From Hufsiella arboris (GTDB lineage Bacteria > Bacteroidota > Bacteroidia > Sphingobacteriales > Sphingobacteriaceae), in contig NZ_WVHT01000004.1 of assembly GCF_009834875.1 (NCBI RefSeq), positions 248,001 through 312,000 on the forward strand: 64,000 nt of DNA. The letters are read 5' to 3'. Positions within the stretch are counted from its first letter, which is position 1, and the number at the start of each line of letters is the position of its first letter. Positions 1 through 64,000 of this stretch are shown here, piece by piece. Position numbers and translations under genes: made by a program. The notes under the pieces were generated by a model that had not been told where the DNA came from, did no database searches, and saw only the letters and a list, made by a program, of their open reading frames with translations.

Positions 1-63
1 AATATAAAAATTAGTATCAATTGGGATAGTGTGTTGGAAGATTTTATGGGAATCGTTGGGTGA
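1..63 (+). CDS. C-terminal tail of a gene cut by the window edge (tentative)
   Basis: From base 1 a frame stays open for 20 codons and stops with TGA at 61-63. The peptide ends in WDSVLEDFMGIVG. No family can be named from so short a piece. It could equally be chance, since the stretch is AT-rich. Nothing downstream to 619 looks coding, which fits the end of a gene followed by an intergenic spacer. Confidence 0.3.
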   Translation, partial: NIKISINWDSVLEDFMGIVG

Positions 64-619
64 TATTTTACTATAGACACGTAGTTATTAAAACCGAATC
101 ATCTATTTACAGCGAGGATAGATGCAACGTTTTGAAAGTGGAGCACGGGATTTAGAATATAAAACATTTGTAAAGCAATGTCCTGCGCATTTTGATTACT
201 GCAATCCCGTCTTGCATTCATACGCCTGCAGGCATTAGGCGCAGGCCGGTATCCATTTCAGCCGGGTTTAAAGTGCAATTGAGTACATTAATTATCGTAT
301 CCTAAAGCGACTTTAACAGCATTTTTGCCGAAATGCCTTCAACAATGTTATAACAAGCCAGCGTTCAATAAACGGGATTGAAGCGGATACCGGCCAAAGT
401 GGGCAAGGCCTGCAGGCGTATGAGCGAAAAGCCCGGCTGCCACAAAATGAAACACTGCAATTGCTTTTCAAATCAATTATCTTGTTAATACGGTACTGGT
501 CAATGCCATTTCAACACCTAATCCTCTAATTTTAGGAAAATGATATACTCACTAGCATTATTTATCGATTATAAGTTCGTACTTCTATCCCCACATTTTA
601 CTCAAAAAATCCGACCTGG
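64..619. other. Long intergenic region, no gene seen
   Basis: No plausible reading frame on either strand. The middle is occupied by an imperfect inverted repeat, listed separately. The last part leads into the hppA promoter. Confidence 0.6.
200..422. repeat. Intergenic inverted repeat, copy A of a dispersed family
   Basis: The two arms face each other across about 117 nt. A 15-bp block starting CATACGCCTG (219-233) has a perfect reverse complement at 408-422, and GGCCGGTATCC (244-254) has one at 385-395. The left arm continues into GCCGGGTTTAAA (261-272). Related blocks recur near 8467-8567, 23949-24005 and 55300-55510, all intergenic. No transposase frame lies inside, so it would be a non-autonomous or structural element. 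Confidence 0.65.
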
Positions 620-650
620 TTTGTTTAATTCAAAAACCCTGCTATTTTTG
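620..650 (+). promoter_or_regulatory. Bacteroidota-type promoter of hppA
   Basis: TTTG (620-623), a 19-nt spacer, then TATTTTTG (643-650). This matches the TTTG-N19-21-TAnnTTTG consensus of the Bacteroidota primary sigma factor exactly. Transcription would start near 655, leaving a leader of about 25 nt before the ATG at 682. Confidence 0.75.
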
Positions 651-681
651 GAAAATAACCAATTATAAATCAGTTCATTTT

Positions 682-2916
682 ATGGAATTCCTACAACAAA
701 ATTTAATTTATGCTATACCCTTGCTGGGTATTGTTGGCATTCTGGTAATGCTTAGCAAGTCGGCCTGGGTTGTTAAACAGGAGGCCGGCGACGAAAACAT
801 GCGGACTCTTGCAGGATACATTGCAGATGGGGCGATGGCGTTTCTGAGGGCTGAGTGGAAAATACTTTCTTACTTCGTAATTATCGCGGCTGTGCTTTTA
901 GCTTATTCCGGAACTTTGGTGGAAACCTCCAGCTGGGTGATTGCCGTTTCTTTTATTATCGGCGCTTTTACTTCTGCTTTTGCGGGATTTATAGGAATGA
1001 ACATCGCAACAAAGGCAAACGTTCGGACCACACATGCCGCGCGTACCAGTTTAGCACAGGCTTTAAAAGTTTCGTTTACCGGCGGCTCGGTAATGGGTAT
1101 TGGCGTCGCGGGATTGGCAGTTCTAGGCTTAGGTTCATTATTTATCCTTTTTTATCATATCTACGTGCTTAAAACCGGTGGCAGCGTTAATGGTAAAGAG
1201 ATGGAAAAAGCGCTGGAAGTTCTTGCAGGATTTTCACTCGGAGCCGAATCTATAGCCTTGTTCGCACGTGTTGGCGGTGGTATTTATACTAAAGCGGCTG
1301 ATGTTGGCGCCGATCTTGTTGGCAAAGTCGAAGCCGGTATTCCCGAAGATGATGTTCGTAATCCCGCGACTATTGCAGATAACGTAGGCGATAACGTAGG
1401 CGACGTTGCTGGAATGGGTGCAGACTTATTCGGTTCTTATGTAGCAACAATCCTCGCGACGATGGTATTGGGTCGTGAAATTAAGTCTGAAGATAACTTT
1501 GGAGGTATCGCCCCTATTTTGCTTCCGATGCTGATTGCAGGTTTGGGATTAATCTTTTCAATTATTGCAACCTATTTCGTGAAGATTAAGAACGAAAGCG
1601 ACAGCGTACAGAAAGCTCTAAACATCGGTAACTGGTCGTCGATCATTATGACAGCCATTGCTGCCTTCTTCGCTGTAAAATGGCTTTTGCCGGAAACAAT
1701 GGAAATCCGTGGCTTCGCCTTTACAAAAACCGATGTTTTCATGGCGATTATTGTAGGCTTGATTGTCGGAACATTGATGAGCCTAATCACAGAATATTAT
1801 ACGGCTATGGGTAAACGGCCTGTGCGAAGTATCATTCAGCAATCTTCAACAGGCCACGCGACAAATATCATAGCCGGGCTTGCAGTCGGAATGGAATCAA
1901 CGGTATTGCCGATATTGGTATTGGCATCCGGAATTTATGGATCATATTACTTCGCCGGACTGTATGGCGTTTCTATTGCCGCCGCTGGCATGATGGCAAC
2001 TACGGCCATGCAGCTGGCGATTGATGCCTTCGGCCCGATTGCCGACAATGCCGGCGGTATAGCAGAAATGAGCCAGTTACCAGAAGAAGTCCGTCATCGC
2101 ACCGACAATCTGGACGCAGTAGGAAATACCACGGCCGCTACCGGAAAAGGCTTCGCTATTGCTTCCGCTGCGTTAACTTCTCTGGCACTATTCGCAGCAT
2201 TCGTCGGTATTGCAGGAATTGATCACATAGATATTTATAAAGCGAACGTGCTTGCCGGCTTATTCGTGGGAGGTATGATTCCATTTATATTTTCTGCGTT
2301 GTGTATTTCGGCGGTGGGACGTGCAGCAATGGATATGGTTCAGGAAGTTCGCCGCCAGTTCCGTGAAATTCCTGGAATTATGGAGTATCAGGCCAAACCT
2401 GAATATGAAAAGTGCGTGGCAATCTCTACCAAGGCTTCTTTAAGAGAGATGATGTTGCCTGGCGCTATCGCGCTGATTGTACCGATTGTTGTTGGATTTA
2501 TATTTGGCCCAGAGGTACTTGGCGGTTTACTTGCAGGTGTTACTGTTTCAGGTGTGTTAATGGGTATGTTCCAGTCGAACGCCGGCGGTGCCTGGGACAA
2601 TGCAAAAAAATCGTTTGAGAAGGGCGTAAATATTAATGGCGAAATATTTTATAAGAAATCCGAACCGCATAAAGCATCAGTAACCGGCGATACCGTAGGC
2701 GATCCTTTTAAAGACACTTCCGGCCCGTCGATGAACATCCTTATCAAGCTCATGTCGATTGTTTCTTTAATCATCGCGCCGCATATCGCTCAGAATGCAG
2801 AAGCAAAAAATCCGGGAAAGGTTGAAATCAAAAAGGAGATCCGAATCCTGAAAAAAGATTCACTTTCCGATAAAGTTGACACGATTGTAAACAGGACAGA
2901 CACAATATTGCGCTAA
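682..2916 (+). CDS. hppA: Membrane-bound K+-dependent ion-translocating pyrophosphatase
   Basis: Integral membrane enzyme that hydrolyses cytoplasmic PPi and pumps H+ and/or Na+ outward. 744 aa with about 16 membrane segments. Family signatures are plain: DVGADLVGK (207-215) followed by EAGIPEDD and the NVGDNVGD repeat that bind Mg-PPi. [10 protein letters not shown] (481-490) carries Ala485 where K+-independent enzymes have Lys, so K+ dependence is predicted; Na+ versus H+ specificity cannot be settled by eye. A hydrophilic tail of about 35 residues follows the last membrane segment. Own promoter upstream and terminator downstream, so monocistronic. Confidence 0.96.
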
Positions 2917-2936
2917 AGTGCGTATTTAGTACAAGG

Positions 2937-2970
2937 AAAGGGATTTTGGCAGCAAAATCCCTTTTTCTTT
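2937..2970 (+). terminator. Rho-independent terminator of hppA
   Basis: 11-bp perfect stem AAAGGGATTTT (2937-2947) with AAAATCCCTTT (2954-2964), 6-nt loop, followed by a T-rich run. Confidence 0.85.
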
Positions 2971-3031
2971 TTTGGATTTATTTCTTTACGTTTGGAACCA
3001 TGTATAAAACTTACTAGACACAAGTTCACAA

Positions 3032-4564
3032 ATGAAATTATTTATTAAGAAACCTATAAGCCAGCTGCTGGCTTCGGCTGATTCTTCAGAGAAAACCCTA
3101 AAAAGAACACTTGGACCAATTTCTTTGATAGCACTTGGTATCGGAGCAATTATCGGGGCAGGTTTATTCGTACGTACCGCTGCTGCTGCCGGCGGTCACG
3201 CAGGATCGGCAGTAACCATATCGTTCATCATTGCAGCAGCCGGCTGCGCATTAGCTGGTTTATGTTATGCTGAATTTGCAAGTATGATTCCAATTGCGGG
3301 CTCTGCTTATACCTATTCATACGCTACCATGGGCGAATTTATTGCCTGGATAATTGGGTGGGATCTGGTTTTGGAATATGCCCTCGGCGCCGCAACCGTG
3401 TCAATAGCCTGGTCGCAGTATTTTAACGAACTCCTCATGACGTTCTTTCATACGTCCGTCCCCTATCAATGGAGCCACTCTCCTTTCCAGGTTTCTGATG
3501 CCGGTGTACATGGTATTGTCAATTTGCCGGCCATCGCTATTATCTTCTTGTTATCGATGTTGTTGATCAGAGGTACATCTGAGTCGGCTGTTGTTAACAA
3601 CATCATCGTTATTGTTAAAGTTGCAATCGTATTATTAATCATTGGCTTTGGATGGCACTTTATCAACCCGGCGAATCACACGCCTTACATGATTCCGGCA
3701 GATGCCGGAAGTGTTAAATTAAACACAGGCGTTATTCATGAGTATTCGGATTTAACAAATCACGGCTGGATCGGGGTATTGCGTGGGGCAAGCATCGTTT
3801 TCTTCGCGTTTATCGGGTTTGATGCAGTATCAACAGCTGCCCAGGAAGCTAAAAACCCTAAAAAGGATATGCCGATTGGTATTTTAGTATCCCTTGTGAT
3901 TTGTACAGTTCTTTACATTTTGTTTTCGCACGTATTAACAGGAATTGCACCTTATAAAGAATTCTTAACTCATGGAAGCGAGGCCTCTGTTAGCTATGCA
4001 ATTAAAACGTATATGCCTGGTTACACCTGGTTGTCATCATTTGTAACAGTTGCGATTCTTGCTGGCTTTTCATCGGTAATGCTGGTGATGCTGATGGGTC
4101 AAACCCGCGTATTCTACACAATGAGCCGCGATGGATTGGTGCCGAAGGTCTTCTCTAAACTGCACCCTAAGTTCAGCACTCCTTACAAATCACAATGGTT
4201 ATTCTTTGTGTTTGTTTCGTTGTTTTCAGGTTTTGTTCCCGATAGCGTGGTAGGAGATATGGTAAGTATCGGTACCTTATTTGCGTTCGTATTAGTTTGC
4301 ATCGGTATCATGATTTTGCGTAAAACAGATCCGAATTTAGAGCGTCCGTTTAAAACGCCATTGTATATGATCGTTTGTCCTTTAGGAGCAATCATCTGTC
4401 TTTGTATGATCGCCAGCGAAGGTTGGGAAAACTGGGCTCGTTTAATTGTTTGGTTAATAATCGGCTTCATCGTTTACTTCGGTTATAGCCGTAAACATTC
4501 ACTGGTTCAAAAAGGAACAGTAAGTATTCCCGATGATCCGAACCCGCCGATGATCGAAGAATAA
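3032..4564 (+). CDS. APC-superfamily amino-acid permease (cationic amino acid transporter type)
   Basis: Inner-membrane amino-acid transporter, 510 aa, about 12 to 14 hydrophobic segments. The first carries the APC substrate-binding helix motif GIGAIIGAGLF (36-46), and GFDAVSTAAQEAKNP in the middle is the helix-6 signature of the CAT subfamily (TC 2.A.3.3), as in YfnA-like proteins. The substrate is probably a cationic or broad amino acid but cannot be fixed from sequence. ATG start; the next gene follows after a strong terminator, so it is transcribed alone. Confidence 0.9.
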   Translation: MKLFIKKPISQLLASADSSEKTLKRTLGPISLIALGIGAIIGAGLFVRTAAAAGGHAGSAVTISFIIAAAGCALAGLCYAEFASMIPIAGSAYTYSYATMGEFIAWIIGWDLVLEYALGAATVSIAWSQYFNELLMTFFHTSVPYQWSHSPFQVSDAGVHGIVNLPAIAIIFLLSMLLIRGTSESAVVNNIIVIVKVAIVLLIIGFGWHFINPANHTPYMIPADAGSVKLNTGVIHEYSDLTNHGWIGVLRGASIVFFAFIGFDAVSTAAQEAKNPKKDMPIGILVSLVICTVLYILFSHVLTGIAPYKEFLTHGSEASVSYAIKTYMPGYTWLSSFVTVAILAGFSSVMLVMLMGQTRVFYTMSRDGLVPKVFSKLHPKFSTPYKSQWLFFVFVSLFSGFVPDSVVGDMVSIGTLFAFVLVCIGIMILRKTDPNLERPFKTPLYMIVCPLGAIICLCMIASEGWENWARLIVWLIIGFIVYFGYSRKHSLVQKGTVSIPDDPNPPMIEE

Positions 4565-4570
4565 AAATAC

Positions 4571-4598
4571 AATCCCGGTTATGCCGGGATTTTTTTTG
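4571..4598 (+). terminator. Rho-independent terminator of the permease gene
   Basis: Perfect 8-bp stem AATCCCGG (4571-4578) with CCGGGATT (4584-4591), 5-nt loop, then a T run. Confidence 0.88.
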
Positions 4599-4630
4599 CC
4601 CTTTTGACTTTAACTCTATACTTTTAAGCT

Positions 4631-5206
4631 ATGAGCAAAATGTTCGATATAAAGCAGATCGTTTCCGTAACCATGATCTTGTTTGCTATTATTGATATTT
4701 TGGGAACTATTCCCATTATCATCGATATGCGAAAGAAGGCTGGGCACATCGAATCAGAAAAAGCTTCGCTTACTGTACTGGTGTTGATGATTATCTTCCT
4801 TTTCGTTGGAGATGAACTTCTGGCTATCATCGGTCTTGATATCGCTTCGTTTGCTATCGCAGGTTCGCTTGTGATCTTTTTCATCGCCATGGAAATGATA
4901 CTGGGAATCACGTTCTTTAAGGAAGATGACATACCGCAGTCGGTGTCTATCGTGCCCCTTGCATTTCCGTTGATCGCGGGCGCCGGCACTATGACCACAT
5001 TGCTCTCACTTAAGTCTCAATATGCAACACCCAATATAGTTGTTGGTATCGTTCTGAATACAATCATCGTTTACATTGTATTAAAGAACACTTACCGCCT
5101 GGAAAAACTATTTGGAAAAACGGGATTAATTGTATTAAGAAAGGCTTTTGGCGTAATTTTGTTGGCGATTGCGATTAAGCTGTTCCGGAGTAATACGGGA
5201 TTGTAA
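4631..5206 (+). CDS. MarC family integral membrane protein (UPF0056)
   Basis: 191 aa, six predicted membrane segments, matching the length and spacing of the MarC family. The first segment has AIIDILGTIPI and the middle has PLAFPLIAGAGTMTT, both typical. Despite its name, MarC has no proven role in multiple antibiotic resistance, so transport of an unknown small substrate is only a family-level guess. It starts 33 nt after the preceding terminator and has no obvious partner gene. Confidence 0.88.
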   Translation: MSKMFDIKQIVSVTMILFAIIDILGTIPIIIDMRKKAGHIESEKASLTVLVLMIIFLFVGDELLAIIGLDIASFAIAGSLVIFFIAMEMILGITFFKEDDIPQSVSIVPLAFPLIAGAGTMTTLLSLKSQYATPNIVVGIVLNTIIVYIVLKNTYRLEKLFGKTGLIVLRKAFGVILLAIAIKLFRSNTGL

Positions 5207-5517
5207 CTTTTTGTCATTTTGAAAGAACGACTTGTGCGTCGATAATAGCGGGATGAATGATTTTGATACACTTAACCAGAAAGCACCTAAGCTAATAAGG
5301 ACATGTGCCGAAAGATATTCCCTTGAAGCAATCCTGATCCAACGGTTAAAAATATCTGATCTTAAATCTATTAGGTAATCGAAACACTGATTTGATTTAT
5401 GAAACTTAATTTTTCATGCTTTAATGGATTATAAATTTGCCGTTATAACATCGGGATTACAAATCCCGACGAGCGTAGACAATCCTTTGGAACAATCCGA
5501 ATTCTTAACTAAGATTT
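5207..5517. other. Intergenic stretch with one palindrome and one tiny ORF
   Basis: Holds a 41-codon open frame at 5253-5378 (+) starting MNDFDTLNQK, without recognisable homology, and a perfect palindrome TCGGGATT / AATCCCGA at 5451-5469. Neither is supported as a gene or a terminator, because no T run follows the palindrome. Confidence 0.4.
5451..5469. repeat. Perfect short palindrome
   Basis: TCGGGATT (5451-5458), 3-nt loop ACA, AATCCCGA (5462-5469). It lies downstream of the minus-strand rRNA methylase stop and could act as a 3' end stem. A related TCCCGAT/ATCGGGA palindrome sits at 55471-55489 inside an intergenic repeat copy. Confidence 0.5.
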
Positions 5518-6687
5518 CTAATCTTTATTCTTCACTAGCCTTGCCACAAACATCGTGTCTGCTTTCTCAGCGTAACCTTTCAGAATCTCGCTTTTTTCAA
5601 GAGTTAACCCGAGCGTTTCCAGGTACGAAACTACCTCTTCATTTTCTTCCTTAAATACAGAACAGGTAATATAGATCAGCGGCTTGCCGGGCTTAAGGTA
5701 CTTCACAACATTCGCTGAAATGCCTTTTTGAAGGCTTTGAAAAAAACTAATCCGGTGATCCTCAAACTGGCTGATCATCTCCGGCGTGCGGCCCCAGGTA
5801 CCCGAACCTGTACACGGTGCATCGAGAATAACACCATCAAATTCATAATGGTGCAATTCAGGATCGACGTTCTTAAGCAAATCCAGTTGTTTTTTCTGAA
5901 ATTTAAGCAAACCAGCGTCAGCAAAGCGTTTATCAAGATTATTTAGAACACTTTCGCGTATATCGGACACGAGCAATTTGACGGTCGGTTCCTGGCTATA
6001 AAGCAACAGCGATTTTCCGCCCGATGCAGCACAGGCATCCCACCACGCTTCCCATTTATTTGGCTGAAAATGTTCGCCAGTTCTCTGCGAGGATAGGTCC
6101 TGTATTTCAAATAGTCCATCCTGGGAGTCTTCAAAAATAGAATCTAGTTTAGTACCATTGGGTAATCGCAGCGTTTGTTCGCTTTCTTTTGCAAATATCG
6201 TTTCGGCCTGCTCCAACTTTGCAATAACGAACTTTTCTTTACCAGGATTTATACGAATGAAAAGATCCGGCTGAACGAAAATCGATTCGAGAAAAGCGCC
6301 CCGGTCTATTGATTTCGATAAACTTCCGTTCAACGGAAAAACTTCGTCTAGCTTAAATCCGCAAGTCTTCTCCAGGTAATCAATCTTTTGATTTATCGGA
6401 AAAGCAATCAGCTGATGAAGTTCCGGCTTGAAATATTCAAGAAATTCACTGCTTTGATTGCAAAGGAACTCCGAGATGAACAAACGTTCTTCCACTGGTA
6501 AATCTACACATGCGTTTCCTATCCGGAAATAATTGTATAACAGCCTCGAGGTTGTTCGCCTGTCCGACGAGCCCATCTGTTTATTCGCCCTGAAATAAAC
6601 CGGCAAGAATTTAGCGAGAGGCATATCCTGATGATAAGCCTCCAGTGCTCTGTTAAAATTTCTTAATTGATTGTCGAATTTGGCCAC
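5518..6687 (-). CDS. RsmB/NOP2-type RNA (cytosine-C5) methyltransferase
   Basis: SAM-dependent m5C methyltransferase acting on rRNA or tRNA, 389 aa. Motif IV DAPCTGSGTWGR contains Cys292 and motif VI ITCSVFKEENE contains Cys342, the two-cysteine arrangement of this family (TC Cys attacks the base, PC Cys releases the product). The N-terminal half resembles the NusB-like or substrate-binding part of RsmB but is diverged. The first in-frame start after an upstream stop is GTG at 6687, used here. It lies 18 nt downstream of the guaA stop and may be cotranscribed with it. Confidence 0.88.
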   Translation of the reverse strand: MAKFDNQLRNFNRALEAYHQDMPLAKFLPVYFRANKQMGSSDRRTTSRLLYNYFRIGNACVDLPVEERLFISEFLCNQSSEFLEYFKPELHQLIAFPINQKIDYLEKTCGFKLDEVFPLNGSLSKSIDRGAFLESIFVQPDLFIRINPGKEKFVIAKLEQAETIFAKESEQTLRLPNGTKLDSIFEDSQDGLFEIQDLSSQRTGEHFQPNKWEAWWDACAASGGKSLLLYSQEPTVKLLVSDIRESVLNNLDKRFADAGLLKFQKKQLDLLKNVDPELHHYEFDGVILDAPCTGSGTWGRTPEMISQFEDHRISFFQSLQKGISANVVKYLKPGKPLIYITCSVFKEENEEVVSYLETLGLTLEKSEILKGYAEKADTMFVARLVKNKD

Positions 6688-6705
6688 TCTGTTTGGTTCG
6701 GCAGA

Positions 6706-8235
6706 TTACTCCCATTCAATCGTTGCGGGCGGTTTTGAACTTATGTCATAAACAACCCGGTTAATGCCCTTTACATTGTTGATGATCTCATTCGAGATTT
6801 TGGCAAGTAATTCATACGGCAAATGACTCCAGTCGGCCGTCATACCATCCAATGAACCAACCGCGCGTAAACATATTACGTGTTCATACGTCCGCTCATC
6901 ACCCATCACTCCTACCGATTGAACCGGAAGGAATATCGCACCTGCCTGCCACACTTTATCATACCAGCCGCTTTCTTTTAGGTTATTGGTATAAATGGCG
7001 TCAGCTTCCTGCAAAATTGCTACTTTTTCCGGAGTAATATCTCCGAGTATACGGATCGCCAGGCCCGGACCAGGGAATGGATGGCGGCCAAGAATCAGTG
7101 GATCGATGCCCAGGGCCTTACCGACTTTACGAACCTCATCCTTAAACAACGTATTCAGTGGCTCTACGATTTTGAGTTTCATATAATCCGGCAAACCTCC
7201 CACGTTATGGTGCGATTTGATAGTCGCTGATGGGCCTTTAACCGAAACAGACTCGATAACATCTGGATAAATAGTTCCCTGCCCGAGCCATTTAACGTCC
7301 TGCACTTCGTGCGCGGCGTCATCAAAAACTTCGATAAATACGCGGCCAATTATTTTACGCTTTTGTTCAGGATCTTTCACCCCTGCAAGCTGGCTAAGGA
7401 AGCGATCCTTCGCATCGATGCCGCGAACATTAAGGCCCATATGTTTATACGAATCGAGCACCGCTTCAAATTCATTCTTCCGAAGCAATCCGTTATCAAC
7501 GAAAATACAATGCAAATTCTTGCCAATCGCATGATGCAATAAAACTGCGGCAACTGATGAGTCAACTCCGCCGGATAATCCTAACACAACTTTGTCATCA
7601 CCAAGCTTAGCTTTCAGTTCGGCAATTGTGGTTTCTACGAAAGCGTCGGGGTTCCAGTCTTGCTTACAGCCACAGATATCCACCAGGAAATTTTCCAGCA
7701 ACTGCTTTCCTTCGGTGCTGTGAGTCACTTCCGGGTGAAACTGAATGCCATACGTATTCGTTCCGGCAACATGATAAGCGGCAACTTTTACCGTATCGGT
7801 GCTGGCAATAATTTCAAAATTATCAGGTGTTGAATAAATCGTGTCTCCATGTGACATCCAAACCTGCGAAGCCGGCGAGATATTCTTCATCAACACATTG
7901 TCGTTTGCTATAAACTGCAGGTTAGCCCGACCGTATTCGCGAATGCTTGAAGGTTTCACCTCGCCACCCGAATGCTGCGCGATATATTGAGCGCCATAGC
8001 AAACCCCCAAAACCGGAAACTTCTGCTCCAGTGATTTGAAATCGATTTGAGGCGCGTCGTCCTGTCGTACAGAATACGGGCTTCCGGAAAGAATAACTCC
8101 TTTAACGGTATCGTCAAACTGAGGCAGGTGATTAAACGGGTGGATTTCGCAGTAAACGTTAAGCTCTCTTACTCTCCGGGCAATCAGTTGGGTATATTGT
8201 GATCCGAAGTCAAGAATGATGATTTTTTCTTGCAT
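6706..8235 (-). CDS. guaA: GMP synthase (glutamine-hydrolysing)
   Basis: Converts XMP to GMP with glutamine and ATP in purine synthesis. The N-terminal class I amidotransferase has nucleophile Cys79 in GVCYGAQ and the HPEVTH motif. The ATP-pyrophosphatase domain has the P-loop SGGVDS (221-226). The C-terminal dimerisation domain ends in KPPATIEWE. Start placed at the ATG at 8235 ([13 protein letters not shown]), giving 509 aa, usual for the family. An upstream in-frame Met at 8259 is rejected because a perfect TATCTTTG -7 box (8239-8246) lies between, which would make the mRNA nearly leaderless. Confidence 0.97.
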
Positions 8236-8238
8236 GGG

Positions 8239-8246
8239 CAAAGATA
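8239..8246 (-). promoter_or_regulatory. -7 box of guaA, 3 nt from the start codon
   Basis: TATCTTTG on the minus strand matches TAnnTTTG exactly and is separated from the guaA ATG by only 3 nt. I see no clear -33 TTG at 19-21 nt upstream. It decides the start codon of guaA. Confidence 0.55.
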
Positions 8247-8777
8247 GTAAAATTGGCATTTTTCGGGTCGGGGAAATTGAAATTGTTCGGTAGCTGCAAT
8301 AATCAAATATTTCATTTTATAAAATAACGGGTTGAAGAATTCATGCTGTCTTCTTGTCCAGGGTGACCGTTAGAAAATAAAACGTTTCGATTAGAGGAGT
8401 GAATTTAATTGAGTAAATATTAGATAATAATGGTTTGAAAATGAACGAGTGTGCTGCTATCGTATTGCAGTCCCGTTTTCCGTTATAGTTCTTGCCCCCG
8501 AACAGTTAGTTATTTATGAACATTAGTGCTGGCAAAAAGCTATCACTTCAACCGGGTTTAAAATGAATGGCAATGCACAAACCGCCAACGCAACTTATTG
8601 CCATGAAAGTGAAGTCGAACAATTTTAAATCTGATCGTAACGGCAGCTTTTGCCGAGGAGTAAACTTTCGATTAGCATAAGTTTCAAGGCCAAACTATAA
8701 TGAAGAGCAGGGCGAGACTAACCGAAACAAACTGGATCCTGCTTTTATAAAGACAGTGAGGCAGTTTGTTAACTTAA
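8247..8777. other. Intergenic region with a partial dispersed-repeat copy
   Basis: No gene seen. GCAGTCCCGT (8467-8476) and CCGGGTTTAAAATGAA (8552-8567) match blocks of the dispersed repeat family (copies at 200-422 and 55300-55510). An imperfect direct repeat of about 45 bp begins near 8711 and recurs near 9317. Confidence 0.5.
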
Positions 8778-8807
8778 TTGTCAATAACAAAAAATTACTT
8801 ACTTTAG
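8778..8807 (+). promoter_or_regulatory. Promoter of the small exported protein gene
   Basis: TTG (8778-8780), 19-nt spacer, TACTTTAG (8800-8807), one mismatch from TAnnTTTG. It lies downstream of the GTG at 8756 and so supports the ATG at 8828 as start. Confidence 0.6.
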
Positions 8808-8827
8808 AAATCAACCAAACCATCATC

Positions 8828-9310
8828 ATGAAACTTTTTTTGTTTCTCATTTTAATGATCCCATTTTCTTCGGTAAGAGCTCAATATCTTTTTAAAGAGA
8901 AATTTTCTAATTGCGTCACTGATCTTTTTGGGCTGGAAGATAAAGTCATTGCTCACACCAATCAATATCTGTTTTTAAAAACAATTGAAGATAATATACC
9001 CCCTGATACATTAAAAAAGCTCAACGGCAAAATAGCGTTCCAGATACTAGTTGACTCGGTGGGAACTCCGTGTTTGCTAAGCCTGGAGAGCTATTTAAAC
9101 GTTCACTATCAAAATTTACAGTTTGATAAAATTATTAATTCAAAAACTCAGTGGACCCTGGATCCTGATGAAAAAGGGAAACTGGTTAAAGTCGCCGCCT
9201 TAGTCATTTTAACATTTACAGAAAAAGACTTGATTTATCAGCGCATCAAGATAACAGATTTCAAAAAACATAAATGGGAGCCGATAGAATCATACTTAAG
9301 AAGAAAATGA
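8828..9310 (+). CDS. Small exported protein, possibly TonB C-terminal-like
   Basis: 160 aa from the ATG at 8828, with a clear signal peptide (MKLFLFLILMIPFSS..VRAQ). The mature part GKIAFQILVDSVGTPC followed by a basic-hydrophobic alternation and LVKVAALVILTF recalls the beta-alpha-beta layout of TonB C-terminal domains, but similarity is weak and no membrane anchor remains. I do not assign a function. It stands alone between two intergenic regions and is flanked by imperfect direct repeats (near 8711-8756 and 9317-9363). Confidence 0.65.
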   Translation: MKLFLFLILMIPFSSVRAQYLFKEKFSNCVTDLFGLEDKVIAHTNQYLFLKTIEDNIPPDTLKKLNGKIAFQILVDSVGTPCLLSLESYLNVHYQNLQFDKIINSKTQWTLDPDEKGKLVKVAALVILTFTEKDLIYQRIKITDFKKHKWEPIESYLRRK

Positions 9311-9435
9311 AAGATGAGAGCGAAACTGATTGAACAAATTCAAACTGAATCCTGCTTTTTAAAACCTATTTCTATCGGAATTATTCAACACGTTTCTCGC
9401 ATTAAGCAATAATCAAATACCTTTTTGCTGATTGG

Positions 9436-10317
9436 CTAGCCTTTCAACAGGTATTCTTTTACATATTTTGCGCTCTTTTGCACACACGCCATATCATTTG
9501 GAATGTAGTTGTTACCCTGTTCCACATACATATGCCTTACGCCGGCTGCATGTGCCAAAGGCAGGATAGCCTGAAAATCGATATCGCCATTACCCATAAA
9601 AGTATGCAGATCAGGATCTTTTCGGTCTCTGTCTTTAAGATGCCAAAGTTCAAAACGACCGGGATTTTTTCTAAACAATTCAGTTAAATCCTGTTTCATG
9701 TAAGATGCCCAGTACAAATCGAGCTCGAGCCTTACTATTGCTGGATCCGTTCGTTGCAGCAATAAGTCGTAAAGCATAAGCCCGTCATGGTCAACGAACT
9801 CAAAATTATGATTGTGATAAGCAAATTTTAAACCTGCAGCTGTAATCCGTTCACCGATTAAGTTTAACTGATCAATTAATTTTTTAAATGATTCTGCATC
9901 TCTCATGGATGGGTCCAACCATGGCCACACAATGTATGTTTGGCCAAGCTTTTCGGCCCCGGAGATACAAAGATCAGTATAACGTACCAGCTCTTCGTTA
10001 CCGGAACCGGGAGTAAAGAACTTATTCAGGTCGAAGTGACCGCTGGGAGATTTTAAGTTAAGATCATTTAGCAAGGTCTTGAAGTCCGAGGGATCATAAC
10101 CATAAAATTTTCCGTCATAGCCATAGATTTCGACTTCCCGGTAACCGTATTCTGAAATTTTTTTCAGCGTTCCTTTCACATCTTTAGACAAAGCGTCTCT
10201 GATGGTATAAAGTTGTAAACCCAAAGCATAAGGTTGCCGATTGTCTGCAAACGATGTACTACAGGCCGCGGCAGCAACCATCGTAACAGAATACTTTAAA
10301 AATTTTCGTCTTTTCAT
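9436..10317 (-). CDS. Exported sugar-phosphate isomerase/epimerase-like TIM-barrel protein
   Basis: 293 aa. MKRRKFLKYSVTMVAAAAC at the N-terminus is a Tat-like leader with a possible lipoprotein cysteine. The remainder is a xylose-isomerase-like TIM barrel (AP endonuclease 2 fold): LGLQLYTIRDAL opens the first strand, YHNHNFEF and LDLYWAS carry the usual His and Asp metal ligands, and HMYVEQGN closes the site. Such exported members in Bacteroidota act on oxidised sugars, but the substrate is unknown. Single gene, convergent with the small exported protein gene. Confidence 0.82.
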   Translation of the reverse strand: MKRRKFLKYSVTMVAAAACSTSFADNRQPYALGLQLYTIRDALSKDVKGTLKKISEYGYREVEIYGYDGKFYGYDPSDFKTLLNDLNLKSPSGHFDLNKFFTPGSGNEELVRYTDLCISGAEKLGQTYIVWPWLDPSMRDAESFKKLIDQLNLIGERITAAGLKFAYHNHNFEFVDHDGLMLYDLLLQRTDPAIVRLELDLYWASYMKQDLTELFRKNPGRFELWHLKDRDRKDPDLHTFMGNGDIDFQAILPLAHAAGVRHMYVEQGNNYIPNDMACVQKSAKYVKEYLLKG

Positions 10318-10571
10318 ATTTTAAGGTTGACCGAAAGTGGCTATCGGTGAAGGTTATGTGACTAAAATAATAATAAACAATTTGCTGAACAAAACGGCCA
10401 GCTGTTCATAACATTCGTGAAGGAAACGGTTCGGTTTAGCACTTATTGACAATAAATTTAGTAAGGGATTTTATCGCAATGAGAAATAATTAAATTGCAG
10501 ATGAAAGTGGCTTTTTATCCAAATGCGCCTTAAGTAGTTTAGATATGATACTGCAGTAAGAAAAAAGCAAA
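10318..10571. other. Intergenic region upstream of the VOC gene
   Basis: AT-rich DNA between two divergent genes. I see no perfect promoter; TAGTTTAG near 10537-10544 is one mismatch from a -7 box. The short leader frame beginning at 10572 is described with the VOC gene. Confidence 0.4.
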
Positions 10572-10709
10572 ATGAACAGACTAATAATTGCAATTTCGAT
10601 TGTAACAGTTCGCACAAATTGCAATCCGACAAAAAAAGCAAAAAAATGGAAGACCAAAAAAATGAAACAACAAACACACCTTCAACTAACGACACGTCCC
10701 CTAAGGTAA
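10572..10709 (+). pseudogene. Lipoprotein-like leader frame, out of phase with the VOC domain
   Basis: ATG at 10572 opens MNRLIIAISIVTVRTNCNP, which looks like a signal peptide ending at a lipid-anchored Cys17, then K-rich linker, and stops at 10707-10709. The linker in the neighbouring frame (SDKKSKKMEDQ) continues into the VOC domain. A shift of -1 at either of two phased A_AAA_AAA heptamers (10631-10637 and 10640-10646) joins the two. It is therefore either the broken 5' end of the VOC gene, a recoding site, or a homopolymer sequencing error. The lipobox residue before Cys (Asn) is not ideal. Confidence 0.5.
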
Positions 10710-11092
10710 CCGGCATTGGAGGCATTTTCTTTTTTTCTGACAATCCTAAAGAGGCGAGAGAATGGTACAGTAAAAACTTAGGACTTGAAACCAACGACTA
10801 TGGTTCGACTTTTGAATCCAGAAATGTAAACAAGCCTGAGGAAATTAATTCCCTCCAATGGAGCCCTTTCAAGCAAGGCAGCGAATATTTTGCGCCATCT
10901 AAAAAGGAATTTATGATTAACTATCGGGTTCAAAACATCGAAGGACTTGTGGAAAAATTAAAGGAAAATGGCGTGACTGTGCTTGACAGTGTCGCGACTT
11001 ACGACTATGGAAAATTTATACATATCATGGACCCGGAAGGCAACAAGATAGAACTTTGGGAACCAAGTGAAGATGACCAAAAGGGTGAGTAA
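10646..11092 (+). CDS. VOC (glyoxalase/bleomycin-resistance) family protein
   Basis: 148 aa from the ATG at 10646. One VOC module: GIGGIFFFSDNPKEAREWYS begins it and FIHIMDPEGNKIELWEP ends it with the metal-ligand Glu of the second beta-alpha-beta-beta-beta unit. It resembles YdcJ/GloA-like uncharacterised single-module proteins; the substrate is unknown. The first 25 residues are a polar Asn/Thr/Lys-rich linker, as expected behind a lipoprotein anchor, and a leader lies just upstream in another frame. The longer frame to TTG 10619 is not favoured. Confidence 0.85.
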   Translation: MEDQKNETTNTPSTNDTSPKVTGIGGIFFFSDNPKEAREWYSKNLGLETNDYGSTFESRNVNKPEEINSLQWSPFKQGSEYFAPSKKEFMINYRVQNIEGLVEKLKENGVTVLDSVATYDYGKFIHIMDPEGNKIELWEPSEDDQKGE

Positions 11093-11162
11093 CACGGTAA
11101 TTAATAGAATATTTATTCAGTTGCAGAAACAATCGACCACATATCGCTTCCATTGCCATCCA

Positions 11163-11200
11163 AAATAGAAGAGGCGCTTACGTGCCTCTTCTATTTATTC
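11163..11200. terminator. Bidirectional terminator between convergent genes
   Basis: Perfect 13-bp stem AAATAGAAGAGGC (11163-11175) with GCCTCTTCTATTT (11184-11196). A/T-rich flanks on both sides suit termination of both the VOC gene and the minus-strand MFS gene. Confidence 0.8.
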
Positions 11201-11255
11201 ACGCGCTCGTTGAACGTAAACACAAATTCGATTTATCCGTTTACGATTAAATCGA

Positions 11256-12728
11256 TTACTTATTGCCAGCCGCTGGCTTTCCCTCCCTGTTCCGGAAAGT
11301 TTTCATTCCATTTCTAACCATTCCGGCGGTCGCAGTATTTCTGATCTTACTTCTCATGTTCGCCCGCATGTAAAGCATCACCCGCGAAGGGTCGGTTGAT
11401 CCTGTTTCACGAACTGCTTTTAACCAGCGCAGCGAAAGCATGGCCAGCAAACCGCCAAAAATGAAGAAGTAGTTCCAACCCTGTAAGTGAATGACATTTA
11501 CTACGGTTGAGGTTTGCTCGTCGGTAAAAGAAATAGAACCAGCCATCTGATGCGTGGCAAAAAAGTCGGCCATCAGACCGCCTAATAGCGGAGCAAGTGC
11601 TGAGAAAACAGCCACAGCCATATTCTTTGCAGACAAATAAGCCATCGCCTCGTTTTTAGGTGCCAGCTTAATACCGATGTTATTTAAAGCCAGGTTTATT
11701 CCAGAAGTAGAAATCCCGCTCACAATATTGATCAAAACCAATAAGGCGAGACTTAATATATAATGTGACGGCATCGACGTAAAACTCATCGCGAGGATAC
11801 AGGCGATGTAAGCCGGTGCACACAAACTGATAATACTTTTATTGCTGTGCTTATCGGTATATCTGCCCCATAATTTGATCGAAAAAATCCCGCTGATTTG
11901 GCCGATGATGCCTAAAGCGATCACATACGAAATCGGCAGACCGATTGTTTTGAGCATGAACACTGAGAAAAACGGCGTGGCTAAGTTTAATGCAAATGCC
12001 CAAAAAGAATTGAAAATCAGCAATCTTCTAAAATTCTTATCCTTCAATGGCTTTTTGAAAAGCGTCAACGTATTTTCATTGGTTACAGACATCGTTGGTT
12101 CGGGCGTACGCGCAAGCATCCAGGCGCTTAACATTCCGAACAAACCACCTATAATAAACATAATAAGGTAGGCATATCCGACATAACCGGGATGGCTGGA
12201 CTTTATGTAATCAAGCGCTGTGGCTATTCCCAGGCTCAAAGTAACGCTCGCGATTTGCGCCAATCTGCTGCGGTGTGAGAAAAACGATCCAAGCTTTTCG
12301 TCTGGAATAAGGTCTTTCATCCACGAGTTCCAGCTTGCGCCGGAAATCGATCCGCCGAAATAATGAATAGATAATAGAAAAATCAGCACCTGGATGCTGG
12401 TTCCCGCTGTAAACATAAAAGGCAACGCGCCAATTAAAAATAACGGGAAGCGTGCAACGACCGTGCTTATAAACGATATTGCTCTCCGATTTTTATATCG
12501 CTGCACAAGCCAAATGGATAAAAGCTGGAAAATATTACTAAACGTAGGCAAGGACGCTAAAATACCCAGCTGGAAATTTGACGCTCCCAACTGAACCGCA
12601 AGCGCCACCAGGAATGTACCGCCGGTAAATGCAACCATCGCTTCGGAAGCGACTCCATCAGTGACAACGTACTTTAATCCCCTGTTAATTTGTGTGTCTG
12701 ATAATTTTTCTGAAGTTCTAAATCCCAT
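11256..12728 (-). CDS. MFS transporter
   Basis: 490 aa from the ATG at 12728 (MGFRTSEKLSD); a longer frame to a TTG at 12818 is possible but not favoured. About 12 membrane segments in two halves, with the basic loop WLVQRYKNRRA between helices 2 and 3 and LWGRYTDKHSNK in the second half, both MFS loop motifs. A large periplasmic insertion with KSSHPGYVG is absent of known domain. Substrate unknown. No cotranscribed partner; a strong bidirectional terminator follows. Confidence 0.82.
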   Translation of the reverse strand: MGFRTSEKLSDTQINRGLKYVVTDGVASEAMVAFTGGTFLVALAVQLGASNFQLGILASLPTFSNIFQLLSIWLVQRYKNRRAISFISTVVARFPLFLIGALPFMFTAGTSIQVLIFLLSIHYFGGSISGASWNSWMKDLIPDEKLGSFFSHRSRLAQIASVTLSLGIATALDYIKSSHPGYVGYAYLIMFIIGGLFGMLSAWMLARTPEPTMSVTNENTLTLFKKPLKDKNFRRLLIFNSFWAFALNLATPFFSVFMLKTIGLPISYVIALGIIGQISGIFSIKLWGRYTDKHSNKSIISLCAPAYIACILAMSFTSMPSHYILSLALLVLINIVSGISTSGINLALNNIGIKLAPKNEAMAYLSAKNMAVAVFSALAPLLGGLMADFFATHQMAGSISFTDEQTSTVVNVIHLQGWNYFFIFGGLLAMLSLRWLKAVRETGSTDPSRVMLYMRANMRSKIRNTATAGMVRNGMKTFRNREGKPAAGNK

Positions 12729-12910
12729 TTCTCTCTGAATCAGGGTGTGGTGCCTGATTTCCCGCTCGGTACTAACAAAACAGCTTCCACTATTTAAATT
12801 CGCGACTGATTTACTCAATATGGGATTTCTGATTCACTAAGGCAGGAAGCGGATGGGAGCTGCTGACAATATTATGATACATTGTCTATCACCGACGAGG
12901 CTATTTCCGG

Positions 12911-12936
12911 GGAGTGTAGAACTGCCGCTACACTCC
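12911..12936. other. Intergenic hairpin
   Basis: GGAGTGTAG (12911-12919) pairs perfectly with CTACACTCC (12928-12936). It lies just downstream of the stop of the minus-strand gene ending at 12945. No U run follows on the minus strand, so it is more a 3' stem than a standard terminator. Confidence 0.45.
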
Positions 12937-12944
12937 ACAGTTTA

Positions 12945-13442
12945 TCATTTTTGTGTCAGTGGGAGATTATAGAATATACGAAGGTTTCCGACGCCCTTGC
13001 TTGTGCTCGTCATAGGATTAAATTCACCGAAGTTATAACCGGCAGCGAGCCCGATATTATTATTAAAAGTGAAAGCGGCGCCAAGACCGGCATCGAGCTT
13101 TAGCTTTTTTTCAGGTGTGTATTGGGCCGGCGACATATTCATTTGGAAGATATCACATTGGAGGTACAAACTCAATGGTCCTACGATCGGCGATTGTGAG
13201 TAAATGCGGCCGCCGATATTCGCCTGTTGATGGTTAGCCACGAAGAAGCTTTTAATTACCGGCCCTACCGAAATCTGTTGATTATTCTGGGTGGCGAATC
13301 CAATCATAAGGCTACCCTGGTAATTTGTGGTAGTATGCGATGAAAGACCAGCCTGCGTAGAGAGCATCCAATTCAGGGAGCTTTGCCCGCTCACTTTCAG
13401 AACAACAAAAAAACAAATTATCGAAAGAGTAAAAATTCTCAT
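12945..13442 (-). CDS. Exported beta-barrel-like protein of unknown function
   Basis: 165 aa with a signal peptide (MRIFTLSIICFFVVLKVSGQ). The mature part alternates polar and hydrophobic residues and ends in an aromatic-rich strand (NLRIFYNLPL), as in small outer-membrane beta-barrels. GLAAGYNFGEF and LDAGLGAAFTF are typical strand pairs. No named family recognised. Stands alone between the MFS gene and a divergent NlpC/P60 gene. Confidence 0.7.
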   Translation of the reverse strand: MRIFTLSIICFFVVLKVSGQSSLNWMLSTQAGLSSHTTTNYQGSLMIGFATQNNQQISVGPVIKSFFVANHQQANIGGRIYSQSPIVGPLSLYLQCDIFQMNMSPAQYTPEKKLKLDAGLGAAFTFNNNIGLAAGYNFGEFNPMTSTSKGVGNLRIFYNLPLTQK

Positions 13443-13640
13443 GTGAAAAACTTTTAGGCAAATTACAAACCACTTTACTCAACAATTTCACTATCAGCCA
13501 ATTGTATAATGTTTAGTGAAAAAACATGAGTAAATATTTCCCGGTTTATATCGGGTTTTTTCCACGCTAAGCTTGACGTTTGCTTTTTTTTCACATAACT
13601 AACAGCCGAATTCTATTATCTTACGACCTTAATTTCGTTA

Positions 13641-14171
13641 ATGAAGTATTATAGTCTTATTTGCCTGCTAAGCATGGCTTTTTGCAGCCGACCGGAAAAT
13701 AAATCGAACACCGTTAGTTTAAAATCAAGCCACGCGATAGCTGTAAAAGACAGTATTCATATCAATACGATGAATGTTCGTTCTAATGACCTGATAAGCT
13801 ATGCGCAAACGTTGAAAGGAATACCCTATAAATATGGGTCCGTCGATCCGAACGTTGGTTTTGATTGCTCAGGGTTTATTACCTATGTTTTCAATCACTT
13901 CCATATCACCGTTCCAAGATCAACACAAGAGTTTTCGCGGGTTGCCAATCGAATTAATGTCTCGCGGTCGAAACCCGGAGACCTAATTATTTTTACAGGT
14001 ACTGACAGCACCAAACGGAGTGAAGGCCATATGGGAATCATTACAGAAACTGGAGCAAATGGAATTAATTTTATCCACAGCACATCCGGAAAAGCTTACA
14101 GCGTAACAACAACGCCGTTAAATGCTTACTATCAGGGAAGATATTTATATGTGATCAGGTTATTCAAATAG
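13641..14171 (+). CDS. NlpC/P60 family (C40) cell-wall peptidase
   Basis: 176 aa with an N-terminal export signal and a cysteine at residue 15 that could be lipidated, though the lipobox is imperfect. The papain-like C40 domain has Cys76 in FDCSGF, His130 in EGHMGI and His146 in FIHS, the expected triad. Predicted to cleave peptide stems of peptidoglycan in the periplasm. Its stop is directly abutted by the stop of the convergent lipoprotein gene (14171/14172) with no terminator between. Confidence 0.9.
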   Translation: MKYYSLICLLSMAFCSRPENKSNTVSLKSSHAIAVKDSIHINTMNVRSNDLISYAQTLKGIPYKYGSVDPNVGFDCSGFITYVFNHFHITVPRSTQEFSRVANRINVSRSKPGDLIIFTGTDSTKRSEGHMGIITETGANGINFIHSTSGKAYSVTTTPLNAYYQGRYLYVIRLFK

Positions 14172-14630
14172 TTATTCCAGCCTTTTTAACACGAATTCCA
14201 TTTTAGATTGGATTGGTTTGGCGTCCCGGTCGAGCATAAACAAGCGGTTTGGTTTGGCACTATAGCGCACATAGAACTTTTTCTTCTCCGGAATAGAATC
14301 ATTTAAAACAAAAAGGGACGCGTTATTATCCTTGCCATAGCCACGTTCGATATTGTAATGGCCCGTAGAACGGAATGGTGTTGAATTTTTACCCAAATAA
14401 ATATCTTCCATCAGGAAAGTATTGTCAGCATAAAAGTTAAGCGTTGTTTTTATACCTTCGCAATCGGCACAGGGAATTGTTCCGGAATAACTTTCAATAA
14501 CTTTCTTATTGACACTATCCGGATGTGTTAATGCATATTTTTCTGGATTGGCTTTCAACTGAACTTTTTTCTTTCCGCATGATGCAATAACAAGTGCAGC
14601 AAACAGAAATAAAACATGAGAAATTTTCAT
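14172..14630 (-). CDS. NlpE-like lipoprotein (copper resistance NlpE N-terminal domain)
   Basis: 152 aa from the ATG at 14630, since MKISHVLFLFAALVIASC is a good lipoprotein signal; the longer frame to 14663 is rejected. YSGTIPCADCEGIKTTL with CxxC is the core of the NlpE N-terminal fold, followed by a small beta barrel and FVLKRLE at the end. In enterobacteria NlpE signals envelope stress to Cpx; no Cpx genes are nearby, so the role here is open. Tail to tail with the peptidase gene with zero spacing. Confidence 0.85.
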   Translation of the reverse strand: MKISHVLFLFAALVIASCGKKKVQLKANPEKYALTHPDSVNKKVIESYSGTIPCADCEGIKTTLNFYADNTFLMEDIYLGKNSTPFRSTGHYNIERGYGKDNNASLFVLNDSIPEKKKFYVRYSAKPNRLFMLDRDAKPIQSKMEFVLKRLE

Positions 14631-14708
14631 TATAATCGGCAGTTTTGATATATAAAGCCACAAACGGACAAAATGTTTGTGGCTTCGTGATTTTGCTGCC
14701 TAACAGCC

Positions 14709-15701
14709 TTATTCTACCAAAATAGATTCAATAGAAGTTAATTCCTCAGAAGAAAAATTGATATTGTTTAAGCACCTCAGCGAGTCGAGAAGTTGTTCGC
14801 TACTACTTGCACCAACCAGCACTGATGTAACACGCTCATCTTTCAATAGCCAGGAAAGCGCCATTTGAGCAAGAGTTTGCCCTCTTTTTTTAGCAAACTC
14901 ATTTAACGCAGCCACCTGTTTCAAACGTTCAGGAGTTACCTGGCTGGTTTGTAAAAATCCGTGTGATTTAGCGGCACGCGAATTTTCAGGAATTCCTTTT
15001 AAGTATTTATCTGTTAATAAGCCTTGCGCCAATGGAGAGAATGGAATGCAACCAACGCCTTCCCTTTCAAGGACATCGAGTAAGCCGCCTTCCACCCAAC
15101 GTTCAAACATCGAATACTTAGGCTGATGAATTAAACAGGGTGTTCCCAGTTGCTTAAGCATTTGAATGGCTTTTTCGGCTTCTTCCGCCTGGTAATTTGA
15201 TATACCGACATAAAGCGCTTTTCCCTGGCGAACTATCAGGTCAAGAGCTGTCATTGTTTCCTCCAATGGCGTTTCGGGGTCCGGGCGGTGATGATAGAAA
15301 ATATCCACATAGTCAAGCTTCATCCGTTTCAGACTTTGGTCGAGGCTTGATACCAGGTATTTCTTTGAACCCCAGTCGCCGTAAGGACCATCCCACATGG
15401 TATACCCCGCTTTTGATGAAATAATCATTTCATCACGGTAGGCGGCAAAATCTGTACTGATAATTTTACCGAAATTTTCTTCAGCTGAGCCCGGAGGCGG
15501 GCCATAATTATTGGCCAGGTCGAAGTGAGTTACGCCGTTGTCAAAAGCCGTAAACAGTGTTTTTTTAAACTGCTCTAAAACATCCACGCCACCGAAATTA
15601 TGCCAAAGGCCAAGTGAAAGCGCAGGAAGTTTAATGCCGCTTTTTCCGCAGCGGCGATATTGCATATTCGAATATCTTGAATCGTTTGGTTGGTAAGTCA
15701 T
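14709..15701 (-). CDS. yghZ: Aldo/keto reductase, L-glyceraldehyde 3-phosphate reductase type
   Basis: 330 aa. NADPH-dependent reductase of the YghZ/Kv-beta-like AKR14 branch. The tetrad is Asp61, Tyr66, Lys97 and His138, within THFDLANNYGPPPGSAEENF and SSKAGYTMWDGPYGDW, both near identical to the E. coli enzyme that reduces toxic L-glyceraldehyde 3-phosphate. It is last in a minus-strand group after pfkB, which links it to the triose-phosphate pool. Start ATG 15701. Confidence 0.9.
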   Translation of the reverse strand: MTYQPNDSRYSNMQYRRCGKSGIKLPALSLGLWHNFGGVDVLEQFKKTLFTAFDNGVTHFDLANNYGPPPGSAEENFGKIISTDFAAYRDEMIISSKAGYTMWDGPYGDWGSKKYLVSSLDQSLKRMKLDYVDIFYHHRPDPETPLEETMTALDLIVRQGKALYVGISNYQAEEAEKAIQMLKQLGTPCLIHQPKYSMFERWVEGGLLDVLEREGVGCIPFSPLAQGLLTDKYLKGIPENSRAAKSHGFLQTSQVTPERLKQVAALNEFAKKRGQTLAQMALSWLLKDERVTSVLVGASSSEQLLDSLRCLNNINFSSEELTSIESILVE

Positions 15702-15747
15702 GTTTCGAAATTATATCAATAAGACCGTTAATTAAAATGAATATCGG

Positions 15748-16683
15748 CTATCGCTTCAGAAGCCCGTCATAAAGTTTTAGAGCGTCGTCTTTATTAAATA
15801 GCTCAGTGCCATGATTCATCGTTGCCGCGGTGCCACAAGCAATGCCCATTCGCACGGTTTCCCGCAGATTCTTTCCGGTAGACAGGGCGTAAACCATTCC
15901 TGCAACCATACTATCGCCAGCGCCAACGGTACTTTTCTTTTTAACGGTTGGAGCAGGCACCAGCTCCGAGAAATCTTTTGTAACCAGGCAAGCTCCGTTT
16001 GGCCCCATCGACACAACGATAACTTCGCAAGGCTTGTCGGAAATAAGTTTCTTAGCCGCATCGATAACAGATTCATCATCGAGTTCACTAATGCCCGAAA
16101 GCATACTCAGTTCGGCAAGATTAGGTTTCAGTAAAAATATACCTTCATCGGCAGCGTGCTTTAATGCCTCGCCGGAGGTATCGACAACCAGGCGGCTTCC
16201 CAGGCGTTTGGTAAGGCGGGCAATCCTGGCGAGGAAATCTTTATGAATCCCGGGAGGAAGGCTTCCGCTGGCCACAATATATTCAGCACCAGAAGCCAAC
16301 TCTTCAATTTTTTGGTAAATCAACTTTTCTTCATCTTCGTAAATTTCGTTTCCCGGCATGCCAAACCGGTATTGTTGATTATTGGTTGTACTAACTACTA
16401 TAAAATTCTCGCGTGTCCAGTTTTTTGTCGGCACCGAATATTGTTCAATTCCCTCCTTCTCCAAAAGCTCCTGAAGTAACTGCCCTGGCATGCCACCTGC
16501 AGGAAACACAGTTTTCGCATGGAGGCCAAGCCTTTTTAAGCCGCGCGAGACGTTGATACCGCCACCACCCGCTTCATATTTGGGTACTGCGCAACGCATC
16601 TTATGCTCTGGCAGGATAAAGTCAACCGTTGTGCTTTTATCTATCGCCGGACTTAACGTTAGGGTTACAATATTGCTTTTCAT
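15748..16683 (-). CDS. pfkB: 6-phosphofructokinase II (PfkB family)
   Basis: 311 aa, nearly the length of E. coli Pfk-2 (309 aa) and aligned with it from end to end: KMRCAVPKYEAGGGGINVSR at the start, GSLPPG in the middle and STVGAGDSMV with catalytic Asp257. Phosphorylates fructose 6-phosphate to fructose 1,6-bisphosphate. 1-phosphofructokinase or tagatose-6-P kinase activity is possible in this family, but no PTS or tagatose genes are near, and fbaB lies two genes upstream. Confidence 0.92.
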   Translation of the reverse strand: MKSNIVTLTLSPAIDKSTTVDFILPEHKMRCAVPKYEAGGGGINVSRGLKRLGLHAKTVFPAGGMPGQLLQELLEKEGIEQYSVPTKNWTRENFIVVSTTNNQQYRFGMPGNEIYEDEEKLIYQKIEELASGAEYIVASGSLPPGIHKDFLARIARLTKRLGSRLVVDTSGEALKHAADEGIFLLKPNLAELSMLSGISELDDESVIDAAKKLISDKPCEVIVVSMGPNGACLVTKDFSELVPAPTVKKKSTVGAGDSMVAGMVYALSTGKNLRETVRMGIACGTAATMNHGTELFNKDDALKLYDGLLKR

Positions 16684-16689
16684 TTTCGA

Positions 16690-18525
16690 TTAAATTATGC
16701 TATGCAACGATTCTCCTTTAGCGCCCATCTCGTCTACCCGCTTTTCTACCTCGGCGTCCAAAATTAGTGGCGGCGCGTGGTGCGGCTTAATCCGGGCATC
16801 AACGATAAGCGGCCCGTTACATCCCCAATGTTTATGTTCTATAAACGGATTGACACCATGAATATCGTGAGACGGATTGCTTCTTGTAAAAGTCACCCAA
16901 ACGAAATTATTCATGCTTGCCGCCGTAAATTTCTCGTCGTCACATAAAACCAATAGAACTAATGACTGGAGATCCCGGGACTTCAAAGTCTCATTGATTA
17001 CCGCGAGCTCAGCTTTAATGTTGCCACTATCATATTTTGGAGCTCTTACAGCAATCACTCCGGGCATAACAAATTTGCAGTTTTCAAACGGCGCCGGAAG
17101 GTTAAAATTAACTGGCAACGCATTGCATAACTCGCGCTTCTTATTGCCTGCTGCCGCAATAATAACTTTGGAACCTGAGTTAATATCGGTTCCCGAGTAA
17201 TCAAGTGTATCGATTGTCGTACGGGTTATAAAATGCAGATCGCGCGACAGATCAACCCGTTCAAGTATGTGCTTAAAGAATGTTTTTATATCATGAATAT
17301 CAAGATTGCTGTCATCTTCCTTCGCGGCAATAAAAAGATACTTGGCCAGCGACAGCTGATTTTTCCCGAGAATATGATTAGCGATGGTGAGAATTTCCTG
17401 TGGCCGTTGCTCCTGTAAAAACGGTGTATAACGTTCACTTCCAATTGCAAAAAGCAAGGGATGAACGCCCGCGGCGTCAACTGCATGGATGGCCTTTAAA
17501 CCCGGTATCTCCTGCGGAATCGCAGAACCCGTTATTTCATGGATGAGCGCACCAAAGCTGGTGTCCTCCTGCGGCGGCCGCCCGACTACCGTAAACGCCC
17601 AAATGGCATCCTTTTTATGATAAACATTATGAACTTTCATCACCGGAAACGGATGTTTCAGGCTGTAATAGCCCAGGTGATCTCCAAACGGCCCCTCCGG
17701 TTTGTTATCCTGAGGAAACACTTCTCCTGTGATAACAAAATCAGCATCTGCTGATATGCAGAAACCTTCCGGGTCATAAAAATACCTGAAGCGCCGGTTA
17801 TTCAAAGCGCCGGCAAACGTTAGCTCAGAAAGCCCTTCGGGCAATGGCATAACTGCTGCAAGCGAATGTGAAGGCGGCCCACCGATAAAAATGCTGACTT
17901 TTAATGACTGACCTTTAGCATTTGATTTCGCCTGGTGAATACCAATTCCTCGATGCAACTGATAATGAAGTCCAATCTCTTTATCCTTAATATAGTCATT
18001 GCCGGATAGCTGTATACGATACATTCCGACATTTGAATTCATGACACCAGCTTTTTCAACGTCTTCGGTGTAAACCTGCGGAAGCGTGACAAACGGACCT
18101 CCATCCATTGGCCAGTTGACGATTTGCGGAAGATCGCTGATCCGGCACTTTTCAAATTGAGAAATGGTATTTGCGCTAACCTTTAACGGCAATGCAGATA
18201 AAGCGTTTATTGATGAACCAGCATATTTAAGCGGATTTTTTAAAGCTTTCAATGGGTCCGAGCGAAGACTTACAAGGGTTTTGATCTTATCCAGCGAATC
18301 CCGGAAAATAAACCTTGACCGCTCAATCGTACCAAACAAATTAGAAACAGCCGGAAATGTACTGCCCTTGACGTTCTCGAACAAAATTGCCGGCCCGTGA
18401 TTCTCAAAAACCCTGAGATGAATAGATGCCATCTCGAGGTATGGATCAACTTCTTTCTTAATGCGAACGAGGTGACCATGCTTTTCAAGATCAGAAATAC
18501 ACTGCTGCAAATTTTTATATCCCAT
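16690..18525 (-). CDS. UbiD-family prFMN-dependent decarboxylase
   Basis: 611 aa. Reversible non-oxidative (de)carboxylase needing prenylated FMN. Hallmarks: KPEGPFGDHLGYYS carrying the acid residues and VVGRPPQEDT; the C-terminal lid ends in EKRVDEMG. No ubiX (prFMN synthase) gene is in the window. Bacteroidota make menaquinone, so a ubiquinone role is unlikely; the substrate is unknown. It sits between pfkB (6 nt) and fbaB (50 nt), and a perfect TACTTTTG -7 box upstream suggests it can begin a transcript. Confidence 0.86.
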   Translation of the reverse strand: MGYKNLQQCISDLEKHGHLVRIKKEVDPYLEMASIHLRVFENHGPAILFENVKGSTFPAVSNLFGTIERSRFIFRDSLDKIKTLVSLRSDPLKALKNPLKYAGSSINALSALPLKVSANTISQFEKCRISDLPQIVNWPMDGGPFVTLPQVYTEDVEKAGVMNSNVGMYRIQLSGNDYIKDKEIGLHYQLHRGIGIHQAKSNAKGQSLKVSIFIGGPPSHSLAAVMPLPEGLSELTFAGALNNRRFRYFYDPEGFCISADADFVITGEVFPQDNKPEGPFGDHLGYYSLKHPFPVMKVHNVYHKKDAIWAFTVVGRPPQEDTSFGALIHEITGSAIPQEIPGLKAIHAVDAAGVHPLLFAIGSERYTPFLQEQRPQEILTIANHILGKNQLSLAKYLFIAAKEDDSNLDIHDIKTFFKHILERVDLSRDLHFITRTTIDTLDYSGTDINSGSKVIIAAAGNKKRELCNALPVNFNLPAPFENCKFVMPGVIAVRAPKYDSGNIKAELAVINETLKSRDLQSLVLLVLCDDEKFTAASMNNFVWVTFTRSNPSHDIHGVNPFIEHKHWGCNGPLIVDARIKPHHAPPLILDAEVEKRVDEMGAKGESLHSII

Positions 18526-18542
18526 CAGGTGAAACTAGGTCA

Positions 18543-18550
18543 CAAAAGTA
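18543..18550 (-). promoter_or_regulatory. -7 box upstream of the ubiD-like gene
   Basis: TACTTTTG on the minus strand fits TAnnTTTG exactly and lies 17 nt before the ATG at 18525. No convincing TTG at the -33 distance. It may give ubiD-pfkB-yghZ expression independent of fbaB. Confidence 0.4.
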
Positions 18551-18575
18551 ATCGTTCAAGTGAAAAAGCGTAGAA

Positions 18576-19634
18576 TTACGCAAGGCCAATTTCACTTGCC
18601 AGGTAAACGTCCTGAACCGCGTTAAGTAATTTCACTCCTTCATCAAACGGCCGCTGAAAAGCCTTTCTTCCCAAAATAAGGCCTGTTCCGCCTGCTCGCT
18701 TATTAATAACAGCACTTCTTACCGATTCGGCAAGGTCAGTTTCGCCTTTTGATTCACCTCCTGAATTAATCAAACCGGCTCTGCCCATATAACAGTTAGC
18801 GAGCTGGTAACGGCATAAATCGATCGGGTGATCCGAAGCCAGATCAGTATACATCCTTTTGTCGCTTTTAGAAAAATTGATCGCGGTAAAGCCTCCGTTA
18901 ACATCCGGAAGTTTTTGTTTGATGATATCGGCTTGAATTGTTACTCCAAGATGGTTGGCCTGACCGGTGATATCTGCGGCTGTTTCGTAATTAATTCCAT
19001 CCTTTTTAAAATCGTTGTTCCTGGTATAGCACCATAACACGCAAGCCATGCCCAATTCGTGAGCGCGTTCAAATGCCTGTGACACCTCAATGATTTGCCG
19101 GTCGGATCCTTCTGATCCAAAATAAATCGTTGCACCAACCGCCACGGCGCCTAAATTCCAGGCGTCTTCAACCGAGCCGAACATGATTTGCTCATACTTG
19201 GTTGGGTATGTTAAAAGTTCGTTATGATTCAATTTAACCAGGAACGGAATTTTATGAGCATATTTTCTTGACATAATTGCCAGGTTGCCGAATGTTGTCG
19301 CAACTGCGTTGCTTCCACCTTCTATCGCAAGTTTGATGATATTTTCCGGGTCAAAGTAAATGGGGTTTGGGGAAAAGGAAGCTCCGGCGGTATGTTCAAT
19401 TCCCTGGTCAACAGGCAGTATCGACAAATAACCGGTTCCCGCCAATCTTCCGTGATTGTACATCGCGGCTAAACTTCTTAAAACTTGCGTATTTCTATTT
19501 GACTGAACAAATATTTTGTCGACAAAATCTGGAGACGGCGTGTGCAGCAGATCTTTTGAAATGGTTTTACACTCATGCTTAAGCAGATCTTCTGCTTTGT
19601 CCTTTAACAATTCGATTGTGTTCTGATAGCTCAT
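18576..19634 (-). CDS. fbaB: Class I fructose-bisphosphate aldolase, DhnA type
   Basis: 352 aa, aligned throughout with E. coli FbaB (350 aa). Schiff-base Lys239 lies in [20 protein letters not shown] and [18 protein letters not shown] are near-identical blocks binding phosphate. Cleaves fructose 1,6-bisphosphate to DHAP and glyceraldehyde 3-phosphate, or works in gluconeogenesis. First gene of a minus-strand group with ubiD-like, pfkB and yghZ. Confidence 0.95.
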
Positions 19635-19692
19635 GATTTCCTGAATTAGTTATGCGAAATGGCGCACTTTTTTGTTCCAATAAAACCTGTCG

Positions 19693-21018
19693 TTATTTAT
19701 TCTCAGGAGGCGTACCTCTAAAAATATCCAAACCCTTAATAGTTTCTAATTTAACAATTTTCCCGGTGTGCGCCGATTCATAAATGGCGTCCATGATTCG
19801 CTGATCCTGCAATCCTTCTTCGCCGGGAGTGAATGGCTTTTTATTGTTGCGCACGCATTGCGACATGTGATCCATTTCGAGAGCGAACTGGTCTTTTTCT
19901 TCCAGCGAGGGATTTGACTTCCATTCAATCGCATCCCTGGCCTGCGAAACTTCCATTTTCAAACCTTTATAAGGAAATGCGGGGTCGAGGCCAAACCAGC
20001 CACCTTTATCCGCATAACAGCGATACCTTCTGGATTCATGCACGCCATACGAAGTTGTAGAATTTACCTGAGTACCATTCGGAAAATGCATTTGAAACAT
20101 CACTGTTTCCTCAACTTCCTTAAACCGTGGATCGTTTGGAGTACTATAAATTGTTGCCAGAACTGATACCGGTTCTTCCCCTATAAGATAGCGGGCGGTG
20201 TTTAAGCAATACAAACCAATGTCAGGAAGGGAGCCTCCGCCTGAAAGGGATTTTTTTAATCGCCACTGTGTGGGATCGCCGATGTTTTGCGCGTTAAATG
20301 CCTCTATTAACCGAACTTTACCATATTCCTTATTCCGAACCCAATCCTTAACAAGCTTATGATGCGGCTCATATTGAATACGATAGGCGATCATCAATTG
20401 CTTTCCTGCAGTTTTGCATGCTTCTATCATGCGCTCACAATCCTTTACACTGGTTGCCATCGGTTTCTCACACAACACATGTTTTCCTGCTTTAGCTGCC
20501 CGAATGGTGAATTCTGCGTGCATTGAATTTGGAAGCACAATGTATACAACATCGACTTCCGGATTGTTCTTTATCTCATCAAAATTCTGGTAGTTATAAA
20601 TATTCTTTACTGGAATTCCATACTGAGCGGCTACAGTTTGTGCTTTAGCAGCATCGCCGCTTACCAGGGCCACAGGTTTTGAATATTTGCACGAACCGAA
20701 AGCCGGTAAAATTTGTGCGAGAGATAAATGGCCCAAGCCAACAATTGCATATCCTATACGCTTTTCTGGCTGCAAGGGATTTGGCAGCGACCCGTCTTTC
20801 TTTTCAGAGGGATCTTCCAGCGGTTTAAGCTGAATCGGTTTTAAATCGTCAGGAGTTGTTTTTGAGTTTCCTGTTTGCGGGGTATTTGCCAGGGAAGGAA
20901 ATTCTGATAAAACTGTAGCGGCAAAAATTCCTTTTCCGGCGTGGTGGATAAATTGCCGCCTGTTATAATCTAAAGAAAACTCGCCCAGATCATTCGTCAA
21001 ATAATTTATTGTTCTCAT
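19693..21018 (-). CDS. Exported Gfo/Idh/MocA family oxidoreductase
   Basis: 441 aa. The N-terminus holds a Tat-type signal (YNRRQFIHHAGKG), so it is probably exported with NADP bound, as in glucose-fructose oxidoreductase. The Rossmann domain has AIVGLGHLSLAQ and the family motif HVLCEKPMAT with catalytic Lys; the C-terminal domain has GGGSLPDIGLYCLN with the His-less active-site Asp/Tyr pattern of this branch. Substrate is a sugar or sugar acid, unknown. Stands alone with about 58 nt to fbaB. Confidence 0.88.
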   Translation of the reverse strand: MRTINYLTNDLGEFSLDYNRRQFIHHAGKGIFAATVLSEFPSLANTPQTGNSKTTPDDLKPIQLKPLEDPSEKKDGSLPNPLQPEKRIGYAIVGLGHLSLAQILPAFGSCKYSKPVALVSGDAAKAQTVAAQYGIPVKNIYNYQNFDEIKNNPEVDVVYIVLPNSMHAEFTIRAAKAGKHVLCEKPMATSVKDCERMIEACKTAGKQLMIAYRIQYEPHHKLVKDWVRNKEYGKVRLIEAFNAQNIGDPTQWRLKKSLSGGGSLPDIGLYCLNTARYLIGEEPVSVLATIYSTPNDPRFKEVEETVMFQMHFPNGTQVNSTTSYGVHESRRYRCYADKGGWFGLDPAFPYKGLKMEVSQARDAIEWKSNPSLEEKDQFALEMDHMSQCVRNNKKPFTPGEEGLQDQRIMDAIYESAHTGKIVKLETIKGLDIFRGTPPENK

Positions 21019-21133
21019 AGATAGCTGAATAGATGTGCTAGAACAACAAAAAATCGGTGACCAGGTTGTATTAAATTTTATTTAAACGGGCTGACGTTTT
21101 ATGAGAATTTTATTTGGCGATTTTGTTATGCGA

Positions 21134-21601
21134 TTAAACTTGCTGCTCTGCTGCATACTGATGAGCATCTACACCAAATTTATTGAGAAAATCAACACCC
21201 TCATCGCTTTTTAGCCCTTTATAAGCGGCGTACGAATTAAGAAAAACTACTTTCTTAATTCCCGAGGAAAAAATTAACCTAGCGCAAGGAAGACACGGCG
21301 ATAAAGTCACATACAATGTCGATCCCTCAAGCTCCGCGCCGTTTTTGACCGCATATAAGATTGCATTTTCCTCGGCATGAAGGGCAAGTGAACAACTACC
21401 TTTCGAGTCACGCGGGCATCCACTTTCAGGCCATTCTTCATCGCAGTTATGGGTGCCGGATGGCGGACCGTTATACCCTATTGAAATGATACGGGTATCC
21501 TTGGTTAAAACAGCTCCAACCTGGGCTTTTACGCAGTGTGAGCGTAAAGCCAGGTTAGAGGCTAAATTCATAAATATTGTATCAAAAGCTGGTTTTTGCA
21601 A
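21134..21601 (-). CDS. dCMP deaminase / ComEB-like zinc deaminase
   Basis: 155 aa. The zinc site is His75-Ala-Glu77 and Cys103-x-x-Cys106; GYNGPPSGTHNCDEEW is the nucleotide-binding stretch. Converts dCMP to dUMP for dTTP synthesis. The start used is TTG at 21601, immediately after the TAA of the upstream MFS gene (TAATTG). The N-terminal KPAFDTIFMNLA block is typical of full-length homologues, so the TTG is preferred over the ATG at 21571. Translation is probably coupled to the MFS gene. Confidence 0.88.
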   Translation of the reverse strand: MQKPAFDTIFMNLASNLALRSHCVKAQVGAVLTKDTRIISIGYNGPPSGTHNCDEEWPESGCPRDSKGSCSLALHAEENAILYAVKNGAELEGSTLYVTLSPCLPCARLIFSSGIKKVVFLNSYAAYKGLKSDEGVDFLNKFGVDAHQYAAEQQV

Positions 21602-23077
21602 TTAATGTCCCCCCACAGCAGGTTTGTCATAATCAATTCCCTGGCTCTTTAATATAGCAGTCGCCCTGATGGCATAGAATGCGAGATACACAAAACATCC
21701 AACTCCTACGAAATAACTTAATTGAATTCCTAATATTTCAGGAGAGGCTAAATATCCCTGCAGCCAGCTAATTAAACCGCCGCCCATAATCATCATGATA
21801 AGGAAACTTGAACCTTCGTTGATGTGTTTGCCGAGCCCGGCGATAGCCAGGGTGTAAATACATGGCCAAAGAGTTGAGCAGAACAATCCTACACTGATAA
21901 ATGCAAACACACTTGTCATGCCGCCCGCAAAAATGCCTATTAGCAAAGCAGTAATTGCCAAGCCCGAATAAATCAGTAATTGCCGGGCCGGATTTCCTTT
22001 ACTCATCAAGTCGGCAACTATCAAAACGAATATCATCACGCCATAAACGTAAAAATTCGACACTTCATGACCGGCAAGTTTATTAACAATCAAAAATACC
22101 GCAAAAGCGATATATGGTACTATAAAACTTAAAATACGCTTATTGATATCGCTTACATTAAAGGCACCCACTGAACTTGTCCAGCGGCCGACCATTAAGC
22201 TTGCCCAATACAATGATACAAATGGAGCAATAAGTTCTGTCGGAGTTTGCAGTTTTTCTTTCATAAATTCCGGCAGGTTACTCGCCGTAGAAACTTCAAC
22301 ACCTACATAAACGAATATTGCAAGCATTCCTAAATACAACTGCGGGTACGATAAAGCCGACTTTTTCGAATTACCGCTTACATGCTCAACGTCAGAAACG
22401 TCGGTTGGTGAGCTAGCTGCAACTTCTGGTTCTAATTCAATTTTATTAGGAAGCTTTGAAAATTTAAAAATGATTGCCACTACAATAAACAGTGCGCCAA
22501 GTATTAAATAAGGCGTTTTAACTGCCGAAATACTTGCGACGTTAGTCGTGCCCGCTGTGATAGACCCGAATATTGCAAGGCTTACTAAGACGGGACCGAT
22601 CGTGGTTCCGAAATTGTTTACACCACCAGCCAGGCTTAAACGCTGTGATCCTGTTTTTGGATCACCCATAACGATAGCCAATGGGTTTGCAGCTGTTTGC
22701 TGAAGAGAAAAACCTAGCCCTACGATAAATAAGCCGGATATCATCAGCGCAAAAGAAGCTGTTTCGGCCGCCGGATAAAATAGTAAAGTACCCAGAGCAG
22801 AAATAATGAGGCCCAATGAAATACCATTCTTGTAACCGATCTTGTTCAGAATGTCGCCTCCACTGGCTTTTGAAACAAAGAAATAGATAATCGACCCAAC
22901 GGTGTAAGCAACATAAAACGCCACAGAAATAAGCTGCGCCTGCCATTGTTCAAGATGCAGGTTTTCCTTAAAAACGGGAATTAAAATATCATTACTGGCG
23001 GCAACAAAACCCCAAAAGAAAAAAACGCTTATTAATGTATAAAGCGACGAACTGTTTTCGTTTTTGTTAATGGACAT
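21602..23077 (-). CDS. FucP/GluP-type sugar MFS transporter
   Basis: 491 aa, about 12 membrane segments. FFFWGFVAASNDILIPVFK and FSLQQTAANPLAIVMG are signatures of the FHS (fucose-galactose-glucose:H+ symporter) family. Imports a monosaccharide with protons. A central cytoplasmic loop rich in Glu/Ser (ELEPEVAASSPTDVSD) separates the halves. Cotranscribed with the dCMP deaminase, whose start codon touches this stop; the pairing has no obvious metabolic logic. Confidence 0.9.
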   Translation of the reverse strand: MSINKNENSSSLYTLISVFFFWGFVAASNDILIPVFKENLHLEQWQAQLISVAFYVAYTVGSIIYFFVSKASGGDILNKIGYKNGISLGLIISALGTLLFYPAAETASFALMISGLFIVGLGFSLQQTAANPLAIVMGDPKTGSQRLSLAGGVNNFGTTIGPVLVSLAIFGSITAGTTNVASISAVKTPYLILGALFIVVAIIFKFSKLPNKIELEPEVAASSPTDVSDVEHVSGNSKKSALSYPQLYLGMLAIFVYVGVEVSTASNLPEFMKEKLQTPTELIAPFVSLYWASLMVGRWTSSVGAFNVSDINKRILSFIVPYIAFAVFLIVNKLAGHEVSNFYVYGVMIFVLIVADLMSKGNPARQLLIYSGLAITALLIGIFAGGMTSVFAFISVGLFCSTLWPCIYTLAIAGLGKHINEGSSFLIMMIMGGGLISWLQGYLASPEILGIQLSYFVGVGCFVYLAFYAIRATAILKSQGIDYDKPAVGGH

Positions 23078-23191
23078 TTAATTTAGAATTATGCTGCTAA
23101 ACATAGTCAAATTTTCGAAAAAACCCGGCAACACTTTAGTTTGTATGAAACAGATAATTTTTCTTAACATCGCATTTGCAAAAACAAACGG

Positions 23192-23812
23192 ATGATTGAA
23201 TTAATCGTATCGGGGGTTGGGTTGGGTATTGTTTTGTCATTTGTTACCGGCCCCGTTTTCTTCGCACTCATTAAAACCAGCATCGAAAAAGGCTTTGATG
23301 CTGGCGCCTCGCTCGCTGGCGGCGTATTACTTAGTGATATTATTTATGTAATGTTAAGCGTTTACGGTTCTTCTTTGATCACCTTAGAAGACAAGTGGCG
23401 CACACCGATAGGAATAGTTGGCGGATGTATTTTATTAGTGATCGGGCTTTATTATTTACTGAAAAAAGTAAGCATCAATTACGAGCAAACGTCCTCCACA
23501 AAACACCTTTACGGTTATTTTTTTAAGGGTTTTTTGATGTGCATTTTCAATCCGGGGCTGCTTTTATACTGGATCACTGTTACTGGAAGTATCATATCGG
23601 TTACCGGTAATCTTGAGTCGGACAAGATCGTTCCATTTTTTGGCTCGATACTCGGCACTCAATTCACTATGGATATGTTAAAGGCTTATTATGCAAATAA
23701 GCTTCGTTATAAAATCAAAGAAAACACATTAACCTGGTTTAACAGAATAGCCGGTACGTTGATGATTATTTTTGCTTTAAGGCTGTTTCTGGGGATTGTA
23801 TTTAAGCATTAG
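23192..23812 (+). CDS. LysE family amino-acid exporter
   Basis: 206 aa, about six membrane segments. Opens with the LysE/RhtB signature GIVLSFVTGPVFFALIKTS and continues with GFDAGASLAGGVLLSD; FNPGLLLYW in the third segment is also typical. Expected to export amino acids or related metabolites; the substrate cannot be named. Divergent from the MFS gene with 114 nt between. Confidence 0.88.
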   Translation: MIELIVSGVGLGIVLSFVTGPVFFALIKTSIEKGFDAGASLAGGVLLSDIIYVMLSVYGSSLITLEDKWRTPIGIVGGCILLVIGLYYLLKKVSINYEQTSSTKHLYGYFFKGFLMCIFNPGLLLYWITVTGSIISVTGNLESDKIVPFFGSILGTQFTMDMLKAYYANKLRYKIKENTLTWFNRIAGTLMIIFALRLFLGIVFKH

Positions 23813-24094
23813 AATGTATAAGAGAAGAAAAAGCAGCTTAAACTTTCAACGTCTGGACAGTACTTTTTAATATTCTCACTCTAATTAGCCAATAATATCT
23901 ATAGAAACCAGGTTCAATGCCACTATTTTAAATTCTTCCAGCTTTTACCTCATACTGCGAAAGGCATAGCCACAAGGCCGGCAGCCGGCTCAATCAGGTT
24001 AAACGGCAGTAACAATACTTATTTTATCGTTGCGCTAATCACTTTGCACCTTTTTAAAGGAAAGCCAATTTATTCGGCGACGTCTGTATAAGAA
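23813..24094. other. Intergenic region with a dispersed-repeat copy
   Basis: No gene seen. CTCATACTGC (23949-23958) and CCACAAGGCCGG (23970-23981) are identical to blocks at 55315-55324 and 55337-55348 in the same order and spacing, so this is copy B of the repeat family, without a visible second arm. Confidence 0.5.
23949..24005 (+). repeat. Dispersed intergenic repeat, copy B
   Basis: Shares two identical blocks of 10 and 12 nt with the copy at 55315-55377 and a degenerate form of the GGTTTAAA block (CAGGTTAAAC). Confidence 0.55.
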
Positions 24095-24121
24095 TAAAAA
24101 AATCCGGCTCGAGGCCGGATT
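24095..24121 (-). terminator. Rho-independent terminator of the purF-like gene
   Basis: Read on the minus strand, AATCCGG pairs with CCGGATT around a CCTCGAG-type loop and is followed by seven Ts. Confidence 0.85.
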
Positions 24122-24135
24122 CCAATTAAAATATT

Positions 24136-26040
24136 TTAAACATATGCCCGCTGGTTCTTTCCTTCCATCCAGTTCATGAAGGCTTTGTTAACAACCCTAT
24201 TACCACCCGGAGTTGGATAATCGCCTGAAAAATACCAGTCGCCAAGATTTTGAGGACAGGCAAGATGCAGGTTTTCTAAAGTTTGATAAATCACCTGAAC
24301 TTCCGCTTTAATATCCTTCGGTGTAATAATCTGTGTAATCCTATCGGAAATCTCAACTGGCGTGAATGGCTTGTAAATCGCCTTCACATAATTGGTGAGG
24401 TTTTCTTTAGGGATATTCTCGCCTTTTTTGCAGTTATCGTAAGCATCAAAAATCACGTTCTCCATCCCTCTTTCTTTCAAAAGTGAGATAGCTGCTTCAA
24501 ATGCTACGAATTCGCCCATGCGCGACATATCAATACCGTAACAATCGGGATAACGGATCTGCGGCGCCGATGAAACGATAATAATCTTTTTAGGCCCAAG
24601 GCGATCGAGAATTTTAAGAATACTTTGCTTCAGTGTTGTACCACGTACAATGGAGTCATCAAGGACTACCAATGTATCAAGTCCGCGACGGATAAGGCCA
24701 TAAGTAGTATCATAAACATGCGACACCATATCCTGGCGATCGGCGTCCTGCGTGATAAACGTACGGAGCTTTACATCCTTGATAGCAATTTTTTCAACTC
24801 TTGGGGCGAGATTCAGCATTTCCTCCATCTCCTGGTCAGAAATCTTATCCGCCCGGTTCAGTAAGGTATCGCGCTGCAGCTTTTTAACATATTTGTGCAG
24901 CCCTTCTACCATTCCGTAAAATGCAACCTCAGCTGTATTAGGAATATATGAAAATACTGTATTCTTTAAATCGTAATTAACGGCTTCAAGGATTTGCGGG
25001 CATAACAAACGGCCCAGCTGTTTACGTTCCTTGTAAATCGCCGCGTCACTTCCTCTTGAGAAATAAATCCGCTCAAATGAACATGACTTTTGCTCAACCG
25101 GCTCATGGAATCGTTCTTCAGAAATTTTACCATCCTTTTTTGCGATCAACGCGTGACCTGGTTTGATTTCACTTACCAGTTCGAAAGGAATGTTAAACGC
25201 TGTCTGGATAGCTGGTCTTTCTGAAGTTACAACCAATATTTCGTCGTCATAATAATAATACGCCGGACGAATACCAGCCGGATCACGCATAACGAAAGCG
25301 TCGCCATGTCCAAATATTCCGCTGATGGTGTACCCACCGTCCCATGTTTTAGCTGAACGACGAAGAATTTTCTTAACATCCAGATTTTCAGCTATTTTAT
25401 GACTGATCTCAACATTTGAAAGCCCTTCCGATTTGAATTTATCGAACAACTCCTGGTTCTCTGTATCGAGGAAATGTCCGATCTTTTCAAGTACTGTTAC
25501 CGTATCTGCCTTTTCTTTTGGGTGTTGGCCAAGTTCGTATAACTGCTCAAGCAATTCATCTACGTTGGTCATATTAAAATTCCCGGCGATAACCAGGTTA
25601 CGGCTCATCCAGTTATTCTGGCGTAAAAAAGGATGACAGCTTTCAATGCTATTTTTTCCATGTGTTCCGTAACGCAGATGGCCCATGAGCACTTCCCCGG
25701 TAAAACTTACGTTTTCCTTTAACCATTCAGTATCAGTCAAGAGATGCGGGTCGGTAGCCTGAACTGTCGCGAACTTTTTCTGAACATGTTCAAATATTTC
25801 AGCAACTGCACCCGATCCCATCGCCCGGTAACGGCTGATGTAACGGTTCCCTGGTTTCGTATCCAGTTTGATAGTTGCAATACCGGCGCCATCCTGACCG
25901 CGGTTATGCTGTTTTTCCATCAAAAGGTACAGCTTGTTCAGACCGTAAAGGGCCGTCCCGTATTTTTGCTGATAAAACGATAGGGGTTTCAGAAGACGAA
26001 TGAGGGCAATACCGCACTCATGTTTAATCGAATCACTCAT
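24136..26040 (-). CDS. purF: Amidophosphoribosyltransferase, enlarged Bacteroidota form
   Basis: 634 aa against about 470-505 for usual PurF. First step of purine synthesis: PRPP plus glutamine to phosphoribosylamine. The Ntn-hydrolase nucleophile is Cys9 after a short propeptide (MSDSIKHE). HLRYGTHGKN and GNFNMTN form the amidotransferase site, and VVLDDSIVRGTT is an intact PRPP loop. A block of about 60 residues around KKLQRDTLLNRADK is inserted before the PRT loop, and the C-terminal extension contains GDWYFSGDYPTPGGN. Some genomes carry this form beside a canonical PurF, so the exact role is not certain. Confidence 0.85.
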   Translation of the reverse strand: MSDSIKHECGIALIRLLKPLSFYQQKYGTALYGLNKLYLLMEKQHNRGQDGAGIATIKLDTKPGNRYISRYRAMGSGAVAEIFEHVQKKFATVQATDPHLLTDTEWLKENVSFTGEVLMGHLRYGTHGKNSIESCHPFLRQNNWMSRNLVIAGNFNMTNVDELLEQLYELGQHPKEKADTVTVLEKIGHFLDTENQELFDKFKSEGLSNVEISHKIAENLDVKKILRRSAKTWDGGYTISGIFGHGDAFVMRDPAGIRPAYYYYDDEILVVTSERPAIQTAFNIPFELVSEIKPGHALIAKKDGKISEERFHEPVEQKSCSFERIYFSRGSDAAIYKERKQLGRLLCPQILEAVNYDLKNTVFSYIPNTAEVAFYGMVEGLHKYVKKLQRDTLLNRADKISDQEMEEMLNLAPRVEKIAIKDVKLRTFITQDADRQDMVSHVYDTTYGLIRRGLDTLVVLDDSIVRGTTLKQSILKILDRLGPKKIIIVSSAPQIRYPDCYGIDMSRMGEFVAFEAAISLLKERGMENVIFDAYDNCKKGENIPKENLTNYVKAIYKPFTPVEISDRITQIITPKDIKAEVQVIYQTLENLHLACPQNLGDWYFSGDYPTPGGNRVVNKAFMNWMEGKNQRAYV

Positions 26041-26057
26041 AGCTGGTGTTGAGCACG

Positions 26058-26086
26058 CAAATTTATGAATTTTTATCTGCTAACAA
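26058..26086 (-). promoter_or_regulatory. Promoter of the purF-like gene
   Basis: On the minus strand: TTG (26086-26084), 18 nt, then TAAATTTG (26065-26058), an exact TAnnTTTG. The leader would be about 13 nt. Confidence 0.65.
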
Positions 26087-26214
26087 TAGTTTAAATGTTT
26101 CAACATGATTTTTTAACAATAGAATGATAACCAGCCAATTGCCTGTAAAATGGCAGAGATTTATAGATCCTATTGCAAGACTGACGACTATATTGGAAAA
26201 CTGGTTAGCTTAAT

Positions 26215-27705
26215 TCAATTAATCAAGTCGGTTATAACTTGGGGAAAGATTCCAAAAATCAAAACAAGAAATGTTAAGACTAAACTAATAACCAACTTTA
26301 CGTCGAATTTTTCGCGGGGCAAAATACTCTCGGTCTTGCGAAGGTATGCATACAATGGCACTTTGAAATAATAAAAAAGAGAGACAACAGTCGTAACCGC
26401 ACCGGTTATCATCATCCAGAGAATAAGTGATGAACCTGATGATTTATACGATTCCAGCGCAGATCCAAAGACAAGAAATTTAGCAACGAACCCGGATGTT
26501 GGCGGCAAACCGGTTAATGAAATTAAAACAATAAGCAACGAAATGAACGTCAACGGCATTGATTTGCCCAAACCCAGATAAGTCGAAATATTGACAGAAC
26601 CTGACTCCTGTTCAACCTTGTCAACCAACATAAAAGCCGCGACGTTGGTCAGCAGATAAATAAAAAGGTAAAAGATGAGGCTTTTAAATCCGGCAGTATT
26701 CGCTACAAGAGCCATCATTAAAAATCCTGTATGACCAATTGATGAATAAGCCAGCATGCGTTTGATATTATCCTGCCAGATTGCCGCAAGATTTCCAAAA
26801 AGCATCGTTACAATAGCTACGATTCCTATTAATCCCTGGAAATCGTAGACTGAAATCGCATTTCCGGATGAGTTGAAAGCTTCTAAGACCCTCCATAACA
26901 GTGCAAATCCTGCGATCTTTGACCCTGTGGTTAAAAATGCGGTGACAGGAGTCGGTGCTCCTTCGTAAACGTCGGGACTCCAAAAGTGCAACGGAACGAA
27001 AGACATTTTAAAACCAAGCCCAACAAGGAACAAGGTAATTGCAAGTCCGGCACTCCACACAGGAATGGCGTTCAGCCCTTCAAGCAAATCGGCATTTAAA
27101 TTAAGTGTTCCGGTAAAACTATAAATCAGCGAAATACCGTAAAGCATAATGGCCGAACATGCAGCACCGAATAAAGCATATTTAATTGACGCTTCTGCTT
27201 GTTTACCATCGCCGGAAATATATCCAACCATGATGTATGAACCAATCGAAACCGTTTCTATGGACAGATAAACCATAAGCAGGTTAGCCGACATCGCCAT
27301 GCAATTCATCCCGAGCAAAACCGCTATCAGAACAGCATATAAGTCGCCTGTCCCTTTTTTATGTTGCTGCATTTGCTGGTTGTTCCTGACAAATACAATA
27401 AAAAGGATAGCTGAAAGCAAGAACAAAAGCTTAAAATAAACTGACGCCGGTTGCAGAACGATCATGCCGCTGTAAAGCGTGAGTGAATCGCCAATAGCAA
27501 ACTGCTTAATAGTAAGGGTGAAAACTACAGCTAACGAAATAAGTGTTATCCAGAAAGGCAGCTGTTTAATCCGCTTAACAAAAAACAACTCCGAAAATAT
27601 TACCAGTAGAAAAGAAACTACCAGCCCTATTTCCGGGTAAATTCCTCTGATGCCGGCAATCGTTCCGTTTAATGAATCGGAGATGTATAAGCTATAATCG
27701 TCCAT
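26215..27705 (-). CDS. nuoN: NADH-quinone oxidoreductase subunit N
   Basis: 496 aa, antiporter-like membrane subunit of Complex I, about 14 helices. MVGYISGDGKQAEASIKYAL holds the conserved Lys of helix 7, FKMSFVPLHFWSPDVYEGAP the helix 8 lysine region, and KRMLAYSSIGHTGF the helix 12-like site. Last gene of the nuoH-N run; its ATG overlaps the nuoM stop. Confidence 0.96.
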   Translation of the reverse strand: MDDYSLYISDSLNGTIAGIRGIYPEIGLVVSFLLVIFSELFFVKRIKQLPFWITLISLAVVFTLTIKQFAIGDSLTLYSGMIVLQPASVYFKLLFLLSAILFIVFVRNNQQMQQHKKGTGDLYAVLIAVLLGMNCMAMSANLLMVYLSIETVSIGSYIMVGYISGDGKQAEASIKYALFGAACSAIMLYGISLIYSFTGTLNLNADLLEGLNAIPVWSAGLAITLFLVGLGFKMSFVPLHFWSPDVYEGAPTPVTAFLTTGSKIAGFALLWRVLEAFNSSGNAISVYDFQGLIGIVAIVTMLFGNLAAIWQDNIKRMLAYSSIGHTGFLMMALVANTAGFKSLIFYLFIYLLTNVAAFMLVDKVEQESGSVNISTYLGLGKSMPLTFISLLIVLISLTGLPPTSGFVAKFLVFGSALESYKSSGSSLILWMMITGAVTTVVSLFYYFKVPLYAYLRKTESILPREKFDVKLVISLVLTFLVLIFGIFPQVITDLIN

Positions 27706-29303
27706 TACTTGCCGGTTACATGATGAATTAGCTCCAGAACCGATCCGTTTATCTTATCGAAAGCCAACGACGGAAAAACGCCGAGGATAAGCGCGAGTAA
27801 GGCAAGCGGTGCCAATGCAAGTTTTTCACGCATCGTTAAGTCGTTCAACTTAGTCCTCCATTCTTCTCCACCCATCAGACGTGTTTGCCCAAAAAACATC
27901 CGCTGCAAGGTCCATAAGAAATAAGCTGCGCTTAACAGGATACCAACTGAACCAGCGATGGCCATCCATCGTGGAATTGCTCCGTTCACAGTCTCGGAAT
28001 TGAAAGCGCCAATTAAGCTGAATGCTTCCGCGATAAATGCCGAAAAACCAGGCAAGCCAAGCGAAGCAAAAAAAGCGATCATAACGAAGGCAGTATACTG
28101 CGGCATAATGTTAGCCAGGCCCCGGAAATTGGCTATTTCACGGTCATGCACCCGGTTATAAACTATGCCAACCAGGAAGAACAACATGGCTGATAAAAAA
28201 CCGTGACTGATCATCTGCATCACCGAACCGGCGGCCCCCTCAGCGGTGAGAGACGCGGTGCCCAGTAATACGAAGCCCATATGTGATACCGACGAATATG
28301 CGATCAAACGTTTTAAATCTTTTTGAGCGAGTGCATTTAAAGCACCGTAAACGATAGAAACGACGCCAATGAGCCCAAGCCACCACGATGTATGTATCGC
28401 TGCATCCGGAAATATTCCATAACATATTCGCAAAATTCCATATCCTCCAACTTTTAAGAGTATTCCGGCAAGTATAATTGACACCGGTGTTGGTGCTTCC
28501 ACGTGGGCGTCGGGCAACCAGGTGTGCAATGGAACAATCGGAACCTTAATCGCGAATGCGATGAATAAAATGATAAATCCGAGCAATCTCGCCGGGATGC
28601 CCAGGAGTGTTTGCTGCGCAAGACTTCCAAAAATAGAATCACCCGAATAATTGGCCGGATTCATCATGTGAACCATATTAAAAGTATGATTGCCTGTTTC
28701 AGGATCGGTAACCGAAAAATATAAACCAACCATTATCAGCAGCATAAATACCGACCCAGCCAATGTGTAGAGGAAAAACTTGATGGCCGCATATTCACGC
28801 CGCACACCGCCCCACATCCCGATAAGGAAATACAATGGAAGCAGCATCAGTTCATAAAAAATATAGAACAGGAAGAAATCAAGGGCACAAAAAACACCGA
28901 TAATTGCTGTATCAAGCAGCAGGAATAATGCAAAATAACCCTTCAGATTCGTTTTAATCTCCCAGGAAGATATCGTTGCCACCATCATGATAATGGACGT
29001 TAGCAGCAAGAAAGGAACGGACAATCCATCGATTCCGAGGAAATAGTCAATCTGTAATTTTCCCATTGAACCGAGGTCGAGCCTGATCCACGAAATCTGC
29101 TCTTTGAATTGATAGGAATTGATCAGGTCAACACCCCTAAGGGAGTTATCAAAATGAAAATAGATGTATCCGCTTATCGCGATTTGAACAAGCGTTACTG
29201 CAAGCGTAATATATTTAAACTGCTTTTGCCAGCCCGATGGAGCCACTAAAATAATAATGCCGGCAATAAGCGGAAGAAAAGTTAATATACTTAGCAAATT
29301 CAT
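27705..29303 (-). CDS. nuoM: NADH-quinone oxidoreductase subunit M
   Basis: 532 aa antiporter-like subunit. FFLFYIFYELMLLPLYFLIG carries the conserved helix 5 Glu; KVPIVPLHTWLPDAHVEAPT and KRLIAYSSVSHMGFVLLG carry the proton-channel lysines. The start ATG overlaps the nuoL stop (ATGA), so translation is coupled. Confidence 0.97.
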   Translation of the reverse strand: MNLLSILTFLPLIAGIIILVAPSGWQKQFKYITLAVTLVQIAISGYIYFHFDNSLRGVDLINSYQFKEQISWIRLDLGSMGKLQIDYFLGIDGLSVPFLLLTSIIMMVATISSWEIKTNLKGYFALFLLLDTAIIGVFCALDFFLFYIFYELMLLPLYFLIGMWGGVRREYAAIKFFLYTLAGSVFMLLIMVGLYFSVTDPETGNHTFNMVHMMNPANYSGDSIFGSLAQQTLLGIPARLLGFIILFIAFAIKVPIVPLHTWLPDAHVEAPTPVSIILAGILLKVGGYGILRICYGIFPDAAIHTSWWLGLIGVVSIVYGALNALAQKDLKRLIAYSSVSHMGFVLLGTASLTAEGAAGSVMQMISHGFLSAMLFFLVGIVYNRVHDREIANFRGLANIMPQYTAFVMIAFFASLGLPGFSAFIAEAFSLIGAFNSETVNGAIPRWMAIAGSVGILLSAAYFLWTLQRMFFGQTRLMGGEEWRTKLNDLTMREKLALAPLALLALILGVFPSLAFDKINGSVLELIHHVTGK

Positions 29304-31345
29304 ATAGCCGGACTAAAATACCGTAAAACAAAAAAAGTTAGCACCACAAAAATCATTACAGCCAGATAATATTGGATCCGGCCTGATTGAAATGACCTGA
29401 AAAAATTACCAAGGCCAGCCGCCGCTCTTCCTGCCAGATTGACGAAACCATCAATTAATTTTCTGTCCAACCAGCCCGCTATTGAAGATAAAAGAACCCC
29501 GGATTTGCCAACAATATCTACCAACCCGTCAATAACTTTTCTGTCGATTGAGAAGCTGAATTTCGAAACATAAGTGACAGGGCGAACAATAGCCTGGTGA
29601 TAAAATTCATCGAAATACCATCCGTTCAGTGCGAAATTATATAGCCATGTATTTTCACGAAACATAGCTTTTTCTTTTCTGGCATACTGGATGTAAGCGA
29701 AATAAATGATCAGCACCGCGAATAAATTTAACAATGCTGGAATCACGGTATGATAAGAATGAATTCGTTCTAGAGCGACAGACCCCGGAAATACTTTCAA
29801 AAGCCAGGTATTTTCATAAGATAAGGGGTTAACAGAAAATAAAAAAAACGCTGAACACACTGCGAGAAACAGCTGCGGCATCAGCATAAACCTGGGAGCT
29901 TCGTGTATTAGCCTTTCAGTTTTGTCGCCCTGAATACGAAGCTCACCGTAAAACACTTTAAAAATCAGCCGCGCTATATAAAAAGTAGTAAGCCAGCTGG
30001 TGAGCATTGCAAGGTATGGAATCAGTTTAGCGGCAAAAGAGCGTGTTGTGGCCCATTCAAATGAAGAAATCAGGATAGCATCTTTTGAAAGATAACCCGA
30101 TGTTAAAGGAATACCACACAAGGCCAGCGCCGCAATAACCATCGTAACAAACGTTAACGGCATCATTTTCCTCAATCCGCCCATATTGCGGATATCCTGA
30201 TGATCGCAATCAGCATCCAGCTTATTTTTTGCATAATGCATTTCATGGATAACCGAGCCTGCGCATAAAAACAAAAGGCATTTAAAGAAAGCATGTGTGG
30301 CAAGATGAAAAATGGCTGCTCCGTTATTCCCTATTCCGATTGCCAGCATCATAAAGCCAAGCTGTGAGATGGTAGAATAAGCGAGAATGCGCTTAATATC
30401 GTTCTGCACCAACGCAATAGTAGAGGCCATAAATGCCGTAAAAATCCCGATCACCGCGATCGTAATTAAAACCGTTGAATCAAATATTGGCGAAACACGA
30501 ACCAACAGGAACACGCCCGCAGCAACCATGGTGGCCGCATGAATTAAAGATGATACTGCAGTCGGGCCCTCCATTGCATCAGGAAGCCAGGTGTGTAAAG
30601 GAAACTGGGCAGACTTAGCCAGCGCTCCAAATACAAATCCGAATCCGCAAACCAGTAACCAAACGTATGAAATATGCCCTAATGGGGCTATCCATTCTCC
30701 ACTTGTAAATTGGGATAAATGGAATAGACCACCGTCGCCGAAAAGCTTTTCTATATCGAGCGTTCCAAATTGAGAGTACAGGATCATTAGCGCAAGCAAA
30801 AAACCCAAGTCACCTAAACGGTTCATAATAAATGCTTTTTTGTTAGCTTGGACAGCGGCGTCACGCGTACGCCAAAAACCTATTAGCAGGTATGAAGAAA
30901 AACCAACAAGCTCCCAAAAAATATAGATCAGCAATAAATTATCAGCGATTACCAAGCCCAGCATGGACGAACAGAATAAACTTAAATAGCCCCAATATCG
31001 GTCAATATTTTCGTCACCCTTCATGTAAGCCAGGGAGTAGATATGAACCAGAAACGCAATTCCGCTAACTAGCAATATCATCAAAGCTGATAAGTTATTT
31101 AGAAGAAGGCCAACGTCCCAGGACGTTTGTCCAAGCGTGAACCAATGATGCTGAATATGGATATTCCCGGCGTTCCATATCTTGAAAAACACAAAGCACG
31201 ACGCTATAAAACTGACAGCGATAGAACTAACGGCTACTTTTCCGCTTATGCTCTTTGGAACGAAAAACATGCATAATACAAAAGACAGCAGCGGCATTAA
31301 AACCGCCAGTAAACTCACCACAGGTATGATATCGTGTTGTTCCAA
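29300..31345 (-). CDS. nuoL: NADH-quinone oxidoreductase subunit L
   Basis: 681 aa, the largest antiporter-like subunit, with the long C-terminal lateral helix typical of NuoL. QFPLHTWLPDAMEGPTAVSS and KRILAYSTISQLGFMMLA are diagnostic. Starts with TTG directly after the nuoK TAA (TAATTG); no ATG is available before conserved sequence. Somewhat longer than the E. coli protein (613 aa), the extra length lying in the C-terminal part. Confidence 0.97.
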   Translation of the reverse strand: MEQHDIIPVVSLLAVLMPLLSFVLCMFFVPKSISGKVAVSSIAVSFIASCFVFFKIWNAGNIHIQHHWFTLGQTSWDVGLLLNNLSALMILLVSGIAFLVHIYSLAYMKGDENIDRYWGYLSLFCSSMLGLVIADNLLLIYIFWELVGFSSYLLIGFWRTRDAAVQANKKAFIMNRLGDLGFLLALMILYSQFGTLDIEKLFGDGGLFHLSQFTSGEWIAPLGHISYVWLLVCGFGFVFGALAKSAQFPLHTWLPDAMEGPTAVSSLIHAATMVAAGVFLLVRVSPIFDSTVLITIAVIGIFTAFMASTIALVQNDIKRILAYSTISQLGFMMLAIGIGNNGAAIFHLATHAFFKCLLFLCAGSVIHEMHYAKNKLDADCDHQDIRNMGGLRKMMPLTFVTMVIAALALCGIPLTSGYLSKDAILISSFEWATTRSFAAKLIPYLAMLTSWLTTFYIARLIFKVFYGELRIQGDKTERLIHEAPRFMLMPQLFLAVCSAFFLFSVNPLSYENTWLLKVFPGSVALERIHSYHTVIPALLNLFAVLIIYFAYIQYARKEKAMFRENTWLYNFALNGWYFDEFYHQAIVRPVTYVSKFSFSIDRKVIDGLVDIVGKSGVLLSSIAGWLDRKLIDGFVNLAGRAAAGLGNFFRSFQSGRIQYYLAVMIFVVLTFFVLRYFSPAI

Positions 31346-31651
31346 TTAGTCTCTTAGCTTATTTAGTTTATCAGGATCAATAGATTTATAGTACTTATAA
31401 ACGTTTAAAATAATCGCAAGGGCGACGGCGACGCTTGCGGCAGCAATGACGATAGTGAATAGCGCAGTCATTTGGCCTCCCATATAGTTCTTGTCTGATT
31501 TACCCGCTGCAACAAAATTTATCAACGCAGCATTGATCATAAATTCTATTCCGATCAGCAACTGAATTACGTTTCTTTTAACCAGCACCGCATACAATCC
31601 GATCACGAAAAGCGCAGCGCTCAGCATCATAAAGTTTGATAATGGAATCAT
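31346..31651 (-). CDS. nuoK: NADH-quinone oxidoreductase subunit K
   Basis: 101 aa, three helices, the normal size. LLIGIEFMINAALINFVA contains the conserved membrane Glu needed for proton pumping, and AASVAVALAIILNVYK the second conserved region. Its ATG overlaps the nuoJ stop by 4 nt (ATGA). Confidence 0.97.
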   Translation of the reverse strand: MIPLSNFMMLSAALFVIGLYAVLVKRNVIQLLIGIEFMINAALINFVAAGKSDKNYMGGQMTALFTIVIAAASVAVALAIILNVYKYYKSIDPDKLNKLRD

Positions 31652-32184
31652 TCCGCTTTATCCTTTCTGGCCAGGTGAGCAGCTCCTATAAGCGCCATCA
31701 TTAAAAACACGGAAGCCACTTCGAATGGAAACAAATAATTTGTCATCAAGTTGATTCCGATAATTTGAACAGTATTGTCACTAACAGATAAGTGGTTACC
31801 GCCATTTATCCAGTCAAGCTGATTAACATTGCTTTTTACCAAAGCAAATACCAGTATAAAAAATAAAGCTAATGACAGTACAATAGCGGGAATATTTTGA
31901 ACAGCTGAGTATCTTGTTTTAACCAGCTCCAATGTGTTCAACAGTTCTTTACTCGAAAGCATAAAAGCGAATAACATGAGAACGAGCACTCCTCCCACAT
32001 AAACTATAATCTGGGTTACCGCGACAAAATCACCAAGCGATAAAACGAATAAACCGGCCACGGCGAATAAGGTCACAAAAAACAAAAATATCGACCGGAC
32101 CAGACTTTTCACGACTACCGCAAGCAGCGCCGATATTATTACCAGGGCAGCAAACACATAAAATATGATTTGTTCCGGCGTCAT
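31648..32184 (-). CDS. nuoJ: NADH-quinone oxidoreductase subunit J
   Basis: 178 aa, five helices. AVTQIIVYVGGVLVLMLF is the conserved helix 3 that carries the pi-bulge in Complex I, and PFEVASVFLMMALIGAA closes it. ATG overlaps the nuoI stop by 4 nt. Confidence 0.97.
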   Translation of the reverse strand: MTPEQIIFYVFAALVIISALLAVVVKSLVRSIFLFFVTLFAVAGLFVLSLGDFVAVTQIIVYVGGVLVLMLFAFMLSSKELLNTLELVKTRYSAVQNIPAIVLSLALFFILVFALVKSNVNQLDWINGGNHLSVSDNTVQIIGINLMTNYLFPFEVASVFLMMALIGAAHLARKDKAE

Positions 32185-32783
32185 ATAGCTCCGCTGTTAT
32201 TTTCCTTCATTTTTTGCATGGCGGCTTCTTTTGCAGCTTGTTTTTCCGCCTGCTGTTTTTCAAAAGCCTTTCGTTTCTCTTCAGCTTCTTCCGGCGCCAT
32301 GTCAGCATATTTGTAAAGCCACTCGCTCGGGTCGGTTACACTTCTGTCGTAGTCGCTGTTCATTGTAATGCATTCTGTGGGACATACAACCGTACATAAA
32401 CCGCAATACATGCATTTTGACATGTCAATATCGAACTTTGCCGCGTATAAGCGCTTCACCGTTCCGTCAGACGTTTGCCCGATCGCTTCTGTAGCTTTAA
32501 TACTTTCAATATCAATACAGTTAACCGGACATATTTTGGCACACAGATCACACACTATGCAATCATCTATCTCGACGTCCAGCTGGTATCTGCCAACCTC
32601 GGGAACCGGCAATTTTTGATGAGGATATTGAATGGTTACGATTCCTTCCTGTTGCTGGAAATAGTTAGCACTTTTTATATTTTCTACTTTCCTTTGTTTA
32701 CGTGCGGCAAATAAATGCCTGAGAGTAAGGCTAAGGCCTTGCCATGCTGTCGTAAATGCCGATATAGTTTTAGAAAGTATCAA
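32181..32783 (-). CDS. nuoI: NADH-quinone oxidoreductase subunit I (two 4Fe-4S)
   Basis: 200 aa. Ferredoxin-like subunit carrying clusters N6a and N6b: Cys75-Cys78-Cys81-Cys85 and Cys124-Cys127-Cys130-Cys134, in CIVCDLCAKICP and CMYCGLCTVVCP. A Lys/Glu/Ala-rich tail of about 35 residues (EEAEEKRKAFEKQQAEK) follows. TTG start at 32783 is the only sensible one; it lies 68 nt after the nuoH stop. Confidence 0.96.
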   Translation of the reverse strand: MILSKTISAFTTAWQGLSLTLRHLFAARKQRKVENIKSANYFQQQEGIVTIQYPHQKLPVPEVGRYQLDVEIDDCIVCDLCAKICPVNCIDIESIKATEAIGQTSDGTVKRLYAAKFDIDMSKCMYCGLCTVVCPTECITMNSDYDRSVTDPSEWLYKYADMAPEEAEEKRKAFEKQQAEKQAAKEAAMQKMKENNSGAI

Positions 32784-32851
32784 ATTTTATTTTCTTTACC
32801 TTTTATCTCAATTATTTTTTTAAAGTAATTTCAAGTCAATATAAAACTGAC

Positions 32852-33922
32852 TTAGCCTAGCAAAACCTTCCAAATACCCGAAATTACAACACAGGCAAAA
32901 GCAATCGGCGTCAAAACCTTCCAGCTAAAATTCATTAGCTGATCGACTCTAAAACGTGGTAAAGTCCAGCGTATCCATATTTGTGCCGCTACAACCAGTA
33001 ATGTTTTACTAATAATCCAAAAAGCTCCCCATGCTACGCCTGTTGTCCAGTTGGCCAGTTTAAACGTACCAATATTCGGTAGAAGGGTATTCCAGCCACC
33101 CAAAAATAAAACAACGCCGATCATCCCAACCATAAACATCATCGAGTACTCGGCCAGGAACATAAACGCAAAGCGCATACCCGAATATTCCGTATGGAAA
33201 CCAGCTACCAGTTCAGATTCAGCTTCGGGAATGTCAAACGGTGCCCGATTGCATTCTGCAAGCGACGCGATAAAATAGATGACATATGCTACCAAAAGAT
33301 GCGGCGCTTGTAAGATGTTCCAGGCCAATATTCCTCCCACACTTTTTACGTTAACCGAGCCCAAAAACCAGATATCATTTTTAGACAGAACACCCTGGGA
33401 AGCAGAAACTTCCTGCAGATCGAGCGATTGTGAAATCATGAGTGCTGCAATAATTGCAAAACCCGCGGGAATCTCGTACGAAATAATTTGTGCTACCGAG
33501 CGCATTGAACCCAACAAGGCGTATTTATTGTTTGAACCCCAGCCTGCCATCAAAATGCCTAATGTCTCAACTGACAGTACAGCGAAAATGTAAAATACGC
33601 CGATATTCATCGATGCCGGCGTTACACCAGGAGCCCAGGGCAAGGCCGCAAATCCCATATAAACCGAAAGGTAAATGATTACCGGTGCAGCTGTAAATAA
33701 AATCCTGTCTGCAACTGTTGGAATAATAAATTCCTTCTGCAGTAATTTTAAGATATCTGCGAAAGGCTGTAACAGCCCATACTTACCAACCTCCATCGGC
33801 CCTAGCCTGTCCTGTATAAATGCGGAGATTTTTCGCTCAGCATATAAGGCAACTAACGCAAAAACGGCCGTAAAAGCGAATAAAAGGGTTGCGACAATAA
33901 TATATGTGAGATAGAAATTCAA
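32852..33922 (-). CDS. nuoH: NADH-quinone oxidoreductase subunit H
   Basis: 356 aa, eight helices, forms the quinone chamber. YAERKISAFIQDRLGP, LAECNRAPFDIPEAESELV and IWIRWTLPRFRVDQLM are the highly conserved loops. TTG start at 33922. It is first of the run nuoH-I-J-K-L-M-N: the next upstream gene is an unrelated hydrolase, so nuoA-G lie elsewhere. A perfect -7 box lies 26 nt upstream. Confidence 0.97.
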   Translation of the reverse strand: MNFYLTYIIVATLLFAFTAVFALVALYAERKISAFIQDRLGPMEVGKYGLLQPFADILKLLQKEFIIPTVADRILFTAAPVIIYLSVYMGFAALPWAPGVTPASMNIGVFYIFAVLSVETLGILMAGWGSNNKYALLGSMRSVAQIISYEIPAGFAIIAALMISQSLDLQEVSASQGVLSKNDIWFLGSVNVKSVGGILAWNILQAPHLLVAYVIYFIASLAECNRAPFDIPEAESELVAGFHTEYSGMRFAFMFLAEYSMMFMVGMIGVVLFLGGWNTLLPNIGTFKLANWTTGVAWGAFWIISKTLLVVAAQIWIRWTLPRFRVDQLMNFSWKVLTPIAFACVVISGIWKVLLG

Positions 33923-33947
33923 TTTATAATCATTCCGGATTGCGCTG

Positions 33948-33955
33948 CAAACATA
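33948..33955 (-). promoter_or_regulatory. -7 box of the nuoH-N operon
   Basis: TATGTTTG on the minus strand is an exact TAnnTTTG match, 25 nt before the nuoH TTG. The -33 region is only a T run without TTTG at 19-21 nt. Supports transcription beginning at nuoH. Confidence 0.5.
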
Positions 33956-34107
33956 CGTAAAGCCCCTGAAAAAAAACTCTACAAAAATGATAGTTTATAA
34001 CCGTTTAATGATCATCGGGTGACTTTGAACCATCAATAACCACGGGCTCAGGTTATCAACCGAATTTTCAAAATTATAACGACGATGTATACGCTTAAAT
34101 CGGTTTA

Positions 34108-34644
34108 TTAAAATTTACTTAAACTTACCCCCATATTTATGAGTTGCAGTAGCGCCGATCTTTTTACCTCGTCCGCGGATTGCCAGCCCAGAACGTCATC
34201 GTTTATGTCGCAGGTAGCTGTCGCTTCAGGGTCGATAAATACAGTTAGCCCTGCCATAATCCCTTCACGCGCAGTGGTAGATACACAGCCGTGAGTGTAA
34301 AAACCTGTAAGTAATATTTCATCAGCTTTGACGTCCTTGAGCCATTTACCGATTTCTGATCCGGTAAACGCACCATAAACGTCCTTATGGAATTCTGTTT
34401 CATTAGCAGATCCGGGTAATGGACCAAGCCCTGGTAAAAATTCAGAACCCCAGGTATCGGGTACAAAAGCAGGTGATTCGTCGGGTTTGTTAAAATGCCT
34501 TACCCAGGCGATCGGCGAACCGTTGCGACGTGATTGTTCAAGTCGTCGCCGTATTTGCTTTAAAGCTCTTTCAATATCCGGGACCGGCCTTTTACCATTA
34601 CCGGAAAATTCATTCTGGGCATCGATTATAATTAACGCTTGCAT
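34108..34644 (-). CDS. Isochorismatase-fold cysteine hydrolase
   Basis: 178 aa. Catalytic triad Asp8 (IIIDAQNEF), Lys87 (FHKDVYGAF) and Cys120 (THGCVSTTAR), typical of the isochorismatase/nicotinamidase/ureidosuccinate family. The substrate is not evident; a non-isochorismate amide or imide is likely in this subgroup. Single gene beside a patch of decayed genes, downstream of the nuoH promoter on the same strand but upstream in transcription order. Confidence 0.88.
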   Translation of the reverse strand: MQALIIIDAQNEFSGNGKRPVPDIERALKQIRRRLEQSRRNGSPIAWVRHFNKPDESPAFVPDTWGSEFLPGLGPLPGSANETEFHKDVYGAFTGSEIGKWLKDVKADEILLTGFYTHGCVSTTAREGIMAGLTVFIDPEATATCDINDDVLGWQSADEVKRSALLQLINMGVSLSKF

Positions 34645-34692
34645 GATCTTATTTAATAGCTGATATGGTTATTTCTTTTAAAAAAACTTCGA

Positions 34693-34930
34693 TTAGTGCT
34701 GCATCTCATTGTTATTAATTTCTGTCGCGGCCCAATGTCCTCCGTTTAGCAAAATGAATTTCCGCTTTTGACGCATCTTTCAAATAGGCTAAAGCGCCAG
34801 GTACAGTAAAAAAAGTATCCTCTTTTCCTCAGCTTATTAAAACAGGCGGCTGGTATTTCCTGAGGTATTCATGCCATTTGGGATAATCGTTTATATTATT
34901 CTTATAATAAAAACGATGATAAGAATGACC
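34693..34930 (-). pseudogene. Remnant of an alpha/beta hydrolase (haloalkane-dehalogenase-like C-terminus)
   Basis: Translating the minus strand gives FYYKNNINDYPKWHEYLRK, then QPPVLIS, an in-frame TGA where Trp is expected, GKEDTFFTVPGALAYLKDA, and after a +1 shift NGGHWAATE and a stop. The order of Asp (GKED) and His (GGHWA) is that of the C-terminal half of alpha/beta hydrolases. The N-terminal half with the nucleophile is missing. At least one nonsense and one frameshift change, so it is a dead gene. Confidence 0.75.
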
Positions 34931-35040
34931 GCTAAATGTTTTTTTTAACATTTACTTTTTGTATAATGATCTGTCGAATTATCGGACTGTAAATATTTAA
35001 GGTATAAACAGAGATATGTAACCTAGTTCAGTTAGAAAAT

Positions 35041-35229
35041 CTAGCCGGCTTGATTAATGCGGGCCATCTCCCAGGCGATCAGGGTTTTCTTTCTTATCCT
35101 TCCTTTTTGGAATTGTCCTACGTCTCCACTCTTGGCAATCTGATCCAGATCAGGCTGTCTTTTGAAATTTTGCTCAATAAAAGTAATAGCTTTTTCTATC
35201 CGGTAGTAATTAATGCTTTGATCTTTCAT
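35041..35229 (-). pseudogene. Internally deleted Ada-like gene (AraC HTH plus methylguanine methyltransferase ends)
   Basis: A 62-codon frame from the ATG at 35229. Residues 1-34 (INYYRIEKAITFIEQNFKRQ, then DLDQIAKS) match the first helices of an AraC-type domain; the last 20 (RKKTLIAWEMARIN) match the final helix of O6-alkylguanine methyltransferases of the Ada-like fusion. The roughly 200 or more residues between, including the PCHRV active site, are absent. Most simply an internal deletion kept in frame. It lies next to another pseudogene. Confidence 0.65.
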
Positions 35230-35309
35230 GACATTATCTATGATAAAATTAACAGCACTGTAAAAATTACACAACCTGATTCTTGCTTAAAATAGCTCCT
35301 GATTTTTTA

Positions 35310-35342
35310 AAACAAAAAAAGCGATGATCACTCATCGCTTTT
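35310..35342 (-). terminator. Terminator of the bamA-skp-skp transcript
   Basis: On the minus strand AAAAGCGATGA and TCATCGCTTTT form an 11-bp perfect stem with a 4-nt loop, followed by a T run. Confidence 0.88.
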
Positions 35343-35363
35343 GTAAACTCATTTTAAGTTTTC

Positions 35364-35924
35364 TTACTTCTTAGGCGCTGTTGAAGCGGTAGTTGAAATA
35401 CCTAGCTTGGCTTTTACTGAATTGATGATATCATCACCTCCGTCAAAGTAAACTACTCCTGGCTGTGAAACATCGAAAACATAAGCATAACCTTTTTCTT
35501 TTGAAACTGCTTTTACAGCATCTTCAGCTTTTTTAAATACCGGCTGGTACAATTCAGCTTGCTTAGTTTTTAATTCTTCCTGAGCTTTTTGCTGAGCATC
35601 ACCTAATCTTTTTTCCAGGTCCTGGATCTCAGTTTGCAAAGTTGTAAGCTCTTTACCTACAGTTTCTTTATTTGCTTCGCTGATAGTTTTGTATTTTTCC
35701 TGATAAGTTGTAATCTTTTTCTGACGCTCTGCATCCATCTGCTCCAATACAGATTGTTTTTGTTTCTGGAAAGTCTGGAACGTTGCATCGGCAGCTTTCA
35801 TCTCAGGCATTGACTGCAAAAGATCCGCTGAATTGATGTGCCCCAGTTTTTGTTGTGCTTCGGCTTTCGCCCCCGCTAAAAACATCCCCGCCGCTACTAC
35901 TGCTACTTTAACTAAATTTTTCAT
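35364..35924 (-). CDS. OmpH/Skp family periplasmic chaperone (second copy)
   Basis: 186 aa with a signal peptide (MKNLVKVAVVAAGMFLAGAKA). The mature part is a long Lys/Glu/Gln-rich coiled coil, as in Skp, which holds unfolded outer-membrane proteins in the periplasm. GHINSADLLQSMPEM and a C-terminal YVFDVSQPGVVYF are family motifs. Follows its paralogue and bamA in the operon and ends at a strong terminator. Confidence 0.92.
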   Translation of the reverse strand: MKNLVKVAVVAAGMFLAGAKAEAQQKLGHINSADLLQSMPEMKAADATFQTFQKQKQSVLEQMDAERQKKITTYQEKYKTISEANKETVGKELTTLQTEIQDLEKRLGDAQQKAQEELKTKQAELYQPVFKKAEDAVKAVSKEKGYAYVFDVSQPGVVYFDGGDDIINSVKAKLGISTTASTAPKK

Positions 35925-35959
35925 TCTTTACTTTTATTCTGTTTTGTTGAGTTTAATTT

Positions 35960-36490
35960 TTATTGTGCAAATGTTCCCGGTTTATAGCCGAGACGTGTTA
36001 CTACATCGTTGCTTTTATCTAAACGAGTACTGGCATATAATAGTGTAACTTGGCTATTCTTGTCAAAAACCATATCGAGCCCCTGGTTCTCTGCTACAGC
36101 CTGAACTGCTTTTGCTACACGATCTTGTATTGGTTTAATTAGTTTTGTCCGTTCTTTGAAAAGGTCGCCTTCAAATCCAAAACGTTGCTTTTGATAATCT
36201 TTTGCTGCCTTTTCCTTCTCAATTATTTCGTTTTCCCGTCTCTTGCGCATATCATCGGTTAACAATACCTGGTCGGCCTGATAAGCCTTATACATTTTAT
36301 CAAGTTCTGCAAAACGGCCGTCAACCTCTTTTTGCCATTGCTGTGATAAAGCGTCTAATTGTTTCTGAGCTGAATTATACTCAGGAATGTGCTTCAAGAT
36401 ATATTCCGTATCAACATATGCAAAGCGCTGAGCAAAAGCTGCAACGCCGGCGAAAGATATAAAAATTGCTGTTAATAATAATTTCTTCAT
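35960..36490 (-). CDS. OmpH/Skp family periplasmic chaperone (first copy)
   Basis: 176 aa from the ATG at 36490, signal peptide MKKLLLTAIFISFAGVAAFA. Shares the N-terminal YVDTEYILKHIPEY and the C-terminal FDKNSQVTLLYAS with Bacteroidota OmpH proteins; a coiled coil fills the middle. An ATG at 36496 is an alternative. It lies 4 to 10 nt from the bamA stop, and a paralogue follows, so the two chaperones are made together with BamA. Confidence 0.92.
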   Translation of the reverse strand: MKKLLLTAIFISFAGVAAFAQRFAYVDTEYILKHIPEYNSAQKQLDALSQQWQKEVDGRFAELDKMYKAYQADQVLLTDDMRKRRENEIIEKEKAAKDYQKQRFGFEGDLFKERTKLIKPIQDRVAKAVQAVAENQGLDMVFDKNSQVTLLYASTRLDKSNDVVTRLGYKPGTFAQ

Positions 36491-36500
36491 TGTCATAATG

Positions 36501-39065
36501 TTAAAAACCTCCCATTTGCTGGGCTATGCTAAATGTAAAACCTTGACGGCCGCCGTCAGGCACACCAGGAATACGGTCAAACGCATAACCGTAATCGATA
36601 CCCAGCAAGCCGAATATAGGTAAAAATACACGTGCTCCAACACCTGCCGAACGGCGAACATTAAACGGATTAAAATCTTTGAAACTGTTCCAGGTATTTC
36701 CGCCTTCGGCAAATCCAAGTAAGAATACCGTTGCCTGCTGGCCCGTCATTACAGGATAACGAAGTTCAAGCTGGTACTTGTTAAATATCGGGCTTCCTGA
36801 ATTTCGGGCGATCGACATGTTTTGCTCAGAAGTTCCCTCAGGAACAATTGCGTTATTGGCATATCCACGCATCCCGATAACTTCCGATCCCTGCAGATAA
36901 TCAAATCCCTGCATACCATCACCGCCGAGTTTAAACCGCTCAAACGCCGACTGCCCAACGGCTGAATTATACATTCCAAGGAAACCGAATTGTGCCTGAG
37001 ATTTTAATACCAGTTTTCCATAAATACGAATAAACCACTGAGCTTCGAATTTCCACTTATTATATTCGGTCCATTTATATTTTATCTCATCTGGCGCAGT
37101 TGTGTAGTTGGTATTATTCCATAACGAATATGGTGGGGTTAACTGCACAGTCAAACGAATATTCGATCCGGATGTCGGATAAATCGGAGCATCCACCGAG
37201 TTACGGCTTAATTGCTCAGTTAAGTTTAGATTATAAGCCGTCCCATTTGAAAACAGGAAGCCGCCGTAATAATTGTGCAGTTTGTATTGTTGCAGATTAA
37301 TTGAGTGATTCAGCTGAAAATAATCATCCGGCCATTTTAAGCGCTGTCCTAAACTGAATGTAACACCGTTCAAACGAATCCGCGGATCATTTTCTGTAAA
37401 TACCGCCTGGTAGCTTGCATCATAAGTACTTGAATAAGTCGACAGTGACGTAAATGCACTTACACCAAAATACAGCGGTTTCTTTCCACCCAGCCATGGC
37501 TCTGAAAACGAAAAGCTATATGATTGGTATTGCTTGCCGTTAGTTTGTCCACGAAGACTTAATTTCTGTCCATCGCCTTTTGGCAGCGGTTTCCATTCTT
37601 TTAAATTGAACAGGTTACGTGCCGAAAAGTTATTGAAGGTTAACCCCAGAGTACCGATGATACGTCCACCGCCAAAACCACCGGAAAGTTCAACCTGATC
37701 GGAAGGTTTTTCTGTTACTGAATACTGAATGTCGACAGTGCCATCAGCAGGATTAGGTATTGGTTTTACGTCGGTTTTTGCTTCATCAAAGTTGCCCAAT
37801 TGTGCAATTTCACGGGTTGTACGAACTACCGCCTCTTTCGAGAACTTCTGTCCAGGCTTGGTACGGACTTCGCGCATTACAACGCGGTCGTTAGTGATAT
37901 CATTACCTTTAACGCTTACTTTATTAACTGTATACTGCGGACCCTCATACATTCGCATTTCCAGGCTAATTGTGTCGCCCTGAACTTTCGTTTGTACCGG
38001 ATCAACATTGAATGTCAGGTATCCATCATTTAAATACAATGATGACACGTCATCGCTGTTCGGGCTATTGCGTAATTTCTTTTCCAGCCGTTCTTCGCTG
38101 AACACCTCTCCTTTGTCGATACCTAAGATTTTTGAAAGTACATCTGACGAATATTTTGCATTTCCAGCCCATACGATGTCGCCGAAGTAGTACTTCGGAC
38201 CTTCATACAATTTCATATGAATGTCTACACTTTTATCACTGTGACGTGTAACGGTGTCGCTCAGAATCTCAGCATCCCTGTAGCCTTTGTCCTGCATTTT
38301 AGCGATCATCTTCTCCTTATCTTCTTCATATTTGCTTCGCTGAAATTTGCCAGAGCCAAAAACCTTGTACCATGCCTGCTGGTGCGTTTTCTTTAGATAT
38401 TTGCGCAACTTGGCTGACGAAAACTCTTTATTACCTTCAAAGGTTATGCTATGCGCCTTTACTTTGGAGTTTTTATCAACAGTGATATTTAAAATAACAT
38501 TATTCGCTTCGTTTGGATCCTTTTCCTGATCAAACTTTACTTCTGTGTACAGGTACCCTTTATCATTGAAATGCTTCTCAATGATACTGCGCGCCGTATT
38601 CATCAGGTTCTCGTTAACGATCTTACCTGTTTTATCATTTAACTTGGTACGGATCTCTTCAGTCTCGCCCTTTTTAAGGCCTTTGATGTTTAATTTGGTT
38701 AACCGCGGCCGCTCAACTACAACGAGCTCAAAAAATATTGAGTCTTCCTTAATGTGGTCAATGTTTAATTGCACATCATCGAATAAACCCTGCTCCCACA
38801 AATTCTTAATGGCGTTTGTTGTCGCTTCGCCCGGAACGGTTATCTGATCGCCTTTACTAAGTTTTGAGATCTGTATTAAAATATCCTTATCAAGAAATTG
38901 AGTTCCTTTTACAGTAGTTCCTCCGATAATGTATTCTTTTGGATTTAGGTAGCTCAGTTCATCGCTTGACTGCTTTAAACCTGAAGGAGTTCCCGGACGT
39001 ATCTGCGCAACAAGAGCTGTGGTAGAGAAAAATATGAAAACTATCGGGAGGAAAATTTTGTTCAT
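36501..39065 (-). CDS. bamA: Outer-membrane protein assembly factor BamA
   Basis: 854 aa. Signal peptide, five POTRA domains over roughly residues 50-430, then a 16-strand Omp85 barrel. RGFDYLQ-like loop residues (GFDYLQGSEVIGMRGY) and the final strand FTFSIAQQMGGF are conserved. Inserts outer-membrane proteins. Precedes two skp genes in one transcript and follows uppS, the usual Bacteroidota order. Confidence 0.96.
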   Translation of the reverse strand: MNKIFLPIVFIFFSTTALVAQIRPGTPSGLKQSSDELSYLNPKEYIIGGTTVKGTQFLDKDILIQISKLSKGDQITVPGEATTNAIKNLWEQGLFDDVQLNIDHIKEDSIFFELVVVERPRLTKLNIKGLKKGETEEIRTKLNDKTGKIVNENLMNTARSIIEKHFNDKGYLYTEVKFDQEKDPNEANNVILNITVDKNSKVKAHSITFEGNKEFSSAKLRKYLKKTHQQAWYKVFGSGKFQRSKYEEDKEKMIAKMQDKGYRDAEILSDTVTRHSDKSVDIHMKLYEGPKYYFGDIVWAGNAKYSSDVLSKILGIDKGEVFSEERLEKKLRNSPNSDDVSSLYLNDGYLTFNVDPVQTKVQGDTISLEMRMYEGPQYTVNKVSVKGNDITNDRVVMREVRTKPGQKFSKEAVVRTTREIAQLGNFDEAKTDVKPIPNPADGTVDIQYSVTEKPSDQVELSGGFGGGRIIGTLGLTFNNFSARNLFNLKEWKPLPKGDGQKLSLRGQTNGKQYQSYSFSFSEPWLGGKKPLYFGVSAFTSLSTYSSTYDASYQAVFTENDPRIRLNGVTFSLGQRLKWPDDYFQLNHSINLQQYKLHNYYGGFLFSNGTAYNLNLTEQLSRNSVDAPIYPTSGSNIRLTVQLTPPYSLWNNTNYTTAPDEIKYKWTEYNKWKFEAQWFIRIYGKLVLKSQAQFGFLGMYNSAVGQSAFERFKLGGDGMQGFDYLQGSEVIGMRGYANNAIVPEGTSEQNMSIARNSGSPIFNKYQLELRYPVMTGQQATVFLLGFAEGGNTWNSFKDFNPFNVRRSAGVGARVFLPIFGLLGIDYGYAFDRIPGVPDGGRQGFTFSIAQQMGGF

Positions 39066-39131
39066 TGACGTTTTATAATGGCTGCTAAAATAGCGGATAC
39101 AGTTGTTAAAATTTGTTAAAAAGTATAAAAA

Positions 39132-39872
39132 TTAGTTAATCTGCTCACTGGTTAAGCCAAAACGGCGTTCTCGATTCTGGTAATCTAGTATAGCATGGAA
39201 GAGGTCTTCCTTCCGGAAATCGGGCCAGAATTTATTAGTAAAATACAATTCGGCATAAGCCAATTGCCATAACAGGAAGTTACTGATACGGTACTCGCCG
39301 CTGGTGCGAATCAATAATTCAGGATCAGGCATTCCTGCGGTGGTAAGACTATTTGAAATCAGCGTTTCATTTATATCATCCGGTGAAATCTCCTTTTTCT
39401 GAACTTTTGTTGCAATTTCTTTCAGGGCATTGGTTATCTCCCACCTGGAGCTATAACTTAAGGCCAAAGTTAATACAGCGCGCGTATTATTCGCTGTTTT
39501 TGCCATGGCTTCATTCAGTTCATGAAGGCATTTAGGAGGTAATGAATCAAGGTTCCCGATTGCGTTGAGGCGTACACCGTTCTGATGCAATGATTTTGTC
39601 TCATTGCTGATAGTATGCACCAATAACTCCATGAGTGCCAAAACTTCCAGCTTCGGACGGTTCCAGTTTTCGGTAGAAAAAGCATAAAGGGTTATATAAG
39701 GTATACCCAGCTCAACGATACCTTCAACAGTATCACGAACTGATATAACACCGCTGTGGTGCCCAAATACCCGTAATTTGCCTTTTTCCTTCGCCCACCG
39801 GCCGTTACCATCCATGATTATAGCAACATGCTGTGGTAAACGGCTCATATCCAATTGCTCACGTAAACTCAT
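39132..39872 (-). CDS. uppS: Isoprenyl transferase (undecaprenyl diphosphate synthase)
   Basis: 246 aa from the ATG at 39872. VAIIMDGNGRWAKEKGK holds the catalytic Asp and pyrophosphate loop; YAFSTENWNRP, SYSSRWEI and IRTSGEYRISNFLLWQLAY are the other cis-prenyltransferase blocks. Makes the C55 carrier lipid for peptidoglycan and O-antigen. Sits between the DUF6089 gene and bamA. Confidence 0.96.
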   Translation of the reverse strand: MSLREQLDMSRLPQHVAIIMDGNGRWAKEKGKLRVFGHHSGVISVRDTVEGIVELGIPYITLYAFSTENWNRPKLEVLALMELLVHTISNETKSLHQNGVRLNAIGNLDSLPPKCLHELNEAMAKTANNTRAVLTLALSYSSRWEITNALKEIATKVQKKEISPDDINETLISNSLTTAGMPDPELLIRTSGEYRISNFLLWQLAYAELYFTNKFWPDFRKEDLFHAILDYQNRERRFGLTSEQIN

Positions 39873-39890
39873 CAATACAAATTTATAGCC

Positions 39891-40697
39891 CTAAAATGTC
39901 GCACATTTTTGGCTCACAAAGGTATAAGTTAAGCTAATACCTGCAAACATGTAGGTGTCTCTTTTTCGTAAATCTCCCCGTTGCGTTCCGGGCACACCTA
40001 TTTTATTGACTGATGGATCGGACAGAAACTGCCTTTGAGCGGTAAATGCAGCATCATTTGGAACATTTAGCTGCTGAGGAGTTGGGTAATAACCACTCAC
40101 GTCATCCAGAAAATCAGTTCCTGTAGTTCGGTATCCAAGCTCACCAATAAGACTCCAGTTTCCTGAAAAGTTATATTTAACACCGGCTCCGTAAGGAATT
40201 GAATAGGTGTATTGGCGATAAGTATTATTTAGATCCTGTCCTTCTGTTCCATAGTCATGCAGCATATATTTAATTCCGTTGTACTCAGCCCGAGGGTCGA
40301 ATAACACACCTCCAAATCCCACAAAAAGGAATGGACTGAAACGCTTGGAGTTAAATTCAGTTGTCATGTAGTTGAAAAAGTTAAATTCCACCTGCAAACT
40401 TCCTTCCGTTACTGGTGAATAAAAATTGAGGTTCCTGTTCCTCTCCTGCTCATTGTCAGATTTCGCATCTTCGCCGCGTATTTCGCCATGATAAATATTC
40501 AGCTTCAGCGACCAGTAGCCATCAAAATTGCGTTTTACCAGGCCGCCGTAGCCGAGATCTGTAAATTTAAAAAGCTTCAACTGGTTTAAATCTCCAATAT
40601 ATCCTGATGAGCCAGCAAAAGCACCTAGTTCCCAGGTCTGTGCCCTGGAAAATTGTATGGTGGTGATTAATAAAAACAAGCACAGGATTTTCCGCAT
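39891..40697 (-). CDS. DUF6089 family outer-membrane beta-barrel protein
   Basis: 268 aa from the ATG at 40697 with a signal peptide (MRKILCLFLLITTIQFSRAQ). WELGAFAGSSGYIGDLN begins a small barrel, with GGLVKRNFDGYWSLKLNIYH as a strand pair and GISLTYTFV near the end. Its place between nadK and uppS-bamA is conserved in Bacteroidota, suggesting an envelope role, but no function is known to me. The longer frame to 40721 would overlap nadK. Confidence 0.85.
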   Translation of the reverse strand: MRKILCLFLLITTIQFSRAQTWELGAFAGSSGYIGDLNQLKLFKFTDLGYGGLVKRNFDGYWSLKLNIYHGEIRGEDAKSDNEQERNRNLNFYSPVTEGSLQVEFNFFNYMTTEFNSKRFSPFLFVGFGGVLFDPRAEYNGIKYMLHDYGTEGQDLNNTYRQYTYSIPYGAGVKYNFSGNWSLIGELGYRTTGTDFLDDVSGYYPTPQQLNVPNDAAFTAQRQFLSDPSVNKIGVPGTQRGDLRKRDTYMFAGISLTYTFVSQKCATF

Positions 40698-40701
40698 GAA
40701 G

Positions 40702-41580
40702 CTAATAGTTACGGGTATCAATGCCCCAAAGCAACTTGTTCCTTAACGTCGATAAGTAGCTTTCATTATTGAGCCTCACCAGGTTAATCTTAAATTCGGC
40801 ACGGTTAACGCTTAACTTAACAGCATTACTTATAATTTCGGTGCGCGAATCACAGGAAACCAGGTACTTCGAAGATCGTCCTTCAATTTCAAATGACAGC
40901 ACATTTGTATCCGAAAGAATAACCGGCCTAACGTTTAGATTATGCGGAGATATTGGCGTTACAATAAAATTGCCGGATTGCGGAAAAACGATCGGTCCGC
41001 CGCAGCTAAGTGAGTAAGCTGTTGATCCGGTAGGCGTTGCTATGATTAAGCCATCGGCCCAATAAGAATTTAAAAATTCGCCGTTCAGGTAGGCATGGAT
41101 AATCATCATCGCCGAATTATCCCGCCTGTGAATGGTTATATCATTCAGAGCGAAGTTATCGTCGCCAAACATATTGTTCTCGGAGGAAAGTTTTAACAAA
41201 ACGCGGCTATCGAGGGAGAACTCCTTGTTTACAAGTTTAATGAGCGCACTTTTAATATCTTCCTTTTTAACACTGGCAAGAAAACCCAGTCGCCCGAGAT
41301 TGATTCCCATCACCGGAATCTGGGTATCACGTATTAAGGTAACAGTGTCAAGCATCGTTCCATCGCCTCCGAGGCTCAATAGAACATCTGCATCTTTCAA
41401 ATCTTCACAGGATGAAAACTCTGCAAACTTCCTGTTGCACTTTATTTTTTTATCGCAAAACTTGGCAAAGTGGCTGTAAACTATAAGATCTGTATCCAGC
41501 TCATTAAGAATGTCAAAAACATGCTGTACATACACAAGCGCGCCTTCGCTGATTTCGCGTCCATAGATTGCAATCCTCAT
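40702..41580 (-). CDS. nadK: NAD kinase
   Basis: 292 aa. Makes NADP from NAD with ATP. SLGGDGTMLDTV is the GGDGT motif; ALNDITIHRRD replaces the usual NE/D block and TPTGSTAYSLSCGGPI is the second nucleotide-binding loop. Normal length. In the yqeY-to-skp block, between the CBS protein gene and DUF6089. Confidence 0.95.
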   Translation of the reverse strand: MRIAIYGREISEGALVYVQHVFDILNELDTDLIVYSHFAKFCDKKIKCNRKFAEFSSCEDLKDADVLLSLGGDGTMLDTVTLIRDTQIPVMGINLGRLGFLASVKKEDIKSALIKLVNKEFSLDSRVLLKLSSENNMFGDDNFALNDITIHRRDNSAMMIIHAYLNGEFLNSYWADGLIIATPTGSTAYSLSCGGPIVFPQSGNFIVTPISPHNLNVRPVILSDTNVLSFEIEGRSSKYLVSCDSRTEIISNAVKLSVNRAEFKINLVRLNNESYLSTLRNKLLWGIDTRNY

Positions 41581-41651
41581 GTAATTTTGCTTTTAGATAG
41601 AACCAAGTCGATATGTGGTAGAATCATCCGATTTATTTAGGAGCTGATCAA

Positions 41652-42314
41652 TCACATGTTAAGATAATTCATTAGCTGGTCATAACGATCCGTCGAGTCG
41701 TTGCTATCATTGTGATTATTATAGGTGTGAACAACCACATAGTCATATCGCAACAAAGAAGCGACAATTGTTGAGATATCCGAACGGTTTATTTTTAACG
41801 TTAATTCCAGGCGAGTCGAATCTGGGAACGATTGAATATAAGAACTTAAAATTTGAGCGTTATCCGACTCGATAATTTGCGAGACATGAGCCAGCGAATT
41901 ATTACGATTATTAATTTCGAGTACAATAATTCCACCCGGATCTTTAACGGAAGCAATTGTCGCAAAATACTCGTTCATCGTGTTCAACGAAATCAAACCC
42001 AGGTAGTTGTTAGTGGCATCGAGCACCGGCACTACGCTGATTTTCAATTCATAAAACAAATTAACAACATCATAAATATGCTGGTTATCCCGTACAAAAG
42101 GATTATGAAGTGAAAGACTCAAACTGCCAATGGCGGCTTGATAATCACTTACTTCAATCAGGTCATCATCCGCCAATAAGCCCAGAAACTGATTGTCATT
42201 TACAACGGGAAGGTGGTTAACGCGGAATTCTCCCATTCGGTCAAAAGCCTTCTGAACGCTGTCAGAAGTTTTTAACGGGGGAATTACATCTGCTATTAAC
42301 TCACGTGCTTCCAT
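41652..42314 (-). CDS. CBS-domain protein
   Basis: 220 aa. Two CBS motifs: residues 1-60 (FRVNHLPVVNDNQFLGLLAD) and 70-125 (ELKISVVPVLDATNNYLGLI), which together form a Bateman module likely to bind an adenine nucleotide. The C-terminal 90 residues resemble an ACT-like alpha/beta fold (IIVLEINNRNNSLAHVSQII), so it may sense a second small ligand. Located between an alpha/beta hydrolase and nadK, which could hint at a link to NAD(P), but this is inference. Confidence 0.85.
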   Translation of the reverse strand: MEARELIADVIPPLKTSDSVQKAFDRMGEFRVNHLPVVNDNQFLGLLADDDLIEVSDYQAAIGSLSLSLHNPFVRDNQHIYDVVNLFYELKISVVPVLDATNNYLGLISLNTMNEYFATIASVKDPGGIIVLEINNRNNSLAHVSQIIESDNAQILSSYIQSFPDSTRLELTLKINRSDISTIVASLLRYDYVVVHTYNNHNDSNDSTDRYDQLMNYLNM

Positions 42315-43079
42315 TTATTTCAGTAATACTCTGTTTAAAAATTTCTCCAGGTATTCGTTGAACTCGGCAGGATGTTCCATCATTGGCGCATGCCCGCATT
42401 GGTCAATCCAGTTAAGTTCTGAATTCGGAAGAAGCTGATGAAACTCAACGGCTACCTCCGGTGGTGTAATTTTATCATTTTTACCCCAAATCAGGCAAAC
42501 GGGAACCGTTATTTTATAAAGGTCTTTTGACATGTTATGACGTATGGCCGATTTGGCCATTGCCAATATCCGGATAACCCGGTTACGATCGTTAACAGTC
42601 TGGAAAACCTCGTCAACTAATTCCTTTGTTGCAATTTCGGGGCTATAAAACGTAAATTCAACTTTTTCTTTAATAAAATCATAGCTCTCACGACGCGGGA
42701 AAGATCCTCCGAAAGAATTTTCATACAAACCTGAGCTTCCCGCTAAAACCATCGCCTTAATATCTTCAGGATGAGAAGTAGCAAGTACTAAAGCTACGTG
42801 CCCGCCCAGGGAGTTACCCAGTACCGTTACCTGCTCCAGCTTTTTGTACTTGATGAATTTATGTACAAACTTCGCCAGGCTTTTTATACCGGTCGTAAGC
42901 AACGGAAGCTCATAAATAGGTAGCATTGGGATAATTACCCTGTAATTTGTTCTGAATTTTATGATGACATCTTCCCAATTGCTTAACGCGCCCATCAATC
43001 CATGTAATAGCAATAACACCTGTCCTTCACCTTCATCAATATATCTGAAACCATCTTCTTCTTTAACGGAAAACTCCAT
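42315..43079 (-). CDS. Alpha/beta hydrolase
   Basis: 254 aa. Oxyanion motif LLHGLMGALSNWED, nucleophile serine in LGNSLGGHVAL, acid in WGKNDKITPPE and His in CGHAPMMEHPAEF: a complete triad. Esterase, lipase or similar; substrate unknown. The stop abuts the CBS-protein start (42314/42315), implying translational coupling. Confidence 0.9.
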   Translation of the reverse strand: MEFSVKEEDGFRYIDEGEGQVLLLLHGLMGALSNWEDVIIKFRTNYRVIIPMLPIYELPLLTTGIKSLAKFVHKFIKYKKLEQVTVLGNSLGGHVALVLATSHPEDIKAMVLAGSSGLYENSFGGSFPRRESYDFIKEKVEFTFYSPEIATKELVDEVFQTVNDRNRVIRILAMAKSAIRHNMSKDLYKITVPVCLIWGKNDKITPPEVAVEFHQLLPNSELNWIDQCGHAPMMEHPAEFNEYLEKFLNRVLLK

Positions 43080-43188
43080 ACGTTCTTAACTCTTAAAAAT
43101 TAGTTGCGGCAAGTGTAAAAAAAATTCTATAAACGACTATAAAAATAGGTTTTTATATCGAACCAACTGCAAATACCCGAATAAAATA

Positions 43189-43638
43189 TCAGGATAAAAG
43201 CTCTTTTACAATTTCTGAAATTGTCTTACCGTCCGCTTTGCCTGCCAGTTTTTTATTCGCCAGCCCGATCACTTTTCCCATGTCCTTTAATCCAGCGGCG
43301 CCAGTTTCGCTGATAATCAGCTGTACTTCTCCACTAACTTCATCACGGCTCAATTGTTTCGGCAAGTATCCTTCGATCACATTCATTTCCTCTACCTCAA
43401 TTTTATACAGGTCTTCGCGATTTTGTGTTTGGTATATTTCTGCCGACTCTTTGCGCTGCTTTACCAATTTTTGCAAAACCTTTATCTCAGCGTCTTCGGA
43501 TAACGTATCTGAAGCTCCTTTTTCCGTCTTGGCCACAAGGAGTGCCGCCTTAATCGCCCGTAATCCGCGCAATGACGCATCGTCTTTAGCAAGCATTGCA
43601 GCTTTAATATCCTGATCTATTTGTTGTTGAAGTGCCAT
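43189..43638 (-). CDS. GatB/YqeY domain protein
   Basis: 149 aa, all-helical YqeY family (tail domain of GatB-like amidotransferases). VLQKLVKQRKESAEIY and IEGYLPKQLSRDEV are diagnostic. Role unknown; proposed to touch tRNA. First gene in the minus-strand block that runs through nadK, uppS, bamA and skp, though 110 nt separate it from the next gene. Confidence 0.9.
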   Translation of the reverse strand: MALQQQIDQDIKAAMLAKDDASLRGLRAIKAALLVAKTEKGASDTLSEDAEIKVLQKLVKQRKESAEIYQTQNREDLYKIEVEEMNVIEGYLPKQLSRDEVSGEVQLIISETGAAGLKDMGKVIGLANKKLAGKADGKTISEIVKELLS

Positions 43639-43788
43639 ATGTTCTGTTTTTACTTTTGGTAAATTTATAAATCCTTAGGTAGTTTATAAAATAACGGATA
43701 AACCAGCAAACTGAAGTAGTTATTATAAAAATATCCCCAATATAAGGATGAGTCAAAAAAGCTATCTTAGTATACCAATTATAGCTTC

Positions 43789-45324
43789 ATGAAAATTTAT
43801 ATCGTCAGAATCTGCGGCTTACTCTTGCTTATTTGCTTGTCATTAAGCCCTGTATATGCTCAAACCCAATCGTTAGGGATCTTCAATGGCCATTCCGACA
43901 TCGGAAACGTGAAACATGCCGGAAGCGCCAGCTACAATTCCGAAGCGCAATCTTATACAATTTCCGGTTCGGGAACCAATATCTGGTTCGATCATGATGA
44001 ATTTCATTTCGTATGGAAGAAAATGAAAGGCGATTTTATTCTTCGGACAAACGCAGCCTTTATTGGAAAAGGGACCGAACTGCATCGCAAATGGGGCTGG
44101 ATGATCCGCAGTTCGCTTGATACAAACTCAAGACATGTAAACGCGGTTGTACATGGCGACGGCTTAACTTCATTGCAGTTTAGGCGCAAAGATGGCGCAA
44201 CAACGGAAGAGATTAAATCGACCATTAAAGCTGCTGACGTAGTACAGCTTGAACGCAAGGGAAATGTCTATACCATGTCAGTCGCGCTGAAAGGAGAAAC
44301 ATTTACCAGTGAAAAGTTAGAAGGTGTTGATCTCGGCGATGATGTGTATGTTGGATTATTTGTTTGTTCACATAATCCGAATATAATAGAAAAGGCAGTG
44401 TTTAATAATGTTCGTATAGTAGTTCCCGCTCCAGTGGAACTTGTCGCTTATAAACAATACATCGGAAGCAATCTCGAAATTCTGGATATTGCAACGCAAA
44501 ACAGCAAGGTCATCTATCAAACGCCAGGCTCGATTCAGGCGCCCAATTGGAACAAAGACGGGAAATCACTTATTTATAATGCGGATGGATTACTTTACCA
44601 GTTTGATTTAAAAACCAGTAAGCCCAATATTATTAATACCGGAGCAGCCAAGCATAATAACAACGACCATGTTTTGTCCTTTGACGGGAAGATGCTGGCA
44701 ATAAGCAGCGGCGATGGAGAGAATGGCACATCAATTGGTTACGTTGTACCCCGGACAGGCGGCGAACCAAAGCGCATTACAGAAACGGGACCATCATACA
44801 TGCATGGCTGGTCGCCGGATGGCAAAACCCTGGTATTTACCGGGCAACGCAATAAAGAATTTGACGTTTACAGCATTCCTTCAACAGGCGGACCTGAAAA
44901 ACGGCTTACTACTGCGCCAGGACTGGATGACGGACCCGAGTATAGCCCTGACGGGCGATACATTTATTTTAACTCGGTTCGAAGCGGGCTGATGCAGATC
45001 TGGCGTATGAAACGAGATGGCAGTGACCAGACGCAGATAACTGACGATGGATTTAACAACTGGTTCCCTCACATTTCACCCGATGGTAAATCGATCGTTT
45101 TCATTTCCTTTTTAAAGGAAGAAGTTGATCCGGGCGATCATCCTTTTTATAAACATGTCTATATCAGGGTAATGCCAACGGCTGGCGGTAAACCAAAAGT
45201 GATCGCCTATTTATATGGAGGTCAGGGAACGATCAACACACCGTCGTGGTCGCCGGACAGTAAAGCTATAGCGTTGGTGAGCAATACAAATTTGTTGTTT
45301 CCTGTGTATCCGGTTGGAAAATAA
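43789..45324 (+). CDS. Exported two-domain protein: DUF1349-like concanavalin fold plus TolB/PD40 propeller
   Basis: 511 aa with a signal peptide (MKIYIVRICGLLLLICLSL). Residues about 25-210 resemble a concanavalin-like DUF1349 fold (KMKGDFILRTNAAFIGKGTE, then GDDVYVGLFVCSHNPN). Residues about 220-500 hold repeated PD40/TolB motifs: SPDGKTLVFTG, SPDGRYIYFNS, SPDGKSIVFISF and SPDSKAIALVS. Probably periplasmic; a carbohydrate or protein interaction role is inferred. Convergent with the deacetylase gene, only 14 nt apart. Confidence 0.85.
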   Translation: MKIYIVRICGLLLLICLSLSPVYAQTQSLGIFNGHSDIGNVKHAGSASYNSEAQSYTISGSGTNIWFDHDEFHFVWKKMKGDFILRTNAAFIGKGTELHRKWGWMIRSSLDTNSRHVNAVVHGDGLTSLQFRRKDGATTEEIKSTIKAADVVQLERKGNVYTMSVALKGETFTSEKLEGVDLGDDVYVGLFVCSHNPNIIEKAVFNNVRIVVPAPVELVAYKQYIGSNLEILDIATQNSKVIYQTPGSIQAPNWNKDGKSLIYNADGLLYQFDLKTSKPNIINTGAAKHNNNDHVLSFDGKMLAISSGDGENGTSIGYVVPRTGGEPKRITETGPSYMHGWSPDGKTLVFTGQRNKEFDVYSIPSTGGPEKRLTTAPGLDDGPEYSPDGRYIYFNSVRSGLMQIWRMKRDGSDQTQITDDGFNNWFPHISPDGKSIVFISFLKEEVDPGDHPFYKHVYIRVMPTAGGKPKVIAYLYGGQGTINTPSWSPDSKAIALVSNTNLLFPVYPVGK

Positions 45325-45338
45325 TACGCTTAGATGTT

Positions 45339-46136
45339 TCAGTTCGATTTAGCCTGATATTCCTTAATCTTTTCGGCGACTTCTACCATCGGAGCTATCC
45401 AGATATCTTTTTCGTTAGCTTTCAGATAATGAAGCAATTTGCTGTGAGCACTCAGATCTTCGTTGATTGCGTGCCCGCCTCCCACGCCATGAAACAGGAA
45501 TACCAGTAAGGTGTGTGTTTGCTGAGCTTTCTTTACTAAGTCTATCATATATCCAGCAGGCTGATCGGCAATATAATAAGAATCGATGTTGTCTAATTTC
45601 GTTTCTGCAGGGGTCAACAAACTTGCGTTCACTCCTCTTGCTCCTACAAAATCGTTCTTTAACTGGTTATAAAAGAACTCACCGCCCACTTTCAAATCAC
45701 CGCAAGGGTAAGCAAATGTCCGCTTGTCTTTACCATCGATCGCTTTAAGAAGCGTATTGTTCATCCTGATTTCAGCCACGGCTCTCGACACGGTATATTT
45801 ACTTAAATCAAAATCGGGCTGCACCCAGCCTCTGCCCGGTAATGAAGCGTCGCAAGGGTGAAACAGCGCGTGATTACCTAGTTCATGGCCTTTTTTTGCC
45901 GCTTGCCGCCACTCATTTAAACGTTTATCGACAACAGGAGACGAGCCGATGATATAAAAAGTACCACGCAATTTAAGCGAATCGAGTGCCGGAATAACGT
46001 TGTCCAGATCAATATCGATCGCGTCATCGTAGGTAAGTACCACCGCGCATTGTTTATTGTTCCAGACGCTGGATTTTTGAGCTAAGACAGTTCCTGAAAA
46101 AACAAGACTTAAAACGGCGAAAACTATTTTTTTCAT
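45339..46136 (-). CDS. Exported polysaccharide deacetylase (NodB fold)
   Basis: 265 aa with a signal peptide (MKKIVFAVLSLVFSGTVLAQ). VLTYDDAIDIDLDN has the Asp-Asp pair and GHELGNHALFHP the His-x3-His metal site of CE4 deacetylases. FVGARGVNASL and FLFHGVGGGH complete the fold. Removes N- or O-acetyl groups from an unknown polysaccharide. A TTG-N20-TTAATTTG element upstream resembles a promoter with one mismatch. Confidence 0.9.
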   Translation of the reverse strand: MKKIVFAVLSLVFSGTVLAQKSSVWNNKQCAVVLTYDDAIDIDLDNVIPALDSLKLRGTFYIIGSSPVVDKRLNEWRQAAKKGHELGNHALFHPCDASLPGRGWVQPDFDLSKYTVSRAVAEIRMNNTLLKAIDGKDKRTFAYPCGDLKVGGEFFYNQLKNDFVGARGVNASLLTPAETKLDNIDSYYIADQPAGYMIDLVKKAQQTHTLLVFLFHGVGGGHAINEDLSAHSKLLHYLKANEKDIWIAPMVEVAEKIKEYQAKSN

Positions 46137-46190
46137 AACTCAAATTAAGGTTTTAATCAGCTTTGAAACAATACAGCCGGTTCCGGATAT

Positions 46191-47246
46191 TTAATCTTTA
46201 TTTTGTTCTGCCGGAATGTGAACTGTGAAGGTTGAGCCTAAACCCCGACCATTACTGCCTGCAGTTATAGTTCCCGAATGTGATTGAACAATCTTTCTGG
46301 AAAAATAAAGTCCGATACCAATCGAGCCCTCGCCTAAAGTTCCTTTAGCTGATTTTCTGGAAAAAGGTTCGAATAAAGCCTCTGCGTCTTTCGGATCAAA
46401 GCCTGAGCCTTCATCAACAACCTCAATGTCGAGAACATCGTCGTTTTTGCCCGCCTTAATTGTGATTAACCCGTCCGGCTTGCTGAACTTAACAGCGTTA
46501 CTTAGTAAATTATATATGAGAAGTTCAATTGAATACGGGTTCAGTGTGGCCTCAAGGTCAGCAGGCACGTCAATTTCTAACCGGATATTTTTCAGGCTTA
46601 ATGAAGTTTTAAACTGGCTGATAACCTTCTCAATAAGCAACCTGATATTGACGCCTTCAACAAACTCATTCTGCTGCAGTTCCGCACGCATAAGCTGCAG
46701 GATCGTTCCCACAATGCCAAGTTGCGTTTGTACGGAAAGATCGATCATTTTCAAATACTCCCCCATTTCCTTTTTTTGCTTGTCATCCCTGATAAGCTCC
46801 GTAAGCATTAATATATTGCTCATCGGCGCGCGAAGATCATGTGACAGCATATTTACCAAATCCTTCTTCTCGTCGATATGTGCATCCAATGTGTATATCG
46901 CTTCATTAAGATCGCGCATTAACACTCCAACTTCGTCTTCAAAATGAACGGGCAATCGGGGAAGCTCTTTTTTATTCAGATAATCATCCAAAGCCTTACT
47001 CGATGCGATAACCGGAATAATCAGCGAATGCTGTACCCATAGTGTTAGAATTGTTGAACCTAAAGTCAATCCAAGTGTCCAGAATAAAACTTCGCCGGGA
47101 TTTAATTCCCTGAAGCTGGAAAACGAAATGAAGAGTATCAGCCCGATAAGCGGCACGTGGATGCCTAAAAAACTGATGAACAAGAATTTTGTGGAATACT
47201 TTTGTTTTAAAAATCCAATCCTGGATAATCTGCTGTAAAGTTTCAT
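46191..47246 (-). CDS. Sensor histidine kinase, orphan
   Basis: 351 aa from the ATG at 47246. Two membrane helices in the first 85 residues, a short linker, then HisKA with NMLSHDLRAPMSNILML (phosphoacceptor His) and HATPase with NLLSNAVKFSK, DEGSGFDPKDAEALFEPF and GIGLYFSRKIV. No periplasmic domain of note. No response-regulator gene is in the flanking genes, so its partner is elsewhere or it acts in a phosphorelay. Confidence 0.92.
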   Translation of the reverse strand: MKLYSRLSRIGFLKQKYSTKFLFISFLGIHVPLIGLILFISFSSFRELNPGEVLFWTLGLTLGSTILTLWVQHSLIIPVIASSKALDDYLNKKELPRLPVHFEDEVGVLMRDLNEAIYTLDAHIDEKKDLVNMLSHDLRAPMSNILMLTELIRDDKQKKEMGEYLKMIDLSVQTQLGIVGTILQLMRAELQQNEFVEGVNIRLLIEKVISQFKTSLSLKNIRLEIDVPADLEATLNPYSIELLIYNLLSNAVKFSKPDGLITIKAGKNDDVLDIEVVDEGSGFDPKDAEALFEPFSRKSAKGTLGEGSIGIGLYFSRKIVQSHSGTITAGSNGRGLGSTFTVHIPAEQNKD

Positions 47247-47506
47247 GTTTTTCAAAGTAGGTCCGGTGAAGTGCGATGCATAAATAACGATTTATTTTAG
47301 TCGAGCATTATATAGGGTTAAACAAATCGGTTTTGTAGCATTTTAAATACAATATTGATGCCTAATTTAATCAGGCTGCGCTTCATCCTTGTGCGTGGTA
47401 AAATCTTTTAAAAGCATTATAAATCAGTCGAAAAGGTTGCAACGGCCTTCGTAATAACGGTTTTGGCTTAGCTATTGCAAATTTGCTATCAATTAAAATT
47501 TGAACT
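47247..47506. other. Intergenic region before the tandem barrel genes
   Basis: Divergent spacer between the kinase and the first barrel gene. I see no exact promoter or repeat. Confidence 0.35.
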
Positions 47507-48172
47507 ATGAAAAGATTATTTATACTGGCGGCTGCCGCAATTATCAGCGGAACTGCATTTTCACAAACTACTTCGACGACAATGACAGGATCGCAAGCAC
47601 GTATAGGAGTTAAAGCCGGCGTGAACCTTGCTACTTATTCTGGCAAAAATAATTATGATGTAGACTGGAAAAATAATACCGGCTTCAATCTGACCGTTTT
47701 TGGCGATTTCGGTGTAGGCAACAACTTCTTTATACAGCCTGGAATCTCACTGCAAAATAAAGGTGGAAAGCTTGAAGGCGGAGGCGCCGAATTCAAACAA
47801 ACTGCGATGGCTATTGGCGTACCGTTGAACGCTGTACTTCGGATACCAACAGGCGAAGCCGGTGCATTTCAAATTAACGCCGGTCCTTACATCGACTTTA
47901 ATATCGCCGGAAAAAACAAAGGAACTTATACCGGCGGCGGGATTACATCTGATGGTGAAAGTGACCTTAATTTTGGAAGCAACATCGATGACGATCTTAA
48001 AACAATTGATTTTGGTGTAAACGCTGGCTTAGCGTACCGATTTAGCAATGGCTTTCTCATCGGCGGCCAGTATGGTTGGGGTTTAACCAATTTAGTTCCT
48101 GATGATAAACGAGTTGGTGACGACAAGCTTGAAAACAGAGTTATATCGTTATCAGTAGGGTATTCATTTTAA
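47507..48172 (+). CDS. PorT-like outer-membrane beta-barrel protein, tandem copy 1
   Basis: 221 aa with a signal peptide (MKRLFILAAAAIISGTAFS). RIGVKAGVNLATYSGKNNYD opens an eight-stranded OMP_b-brl_2 type barrel; IQPGISLQNKGGKLEG and LPNDAV-type strands follow and VISLSVGYSF is the final strand. Function unknown. The next gene is a paralogue aligned over the full length, and both end with related terminators. Confidence 0.88.
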   Translation: MKRLFILAAAAIISGTAFSQTTSTTMTGSQARIGVKAGVNLATYSGKNNYDVDWKNNTGFNLTVFGDFGVGNNFFIQPGISLQNKGGKLEGGGAEFKQTAMAIGVPLNAVLRIPTGEAGAFQINAGPYIDFNIAGKNKGTYTGGGITSDGESDLNFGSNIDDDLKTIDFGVNAGLAYRFSNGFLIGGQYGWGLTNLVPDDKRVGDDKLENRVISLSVGYSF

Positions 48173-48188
48173 CAGCGTAATTTAAATT

Positions 48189-48222
48189 AAAAAGCCGGCT
48201 CAAACTTTTGAGCCGGCTTTTT
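48189..48222 (+). terminator. Terminator of barrel copy 1
   Basis: AAAAAGCCGGCTCAAA (48189-48204) pairs with TTTGAGCCGGCTTTTT (48207-48222), a 16-bp perfect stem with a T run. Confidence 0.88.
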
Positions 48223-48265
48223 CGTATTATCGTATTAAAAAATTAACCTAACACCATCAATCGAA

Positions 48266-48997
48266 ATGAAAAAGTTGCTTAAATTAACAATTGCAACATC
48301 CCTGATTATTGTAAGTAACAGTGCAATTTCGCAAACTAAGACAACGGGCGAATCCACAGCAAGATTTGGAGTTAAAGCAGGAGTAAATCTGTCAAAATAT
48401 TCCGGAAAAAATAGCTACGATTATAGCCCTTCAGCTGACTATGCTAACAACATTGGTTTCAATTTTACCGCGTACGGCGATTTTGGAATCAGTAAAAATT
48501 TCTTTATCGAGCCTGGGATATCTCTTCAGAATAAAGGATCGAAACTAAAAGCCAATGAGGATTTATTTTACGGCTTTGAATCGTTTAAATTTAAACAAAC
48601 TGTTTTTACTATTGAAATACCGGTTAACGCCGTTTGGCGGATACCAACGGGCAGTGCAGGAGATTTCCAGCTAAGTGCAGGTCCATATATAGGATTTAAC
48701 ATAGCCGGAAGAAATAAATTGGAAGGTAATTTTGTGGCGGGTCCTACTGTAGATTACCCCGCATTAAAATTCGTAACAAATACAAAAGATATAGATTTCG
48801 GTGATTCAAACGATGATGATTTAAAAACTATTGACTTTGGTATTAACGCCGGTCTTACTTACAGACTTAATAACGGTTTCTTACTCAGCGGAAATTACGG
48901 CTGGGGCCTGACCAATCTTGTTCCTGACAATAAAAGAGACGGCGACGACAAACTTGAAAACAGAGTACTGTCGTTTTCAGTAGGATATTCATTCTAA
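48266..48997 (+). CDS. PorT-like outer-membrane beta-barrel protein, tandem copy 2
   Basis: 243 aa with a signal peptide (MKKLLKLTIATSLIIVSNS). ARFGVKAGVNLSKYSGKNSY parallels copy 1, as do FFIEPGISLQNKGSKLK, FQLSAGPYIGFNIAGR and GWGLTNLVPDNKRDGDDKLE. The extra 22 residues lie mainly in one loop (VAGPTVDYPALK). A recent duplication of gene plus terminator is likely; the two may form different external loops. Confidence 0.88.
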   Translation: MKKLLKLTIATSLIIVSNSAISQTKTTGESTARFGVKAGVNLSKYSGKNSYDYSPSADYANNIGFNFTAYGDFGISKNFFIEPGISLQNKGSKLKANEDLFYGFESFKFKQTVFTIEIPVNAVWRIPTGSAGDFQLSAGPYIGFNIAGRNKLEGNFVAGPTVDYPALKFVTNTKDIDFGDSNDDDLKTIDFGINAGLTYRLNNGFLLSGNYGWGLTNLVPDNKRDGDDKLENRVLSFSVGYSF

Positions 48998-49014
48998 CAA
49001 CGATTGGAAAATTT

Positions 49015-49047
49015 AAACCGGCTCAAACCTTTGGGCCGGTTTTTTTA
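49015..49047 (+). terminator. Terminator of barrel copy 2
   Basis: AAACCGGCTCAAA (49015-49027) pairs with TTTGGGCCGGTTT (49030-49042) with one G-T pair, then Ts. Shares the CCGGCTCAAA core with the terminator of copy 1. Confidence 0.85.
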
Positions 49048-49089
49048 TTCTCATAAATCTGTTTAATTTGGGAGTGCTATTTTTTTTCT

Positions 49090-49620
49090 ATGAAATACAT
49101 TTTAAGTGCCTTCTTTTGTTTGCTTCTTTCAAACTGCTTCGCCCAGAGCGTATTCATAAACAATTTTATAGTTAAGGAGAACTTGCTAAAAAACAGCAAG
49201 CTAGCTATTATCGCAGCCGACGAGGAAGATAAACCAATTGAGTCTGTCAATGGCACATTTATATTTTCAGTCAATGGGTTCGAGCAGGAACTGAAGTTTC
49301 ATGACGGCGTCGCTGTAGCTCCTCAACAAGTTACTAAGTCAACATTTGTATACGTAAAGCATGTTAATGACAACGGAACGCATGCGAAACTGTATTATGT
49401 CATAAAAAAAGAGGGCGATCTTAATCCGATTAAAATCAGCTGGTTTATCCTGATAGCAATTCCGGTTATCCTCATACTTATCGGGTTTATGTTCAGGCGG
49501 TTTATTACCATCGCAATAGTTCTCATTGTGGTTTTGGTAATATTTAACCAGAGTAAAGGCCTGCATTTTTCCACATTCCTTGAAACGGTTTATGACGGAC
49601 TTAAATCTATTTTTAATTAA
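49090..49620 (+). CDS. Exported membrane-anchored protein of unknown function
   Basis: 176 aa with a signal peptide ending near NCFAQ. About 95 residues of beta-rich mature domain (FSVNGFEQELKFHDGVAVAP) are followed by two adjacent hydrophobic segments (WFILIAIPVILILIGFMF and ITIAIVLIVVLVIF) and a short tail. Not a family I can name. It lies tail to tail with tamL, overlapping it by 4 nt (49617-49620). Confidence 0.72.
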   Translation: MKYILSAFFCLLLSNCFAQSVFINNFIVKENLLKNSKLAIIAADEEDKPIESVNGTFIFSVNGFEQELKFHDGVAVAPQQVTKSTFVYVKHVNDNGTHAKLYYVIKKEGDLNPIKISWFILIAIPVILILIGFMFRRFITIAIVLIVVLVIFNQSKGLHFSTFLETVYDGLKSIFN

Positions 49621-51980
49621 AAAGGCATTCCGATACCAAAATTGTACTGAACAAAATTATAGCGGTCAGGATCATTGTTTGTCTTATATCGTTCTTTAAA
49701 ATCTTTCTGATCGAAGATTTTTTTGACAACCCATGGACTTTCGCCATAAACAGGGTCAATAAACTGGGGATCGTGAATTTTCAAGCCAGCGTCAAATCTA
49801 AACACGAAATACTGCAGATCGAAGCGTATACCGGCGCCAGCCCCAAGTGCCATTTGTTTTAAAAAAGAGTTGAACTGGAAATTATACTCCGTATCAAGTC
49901 CATTGTCCCGCACGGTCCAGATATTTCCATAATCACTAAATAAAGCTCCTTTTAGCTTGGCTCCAAAAAGATTATTCATCAACTTAAACCGATACTCAAT
50001 ATTCCCTTCAATTTTGACCTGCCCAGACTGGTCAAGTCCTTGCAGCGACTGCCGGAAAAGTGAACTTTCCAACGAGGCTCTGTTATAGTTCCCCGGTCCC
50101 AGGGTTCTTGCCTGCCAGGCTCTCACACCGGTTTGGCCGCCTGCATAAAAGTTCTTTTCGAAAGGAAGATCAGAATTATGAGAATACGGATAAATGACAG
50201 CAGGATTTAGTCTTAAAACTAACTGGCGCTCGCCTCCCAAGTGTTTATAATATCGTAAGTCAACATCAGCCTTAGCATATTGTAGATATTCAACTCCAAA
50301 AATTGACCTGTTACCATCAGCGTCTTTTTGATGAGTAAGTGTATTAATCAAAGCTGGTACTAAGCCGCTTAGTTCTCCATATCCTTTAAAATAAAAGAAG
50401 TTGTCATACGTTGTAAGCCTGGCGGTATTATATGTGAAGGTATATTGAGAGTTCGTGTTAAAATACTTGGCATTGTTAGTTACAACAAAAGCAGACAAAC
50501 CATTTCTTACCAGGGAATCCGCTAATGTTGAATCGACCACGCCATTCCGATATTCTACGGCGAGAGGTGTAAGGCTATGCAGCCGGTTTTTGGATTCCGA
50601 CCAATCGTAAGCTATGGCTGCTATATAAATGCGGTTTCTAAATGCCGCCTTCTGATCAAATATTTGCGTGCTGGCTGATACTGTTGTATGAGGAATGGCA
50701 CTTTTATTATCCTCAGTATTCTTTCTGAAGGGAACAAGAAGGCGCGGAAATATAAGATTTGCACCCAATTCGATGTCTCTGTTGTAAATGCTGCCAAAAA
50801 TCCCCGACGAATTATGATCGAATAACACGCCGTATTTTAACTTAATTTCGAGCAGTTCCCCACCCCGGAAAATATTTCGGTTAGTATAATTATCTCCGAT
50901 GTTAAAGCCGCTTCTGCCGGAGTTAAAAGTAAACTCGGCTGTTATGCTATTGCCCATTCTTTTTAAAGGCAAAGCGGAAATAGCCGGAGTCAGCTCCGAC
51001 TTTATGGTATCCTTTTTATAGCTAACCTTTATATTCTTAAACAGATTAAGATCGTATAGCCGGTCGTATGTTCGGTTTTCAGTGCTTTGTTTAAAAATCT
51101 CTTTTCTATCGAACTGAATGTAAGGAAACAGCAATTTAGAGCTGAAACGATGCGAGTGATCCGTAAAGTGATATTGTGAATCAGCCAGCGTCACATCGGG
51201 GCTCTTGGCGGTTGTTCCGTCAGAGTTAAGAATGCTCATATAGGTATCACCGATAGTGTAAACCTGGTGATGATCTTTATCTAAAGGATTATCCAGGAAC
51301 ATTTTCAAGTCTGCCTGGCTGGAATTTAAATTACTGTCGACTGCGAAGCGTACATATTGCCTGAGATAATCGAAATAGCCGTTTTCTTTCAATAATGAAT
51401 AAATGCGTTCACGGTCGGCGGCTAACGAATCGGCATCATAACGTTTGCCTTTTTTAATGTAGGTAAATTCTGAATGATGATTTTCGTAAAGCTTTTTTAC
51501 TGCCGAGTCTGGGATCTCATATTCAAAATTGCGGAGTCTGAAGATCGGGCCGCGTTCTGCCGTAAAGGTCAGGTAGGCCTTCTTGTTTTTCGTAGCAATA
51601 CTGTCGCGTACTTTAGCTTTGAAAAAACCTTTTGTTTGCAGGTATTTTTCAATTTGAGTACGAGATATTTCGACAAGGGAGCTGTCAAGAATATGTGGCG
51701 CTTCGCCAATCTTGCGGATCTTATCGGTACGGTACTTGCCGTTTTTTGTATTCATCAGGTTATACAACCATAAAGAAAACCAGGAATTTGGCGTAATATC
51801 TTTTTGGACATAACCATAAACCGTTTCCTGATACTGCTTGTCAATACCAACCAGGTCCACTTTTTTAACAAGATATTGATCTTTTTCCAGGTACCTGGTC
51901 GTCGAACATCCGGAAAGTATCACAAGTAAAAACAGTATACTTGCAGCGGCAGAATGTTTTTGTATTAAATATGCTTTCAA
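49617..51980 (-). CDS. TamL-type lipoprotein Omp85 (BamA/TamA family)
   Basis: 787 aa. Lipoprotein signal ILFLLVILSGCS with lipidated Cys25, three POTRA-like domains to about residue 330, then an Omp85 barrel with KNFYAGGQTGVRAWQARTLG and a C-terminal strand NFGIGMPF. Bacteroidota have TamL, a lipidated TamA counterpart for outer-membrane assembly. The start is TTG at 51980, since a stop lies 6 codons upstream with no ATG between and the signal peptide begins there. Its 5' end overlaps the divergent methylase gene. Confidence 0.88.
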   Translation of the reverse strand: MKAYLIQKHSAAASILFLLVILSGCSTTRYLEKDQYLVKKVDLVGIDKQYQETVYGYVQKDITPNSWFSLWLYNLMNTKNGKYRTDKIRKIGEAPHILDSSLVEISRTQIEKYLQTKGFFKAKVRDSIATKNKKAYLTFTAERGPIFRLRNFEYEIPDSAVKKLYENHHSEFTYIKKGKRYDADSLAADRERIYSLLKENGYFDYLRQYVRFAVDSNLNSSQADLKMFLDNPLDKDHHQVYTIGDTYMSILNSDGTTAKSPDVTLADSQYHFTDHSHRFSSKLLFPYIQFDRKEIFKQSTENRTYDRLYDLNLFKNIKVSYKKDTIKSELTPAISALPLKRMGNSITAEFTFNSGRSGFNIGDNYTNRNIFRGGELLEIKLKYGVLFDHNSSGIFGSIYNRDIELGANLIFPRLLVPFRKNTEDNKSAIPHTTVSASTQIFDQKAAFRNRIYIAAIAYDWSESKNRLHSLTPLAVEYRNGVVDSTLADSLVRNGLSAFVVTNNAKYFNTNSQYTFTYNTARLTTYDNFFYFKGYGELSGLVPALINTLTHQKDADGNRSIFGVEYLQYAKADVDLRYYKHLGGERQLVLRLNPAVIYPYSHNSDLPFEKNFYAGGQTGVRAWQARTLGPGNYNRASLESSLFRQSLQGLDQSGQVKIEGNIEYRFKLMNNLFGAKLKGALFSDYGNIWTVRDNGLDTEYNFQFNSFLKQMALGAGAGIRFDLQYFVFRFDAGLKIHDPQFIDPVYGESPWVVKKIFDQKDFKERYKTNNDPDRYNFVQYNFGIGMPF

Positions 51981-52711
51981 AGTCCCGGATAAGTTTTATT
52001 AAATCATTACATCAAAAAAAATTCAGAAATGAACATGGCCTCTTTATTGTTGAAGGCATCAAATCCGTAACGGAATTTATCCGGTCTGATTATGAGGTTC
52101 AGTTTATATTTCATACTCCGCATACATCGCCAAATTTGCTTAATTTATCACGAAATATAAAGGCTGAGGAAGTAAGTTTATCCGAGCTCGAGAAAATAAG
52201 CACCTTAACGTCTCCGAAGGATGCGCTGGCACTGGTTAAAATCCCCGATGATGGTGAAAGGCAATTGTCGGAGCAAGATTCTGTTAGCCTGATACTCGAC
52301 GGCATTCAGGATCCGGGAAATATGGGCACAATTATCCGAACCGCCGAATGGTTTGGCTTTAAACAACTGATCTGTTCTCTTGATACCGTCGAAGTATATA
52401 ATCCCAAAGTTGTACAGGCGACTATGGGCTCATTATCAAGGATCAAAATTTTATATACAGACCTGGAGTCGTTTCTCTCAAAAAACCAGGCGCCTGTTTA
52501 TGGAACTTTATTGAATGGAAGATCGATTTACAAAACAGATTTCCTGGCTAAAGGATTGCTTATTTTAGGAAATGAAGGCAACGGCATACGGCCTGAAATC
52601 CAAAAATATATCACTCATCCGGTAACGATTCCCCGCTTTGGCGAGGCGGAATCATTGAACGTTGCCATTGCCGCTGCCATTTGCTGTTCTGAAATACGGC
52701 GCAGAGAATAA
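51971..52711 (+). CDS. SpoU/TrmH-family RNA 2'-O-methyltransferase
   Basis: 246 aa from the ATG at 51971. The N-terminal substrate-binding domain (KFRNEHGLFIVEGIK) precedes the SPOUT knot with motif 1 GIQDPGNMGTIIRTAEWFG, motif 2 LGNEGNGIRP and motif 3 RFGEAESLNVAIAAA. Methylates a ribose in rRNA or tRNA; the exact target is not clear. The start codon lies 10 nt inside the divergent tamL reading frame, so 5' ends overlap. Confidence 0.9.
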   Translation: MLSKSRISFIKSLHQKKFRNEHGLFIVEGIKSVTEFIRSDYEVQFIFHTPHTSPNLLNLSRNIKAEEVSLSELEKISTLTSPKDALALVKIPDDGERQLSEQDSVSLILDGIQDPGNMGTIIRTAEWFGFKQLICSLDTVEVYNPKVVQATMGSLSRIKILYTDLESFLSKNQAPVYGTLLNGRSIYKTDFLAKGLLILGNEGNGIRPEIQKYITHPVTIPRFGEAESLNVAIAAAICCSEIRRRE

Positions 52712-52735
52712 CGCTCATTCATTTTCTAAAAAATA

Positions 52736-52765
52736 TTGACCAGCAAATAATATTTACTATTTTTG
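52736..52765 (+). promoter_or_regulatory. Promoter of tRNA-Cys
   Basis: TTG (52736-52738), a 19-nt spacer, TATTTTTG (52758-52765), an exact -7 match. Transcription would start near 52770, shortly before the tRNA. Confidence 0.75.
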
Positions 52766-52783
52766 CAGTCCTTAAATAAAAAG

Positions 52784-52854
52784 GGTCGAGTGGCCGAGTG
52801 GCTAGGCAGAGGTCTGCAAAACCTTCTACAGCGGTTCGAATCCGCTCTCGACCT
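52784..52854 (+). tRNA. tRNA-Cys (GCA anticodon)
   Basis: Cloverleaf folds fully: acceptor GGTCGAG (52784-52790) with CTCGACC (52847-52853), T arm AGCGG-TTCGAAT-CCGCT, and anticodon loop CTGCAAA. Discriminator T at 52854. The 3' CCA is not encoded. A good promoter lies upstream. Confidence 0.95.
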
Positions 52855-52882
52855 CAGAGTTTTAACTATTAAAAAGAAAAAA

Positions 52883-53056
52883 ATGGGAGTTACACGTTTA
52901 AAAAGAAAAGATAGGAGAAACAAAACGGTTTCCCGTCTTGAAGTTCAGTTTTTAAAACTGGGCCGCAACCTTGAAACAGGAAGCCGCTCAGCAGAATCAG
53001 AAAAAAGCCAAATTGCTAAAAATAATGCAGTTTTAGCTCAAATATCTGGCAAATAA
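52883..53056 (+). CDS. Small basic protein of 57 aa
   Basis: MGVTRLKRKDRRNKTVSRLE opens a Lys/Arg-rich peptide that ends NAVLAQISGK. Strongly charged, no signal or membrane segment, probably helical. It starts 28 nt after tRNA-Cys on the same strand and is likely cotranscribed, and a strong terminator follows the stop. I recall similar small proteins in Bacteroidota but know no function. The frame running upstream through the tRNA is a shadow. Confidence 0.7.
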   Translation: MGVTRLKRKDRRNKTVSRLEVQFLKLGRNLETGSRSAESEKSQIAKNNAVLAQISGK

Positions 53057-53085
53057 CAAGAAGTAAAAAACTTTTCGATATAAAG

Positions 53086-53115
53086 ATCCCGGTCAACATT
53101 TGGCTGGGATTTTTT
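53086..53115 (+). terminator. Terminator of the tRNA-Cys/small-protein transcript
   Basis: ATCCC (53086-53090) to GGGAT (53106-53110), extended by six inner pairs including two G-T, followed by five Ts. Confidence 0.8.
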
Positions 53116-53120
53116 CATTT

Positions 53121-53155
53121 TAACGCAGGCAGCGTTTTGAGAGCTGTCTGCGTTA
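53121..53155. terminator. Hairpin at the pyrD 3' end
   Basis: TAACGCAGGCAGC (53121-53133) pairs with GCTGTCTGCGTTA (53143-53155) with one mismatch; the stop codon of pyrD lies in the right arm. No T run follows on the minus strand, so it is a 3' stem of uncertain termination strength. Confidence 0.5.
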
Positions 53156-54181
53156 CCCTGCAGCGAGTATCGCCTGATTAATACGTTTGACCAGGCCCGG
53201 ACCTTCGTATATGAATCCAGTATAGATCTGAACCAATGAGGCCCCGGCTTCCAGCTTTTCAATTGCATCTTCCGGCGAATGAATGCCCCCTACACCAATT
53301 ATCGGAAAAGCCTTATTTGATCTTTCCGAAAGATACCTGATCATTTCAGTCGAGCGTTTTGTTAATGGTTTGCCACTCAGTCCGCCGGTTTCCTTTTTCA
53401 AGTATTCAGGTGATGCCAGGTTCTCCCGGCTGATTGTGGTATTTGTCGCGATGACACCGGCAATTTTGGTTTCCTGAACAATTTCAACAATATCGTCAAG
53501 TTGTGCGTCCGTTAGATCGGGTGCAATTTTCAGCAAAATTGGCTTACTGGCAGTTCTTTCTTCATTTCGTTCCTGTAATGTTTTCAACAGGTTTTTAAGC
53601 GGCTCCTTCTCCTGCAGTTCTCTTAAACCCGGCGTATTCGGGGAACTAACGTTAACCACAAAATAATCGACCACATCAAACAAAGCGTCGAAACATTTAA
53701 TGTAATCGCTTGTCGCATTTTCATTAGGAGTAAGTTTATTCTTACCAATATTTCCGCCAATGATCAATCCATCACGTTTTAGTAGCTTTAAACGCAGCGC
53801 TGCTACCTCAACACCCTGATTATTGAAACCCATGCGATTTATCAGTGCGGAATCGTCAGGTAATCGAAACATTCTCGGCTTTTCATTTCCCGGTTGCGGC
53901 AGCGGCGTAACCGTTCCGATCTCGATAAAGCCGAAGCCGAAATTCGACAGCTCCCTGATCCACTCGCCGTTTTTATCGAAGCCGGCGGCAAGCCCAACGG
54001 GATTTTTAAACTTTAAGCCAAAAACCGTTCTTTCCAGGCGTGTATCATTTACTGCAAAGTTCGTTTTCAATAATTTCGCTATTCCCGGCACAAGTTCGCC
54101 ACGTTTCAAAACGGATGTAACGAAATGATGGATTTCCTCGGGAGCGAAACGAAAAAGAATGGATTTAACTAACCGGTACAT
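53153..54181 (-). CDS. pyrD: Dihydroorotate dehydrogenase, quinone-dependent (class 2)
   Basis: 342 aa from the ATG at 54181 ([10 protein letters not shown]). Class 2 membrane-associated enzyme: an N-terminal helical membrane-binding segment, [33 protein letters not shown] with the catalytic Ser, and [10 protein letters not shown]. Oxidises dihydroorotate to orotate in pyrimidine synthesis. The -7 box ends 4 nt before the ATG, so the mRNA may be leaderless; the extended frame to 54265 is rejected for that reason. Confidence 0.96.
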
Positions 54182-54185
54182 GCTG

Positions 54186-54215
54186 CAAAGGTAGCGCAAA
54201 CTCAAAACATTACAA
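54186..54215 (-). promoter_or_regulatory. Promoter of pyrD, adjoining the start codon
   Basis: On the minus strand TTG (54215-54213), exactly 19 nt, TACCTTTG (54193-54186), then 4 nt and ATG. Both elements fit the Bacteroidota consensus. Confidence 0.7.
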
Positions 54216-54249
54216 CCGGCAACCTGTTTCAAGCTTATCAAATCAAAAT

Positions 54250-55146
54250 ATGGTTGTTGAAACAAACATTAAAGCCGGTGTTATTCTATCGAAACTTTGG
54301 GGCTGGCTGCTTTTTTACCTGATCTTTTCCTTAATTGTAAGTGTCGCCTACATCGAGTTTCATGTCGAGCTGATCATCCCAAACACAGAAATAGCTATCC
54401 TTGGTACGGCACTTTCAATCCTGATGGGTTTCCGTGTAAATGCGGCGTACGACCGCTGGTGGGAAGCCCGGAAAATCTGGGGGTCGGTCGTTAATCAATC
54501 CCGGACGTTGACACGTGAAGTCATCGTATTTTTGAAACATACACCCGACGTAGAAAAATTGCGTGACGACATCGTTTATAATCAAATTGCTTTTGTATAT
54601 GCGATGAATTATAAACTTCGCGACAAAAGCACGGAAACGGTTGTGAAGAAATTCTTAAAAGAACCTGATGCAACCACCGTTCTGGTTGCCAAGAACGTAC
54701 CGAACGCAATTCTGCTTAACAACCTTTCAAAGATCAATGATGTGCGCCGGCAAGCTGATTTTTCCGATTACCTATTCATTAATATTGAGGAAACTTTTAC
54801 GACGCTCACCAACAATCTTGGCGAGGCGGAACGTATCAAAAACACACCTTTTCCGGTTCCCTACAGTTATTTTTCATTTTTGCTGGTTCACATTTTCGGC
54901 TGCCTGATTCCTTTTGGATTGGTCGACGAGCTCGGATACATCACGATTGCAATGACCATACTGGTCGCGTTTATATTTTTAGTCATCGAACGTATTGCTT
55001 TCGAAATTCAGAATCCTTTTGAGAACGGGCATAACGACATCGCGCTTGATGCGATTTGCGTGACTATCGAAACAGACCTGAAAAATATGATCGGCGATGA
55101 GAATATTCCGGGCGCGGTTTACCCGGTTAACGGGATTTTGATGTAG
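54250..55146 (+). CDS. Bestrophin family anion channel
   Basis: 298 aa. Opens with a hydrophobic [20 protein letters not shown] segment; [19 protein letters not shown] is the bestrophin RFP-like signature (here NAAYDRWWE). Late segments [17 protein letters not shown] and [18 protein letters not shown] form the rest of the pore. Bacterial bestrophins are pentameric channels, mostly anion or cation; selectivity is not evident. Divergent from pyrD. Confidence 0.92.
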
Positions 55147-55635
55147 GGGGGAATTGATAATGAAAGCACTTAACAAATATCAAAGCTGAAAGCCTCAGTT
55201 GTGTTTTCACAAGACGGAATGTAGGTAAAAAAATATTTAAATTGAGAAAACATACCAGTTTTTTCTTTGAAAAGCAAAGACTGTATTTCATATAAAAGTC
55301 AGTCCCGTGCTTTGCTCATACTGCACAAGGCTTTAACCACAAGGCCGGTATCCGCGACGCCCGGGTTTAAAAATGAACTGTTGTGTAATGAACTTCATTA
55401 GATTTTGCAGAAACCAACCGCAAAATAGAAGCAATGGCCTTCCCGATTTAAACCTGGCGGAAGCGGCAGCTCCCGATCCTAAATCGGGACTACAGCGGAT
55501 GACAGGACTATCGTAACCAATAAAAAACAAGGCTTCGCTTTCCAAAATAATTACCATTCTGTTTGATCAGCGTAATAACTTGTCAAATCCCTGGCAATAA
55601 GTTAATACGTGCTTCAGATCAAGCCGGCAAAATCT
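55147..55635. other. Long intergenic region with a dispersed-repeat copy
   Basis: No gene seen; a 74-codon minus-strand frame at 55333-55557 lies inside the repeat and is not credible. The repeat spans about 55300-55510. Confidence 0.6.
55300..55510. repeat. Dispersed intergenic repeat, copy C with inverted second arm
   Basis: The left arm has CTCATACTGC (55315-55324), CCACAAGGCCGG (55337-55348) and CCGGGTTTAAAAATGAA (55361-55377). The right arm carries CCCGATTTAAACCTGG (55442-55457) and the palindrome TCCCGAT/ATCGGGA (55471-55489), inverted relative to the left. Blocks shared with copies A, B and D. Confidence 0.6.
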
Positions 55636-55643
55636 TACCTTTG
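55636..55643 (+). promoter_or_regulatory. -7 box directly before the ABC-F start
   Basis: TACCTTTG, exact TAnnTTTG, ending 5 nt before the GTG at 55649. No good -33 at the expected distance. Confidence 0.45.
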
Positions 55644-55648
55644 CGCCC

Positions 55649-57562
55649 GTGATTGCAATAAATAACTTAATATTCGAGATCGGTGCGAGAGCTTTGTATG
55701 ATGAGGCGAACTGGCATATAAAACCGGGAGAGAAAATCGGCCTGATTGGCGCCAACGGAACTGGAAAAACAACGCTGCTGAAAATAATTGTAGGCGACTA
55801 CAAACCGACCAGCGGTACGGTTTCCATGTCAAAAGACATTAAGATCGGTTACCTGAACCAGGATCTTCTTTCGTATCAATCCGACAAAAGCATTTTGCAT
55901 GTAGCCATGGAGGCTTTTGCCCGCCAGAATCAGCTGCATACGGAGATTGAAAATATCCTAAAAAAACTGGAAACGGATTATTCAGACGACCTGATCGACA
56001 AATTGAGTGACAAACAACATGAGTTTGAAGCGCTCGACGGCTATAGCATTGAATATCGGGCACATGAAATTCTCGCTGGTCTAGGTTTTAGCGATGATGA
56101 ACAAGGCCGCCAGCTTTCGACATTCTCCGGAGGCTGGAGGATGCGTGTGATGCTGGCGAAAATTCTGTTACAGGCACCCGATATTTTGTTGCTGGATGAG
56201 CCGACCAATCACCTTGACTTACCTTCGATCAAGTGGCTTGAGAATTATCTCCAGGCTTTCGAAGGCGCTATCGTTATCGTGTCTCACGACCGTTATTTCC
56301 TGGATCGTGTAGTAAATAAAATCGTTGAATCCCGTAAAGGAAAACTGATTCCGTACGCGGGAAATTATAGTTTCTATCTTGAGGAAAAAGCTTTGCGTGA
56401 AGAAATTCAAAGCGGCCAGTTTAAAAATCAGCAGGCTAAAATTCGCCAGGAAGAGCGCCTGATCGAGCGTTTCCGCGCGAAAGCCAGCAAAGCGAAAATG
56501 GCACAGTCACGTATCAAAGCGCTGGAAAAAATGGAGCGTGTGGATGATGTCGATGATGATAATCCATCGGTAAACTTCAGCTTCAAATTCAGTCGTCCAA
56601 GCGGACGCCATGTGGTTCGCATGGAAAATATCAGCAAATCATATCCAAACCTTCAGATCTTGAGTCACACGGAAGGCGTGATCGAAAAAGGTGATAAAAT
56701 CGCGCTGATCGGTGCCAATGGCCGCGGTAAATCGACCTTGCTTCGAATAATTGCTGGCACAGACAAAGAATTCGAAGGTACCAGCGAAACGGGCCACAAT
56801 GTAACTACTACATTTTTTGCCCAGCACCAGCTTGAGTCGCTGCACCTGGAACACGAAATTTTGCAGGAATTGCAATCTTTTGCTCCTAAACATACAGAAA
56901 CTGAATTACGGTCGATTTTAGGTTGTTTCCTGTTCACCGGCGACGATGTGTTCAAAAAAATCCGCGTACTGTCCGGAGGTGAGAAATCGCGTGTGGCACT
57001 TGCCAAAGCGTTAACCGCTGATGCTAACTTCCTGATCCTGGATGAGCCGACGAATCACCTTGACATCCAGTCGGTGAATATTTTGATACAAGCGCTTCAA
57101 CAGTACGAAGGAACGGTAATCGCAGTGTCCCACGACCGTTATTTCCTTGATAACATTGCCAACAAGATCTGGTATATCGAAGATCAAAAGATCAAGGAAT
57201 ATCCGGGTACTTACGCCGAATATGAAGAATGGCAAAGCAAACGCCCTGCAGTAAAAAATACTCCTGCACCAGCTGTTCAGGAAAAGAAAAAAGAGGAAAA
57301 GCCGAAACAGGAAACTGCCGATGAGAAAACAAAGCATCTTAAAAAGCTCAACCAGTCGTTAAAAGAACTCGAGGAAGAAATAAGCAAGCTCGAGGCATCC
57401 CTTAAAAAGGCGGAGGAAGTTTTAGCCGATGACTCGATCTACGGCAACAAGCAAAAACTGGAAGAAGCAAATCTGAATTATAATTCCATTAAATCAAACC
57501 TGAAAGAGGCCCAGTCTGAATGGGAAACTTTGGCGGAGCAGATTATGGAGATGGAGGGTTAA
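55649..57562 (+). CDS. ABC-F family ATPase
   Basis: 637 aa, soluble, two nucleotide-binding domains: Walker A GANGTGKT and GANGRGKS, signatures FSGGWRMR and SGGEKSR, Walker B LLLDEPTNHLD and LILDEPTNHLD. The linker ERFRAKASKAKMAQSR between them is the P-site tRNA interaction motif region, and a C-terminal charged coiled coil (KEEKPKQETADEKTKH and later) follows. Ribosome-associated translation factor; Uup or EttA-like, exact class uncertain. GTG start at 55649, next to a -7 box. Confidence 0.93.
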   Translation: MIAINNLIFEIGARALYDEANWHIKPGEKIGLIGANGTGKTTLLKIIVGDYKPTSGTVSMSKDIKIGYLNQDLLSYQSDKSILHVAMEAFARQNQLHTEIENILKKLETDYSDDLIDKLSDKQHEFEALDGYSIEYRAHEILAGLGFSDDEQGRQLSTFSGGWRMRVMLAKILLQAPDILLLDEPTNHLDLPSIKWLENYLQAFEGAIVIVSHDRYFLDRVVNKIVESRKGKLIPYAGNYSFYLEEKALREEIQSGQFKNQQAKIRQEERLIERFRAKASKAKMAQSRIKALEKMERVDDVDDDNPSVNFSFKFSRPSGRHVVRMENISKSYPNLQILSHTEGVIEKGDKIALIGANGRGKSTLLRIIAGTDKEFEGTSETGHNVTTTFFAQHQLESLHLEHEILQELQSFAPKHTETELRSILGCFLFTGDDVFKKIRVLSGGEKSRVALAKALTADANFLILDEPTNHLDIQSVNILIQALQQYEGTVIAVSHDRYFLDNIANKIWYIEDQKIKEYPGTYAEYEEWQSKRPAVKNTPAPAVQEKKKEEKPKQETADEKTKHLKKLNQSLKELEEEISKLEASLKKAEEVLADDSIYGNKQKLEEANLNYNSIKSNLKEAQSEWETLAEQIMEMEG

Positions 57563-57584
57563 AAAAACCTAGTTAGGTTTCCCG

Positions 57585-57630
57585 AAAACGAAGCTTCGTA
57601 TTGCTCAAAACGTAGCTTCGTTTTTCGACT
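57585..57630. terminator. Terminator after the ABC-F gene
   Basis: AAAACGAAGCT (57585-57595) pairs with AGCTTCGTTTT (57614-57624), continuing inside with one mismatch; T runs follow on the plus strand. Also lies at the 3' end of the convergent GH130 gene. Confidence 0.75.
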
Positions 57631-57691
57631 CTTCTTTTTTTTTGCACCTGTTGTACCTTCTAATCTGATCTGTTGTCCTTATCAAATTCGA

Positions 57692-58822
57692 CTATTCAAC
57701 CGATGCTTTGCTTTCCGCTATAGCGATGTCTGTATCCGCGGTTCCGTAATACAGCAGCCAGCGGTTTTGAAAATAAACCAGTCCCTCGACAAAACAAACA
57801 GCATCCACATCGCCTGTCAACTCGTATGGCATGTCAGGTTTCATGAACCAGGTATCCATGCGATCGATAACTTTTGTGGGATCGTTAATATCGATTAAGA
57901 CCTGAGAGGGCGTATATGTTCCTTCATTTAGTGTTTTGTCGCCAAAAGCAGGGTCGTTGCGACTGTTATAGATCAGCAAAATTCCATGTTTGGTGATCAT
58001 TGCCGGCGGCCCCGACTCAACAAGATCGCTGTCGAACATCCCATCCCGCGGTGAGAGAACAATTTTGAGTTCGGGCATTTGAACGGCATTTCTTCGAAGG
58101 TTAACCGGTGGCATCTCTCCTTCTGCATTTAAAACCGGCTCCCAATTAATTAAATTATCAGAGGTAGCTATCCAAATCTGCGAGTCGCCAAAATACATCC
58201 AATACTTGCCGTTGATTTTTGCAGCAATGATCTTCCCGTTCTCATACCGGGAAACAATAGATCCTGACTTTGTCCACTTATCAATGTACTTTCCGCCAAA
58301 TGCATTTTTGAATACGCTGCCATGCTTTTGCCAAATAACAAGATCGTCGGAGGTCGCAATAAAAAGACGTGCATTGTAACCATCGGCCGCGGTGTAAGTC
58401 ATGTAATACTTTCCGTTTTCGTCTTCTACAACCCTGGGATCTTCGCAGCCGCCACCGCTCTCGTAATTATAAAATTCGTCGCTGTCGGGGTAAAGTACAG
58501 GTGCCGTATGATGCTTAAAATTGATTCCGTCAATACTTTCAGCAATGCCGATACGTGAAACAGGTATAATACTGGAAGCTTTCTGCCGCGCCCGATATAA
58601 CAGGTAAACTTTATCATCTTTTACAATGGCCGCAGGATTCAGGATATCCGCATTTTCCCACCCTATCCGCTTGTTCTCAACGGGTTCGATAAAAAAATCT
58701 GCAAACGGTTTCATGATAGGATTTACCGCATCATCTTTAAAGAAAGGCAAAAGCGCCCATTCCGGGCCTTTATTCTTTTCTTCTTTCACATTTCCAATCT
58801 GATCAGGCACCTTGTCCGACAT
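57692..58822 (-). CDS. Glycoside hydrolase family 130 enzyme (mannoside phosphorylase-like)
   Basis: 376 aa, five-bladed propeller. NPAAIVKDDKVYLLYRARQ and GGGCEDPRVVEDENG are the GH130 blocks, the latter with the catalytic Asp. GH130 enzymes phosphorolyse or hydrolyse beta-mannosides; the exact subfamily and substrate are not clear. No signal peptide. Its start codon lies 20 nt inside the 3' end of the SDR gene, so the two are translationally coupled. Confidence 0.85.
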   Translation of the reverse strand: MSDKVPDQIGNVKEEKNKGPEWALLPFFKDDAVNPIMKPFADFFIEPVENKRIGWENADILNPAAIVKDDKVYLLYRARQKASSIIPVSRIGIAESIDGINFKHHTAPVLYPDSDEFYNYESGGGCEDPRVVEDENGKYYMTYTAADGYNARLFIATSDDLVIWQKHGSVFKNAFGGKYIDKWTKSGSIVSRYENGKIIAAKINGKYWMYFGDSQIWIATSDNLINWEPVLNAEGEMPPVNLRRNAVQMPELKIVLSPRDGMFDSDLVESGPPAMITKHGILLIYNSRNDPAFGDKTLNEGTYTPSQVLIDINDPTKVIDRMDTWFMKPDMPYELTGDVDAVCFVEGLVYFQNRWLLYYGTADTDIAIAESKASVE

Positions 58823-59579
58823 TTAGTGATAAACCGCCGTCTATAAAATATGTGGATCCATTCACATAATCTGAATCACCGGATGCCAGGAATAGAGCTA
58901 CTTTCGCTACTTCTTCCGGCTGGCCCGGCCTCTTAGCCGGAATATGTGAGCTGGCTTCGTCCCGAACTTCTTTATTTTCCATTGCTTCCTTATTCATTGG
59001 TGTCAGGATCATCCCAGGCGCAATGTTGTTAACGTTAATGCCGAAAGAGGCGACTTCCAAAGCGATTGTCCTGGTGAGATTTTTAACAGCACCTTTTGAA
59101 GCGTTATAATCTGACCCGCCCGGCGCAACTATGTCTTCGTGAACCGAACTGATATTGACGATCTTTCCTTTTTTTGAATTCTTCTTTAGATAGCCAACAA
59201 ATTCGCGGCAGCTGAAGAAAACGCTATATAAATTAGTTTTCAACGTTTTATCGAATAGTTCAGTCGTCATATCTTCAATCATAATATGAGAGGTATTGAC
59301 CGCTGCATTATTGACAACTATATCAAGCTCACCAAACTTATCGAACACATTTTTATAAAGCTGTTTGATGTTCTGTTCATCGCCAACGTCGACCTGCTGA
59401 ATCAGCGTTTTTACCCCGAGCCCTTCAATTTCTGTCGCGGCCTTTTTTGCGCCTTCTTCATCTGAATGGTAGCAAATGACAACATTGGCACCTTCAGTAG
59501 CGAACTCGACAGCAATCGCTTTACCGATCCCGGAATCAGAACCGGTGATCAACGCTATTTTCCCTTCCAGTTTTTTCAT
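58803..59579 (-). CDS. Short-chain dehydrogenase/reductase (glucose 1-dehydrogenase-like)
   Basis: 258 aa from the ATG at 59579 (MKKLEGKIALITG). TGSDSGIG is the NAD(P) loop, NNAAVNTS follows, and YNASKGAVKNL gives the Tyr-Lys pair with Ser in NISSVHED. Reduces or oxidises an alcohol, perhaps a sugar; the closest known group is SDR family glucose 1-dehydrogenase. Overlaps the GH130 gene by 20 nt in a likely two-gene operon acting on sugars. Confidence 0.9.
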   Translation of the reverse strand: MKKLEGKIALITGSDSGIGKAIAVEFATEGANVVICYHSDEEGAKKAATEIEGLGVKTLIQQVDVGDEQNIKQLYKNVFDKFGELDIVVNNAAVNTSHIMIEDMTTELFDKTLKTNLYSVFFSCREFVGYLKKNSKKGKIVNISSVHEDIVAPGGSDYNASKGAVKNLTRTIALEVASFGINVNNIAPGMILTPMNKEAMENKEVRDEASSHIPAKRPGQPEEVAKVALFLASGDSDYVNGSTYFIDGGLSLNVGQGA

Positions 59580-59707
59580 AAGTATGATACATGAGTCATT
59601 CGTAAAAGTTTGAGTAAACAACGTTGTGAAGTTCAATATCCTAGGTGAATGAATTATGAAGAAACCCAGGCAATATTTTATTAAACTTTAGTGTTAAATT
59701 CATCGCG

Positions 59708-61015
59708 ATGAAGATGCCTGTACTATTAATCCTGTTAAGCTTGTTATTATTTCAAATCCCTGGCTATGCACAAAAGAGAAACAGGGCCGCAGATCAGCAG
59801 GCTCCCTCCCAGGTGTTGCGTTACCAGGATTACATTTACATTCCTCAAATAAAATCTGTGGAATTATATAACCGAAGCCGGGAACAGTCTTTACCAATTC
59901 TGAACCTCGGAACGTCAGATGAACTGCTATTGGCTTTCGATGATTTGCGGGGCGGAACAAAATATTACTCTTATACGATCGAGCATTGCGATGGCGACTG
60001 GAACAGCAGCCGTTTATCCCCAATGGATTACATGGAAAGCTTTACAGAGGACCGCATCTTCGACTACAAATACTCTTACAATACGCTGCAGCGATATACG
60101 CATTACGAGCTGATCTTTCCCAACCTGACCGTTAAGCCAAAAATTTCCGGCAACTACCTGCTGAAGGTTTATGAAGATGGTAACCAGTCGAAGCTCGTCA
60201 TAACTCGCCGGTTTTACATAGTTACTCCCCTAACATCTGTTTTTACGGAACTTACCCGTTCAAATGATATTCCGTTGCGGAACAAAATGCAGAAATTGAA
60301 CCTAACCGTAAACATGGGTAATCTAAACTTGCAAAACCCTTACCAGGATATCCGGGTGCTGGTTAGCCAAAATGGACGCCCGGATATAACGCAATGGGCG
60401 GGACGGCCAACGTATGTCAGGCAAAACCAACTGATCTATTCAGATATGCATAACCTGGATTTCCAGGGCGGGAGCGAATTCAGGGAAGTCGACCTTCGCA
60501 GCCTTCGCGTACAGTCGCAAAACATTGCAAGAATTTATAAAGATTCTGTAAATATTGTTCTCCTGGTTTCAGATGCCGACATGGGCGACGTTGCTTATAC
60601 CACAAGTTTTGATGAAAACGGTAATTTCTTTATCAGGAACCTCGATCAGAACGACAACAAAACTGCGGGAGATTACTCCAAAGTAAGCTTTTCGTTAGTT
60701 GCCTCACCGCCAGATGATGGTGGCAGCGCTTACCTGGTTGGTAAGTTTAATAGTTATCAGCTGAGTGACGAAAACAAAATGACCTATGATCCAGCCCGCA
60801 AACGCTTTTATGGTTCACAAATATTGAAACAAGGACTTTATGATTATCATTACATCTGGAAGGATCAGTCAGGAAGCGTTAATAATCAAGTGTTTGACGG
60901 ATCTCATTTTGAAACAGAGAACAATTACCAGGTTTTTGTTTACTATCGCCGTCCGGGTGCACGCTGGGAGGAACTGATCGGTTTTTCGCAATTTAATACG
61001 CTCGGAAAAAGATAA
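59708..61015 (+). CDS. Type IX secretion system plug protein (DUF5103)
   Basis: 435 aa with a signal peptide ([21 protein letters not shown]). [19 protein letters not shown] and [23 protein letters not shown] are the first T9SS plug domain; a second beta-rich part ends [10 protein letters not shown] and [18 protein letters not shown]. It is known to plug the SprA translocon on the periplasmic side in other Bacteroidota. No other T9SS genes are in this window; its presence implies T9SS elsewhere in the genome. Confidence 0.88.
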
Positions 61016-61042
61016 ACCATCCCGCAAATAACTTTGCAATAG

Positions 61043-61050
61043 TATCTTTG
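61043..61050 (+). promoter_or_regulatory. -7 box of the thioesterase gene
   Basis: TATCTTTG, exact match, 7 nt before the ATG at 61058. No clear -33. Confidence 0.45.
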
Positions 61051-61057
61051 CAAACTG

Positions 61058-61591
61058 ATGGAAGAACAAAAAATCAAAACCCCTTCTGACTCTCTTGTCG
61101 TAATGAATGAGCTGGTATTACCTAACGATACCAATATGCTGCATAATTTAATGGGCGGCCGCATGCTTCACTGGATGGACATTGCCGCGGCCATCTGTGC
61201 GCAAAAGCACTGCAACAGCATTGCGGTAACCGCTTCGGTGGATAATGTTTCATTTAAACATGCAATAAAGCTGGGTGACGTAATTACTATTAATGCAAAA
61301 GTCACGAGGGCATTCAACACGTCGGTTGAAGTAAAGCTCGAAGTCTGGGCACAAAATATACCATCAGGTACCAGAGTAAAATCCAACGAGGCTTACTATA
61401 CTTTTGTAGCAGTAGATAACACAGGAAAGGTAAAACCCGTACAACCCATTCAGCCTGAAACAGAAGAAGAGATTAAGCTTTATGACGGAGCCTTAAGACG
61501 CAGGCAGCTTCGCCTTATTTTAAGCGGCAAAATGTCTCCTGATGAAGCAACCGAACTTAAAGCGTTGTTTCTACCAGAAAAAGCGGATTAA
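61058..61591 (+). CDS. Hotdog-fold acyl-CoA thioesterase
   Basis: 177 aa. MGGRMLHWMDIAAAICAQKH is the conserved helix of BFIT/YciA-type thioesterases, followed by SVDNVSFKHAIKLGDVITI. Cleaves acyl-CoA to free acid; chain preference unknown. The C-terminal 40 residues are Glu/Lys-rich. Its stop overlaps by 4 nt the stop of the convergent exported protein gene. Confidence 0.9.
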   Translation: MEEQKIKTPSDSLVVMNELVLPNDTNMLHNLMGGRMLHWMDIAAAICAQKHCNSIAVTASVDNVSFKHAIKLGDVITINAKVTRAFNTSVEVKLEVWAQNIPSGTRVKSNEAYYTFVAVDNTGKVKPVQPIQPETEEEIKLYDGALRRRQLRLILSGKMSPDEATELKALFLPEKAD

Positions 61592-62082
61592 TTTTCGTTA
61601 TAAGTATATTTATCAAGGTCGCCGTGAAGCTTTTCAAACGAATGGTTCACATCCTTATACCGTTTAACAGAACCGAATAAATTGATAAAAGCTCCCATCG
61701 CGGCTCCATAAACTATACCGCCTACGATAAATACAGGTGCTGTAACTTTATCTATCTTGTCTTTGTTAACTCCTACAGCAAATGCAGTTGCTCCGCCGGC
61801 CATGCCAACTCCGGCACCCACCAGCATTGCTGTCTGTAAGCCACCTGAATGCCTTATTCGTATAGTGGATATTGAATCTGCGTCGATATGTTTTCGCTGT
61901 TTCCTGATCAGGAGATCAATGCCATGCTCATCTGTTTTATTCAACACGCCTTTATACCGCAATCCTGCGGTAGTTTTTACAATGGCATCGTATTTTTTGG
62001 GTTTATTGCCGGCGTAACTAAAATTTGTTTGCTGCAAAAAAAAGCACGCAAGCAGCACAACTGCAGTAATTTTTTTCTTCAT
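61588..62082 (-). CDS. Exported protein of unknown function with a glycine-rich hydrophobic segment
   Basis: 164 aa from the ATG at 62082, signal peptide MKKKITAVVLLACFFLQQTN. About 60 residues of small domain (TTAGLRYKGVLNKTDEHGID, recalling an Sm-like beta strand pair) are followed by two Gly/Ala-rich hydrophobic segments (MLVGAGVGMAGGATAFAVG and IVGGIVYGAAMGAFINLF). Not a family I can name with certainty. Cotranscribed behind the EVE gene. Confidence 0.7.
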   Translation of the reverse strand: MKKKITAVVLLACFFLQQTNFSYAGNKPKKYDAIVKTTAGLRYKGVLNKTDEHGIDLLIRKQRKHIDADSISTIRIRHSGGLQTAMLVGAGVGMAGGATAFAVGVNKDKIDKVTAPVFIVGGIVYGAAMGAFINLFGSVKRYKDVNHSFEKLHGDLDKYTYNEN

Positions 62083-62104
62083 AGTTTGTGACAGGTTTAA
62101 GGTT

Positions 62105-62509
62105 TTATCCTGCGAGTTCAATGATACGATCGAACTCATTCGCTTTTAATGGCATAACAGATAATCTGCCTTGCCTTACCAGCGAAATATCTTTTAGCCG
62201 TTCATCAGCTTTAATTTCTTCAAGGGTTACCGGACGCTTCAATGATTCAACCGGCGACAGATCGACAACTACCCAATTTTTGTCATCTGTTGTAGGATCC
62301 TGGTAAGACTCTTTAACGACCTTTGCAATCCCGACAACTGCCTTACCTTCGTTACTATGATAAAATAATACGAGGTCGCCCTCTTTCATATCCCTGAGAT
62401 TATTGCGAGCCTGGTAGTTTCTCACGCCATCCCAGAACGTTCTGCCTTCTTTATTAAATTTTTCCCAGCTGTATTTAAATGGTTCCGACTTAACGAGCCA
62501 ATAATTCAT
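62105..62509 (-). CDS. EVE domain protein (modified-base binding PUA-like fold)
   Basis: 134 aa, a whole EVE domain: MNYWLVKSEPFKYSWEKF opens it and FYHSNEGKAVVGIAKVVKE is the pocket region. EVE/YTH-like domains bind modified nucleotides in DNA or RNA; function in this genome is unknown. A promoter fits upstream (TTG-N18-TAGCTTTG). Confidence 0.9.
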   Translation of the reverse strand: MNYWLVKSEPFKYSWEKFNKEGRTFWDGVRNYQARNNLRDMKEGDLVLFYHSNEGKAVVGIAKVVKESYQDPTTDDKNWVVVDLSPVESLKRPVTLEEIKADERLKDISLVRQGRLSVMPLKANEFDRIIELAG

Positions 62510-62529
62510 ATATGATAAGATCTATTTTC

Positions 62530-62560
62530 CAAAGCTAATAAAATGCAGGATATGCCAAAA
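62530..62560 (-). promoter_or_regulatory. Promoter of the EVE gene
   Basis: On the minus strand TTTTG (62560-62556), 18 nt, TAGCTTTG (62537-62530), an exact -7 box. Leader about 17 nt. Confidence 0.6.
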
Positions 62561-62606
62561 CTGCTAAATGAAAGTGTTTATCAGGATGCGCAGTTGATAC
62601 ACACCT

Positions 62607-63635
62607 TCAATGCAAAATTTTAAACACAAGCTCCTTTAAAATTTCGCCGTCGCTGGTATTGCCTGTAGAGTTAACACCTTTTGATCTCAGATCATACTCT
62701 CTTAATTCGCTTATTATCCCGAACGTTTTGCTGAGGTTGTAACTACGGGCGGCTAGTTCGTAATCCTTAACAAAAAATGGATTTACACCGAGCTCTTTTG
62801 CTATCGATTGTGAAGATTTATCCGGCACATAATGATACTTCAATATCTTCGTAAAATAAGTATTAAGATTGCCAAGAACCATTTGAATTGGGTTTGACTT
62901 AGGATTCGAGGAAAAATAATCCACTATCTGATTAGCCTTTAAAACGTCGCGCCGCGCCAGGGCAGTTTGCAGCTCGAAAACGTTGTATTCCTTACTTATA
63001 CCGATATTATTCTGAACGTGCTCTATATTAATCTCAACAGATTTGTCAACGTTCAGCATCAGCTTTTCCAGCTCGTTGGAAATTTTAGAAAGATCGTTGC
63101 CGAGATAGTCCGCTATTAAGGCAGAGGCTTTTGCATGTATACGGTATGATTTTTCTTTTACAAATTCTTCAATCCAGCCGGCAAGTTTATTATCGTAAAT
63201 AGTAGCCGACTCAAATACAAGTCCCTTTTTTTCTACTGCCTTATACGTCTTTTTCCTTTTATCGAATTTGCCATATTTATAACAAATTACCAGGATGGTC
63301 GACTGGAGCGGATTTTCGAGATATGCCAATAAAGGATCAGTCGATTTTTTATCATCGCTTTCTTTTCCCCATTTCATTTCCTGAGCCTCTTTCACCATTA
63401 CTACCTGGTAGTCGCTCATCATGGGATAACGTTTTGCCGCGTTTAAAACAGCGAAAACATCGATTTCCTTTCCGTATAGCACCGTTTGATTAAAACCTTT
63501 TTCTGCGTCGCTCAAGGCATGCTGCTCGATGTAATTTGCTATTAAATCAATGTAATACGGCTCTTCGCCATGCAGCAGGTAAACAGGTTTGAATTTGCGG
63601 CTTTTTAGATCGGAAATGATTTGCTGATAACTCAT
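62607..63635 (-). CDS. holA: DNA polymerase III delta subunit
   Basis: 342 aa from the ATG at 63635 (MSYQQIISDL). KPVYLLHGEEPYYIDLI starts the clamp-loader AAA-like domain, and NELEKLMLNVDK and the C-terminal collar (YDLRSKGVNSTG) are as in Bacteroidota HolA. Opens the sliding clamp for loading. A -7 box TAACTTTG (63649-63642) lies 6 nt from the ATG, again a short leader; the longer frame to 63665 is not needed. Confidence 0.92.
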   Translation of the reverse strand: MSYQQIISDLKSRKFKPVYLLHGEEPYYIDLIANYIEQHALSDAEKGFNQTVLYGKEIDVFAVLNAAKRYPMMSDYQVVMVKEAQEMKWGKESDDKKSTDPLLAYLENPLQSTILVICYKYGKFDKRKKTYKAVEKKGLVFESATIYDNKLAGWIEEFVKEKSYRIHAKASALIADYLGNDLSKISNELEKLMLNVDKSVEINIEHVQNNIGISKEYNVFELQTALARRDVLKANQIVDYFSSNPKSNPIQMVLGNLNTYFTKILKYHYVPDKSSQSIAKELGVNPFFVKDYELAARSYNLSKTFGIISELREYDLRSKGVNSTGNTSDGEILKELVFKILH

Positions 63636-63641
63636 GAAATA

Positions 63642-63649
63642 CAAAGTTA
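63642..63649 (-). promoter_or_regulatory. -7 box of holA
   Basis: TAACTTTG on the minus strand, exact match, 6 nt before the ATG at 63635. No clear -33 element at 19-21 nt. Confidence 0.4.
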
Positions 63650-63724
63650 AAGCAATTTTATACATTATATTCGAACCTTTAAAATAGCAGTCCGTTAATC
63701 GTAATCCGAATTATCAATATACTG

Positions 63725-64000
63725 ATGTTCCAGCCAATTCCACTCAATTTACCAGAATACCCTTTCAGAATAAGACACGATAGTGATGTGACTTATATAT
63801 TCGATGAGGTACGAAAAAAATATCTGGTGCTGACTCCCGAGGAATGGGTTAGACAGCATTTCGTTAAGTTTCTTATTAACGAGCGCAATTATCCGAGAAC
63901 ACTGATAAAACTGGAAGGCGGACTAACCCTCAATACGTTAAAGAAAAGAAGTGATATAACCGTTTTTAACACACTCGGTAAAATCATTTTGCTTATCGAA
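63725..64000 (+). CDS. Type I restriction HsdR N-terminal-domain-like protein, cut by the window end
   Basis: ATG at 63725 opens 92 codons to the edge. LTPEEWVRQHFVKFLINERN, then LIKLEGGLTLN, KKRSDITVFN and ILLIE form the start of a PD-(D/E)xK nuclease fold of the HSDR_N_2 type. In Bacteroidota this stand-alone protein commonly lies divergent from holA and is not part of a restriction operon. The rest of the gene is outside the window. Confidence 0.8.
   Translation, partial: MFQPIPLNLPEYPFRIRHDSDVTYIFDEVRKKYLVLTPEEWVRQHFVKFLINERNYPRTLIKLEGGLTLNTLKKRSDITVFNTLGKIILLIE

Follow-up and report, generated by a model that had tools for sequence, protein, structure and literature searches.

The VOC gene at positions 10572-11092 of the window, by which the whole stretch of 64,000 nucleotides of Hufsiella arboris DNA that was analysed is meant, probably gives one main product, a cytosolic VOC protein translated from the ATG at 10646. 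This start lies behind a decaying, out-of-frame lipoprotein leader with a damaged lipobox, and the reading as a whole is given a probability of roughly 0.77. The original prediction had proposed that slippage at two A-rich heptamers joins the leader to the VOC domain. In the explanation preferred here, the upstream open reading frame (ORF) of 45 codons would be what is left of a lipoprotein leader, which many relatives carry in frame. The window leader is one base off that frame, and its lipobox is damaged. The two A7 runs would belong to an A-rich linker that doubles as the initiation region of the ATG at 10646. Translation would start at this ATG and lead to the cytosolic VOC-fold protein, with slippage unneeded.

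The features of the locus are as follows.

10572..10709, + strand: putative relic lipoprotein leader ORF, 45 codons; 22.3 bits with the leader HMM; its frame differs from that of the VOC body by one base
10611..10613, + strand: Arg codon at lipobox position -3
10620..10622, + strand: codon of the candidate lipid-modified Cys
10631..10637, + strand: A7 run 1, read as A_AAA_AAA by the leader frame; spans -15 to -9 relative to ATG 10646
10632..10645, + strand: A-rich initiation region in front of ATG 10646; A stands at -3, -6, -12 and -13 (positions from the cited part of PMC6847099)
10640..10646, + strand: A7 run 2, read as A_AAA_AAA by the leader frame; spans -6 to -1 relative to ATG 10646 and includes its A
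10646..11092, + strand: VOC (glyoxalase-like) ORF, 148 amino acids; PF00903 match; nearly all close relatives share the start Met
10656..10662, + strand: third A7 run, with no slip phase for the leader frame

The leader ORF starts with the ATG at 10572, and its encoded N-terminus, MNRLIIAISIVTVRTNC, is lipoprotein-like. The ATG at 10646 stands in the -1 frame relative to this ORF and opens the 148-residue frame that runs to 11092, as the original prediction described. The VOC gene lies on the + strand between two genes of the - strand, one for a xylose-isomerase-like TIM-barrel protein (9436-10317) and, on the other side, one for an MFS transporter (11256-12818). The search of positions 10320-10572 for sigma-70-like patterns, for the Bacteroidota -7 pattern TANNTTTG and for a looser TTG-spacer pattern gave no candidate, and the sole promoter-like trace in this interval is a partial TAAATTT at 10453. 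Elsewhere in the window, positions 26001-32000 have a strong positive AT skew of 0.17 to 0.22 over three back-to-back minus-strand ORFs (26215-31345).

The VOC body matches the PF00903 Glyoxalase profile with 31.8 bits (cut-off 20.6) and the PF18029 Glyoxalase_6 profile with 24.5 bits, which is barely over the cut-off of 23.6. The NCBIfam models gave no match to the body at cut-off, and the sequence search matched one solved sequence, the putative glyoxalase-family protein 2QQZ (E 0.002). The likeness to the VOC superfamily consists in these two Pfam matches and in 2QQZ, and the PF00903 match places the body in this superfamily. The predicted product is an ordinary small glyoxalase-like VOC protein and a putative enzyme.

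The homologues were gathered by similarity to the VOC body alone. A contig search supplied 80 loci, the best of 351, and the best-matching loci of genome searches were added, 30 of them from a longer list. Such a collection comprised 170 loci (L001-L148 and L171-L192), of which 168 matched and 155 did so at an identity of at least 65%; removal of L191, which has no anchor motif, and of 13 duplicates left 141 distinct genes, the window included. The leader HMM was scanned over the three frames of the upstream DNA, and the maximum on the reverse strand, 3.8 bits, served as the control. Among the matches listed, an intact in-frame lipoprotein leader with an ATG start is present in 46 of the 141 genes, and L183 (26.9 bits) probably has an intact leader with a GTG start. 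Eight genes, again counting the window, have a recognisably broken leader scoring 9.2 to 35.7 bits. The leader is absent or leaves a doubtful trace in 86/141 of the matches listed: 79 score at most 3.5 bits, and L041, L092, L073, L014, L144, L142 and L107 score 4.0 to 6.2 bits, barely over the reverse-strand maximum. An example of the in-frame arrangement is L039, with MNRLIIAISIVTVLTDCNSTNKKSNK-MEDLKNE, and in 35 of the 46 intact leaders 16 residues precede the Cys. Both states are normal for this gene, the fused, predicted lipoprotein as well as the leaderless form. The comparison with homologues suggested along with the original prediction gave both results: fused lipoproteins in the number stated, with the ATG at 10646 as the conserved body start, and homologues that lack a leader, which had been named as evidence against a joined product and which make up most of the sample. 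The plasmid search returned three matches, all below 60% identity. The congener genome that was compared had no match to the VOC gene at E 1e-20, and its DNA matched the region only inside the neighbouring MFS gene.

The lesions of the broken leaders are of several kinds. The frame break occurs in the window and in L062 only (2/141 among the matches listed). L062 (positions 2880-3030) has a well-formed leader, MKRLLTIIVLVALLASC, whose frame is off from that of the VOC body by one base, and its A8 run holds a phased A_AAA_AAA. The leader of L088 is separated from the body by a stop, that of L171 (identical to L034) has Tyr in place of the lipid-bearing Cys, those of L033, L058 and L110 have a 5' part that is missing or interrupted by stops, and that of L061 has no in-frame ATG and carries Pro-Lys-Asn before the Cys. 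Upstream of the VOC start, L014, L142, L015 and L019 also have stretches with a faint likeness to the leader (1.0 to 6.2 bits), each with a stop in a different frame after it. They are perhaps older leader relics; L014 and L142 alone among the four exceed the reverse-strand control. These four loci share a genus code (g13) with loci identical to Pedobacter records (L007 = L102, L012 = L111).

The window leader is a true relative of the intact ones. Its score of 22.3 bits stands against the reverse-strand maximum of 3.8 bits, it resembles the in-frame leaders of L035 and L039, and the features that the original prediction had noted, the frame opening at 10572, its length of 45 codons and the candidate lipid-modified Cys, are all present. 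This Cys is residue 17 and follows a hydrophobic stretch, the mean hydropathy of the 14 preceding residues being 1.24. The intact relatives resemble the Sec/SPII lipoproteins of Bacteroidota: their leaders begin with basic residues, continue with a hydrophobic stretch and in most cases have Leu, Ile or Phe at lipobox position -3. The window leader departs from this type by lying out of frame and by its Arg at -3. Across the 46 intact leaders this position holds L in 26, I in 8, F in 5, M, V and T in 2 each and C in 1, and in none of them Arg. Arg at -3 of a lipobox would be expected to block processing. As an SPII lipoprotein the window gene falls short twice, with a signal peptide one base off the frame of the mature protein and with a -3 residue (10611-10613) that is not an acceptable one. 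In the window 26 bases separate the Cys from the body ATG, and in 33 of the 46 intact relatives 27 or 30 do so. The window leader has two independent faults, the frame break and the Arg at -3, and two separate faults fit a leader that is no longer under selection. We infer that the damage reflects relaxed selection, that a functional anchored form is absent and that the ATG at 10646 is the start in use. A point against the preferred explanation is that the leader ORF itself is probably still translated, because its ATG at 10572 also stands in an A-rich context, in which -3, -6 and -13 are A and -12 is G. The [KAS](D/E)2 pattern was not found shortly past the Cys in any of the 46 intact relatives; patterns of this type are the kind of surface export signal described in the cited part of PMC5080379.

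In Flavobacterium johnsoniae, whose mRNAs have no Shine-Dalgarno sequences, A at -3, -6, -12 and -13 relative to the start codon is associated with high translation, according to the cited part of PMC6847099. The ATG at 10646 has A at all four positions, and a Met stands at the start of the VOC body in close relatives with or without a leader. The context of this inner Met was compared with that of other Met codons of the same bodies in 31 leader-bearing relatives whose inner Met precedes the VOC anchor by 16, 18 or 20 residues. A is more frequent at -3 (24/31 against 30/71, p 0.0012), at -6 (26/31 against 14/71, p 1.1e-9) and at -12 (28/31 against 31/71, p 7.6e-6), and shows no difference at -13 (18/31 against 35/71). 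Such a context comes in part from the composition of the linker, which is rich in Lys, Asn and Thr. Synonymous codon choice does not separate the inner start from the start of the leader: Lys is encoded by AAA in 53/57 cases between Cys and Met, against 262/348 in the body (p 0.0018), 57/74 after the Met (p 0.016) and 27/32 in the leader (p 0.27). The fourfold degenerate third positions carry A in 50/90 cases, which is higher than in the body (409/1282), with no excess over the leader or the stretch after the Met. A-rich codons are in any case usual close to the start of a gene.

The heptamers on which the original prediction was built are as it described them. The first A of each phased run is the third base of a leader codon, giving A_AAA_AAA twice in the X_XXY_YYZ phase, and a -1 slip at either run restores a continuous leader-VOC protein; the third A7 run, at 10656-10662, had been missed. 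In-frame A_AAA_AAA occurs 77 times per 129,565 codons in 464 kb of the same genome (20 stretches and the window), and within the first 30 codons in 10 of 353 ORFs of these 464 kb, and two such heptamers in one leader are uncommon genome-wide. The A fraction of codons Cys+4 to Cys+9 is 0.64 in 38 leader-bearing genes and 0.62 in 46. The other lipoproteins compared have lower values, 33% in 17 from this genome and 40% in 18 from the collected loci and the window. The A-runs of the window are accounted for by this composition, because the linker from Cys to inner Met is A-rich across the related leader-bearing genes.

Programmed -1 frameshifting or transcriptional slippage at the A7 runs would add a minor lipid-anchored VOC protein beside the cytosolic form. 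The two phased heptamers speak for it, and so does the second frame-broken allele: L062 needs the same -1 shift, has a leader that is otherwise well formed and keeps a phased heptamer in its A8 run. Single-base deletions placed in 30 intact linkers leave a phased heptamer in only 109 of 810 cases, and in 9 of 162 when limited to AAA, and the shared sense and heptamer of the two alleles are weak support for slippage. The heptamers of IS elements are A_AAA_AAA or A_AAA_AAG in 72% of cases, as stated in the cited part of PMC4066793. The window resembles the programmed cassettes with A_AAA_AAG/A described there in its phased slippery heptamers. It differs from them in that no stimulator was found and the arrangement is not conserved. 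Folding without pseudoknots gave no sign of a stimulatory structure 3' of the heptamers (z +0.29, with 112 of 200 shuffles equally good), and shift-prone heptamers without a stimulator reach 2.1- to 10-fold the E. coli background, which is about 0.055%, again in the cited part of PMC4066793. Of 38 in-frame genes, 23 have a phased A_AAA_AAN somewhere from the start of the leader to the VOC domain, mostly past the inner Met, but only 2 have the exact A_AAA_AAA. The 46 intact relatives are plainly in frame, a recognisable leader is out of frame by one base in only 2/141 genes among the matches listed, and a slipped product would still carry Arg at -3. Programmed frameshifting is rejected as the main reading because no stimulator was found, the arrangement is not conserved and the lipobox is damaged; even as the source of a minor form, slippage joining leader and VOC domain is very unlikely.

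The same 26 bases between Cys and Met, in a family where 27 or 30 are usual, could come from a sequencing or assembly error, the true sequence being one A longer and the gene a plain in-frame lipoprotein. Homopolymer runs are error-prone, but A7 is short for an error of this kind. The genome is 99.97% complete with 0.02% contamination, broken or missing leaders are common in the sample, and the Arg at -3 remains at any run length, which makes such an error unlikely. Phase variation, in which changes in A-run length toggle the anchored form within a population, would draw on the A7 and A8 runs that lie at the frame junction in the window and L062. However, A7 is also short for frequent replication slippage, the "on" state would be poor with the lipobox at fault, and the other six broken leaders have lesions of other kinds; this explanation is hardly credible. 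The 45-codon ORF could also be an overlapping upstream ORF that tunes VOC translation, since it overlaps the ATG at 10646 and has an A-rich start context. This proposal is compatible with translation of a cytosolic protein from the ATG at 10646, but a recognisable leader lies out of frame over the body start in only two of the 141 genes among the matches listed, and a tuning role is highly improbable.

The history of the leader was followed on trees which leave out L038, a short sequence, and in which L183, the seven genes with doubtful traces and the 79 low-scoring ones are all labelled as having none (87). On a quick DNA tree of 140 bodies with many weak branches, the difference between intact and not intact requires 23 parsimony changes. 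An earlier tree of 129 requires 19, against a mean of 32.4 when the states are shuffled, and its starred branches force at least 7. Because leader state clusters on the tree, not every leaderless row is a separate loss. Loss of the predicted leader does happen, as the broken leaders show; the tree itself cannot separate loss from gain. The position of L120, L122, L123 and L146 amid other lineages on the quick tree suggests horizontal transfer. The genomes of nine leader-bearing loci (L116, L117, L120, L122, L123, L145, L146, L147 and L148) are listed in the same phylum as the window and not in the same class.

The leader-bearing relatives carry the body start as an inner Met at a nearly constant place. 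It lies 9 or 10 codons past the Cys in 33 of the 46 genes, elsewhere in the linker in 6, and is absent in 7. In the enlarged set it is present at a fixed column in 26 of 31 ungapped rows and, on the tree, in 25 of 30 rows with 5 steps; the smaller set of the first 38 intact leaders had given 24/27 with 3 steps. Such a Met is the most conserved column of the linker, with 5 changes over 30 rows against 6 to 19 for the other columns from -29 to -6. The second-best column is the Lys at -24, the codon of which spans bases -12 to -10 of the inner ATG. Five rows miss the Met at the fixed column; one of them, L180, has it at Cys+10, displaced by a length change downstream. L059 and L105 have AGG and TTA, respectively, at this codon, and four added, more diverged leader genes (L186, L188, L189 and L192) have no inner Met. 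Because of these diverged genes, the conservation of this presumed start is claimed for the core of the family. The control lipoproteins are few, 17 from 464 kb of this genome and 18 from the collected loci and the window. A Met past the Cys is rare in them, at 4/493 positions in this genome and 5/522 in the collected loci and the window, and some Met within 29 residues of the Cys is present in 4/17 and 4/18 of them, respectively.

This pattern may mean that one mRNA of a leader-bearing member yields two forms. Translation from the first ATG would give a lipoprotein, and translation from the conserved inner ATG, in its A-rich context without a Shine-Dalgarno sequence, would give a cytosolic enzyme. 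The proposal is tentative and somewhat short of an even chance. The plain alternative is that a cytosolic ancestor once started at the inner Met, and that this residue has not yet drifted. The window is not itself a nested dual-start gene, its starts at 10572 and 10646 being in different frames. An extension of the two-form proposal, in which the frame-broken members (the window and L062) make a trace of anchored form by -1 slippage, has a very slim chance. The N-terminal proteoform pairs of Salmonella (the lipoprotein yfhG, ompX and pagC), as given in the cited part of PMC11005335, are similar in that the shorter form from the inner start would lose the signal peptide and stay cytosolic; the Salmonella pairs lose either a signal peptide or the localisation of a lipoprotein. 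There, both starts were mapped by ribosome profiling and the localisation was mostly predicted, whereas here the starts are deduced from conservation among relatives. A limited literature search found no description of nested starts for VOC proteins.

The findings carry a caution for the reading of Bacteroidota genomes: phased A-runs near gene starts can mimic frameshift sites and yet be the A-rich initiation region of the next ATG. The production of two forms, if true, would explain why the leader can be lost repeatedly without loss of the gene. With leaders broken in various ways beside a preserved inner start, the family offers a natural experiment on whether nested starts serve dual targeting, and it does so in a phylum without Shine-Dalgarno signals.
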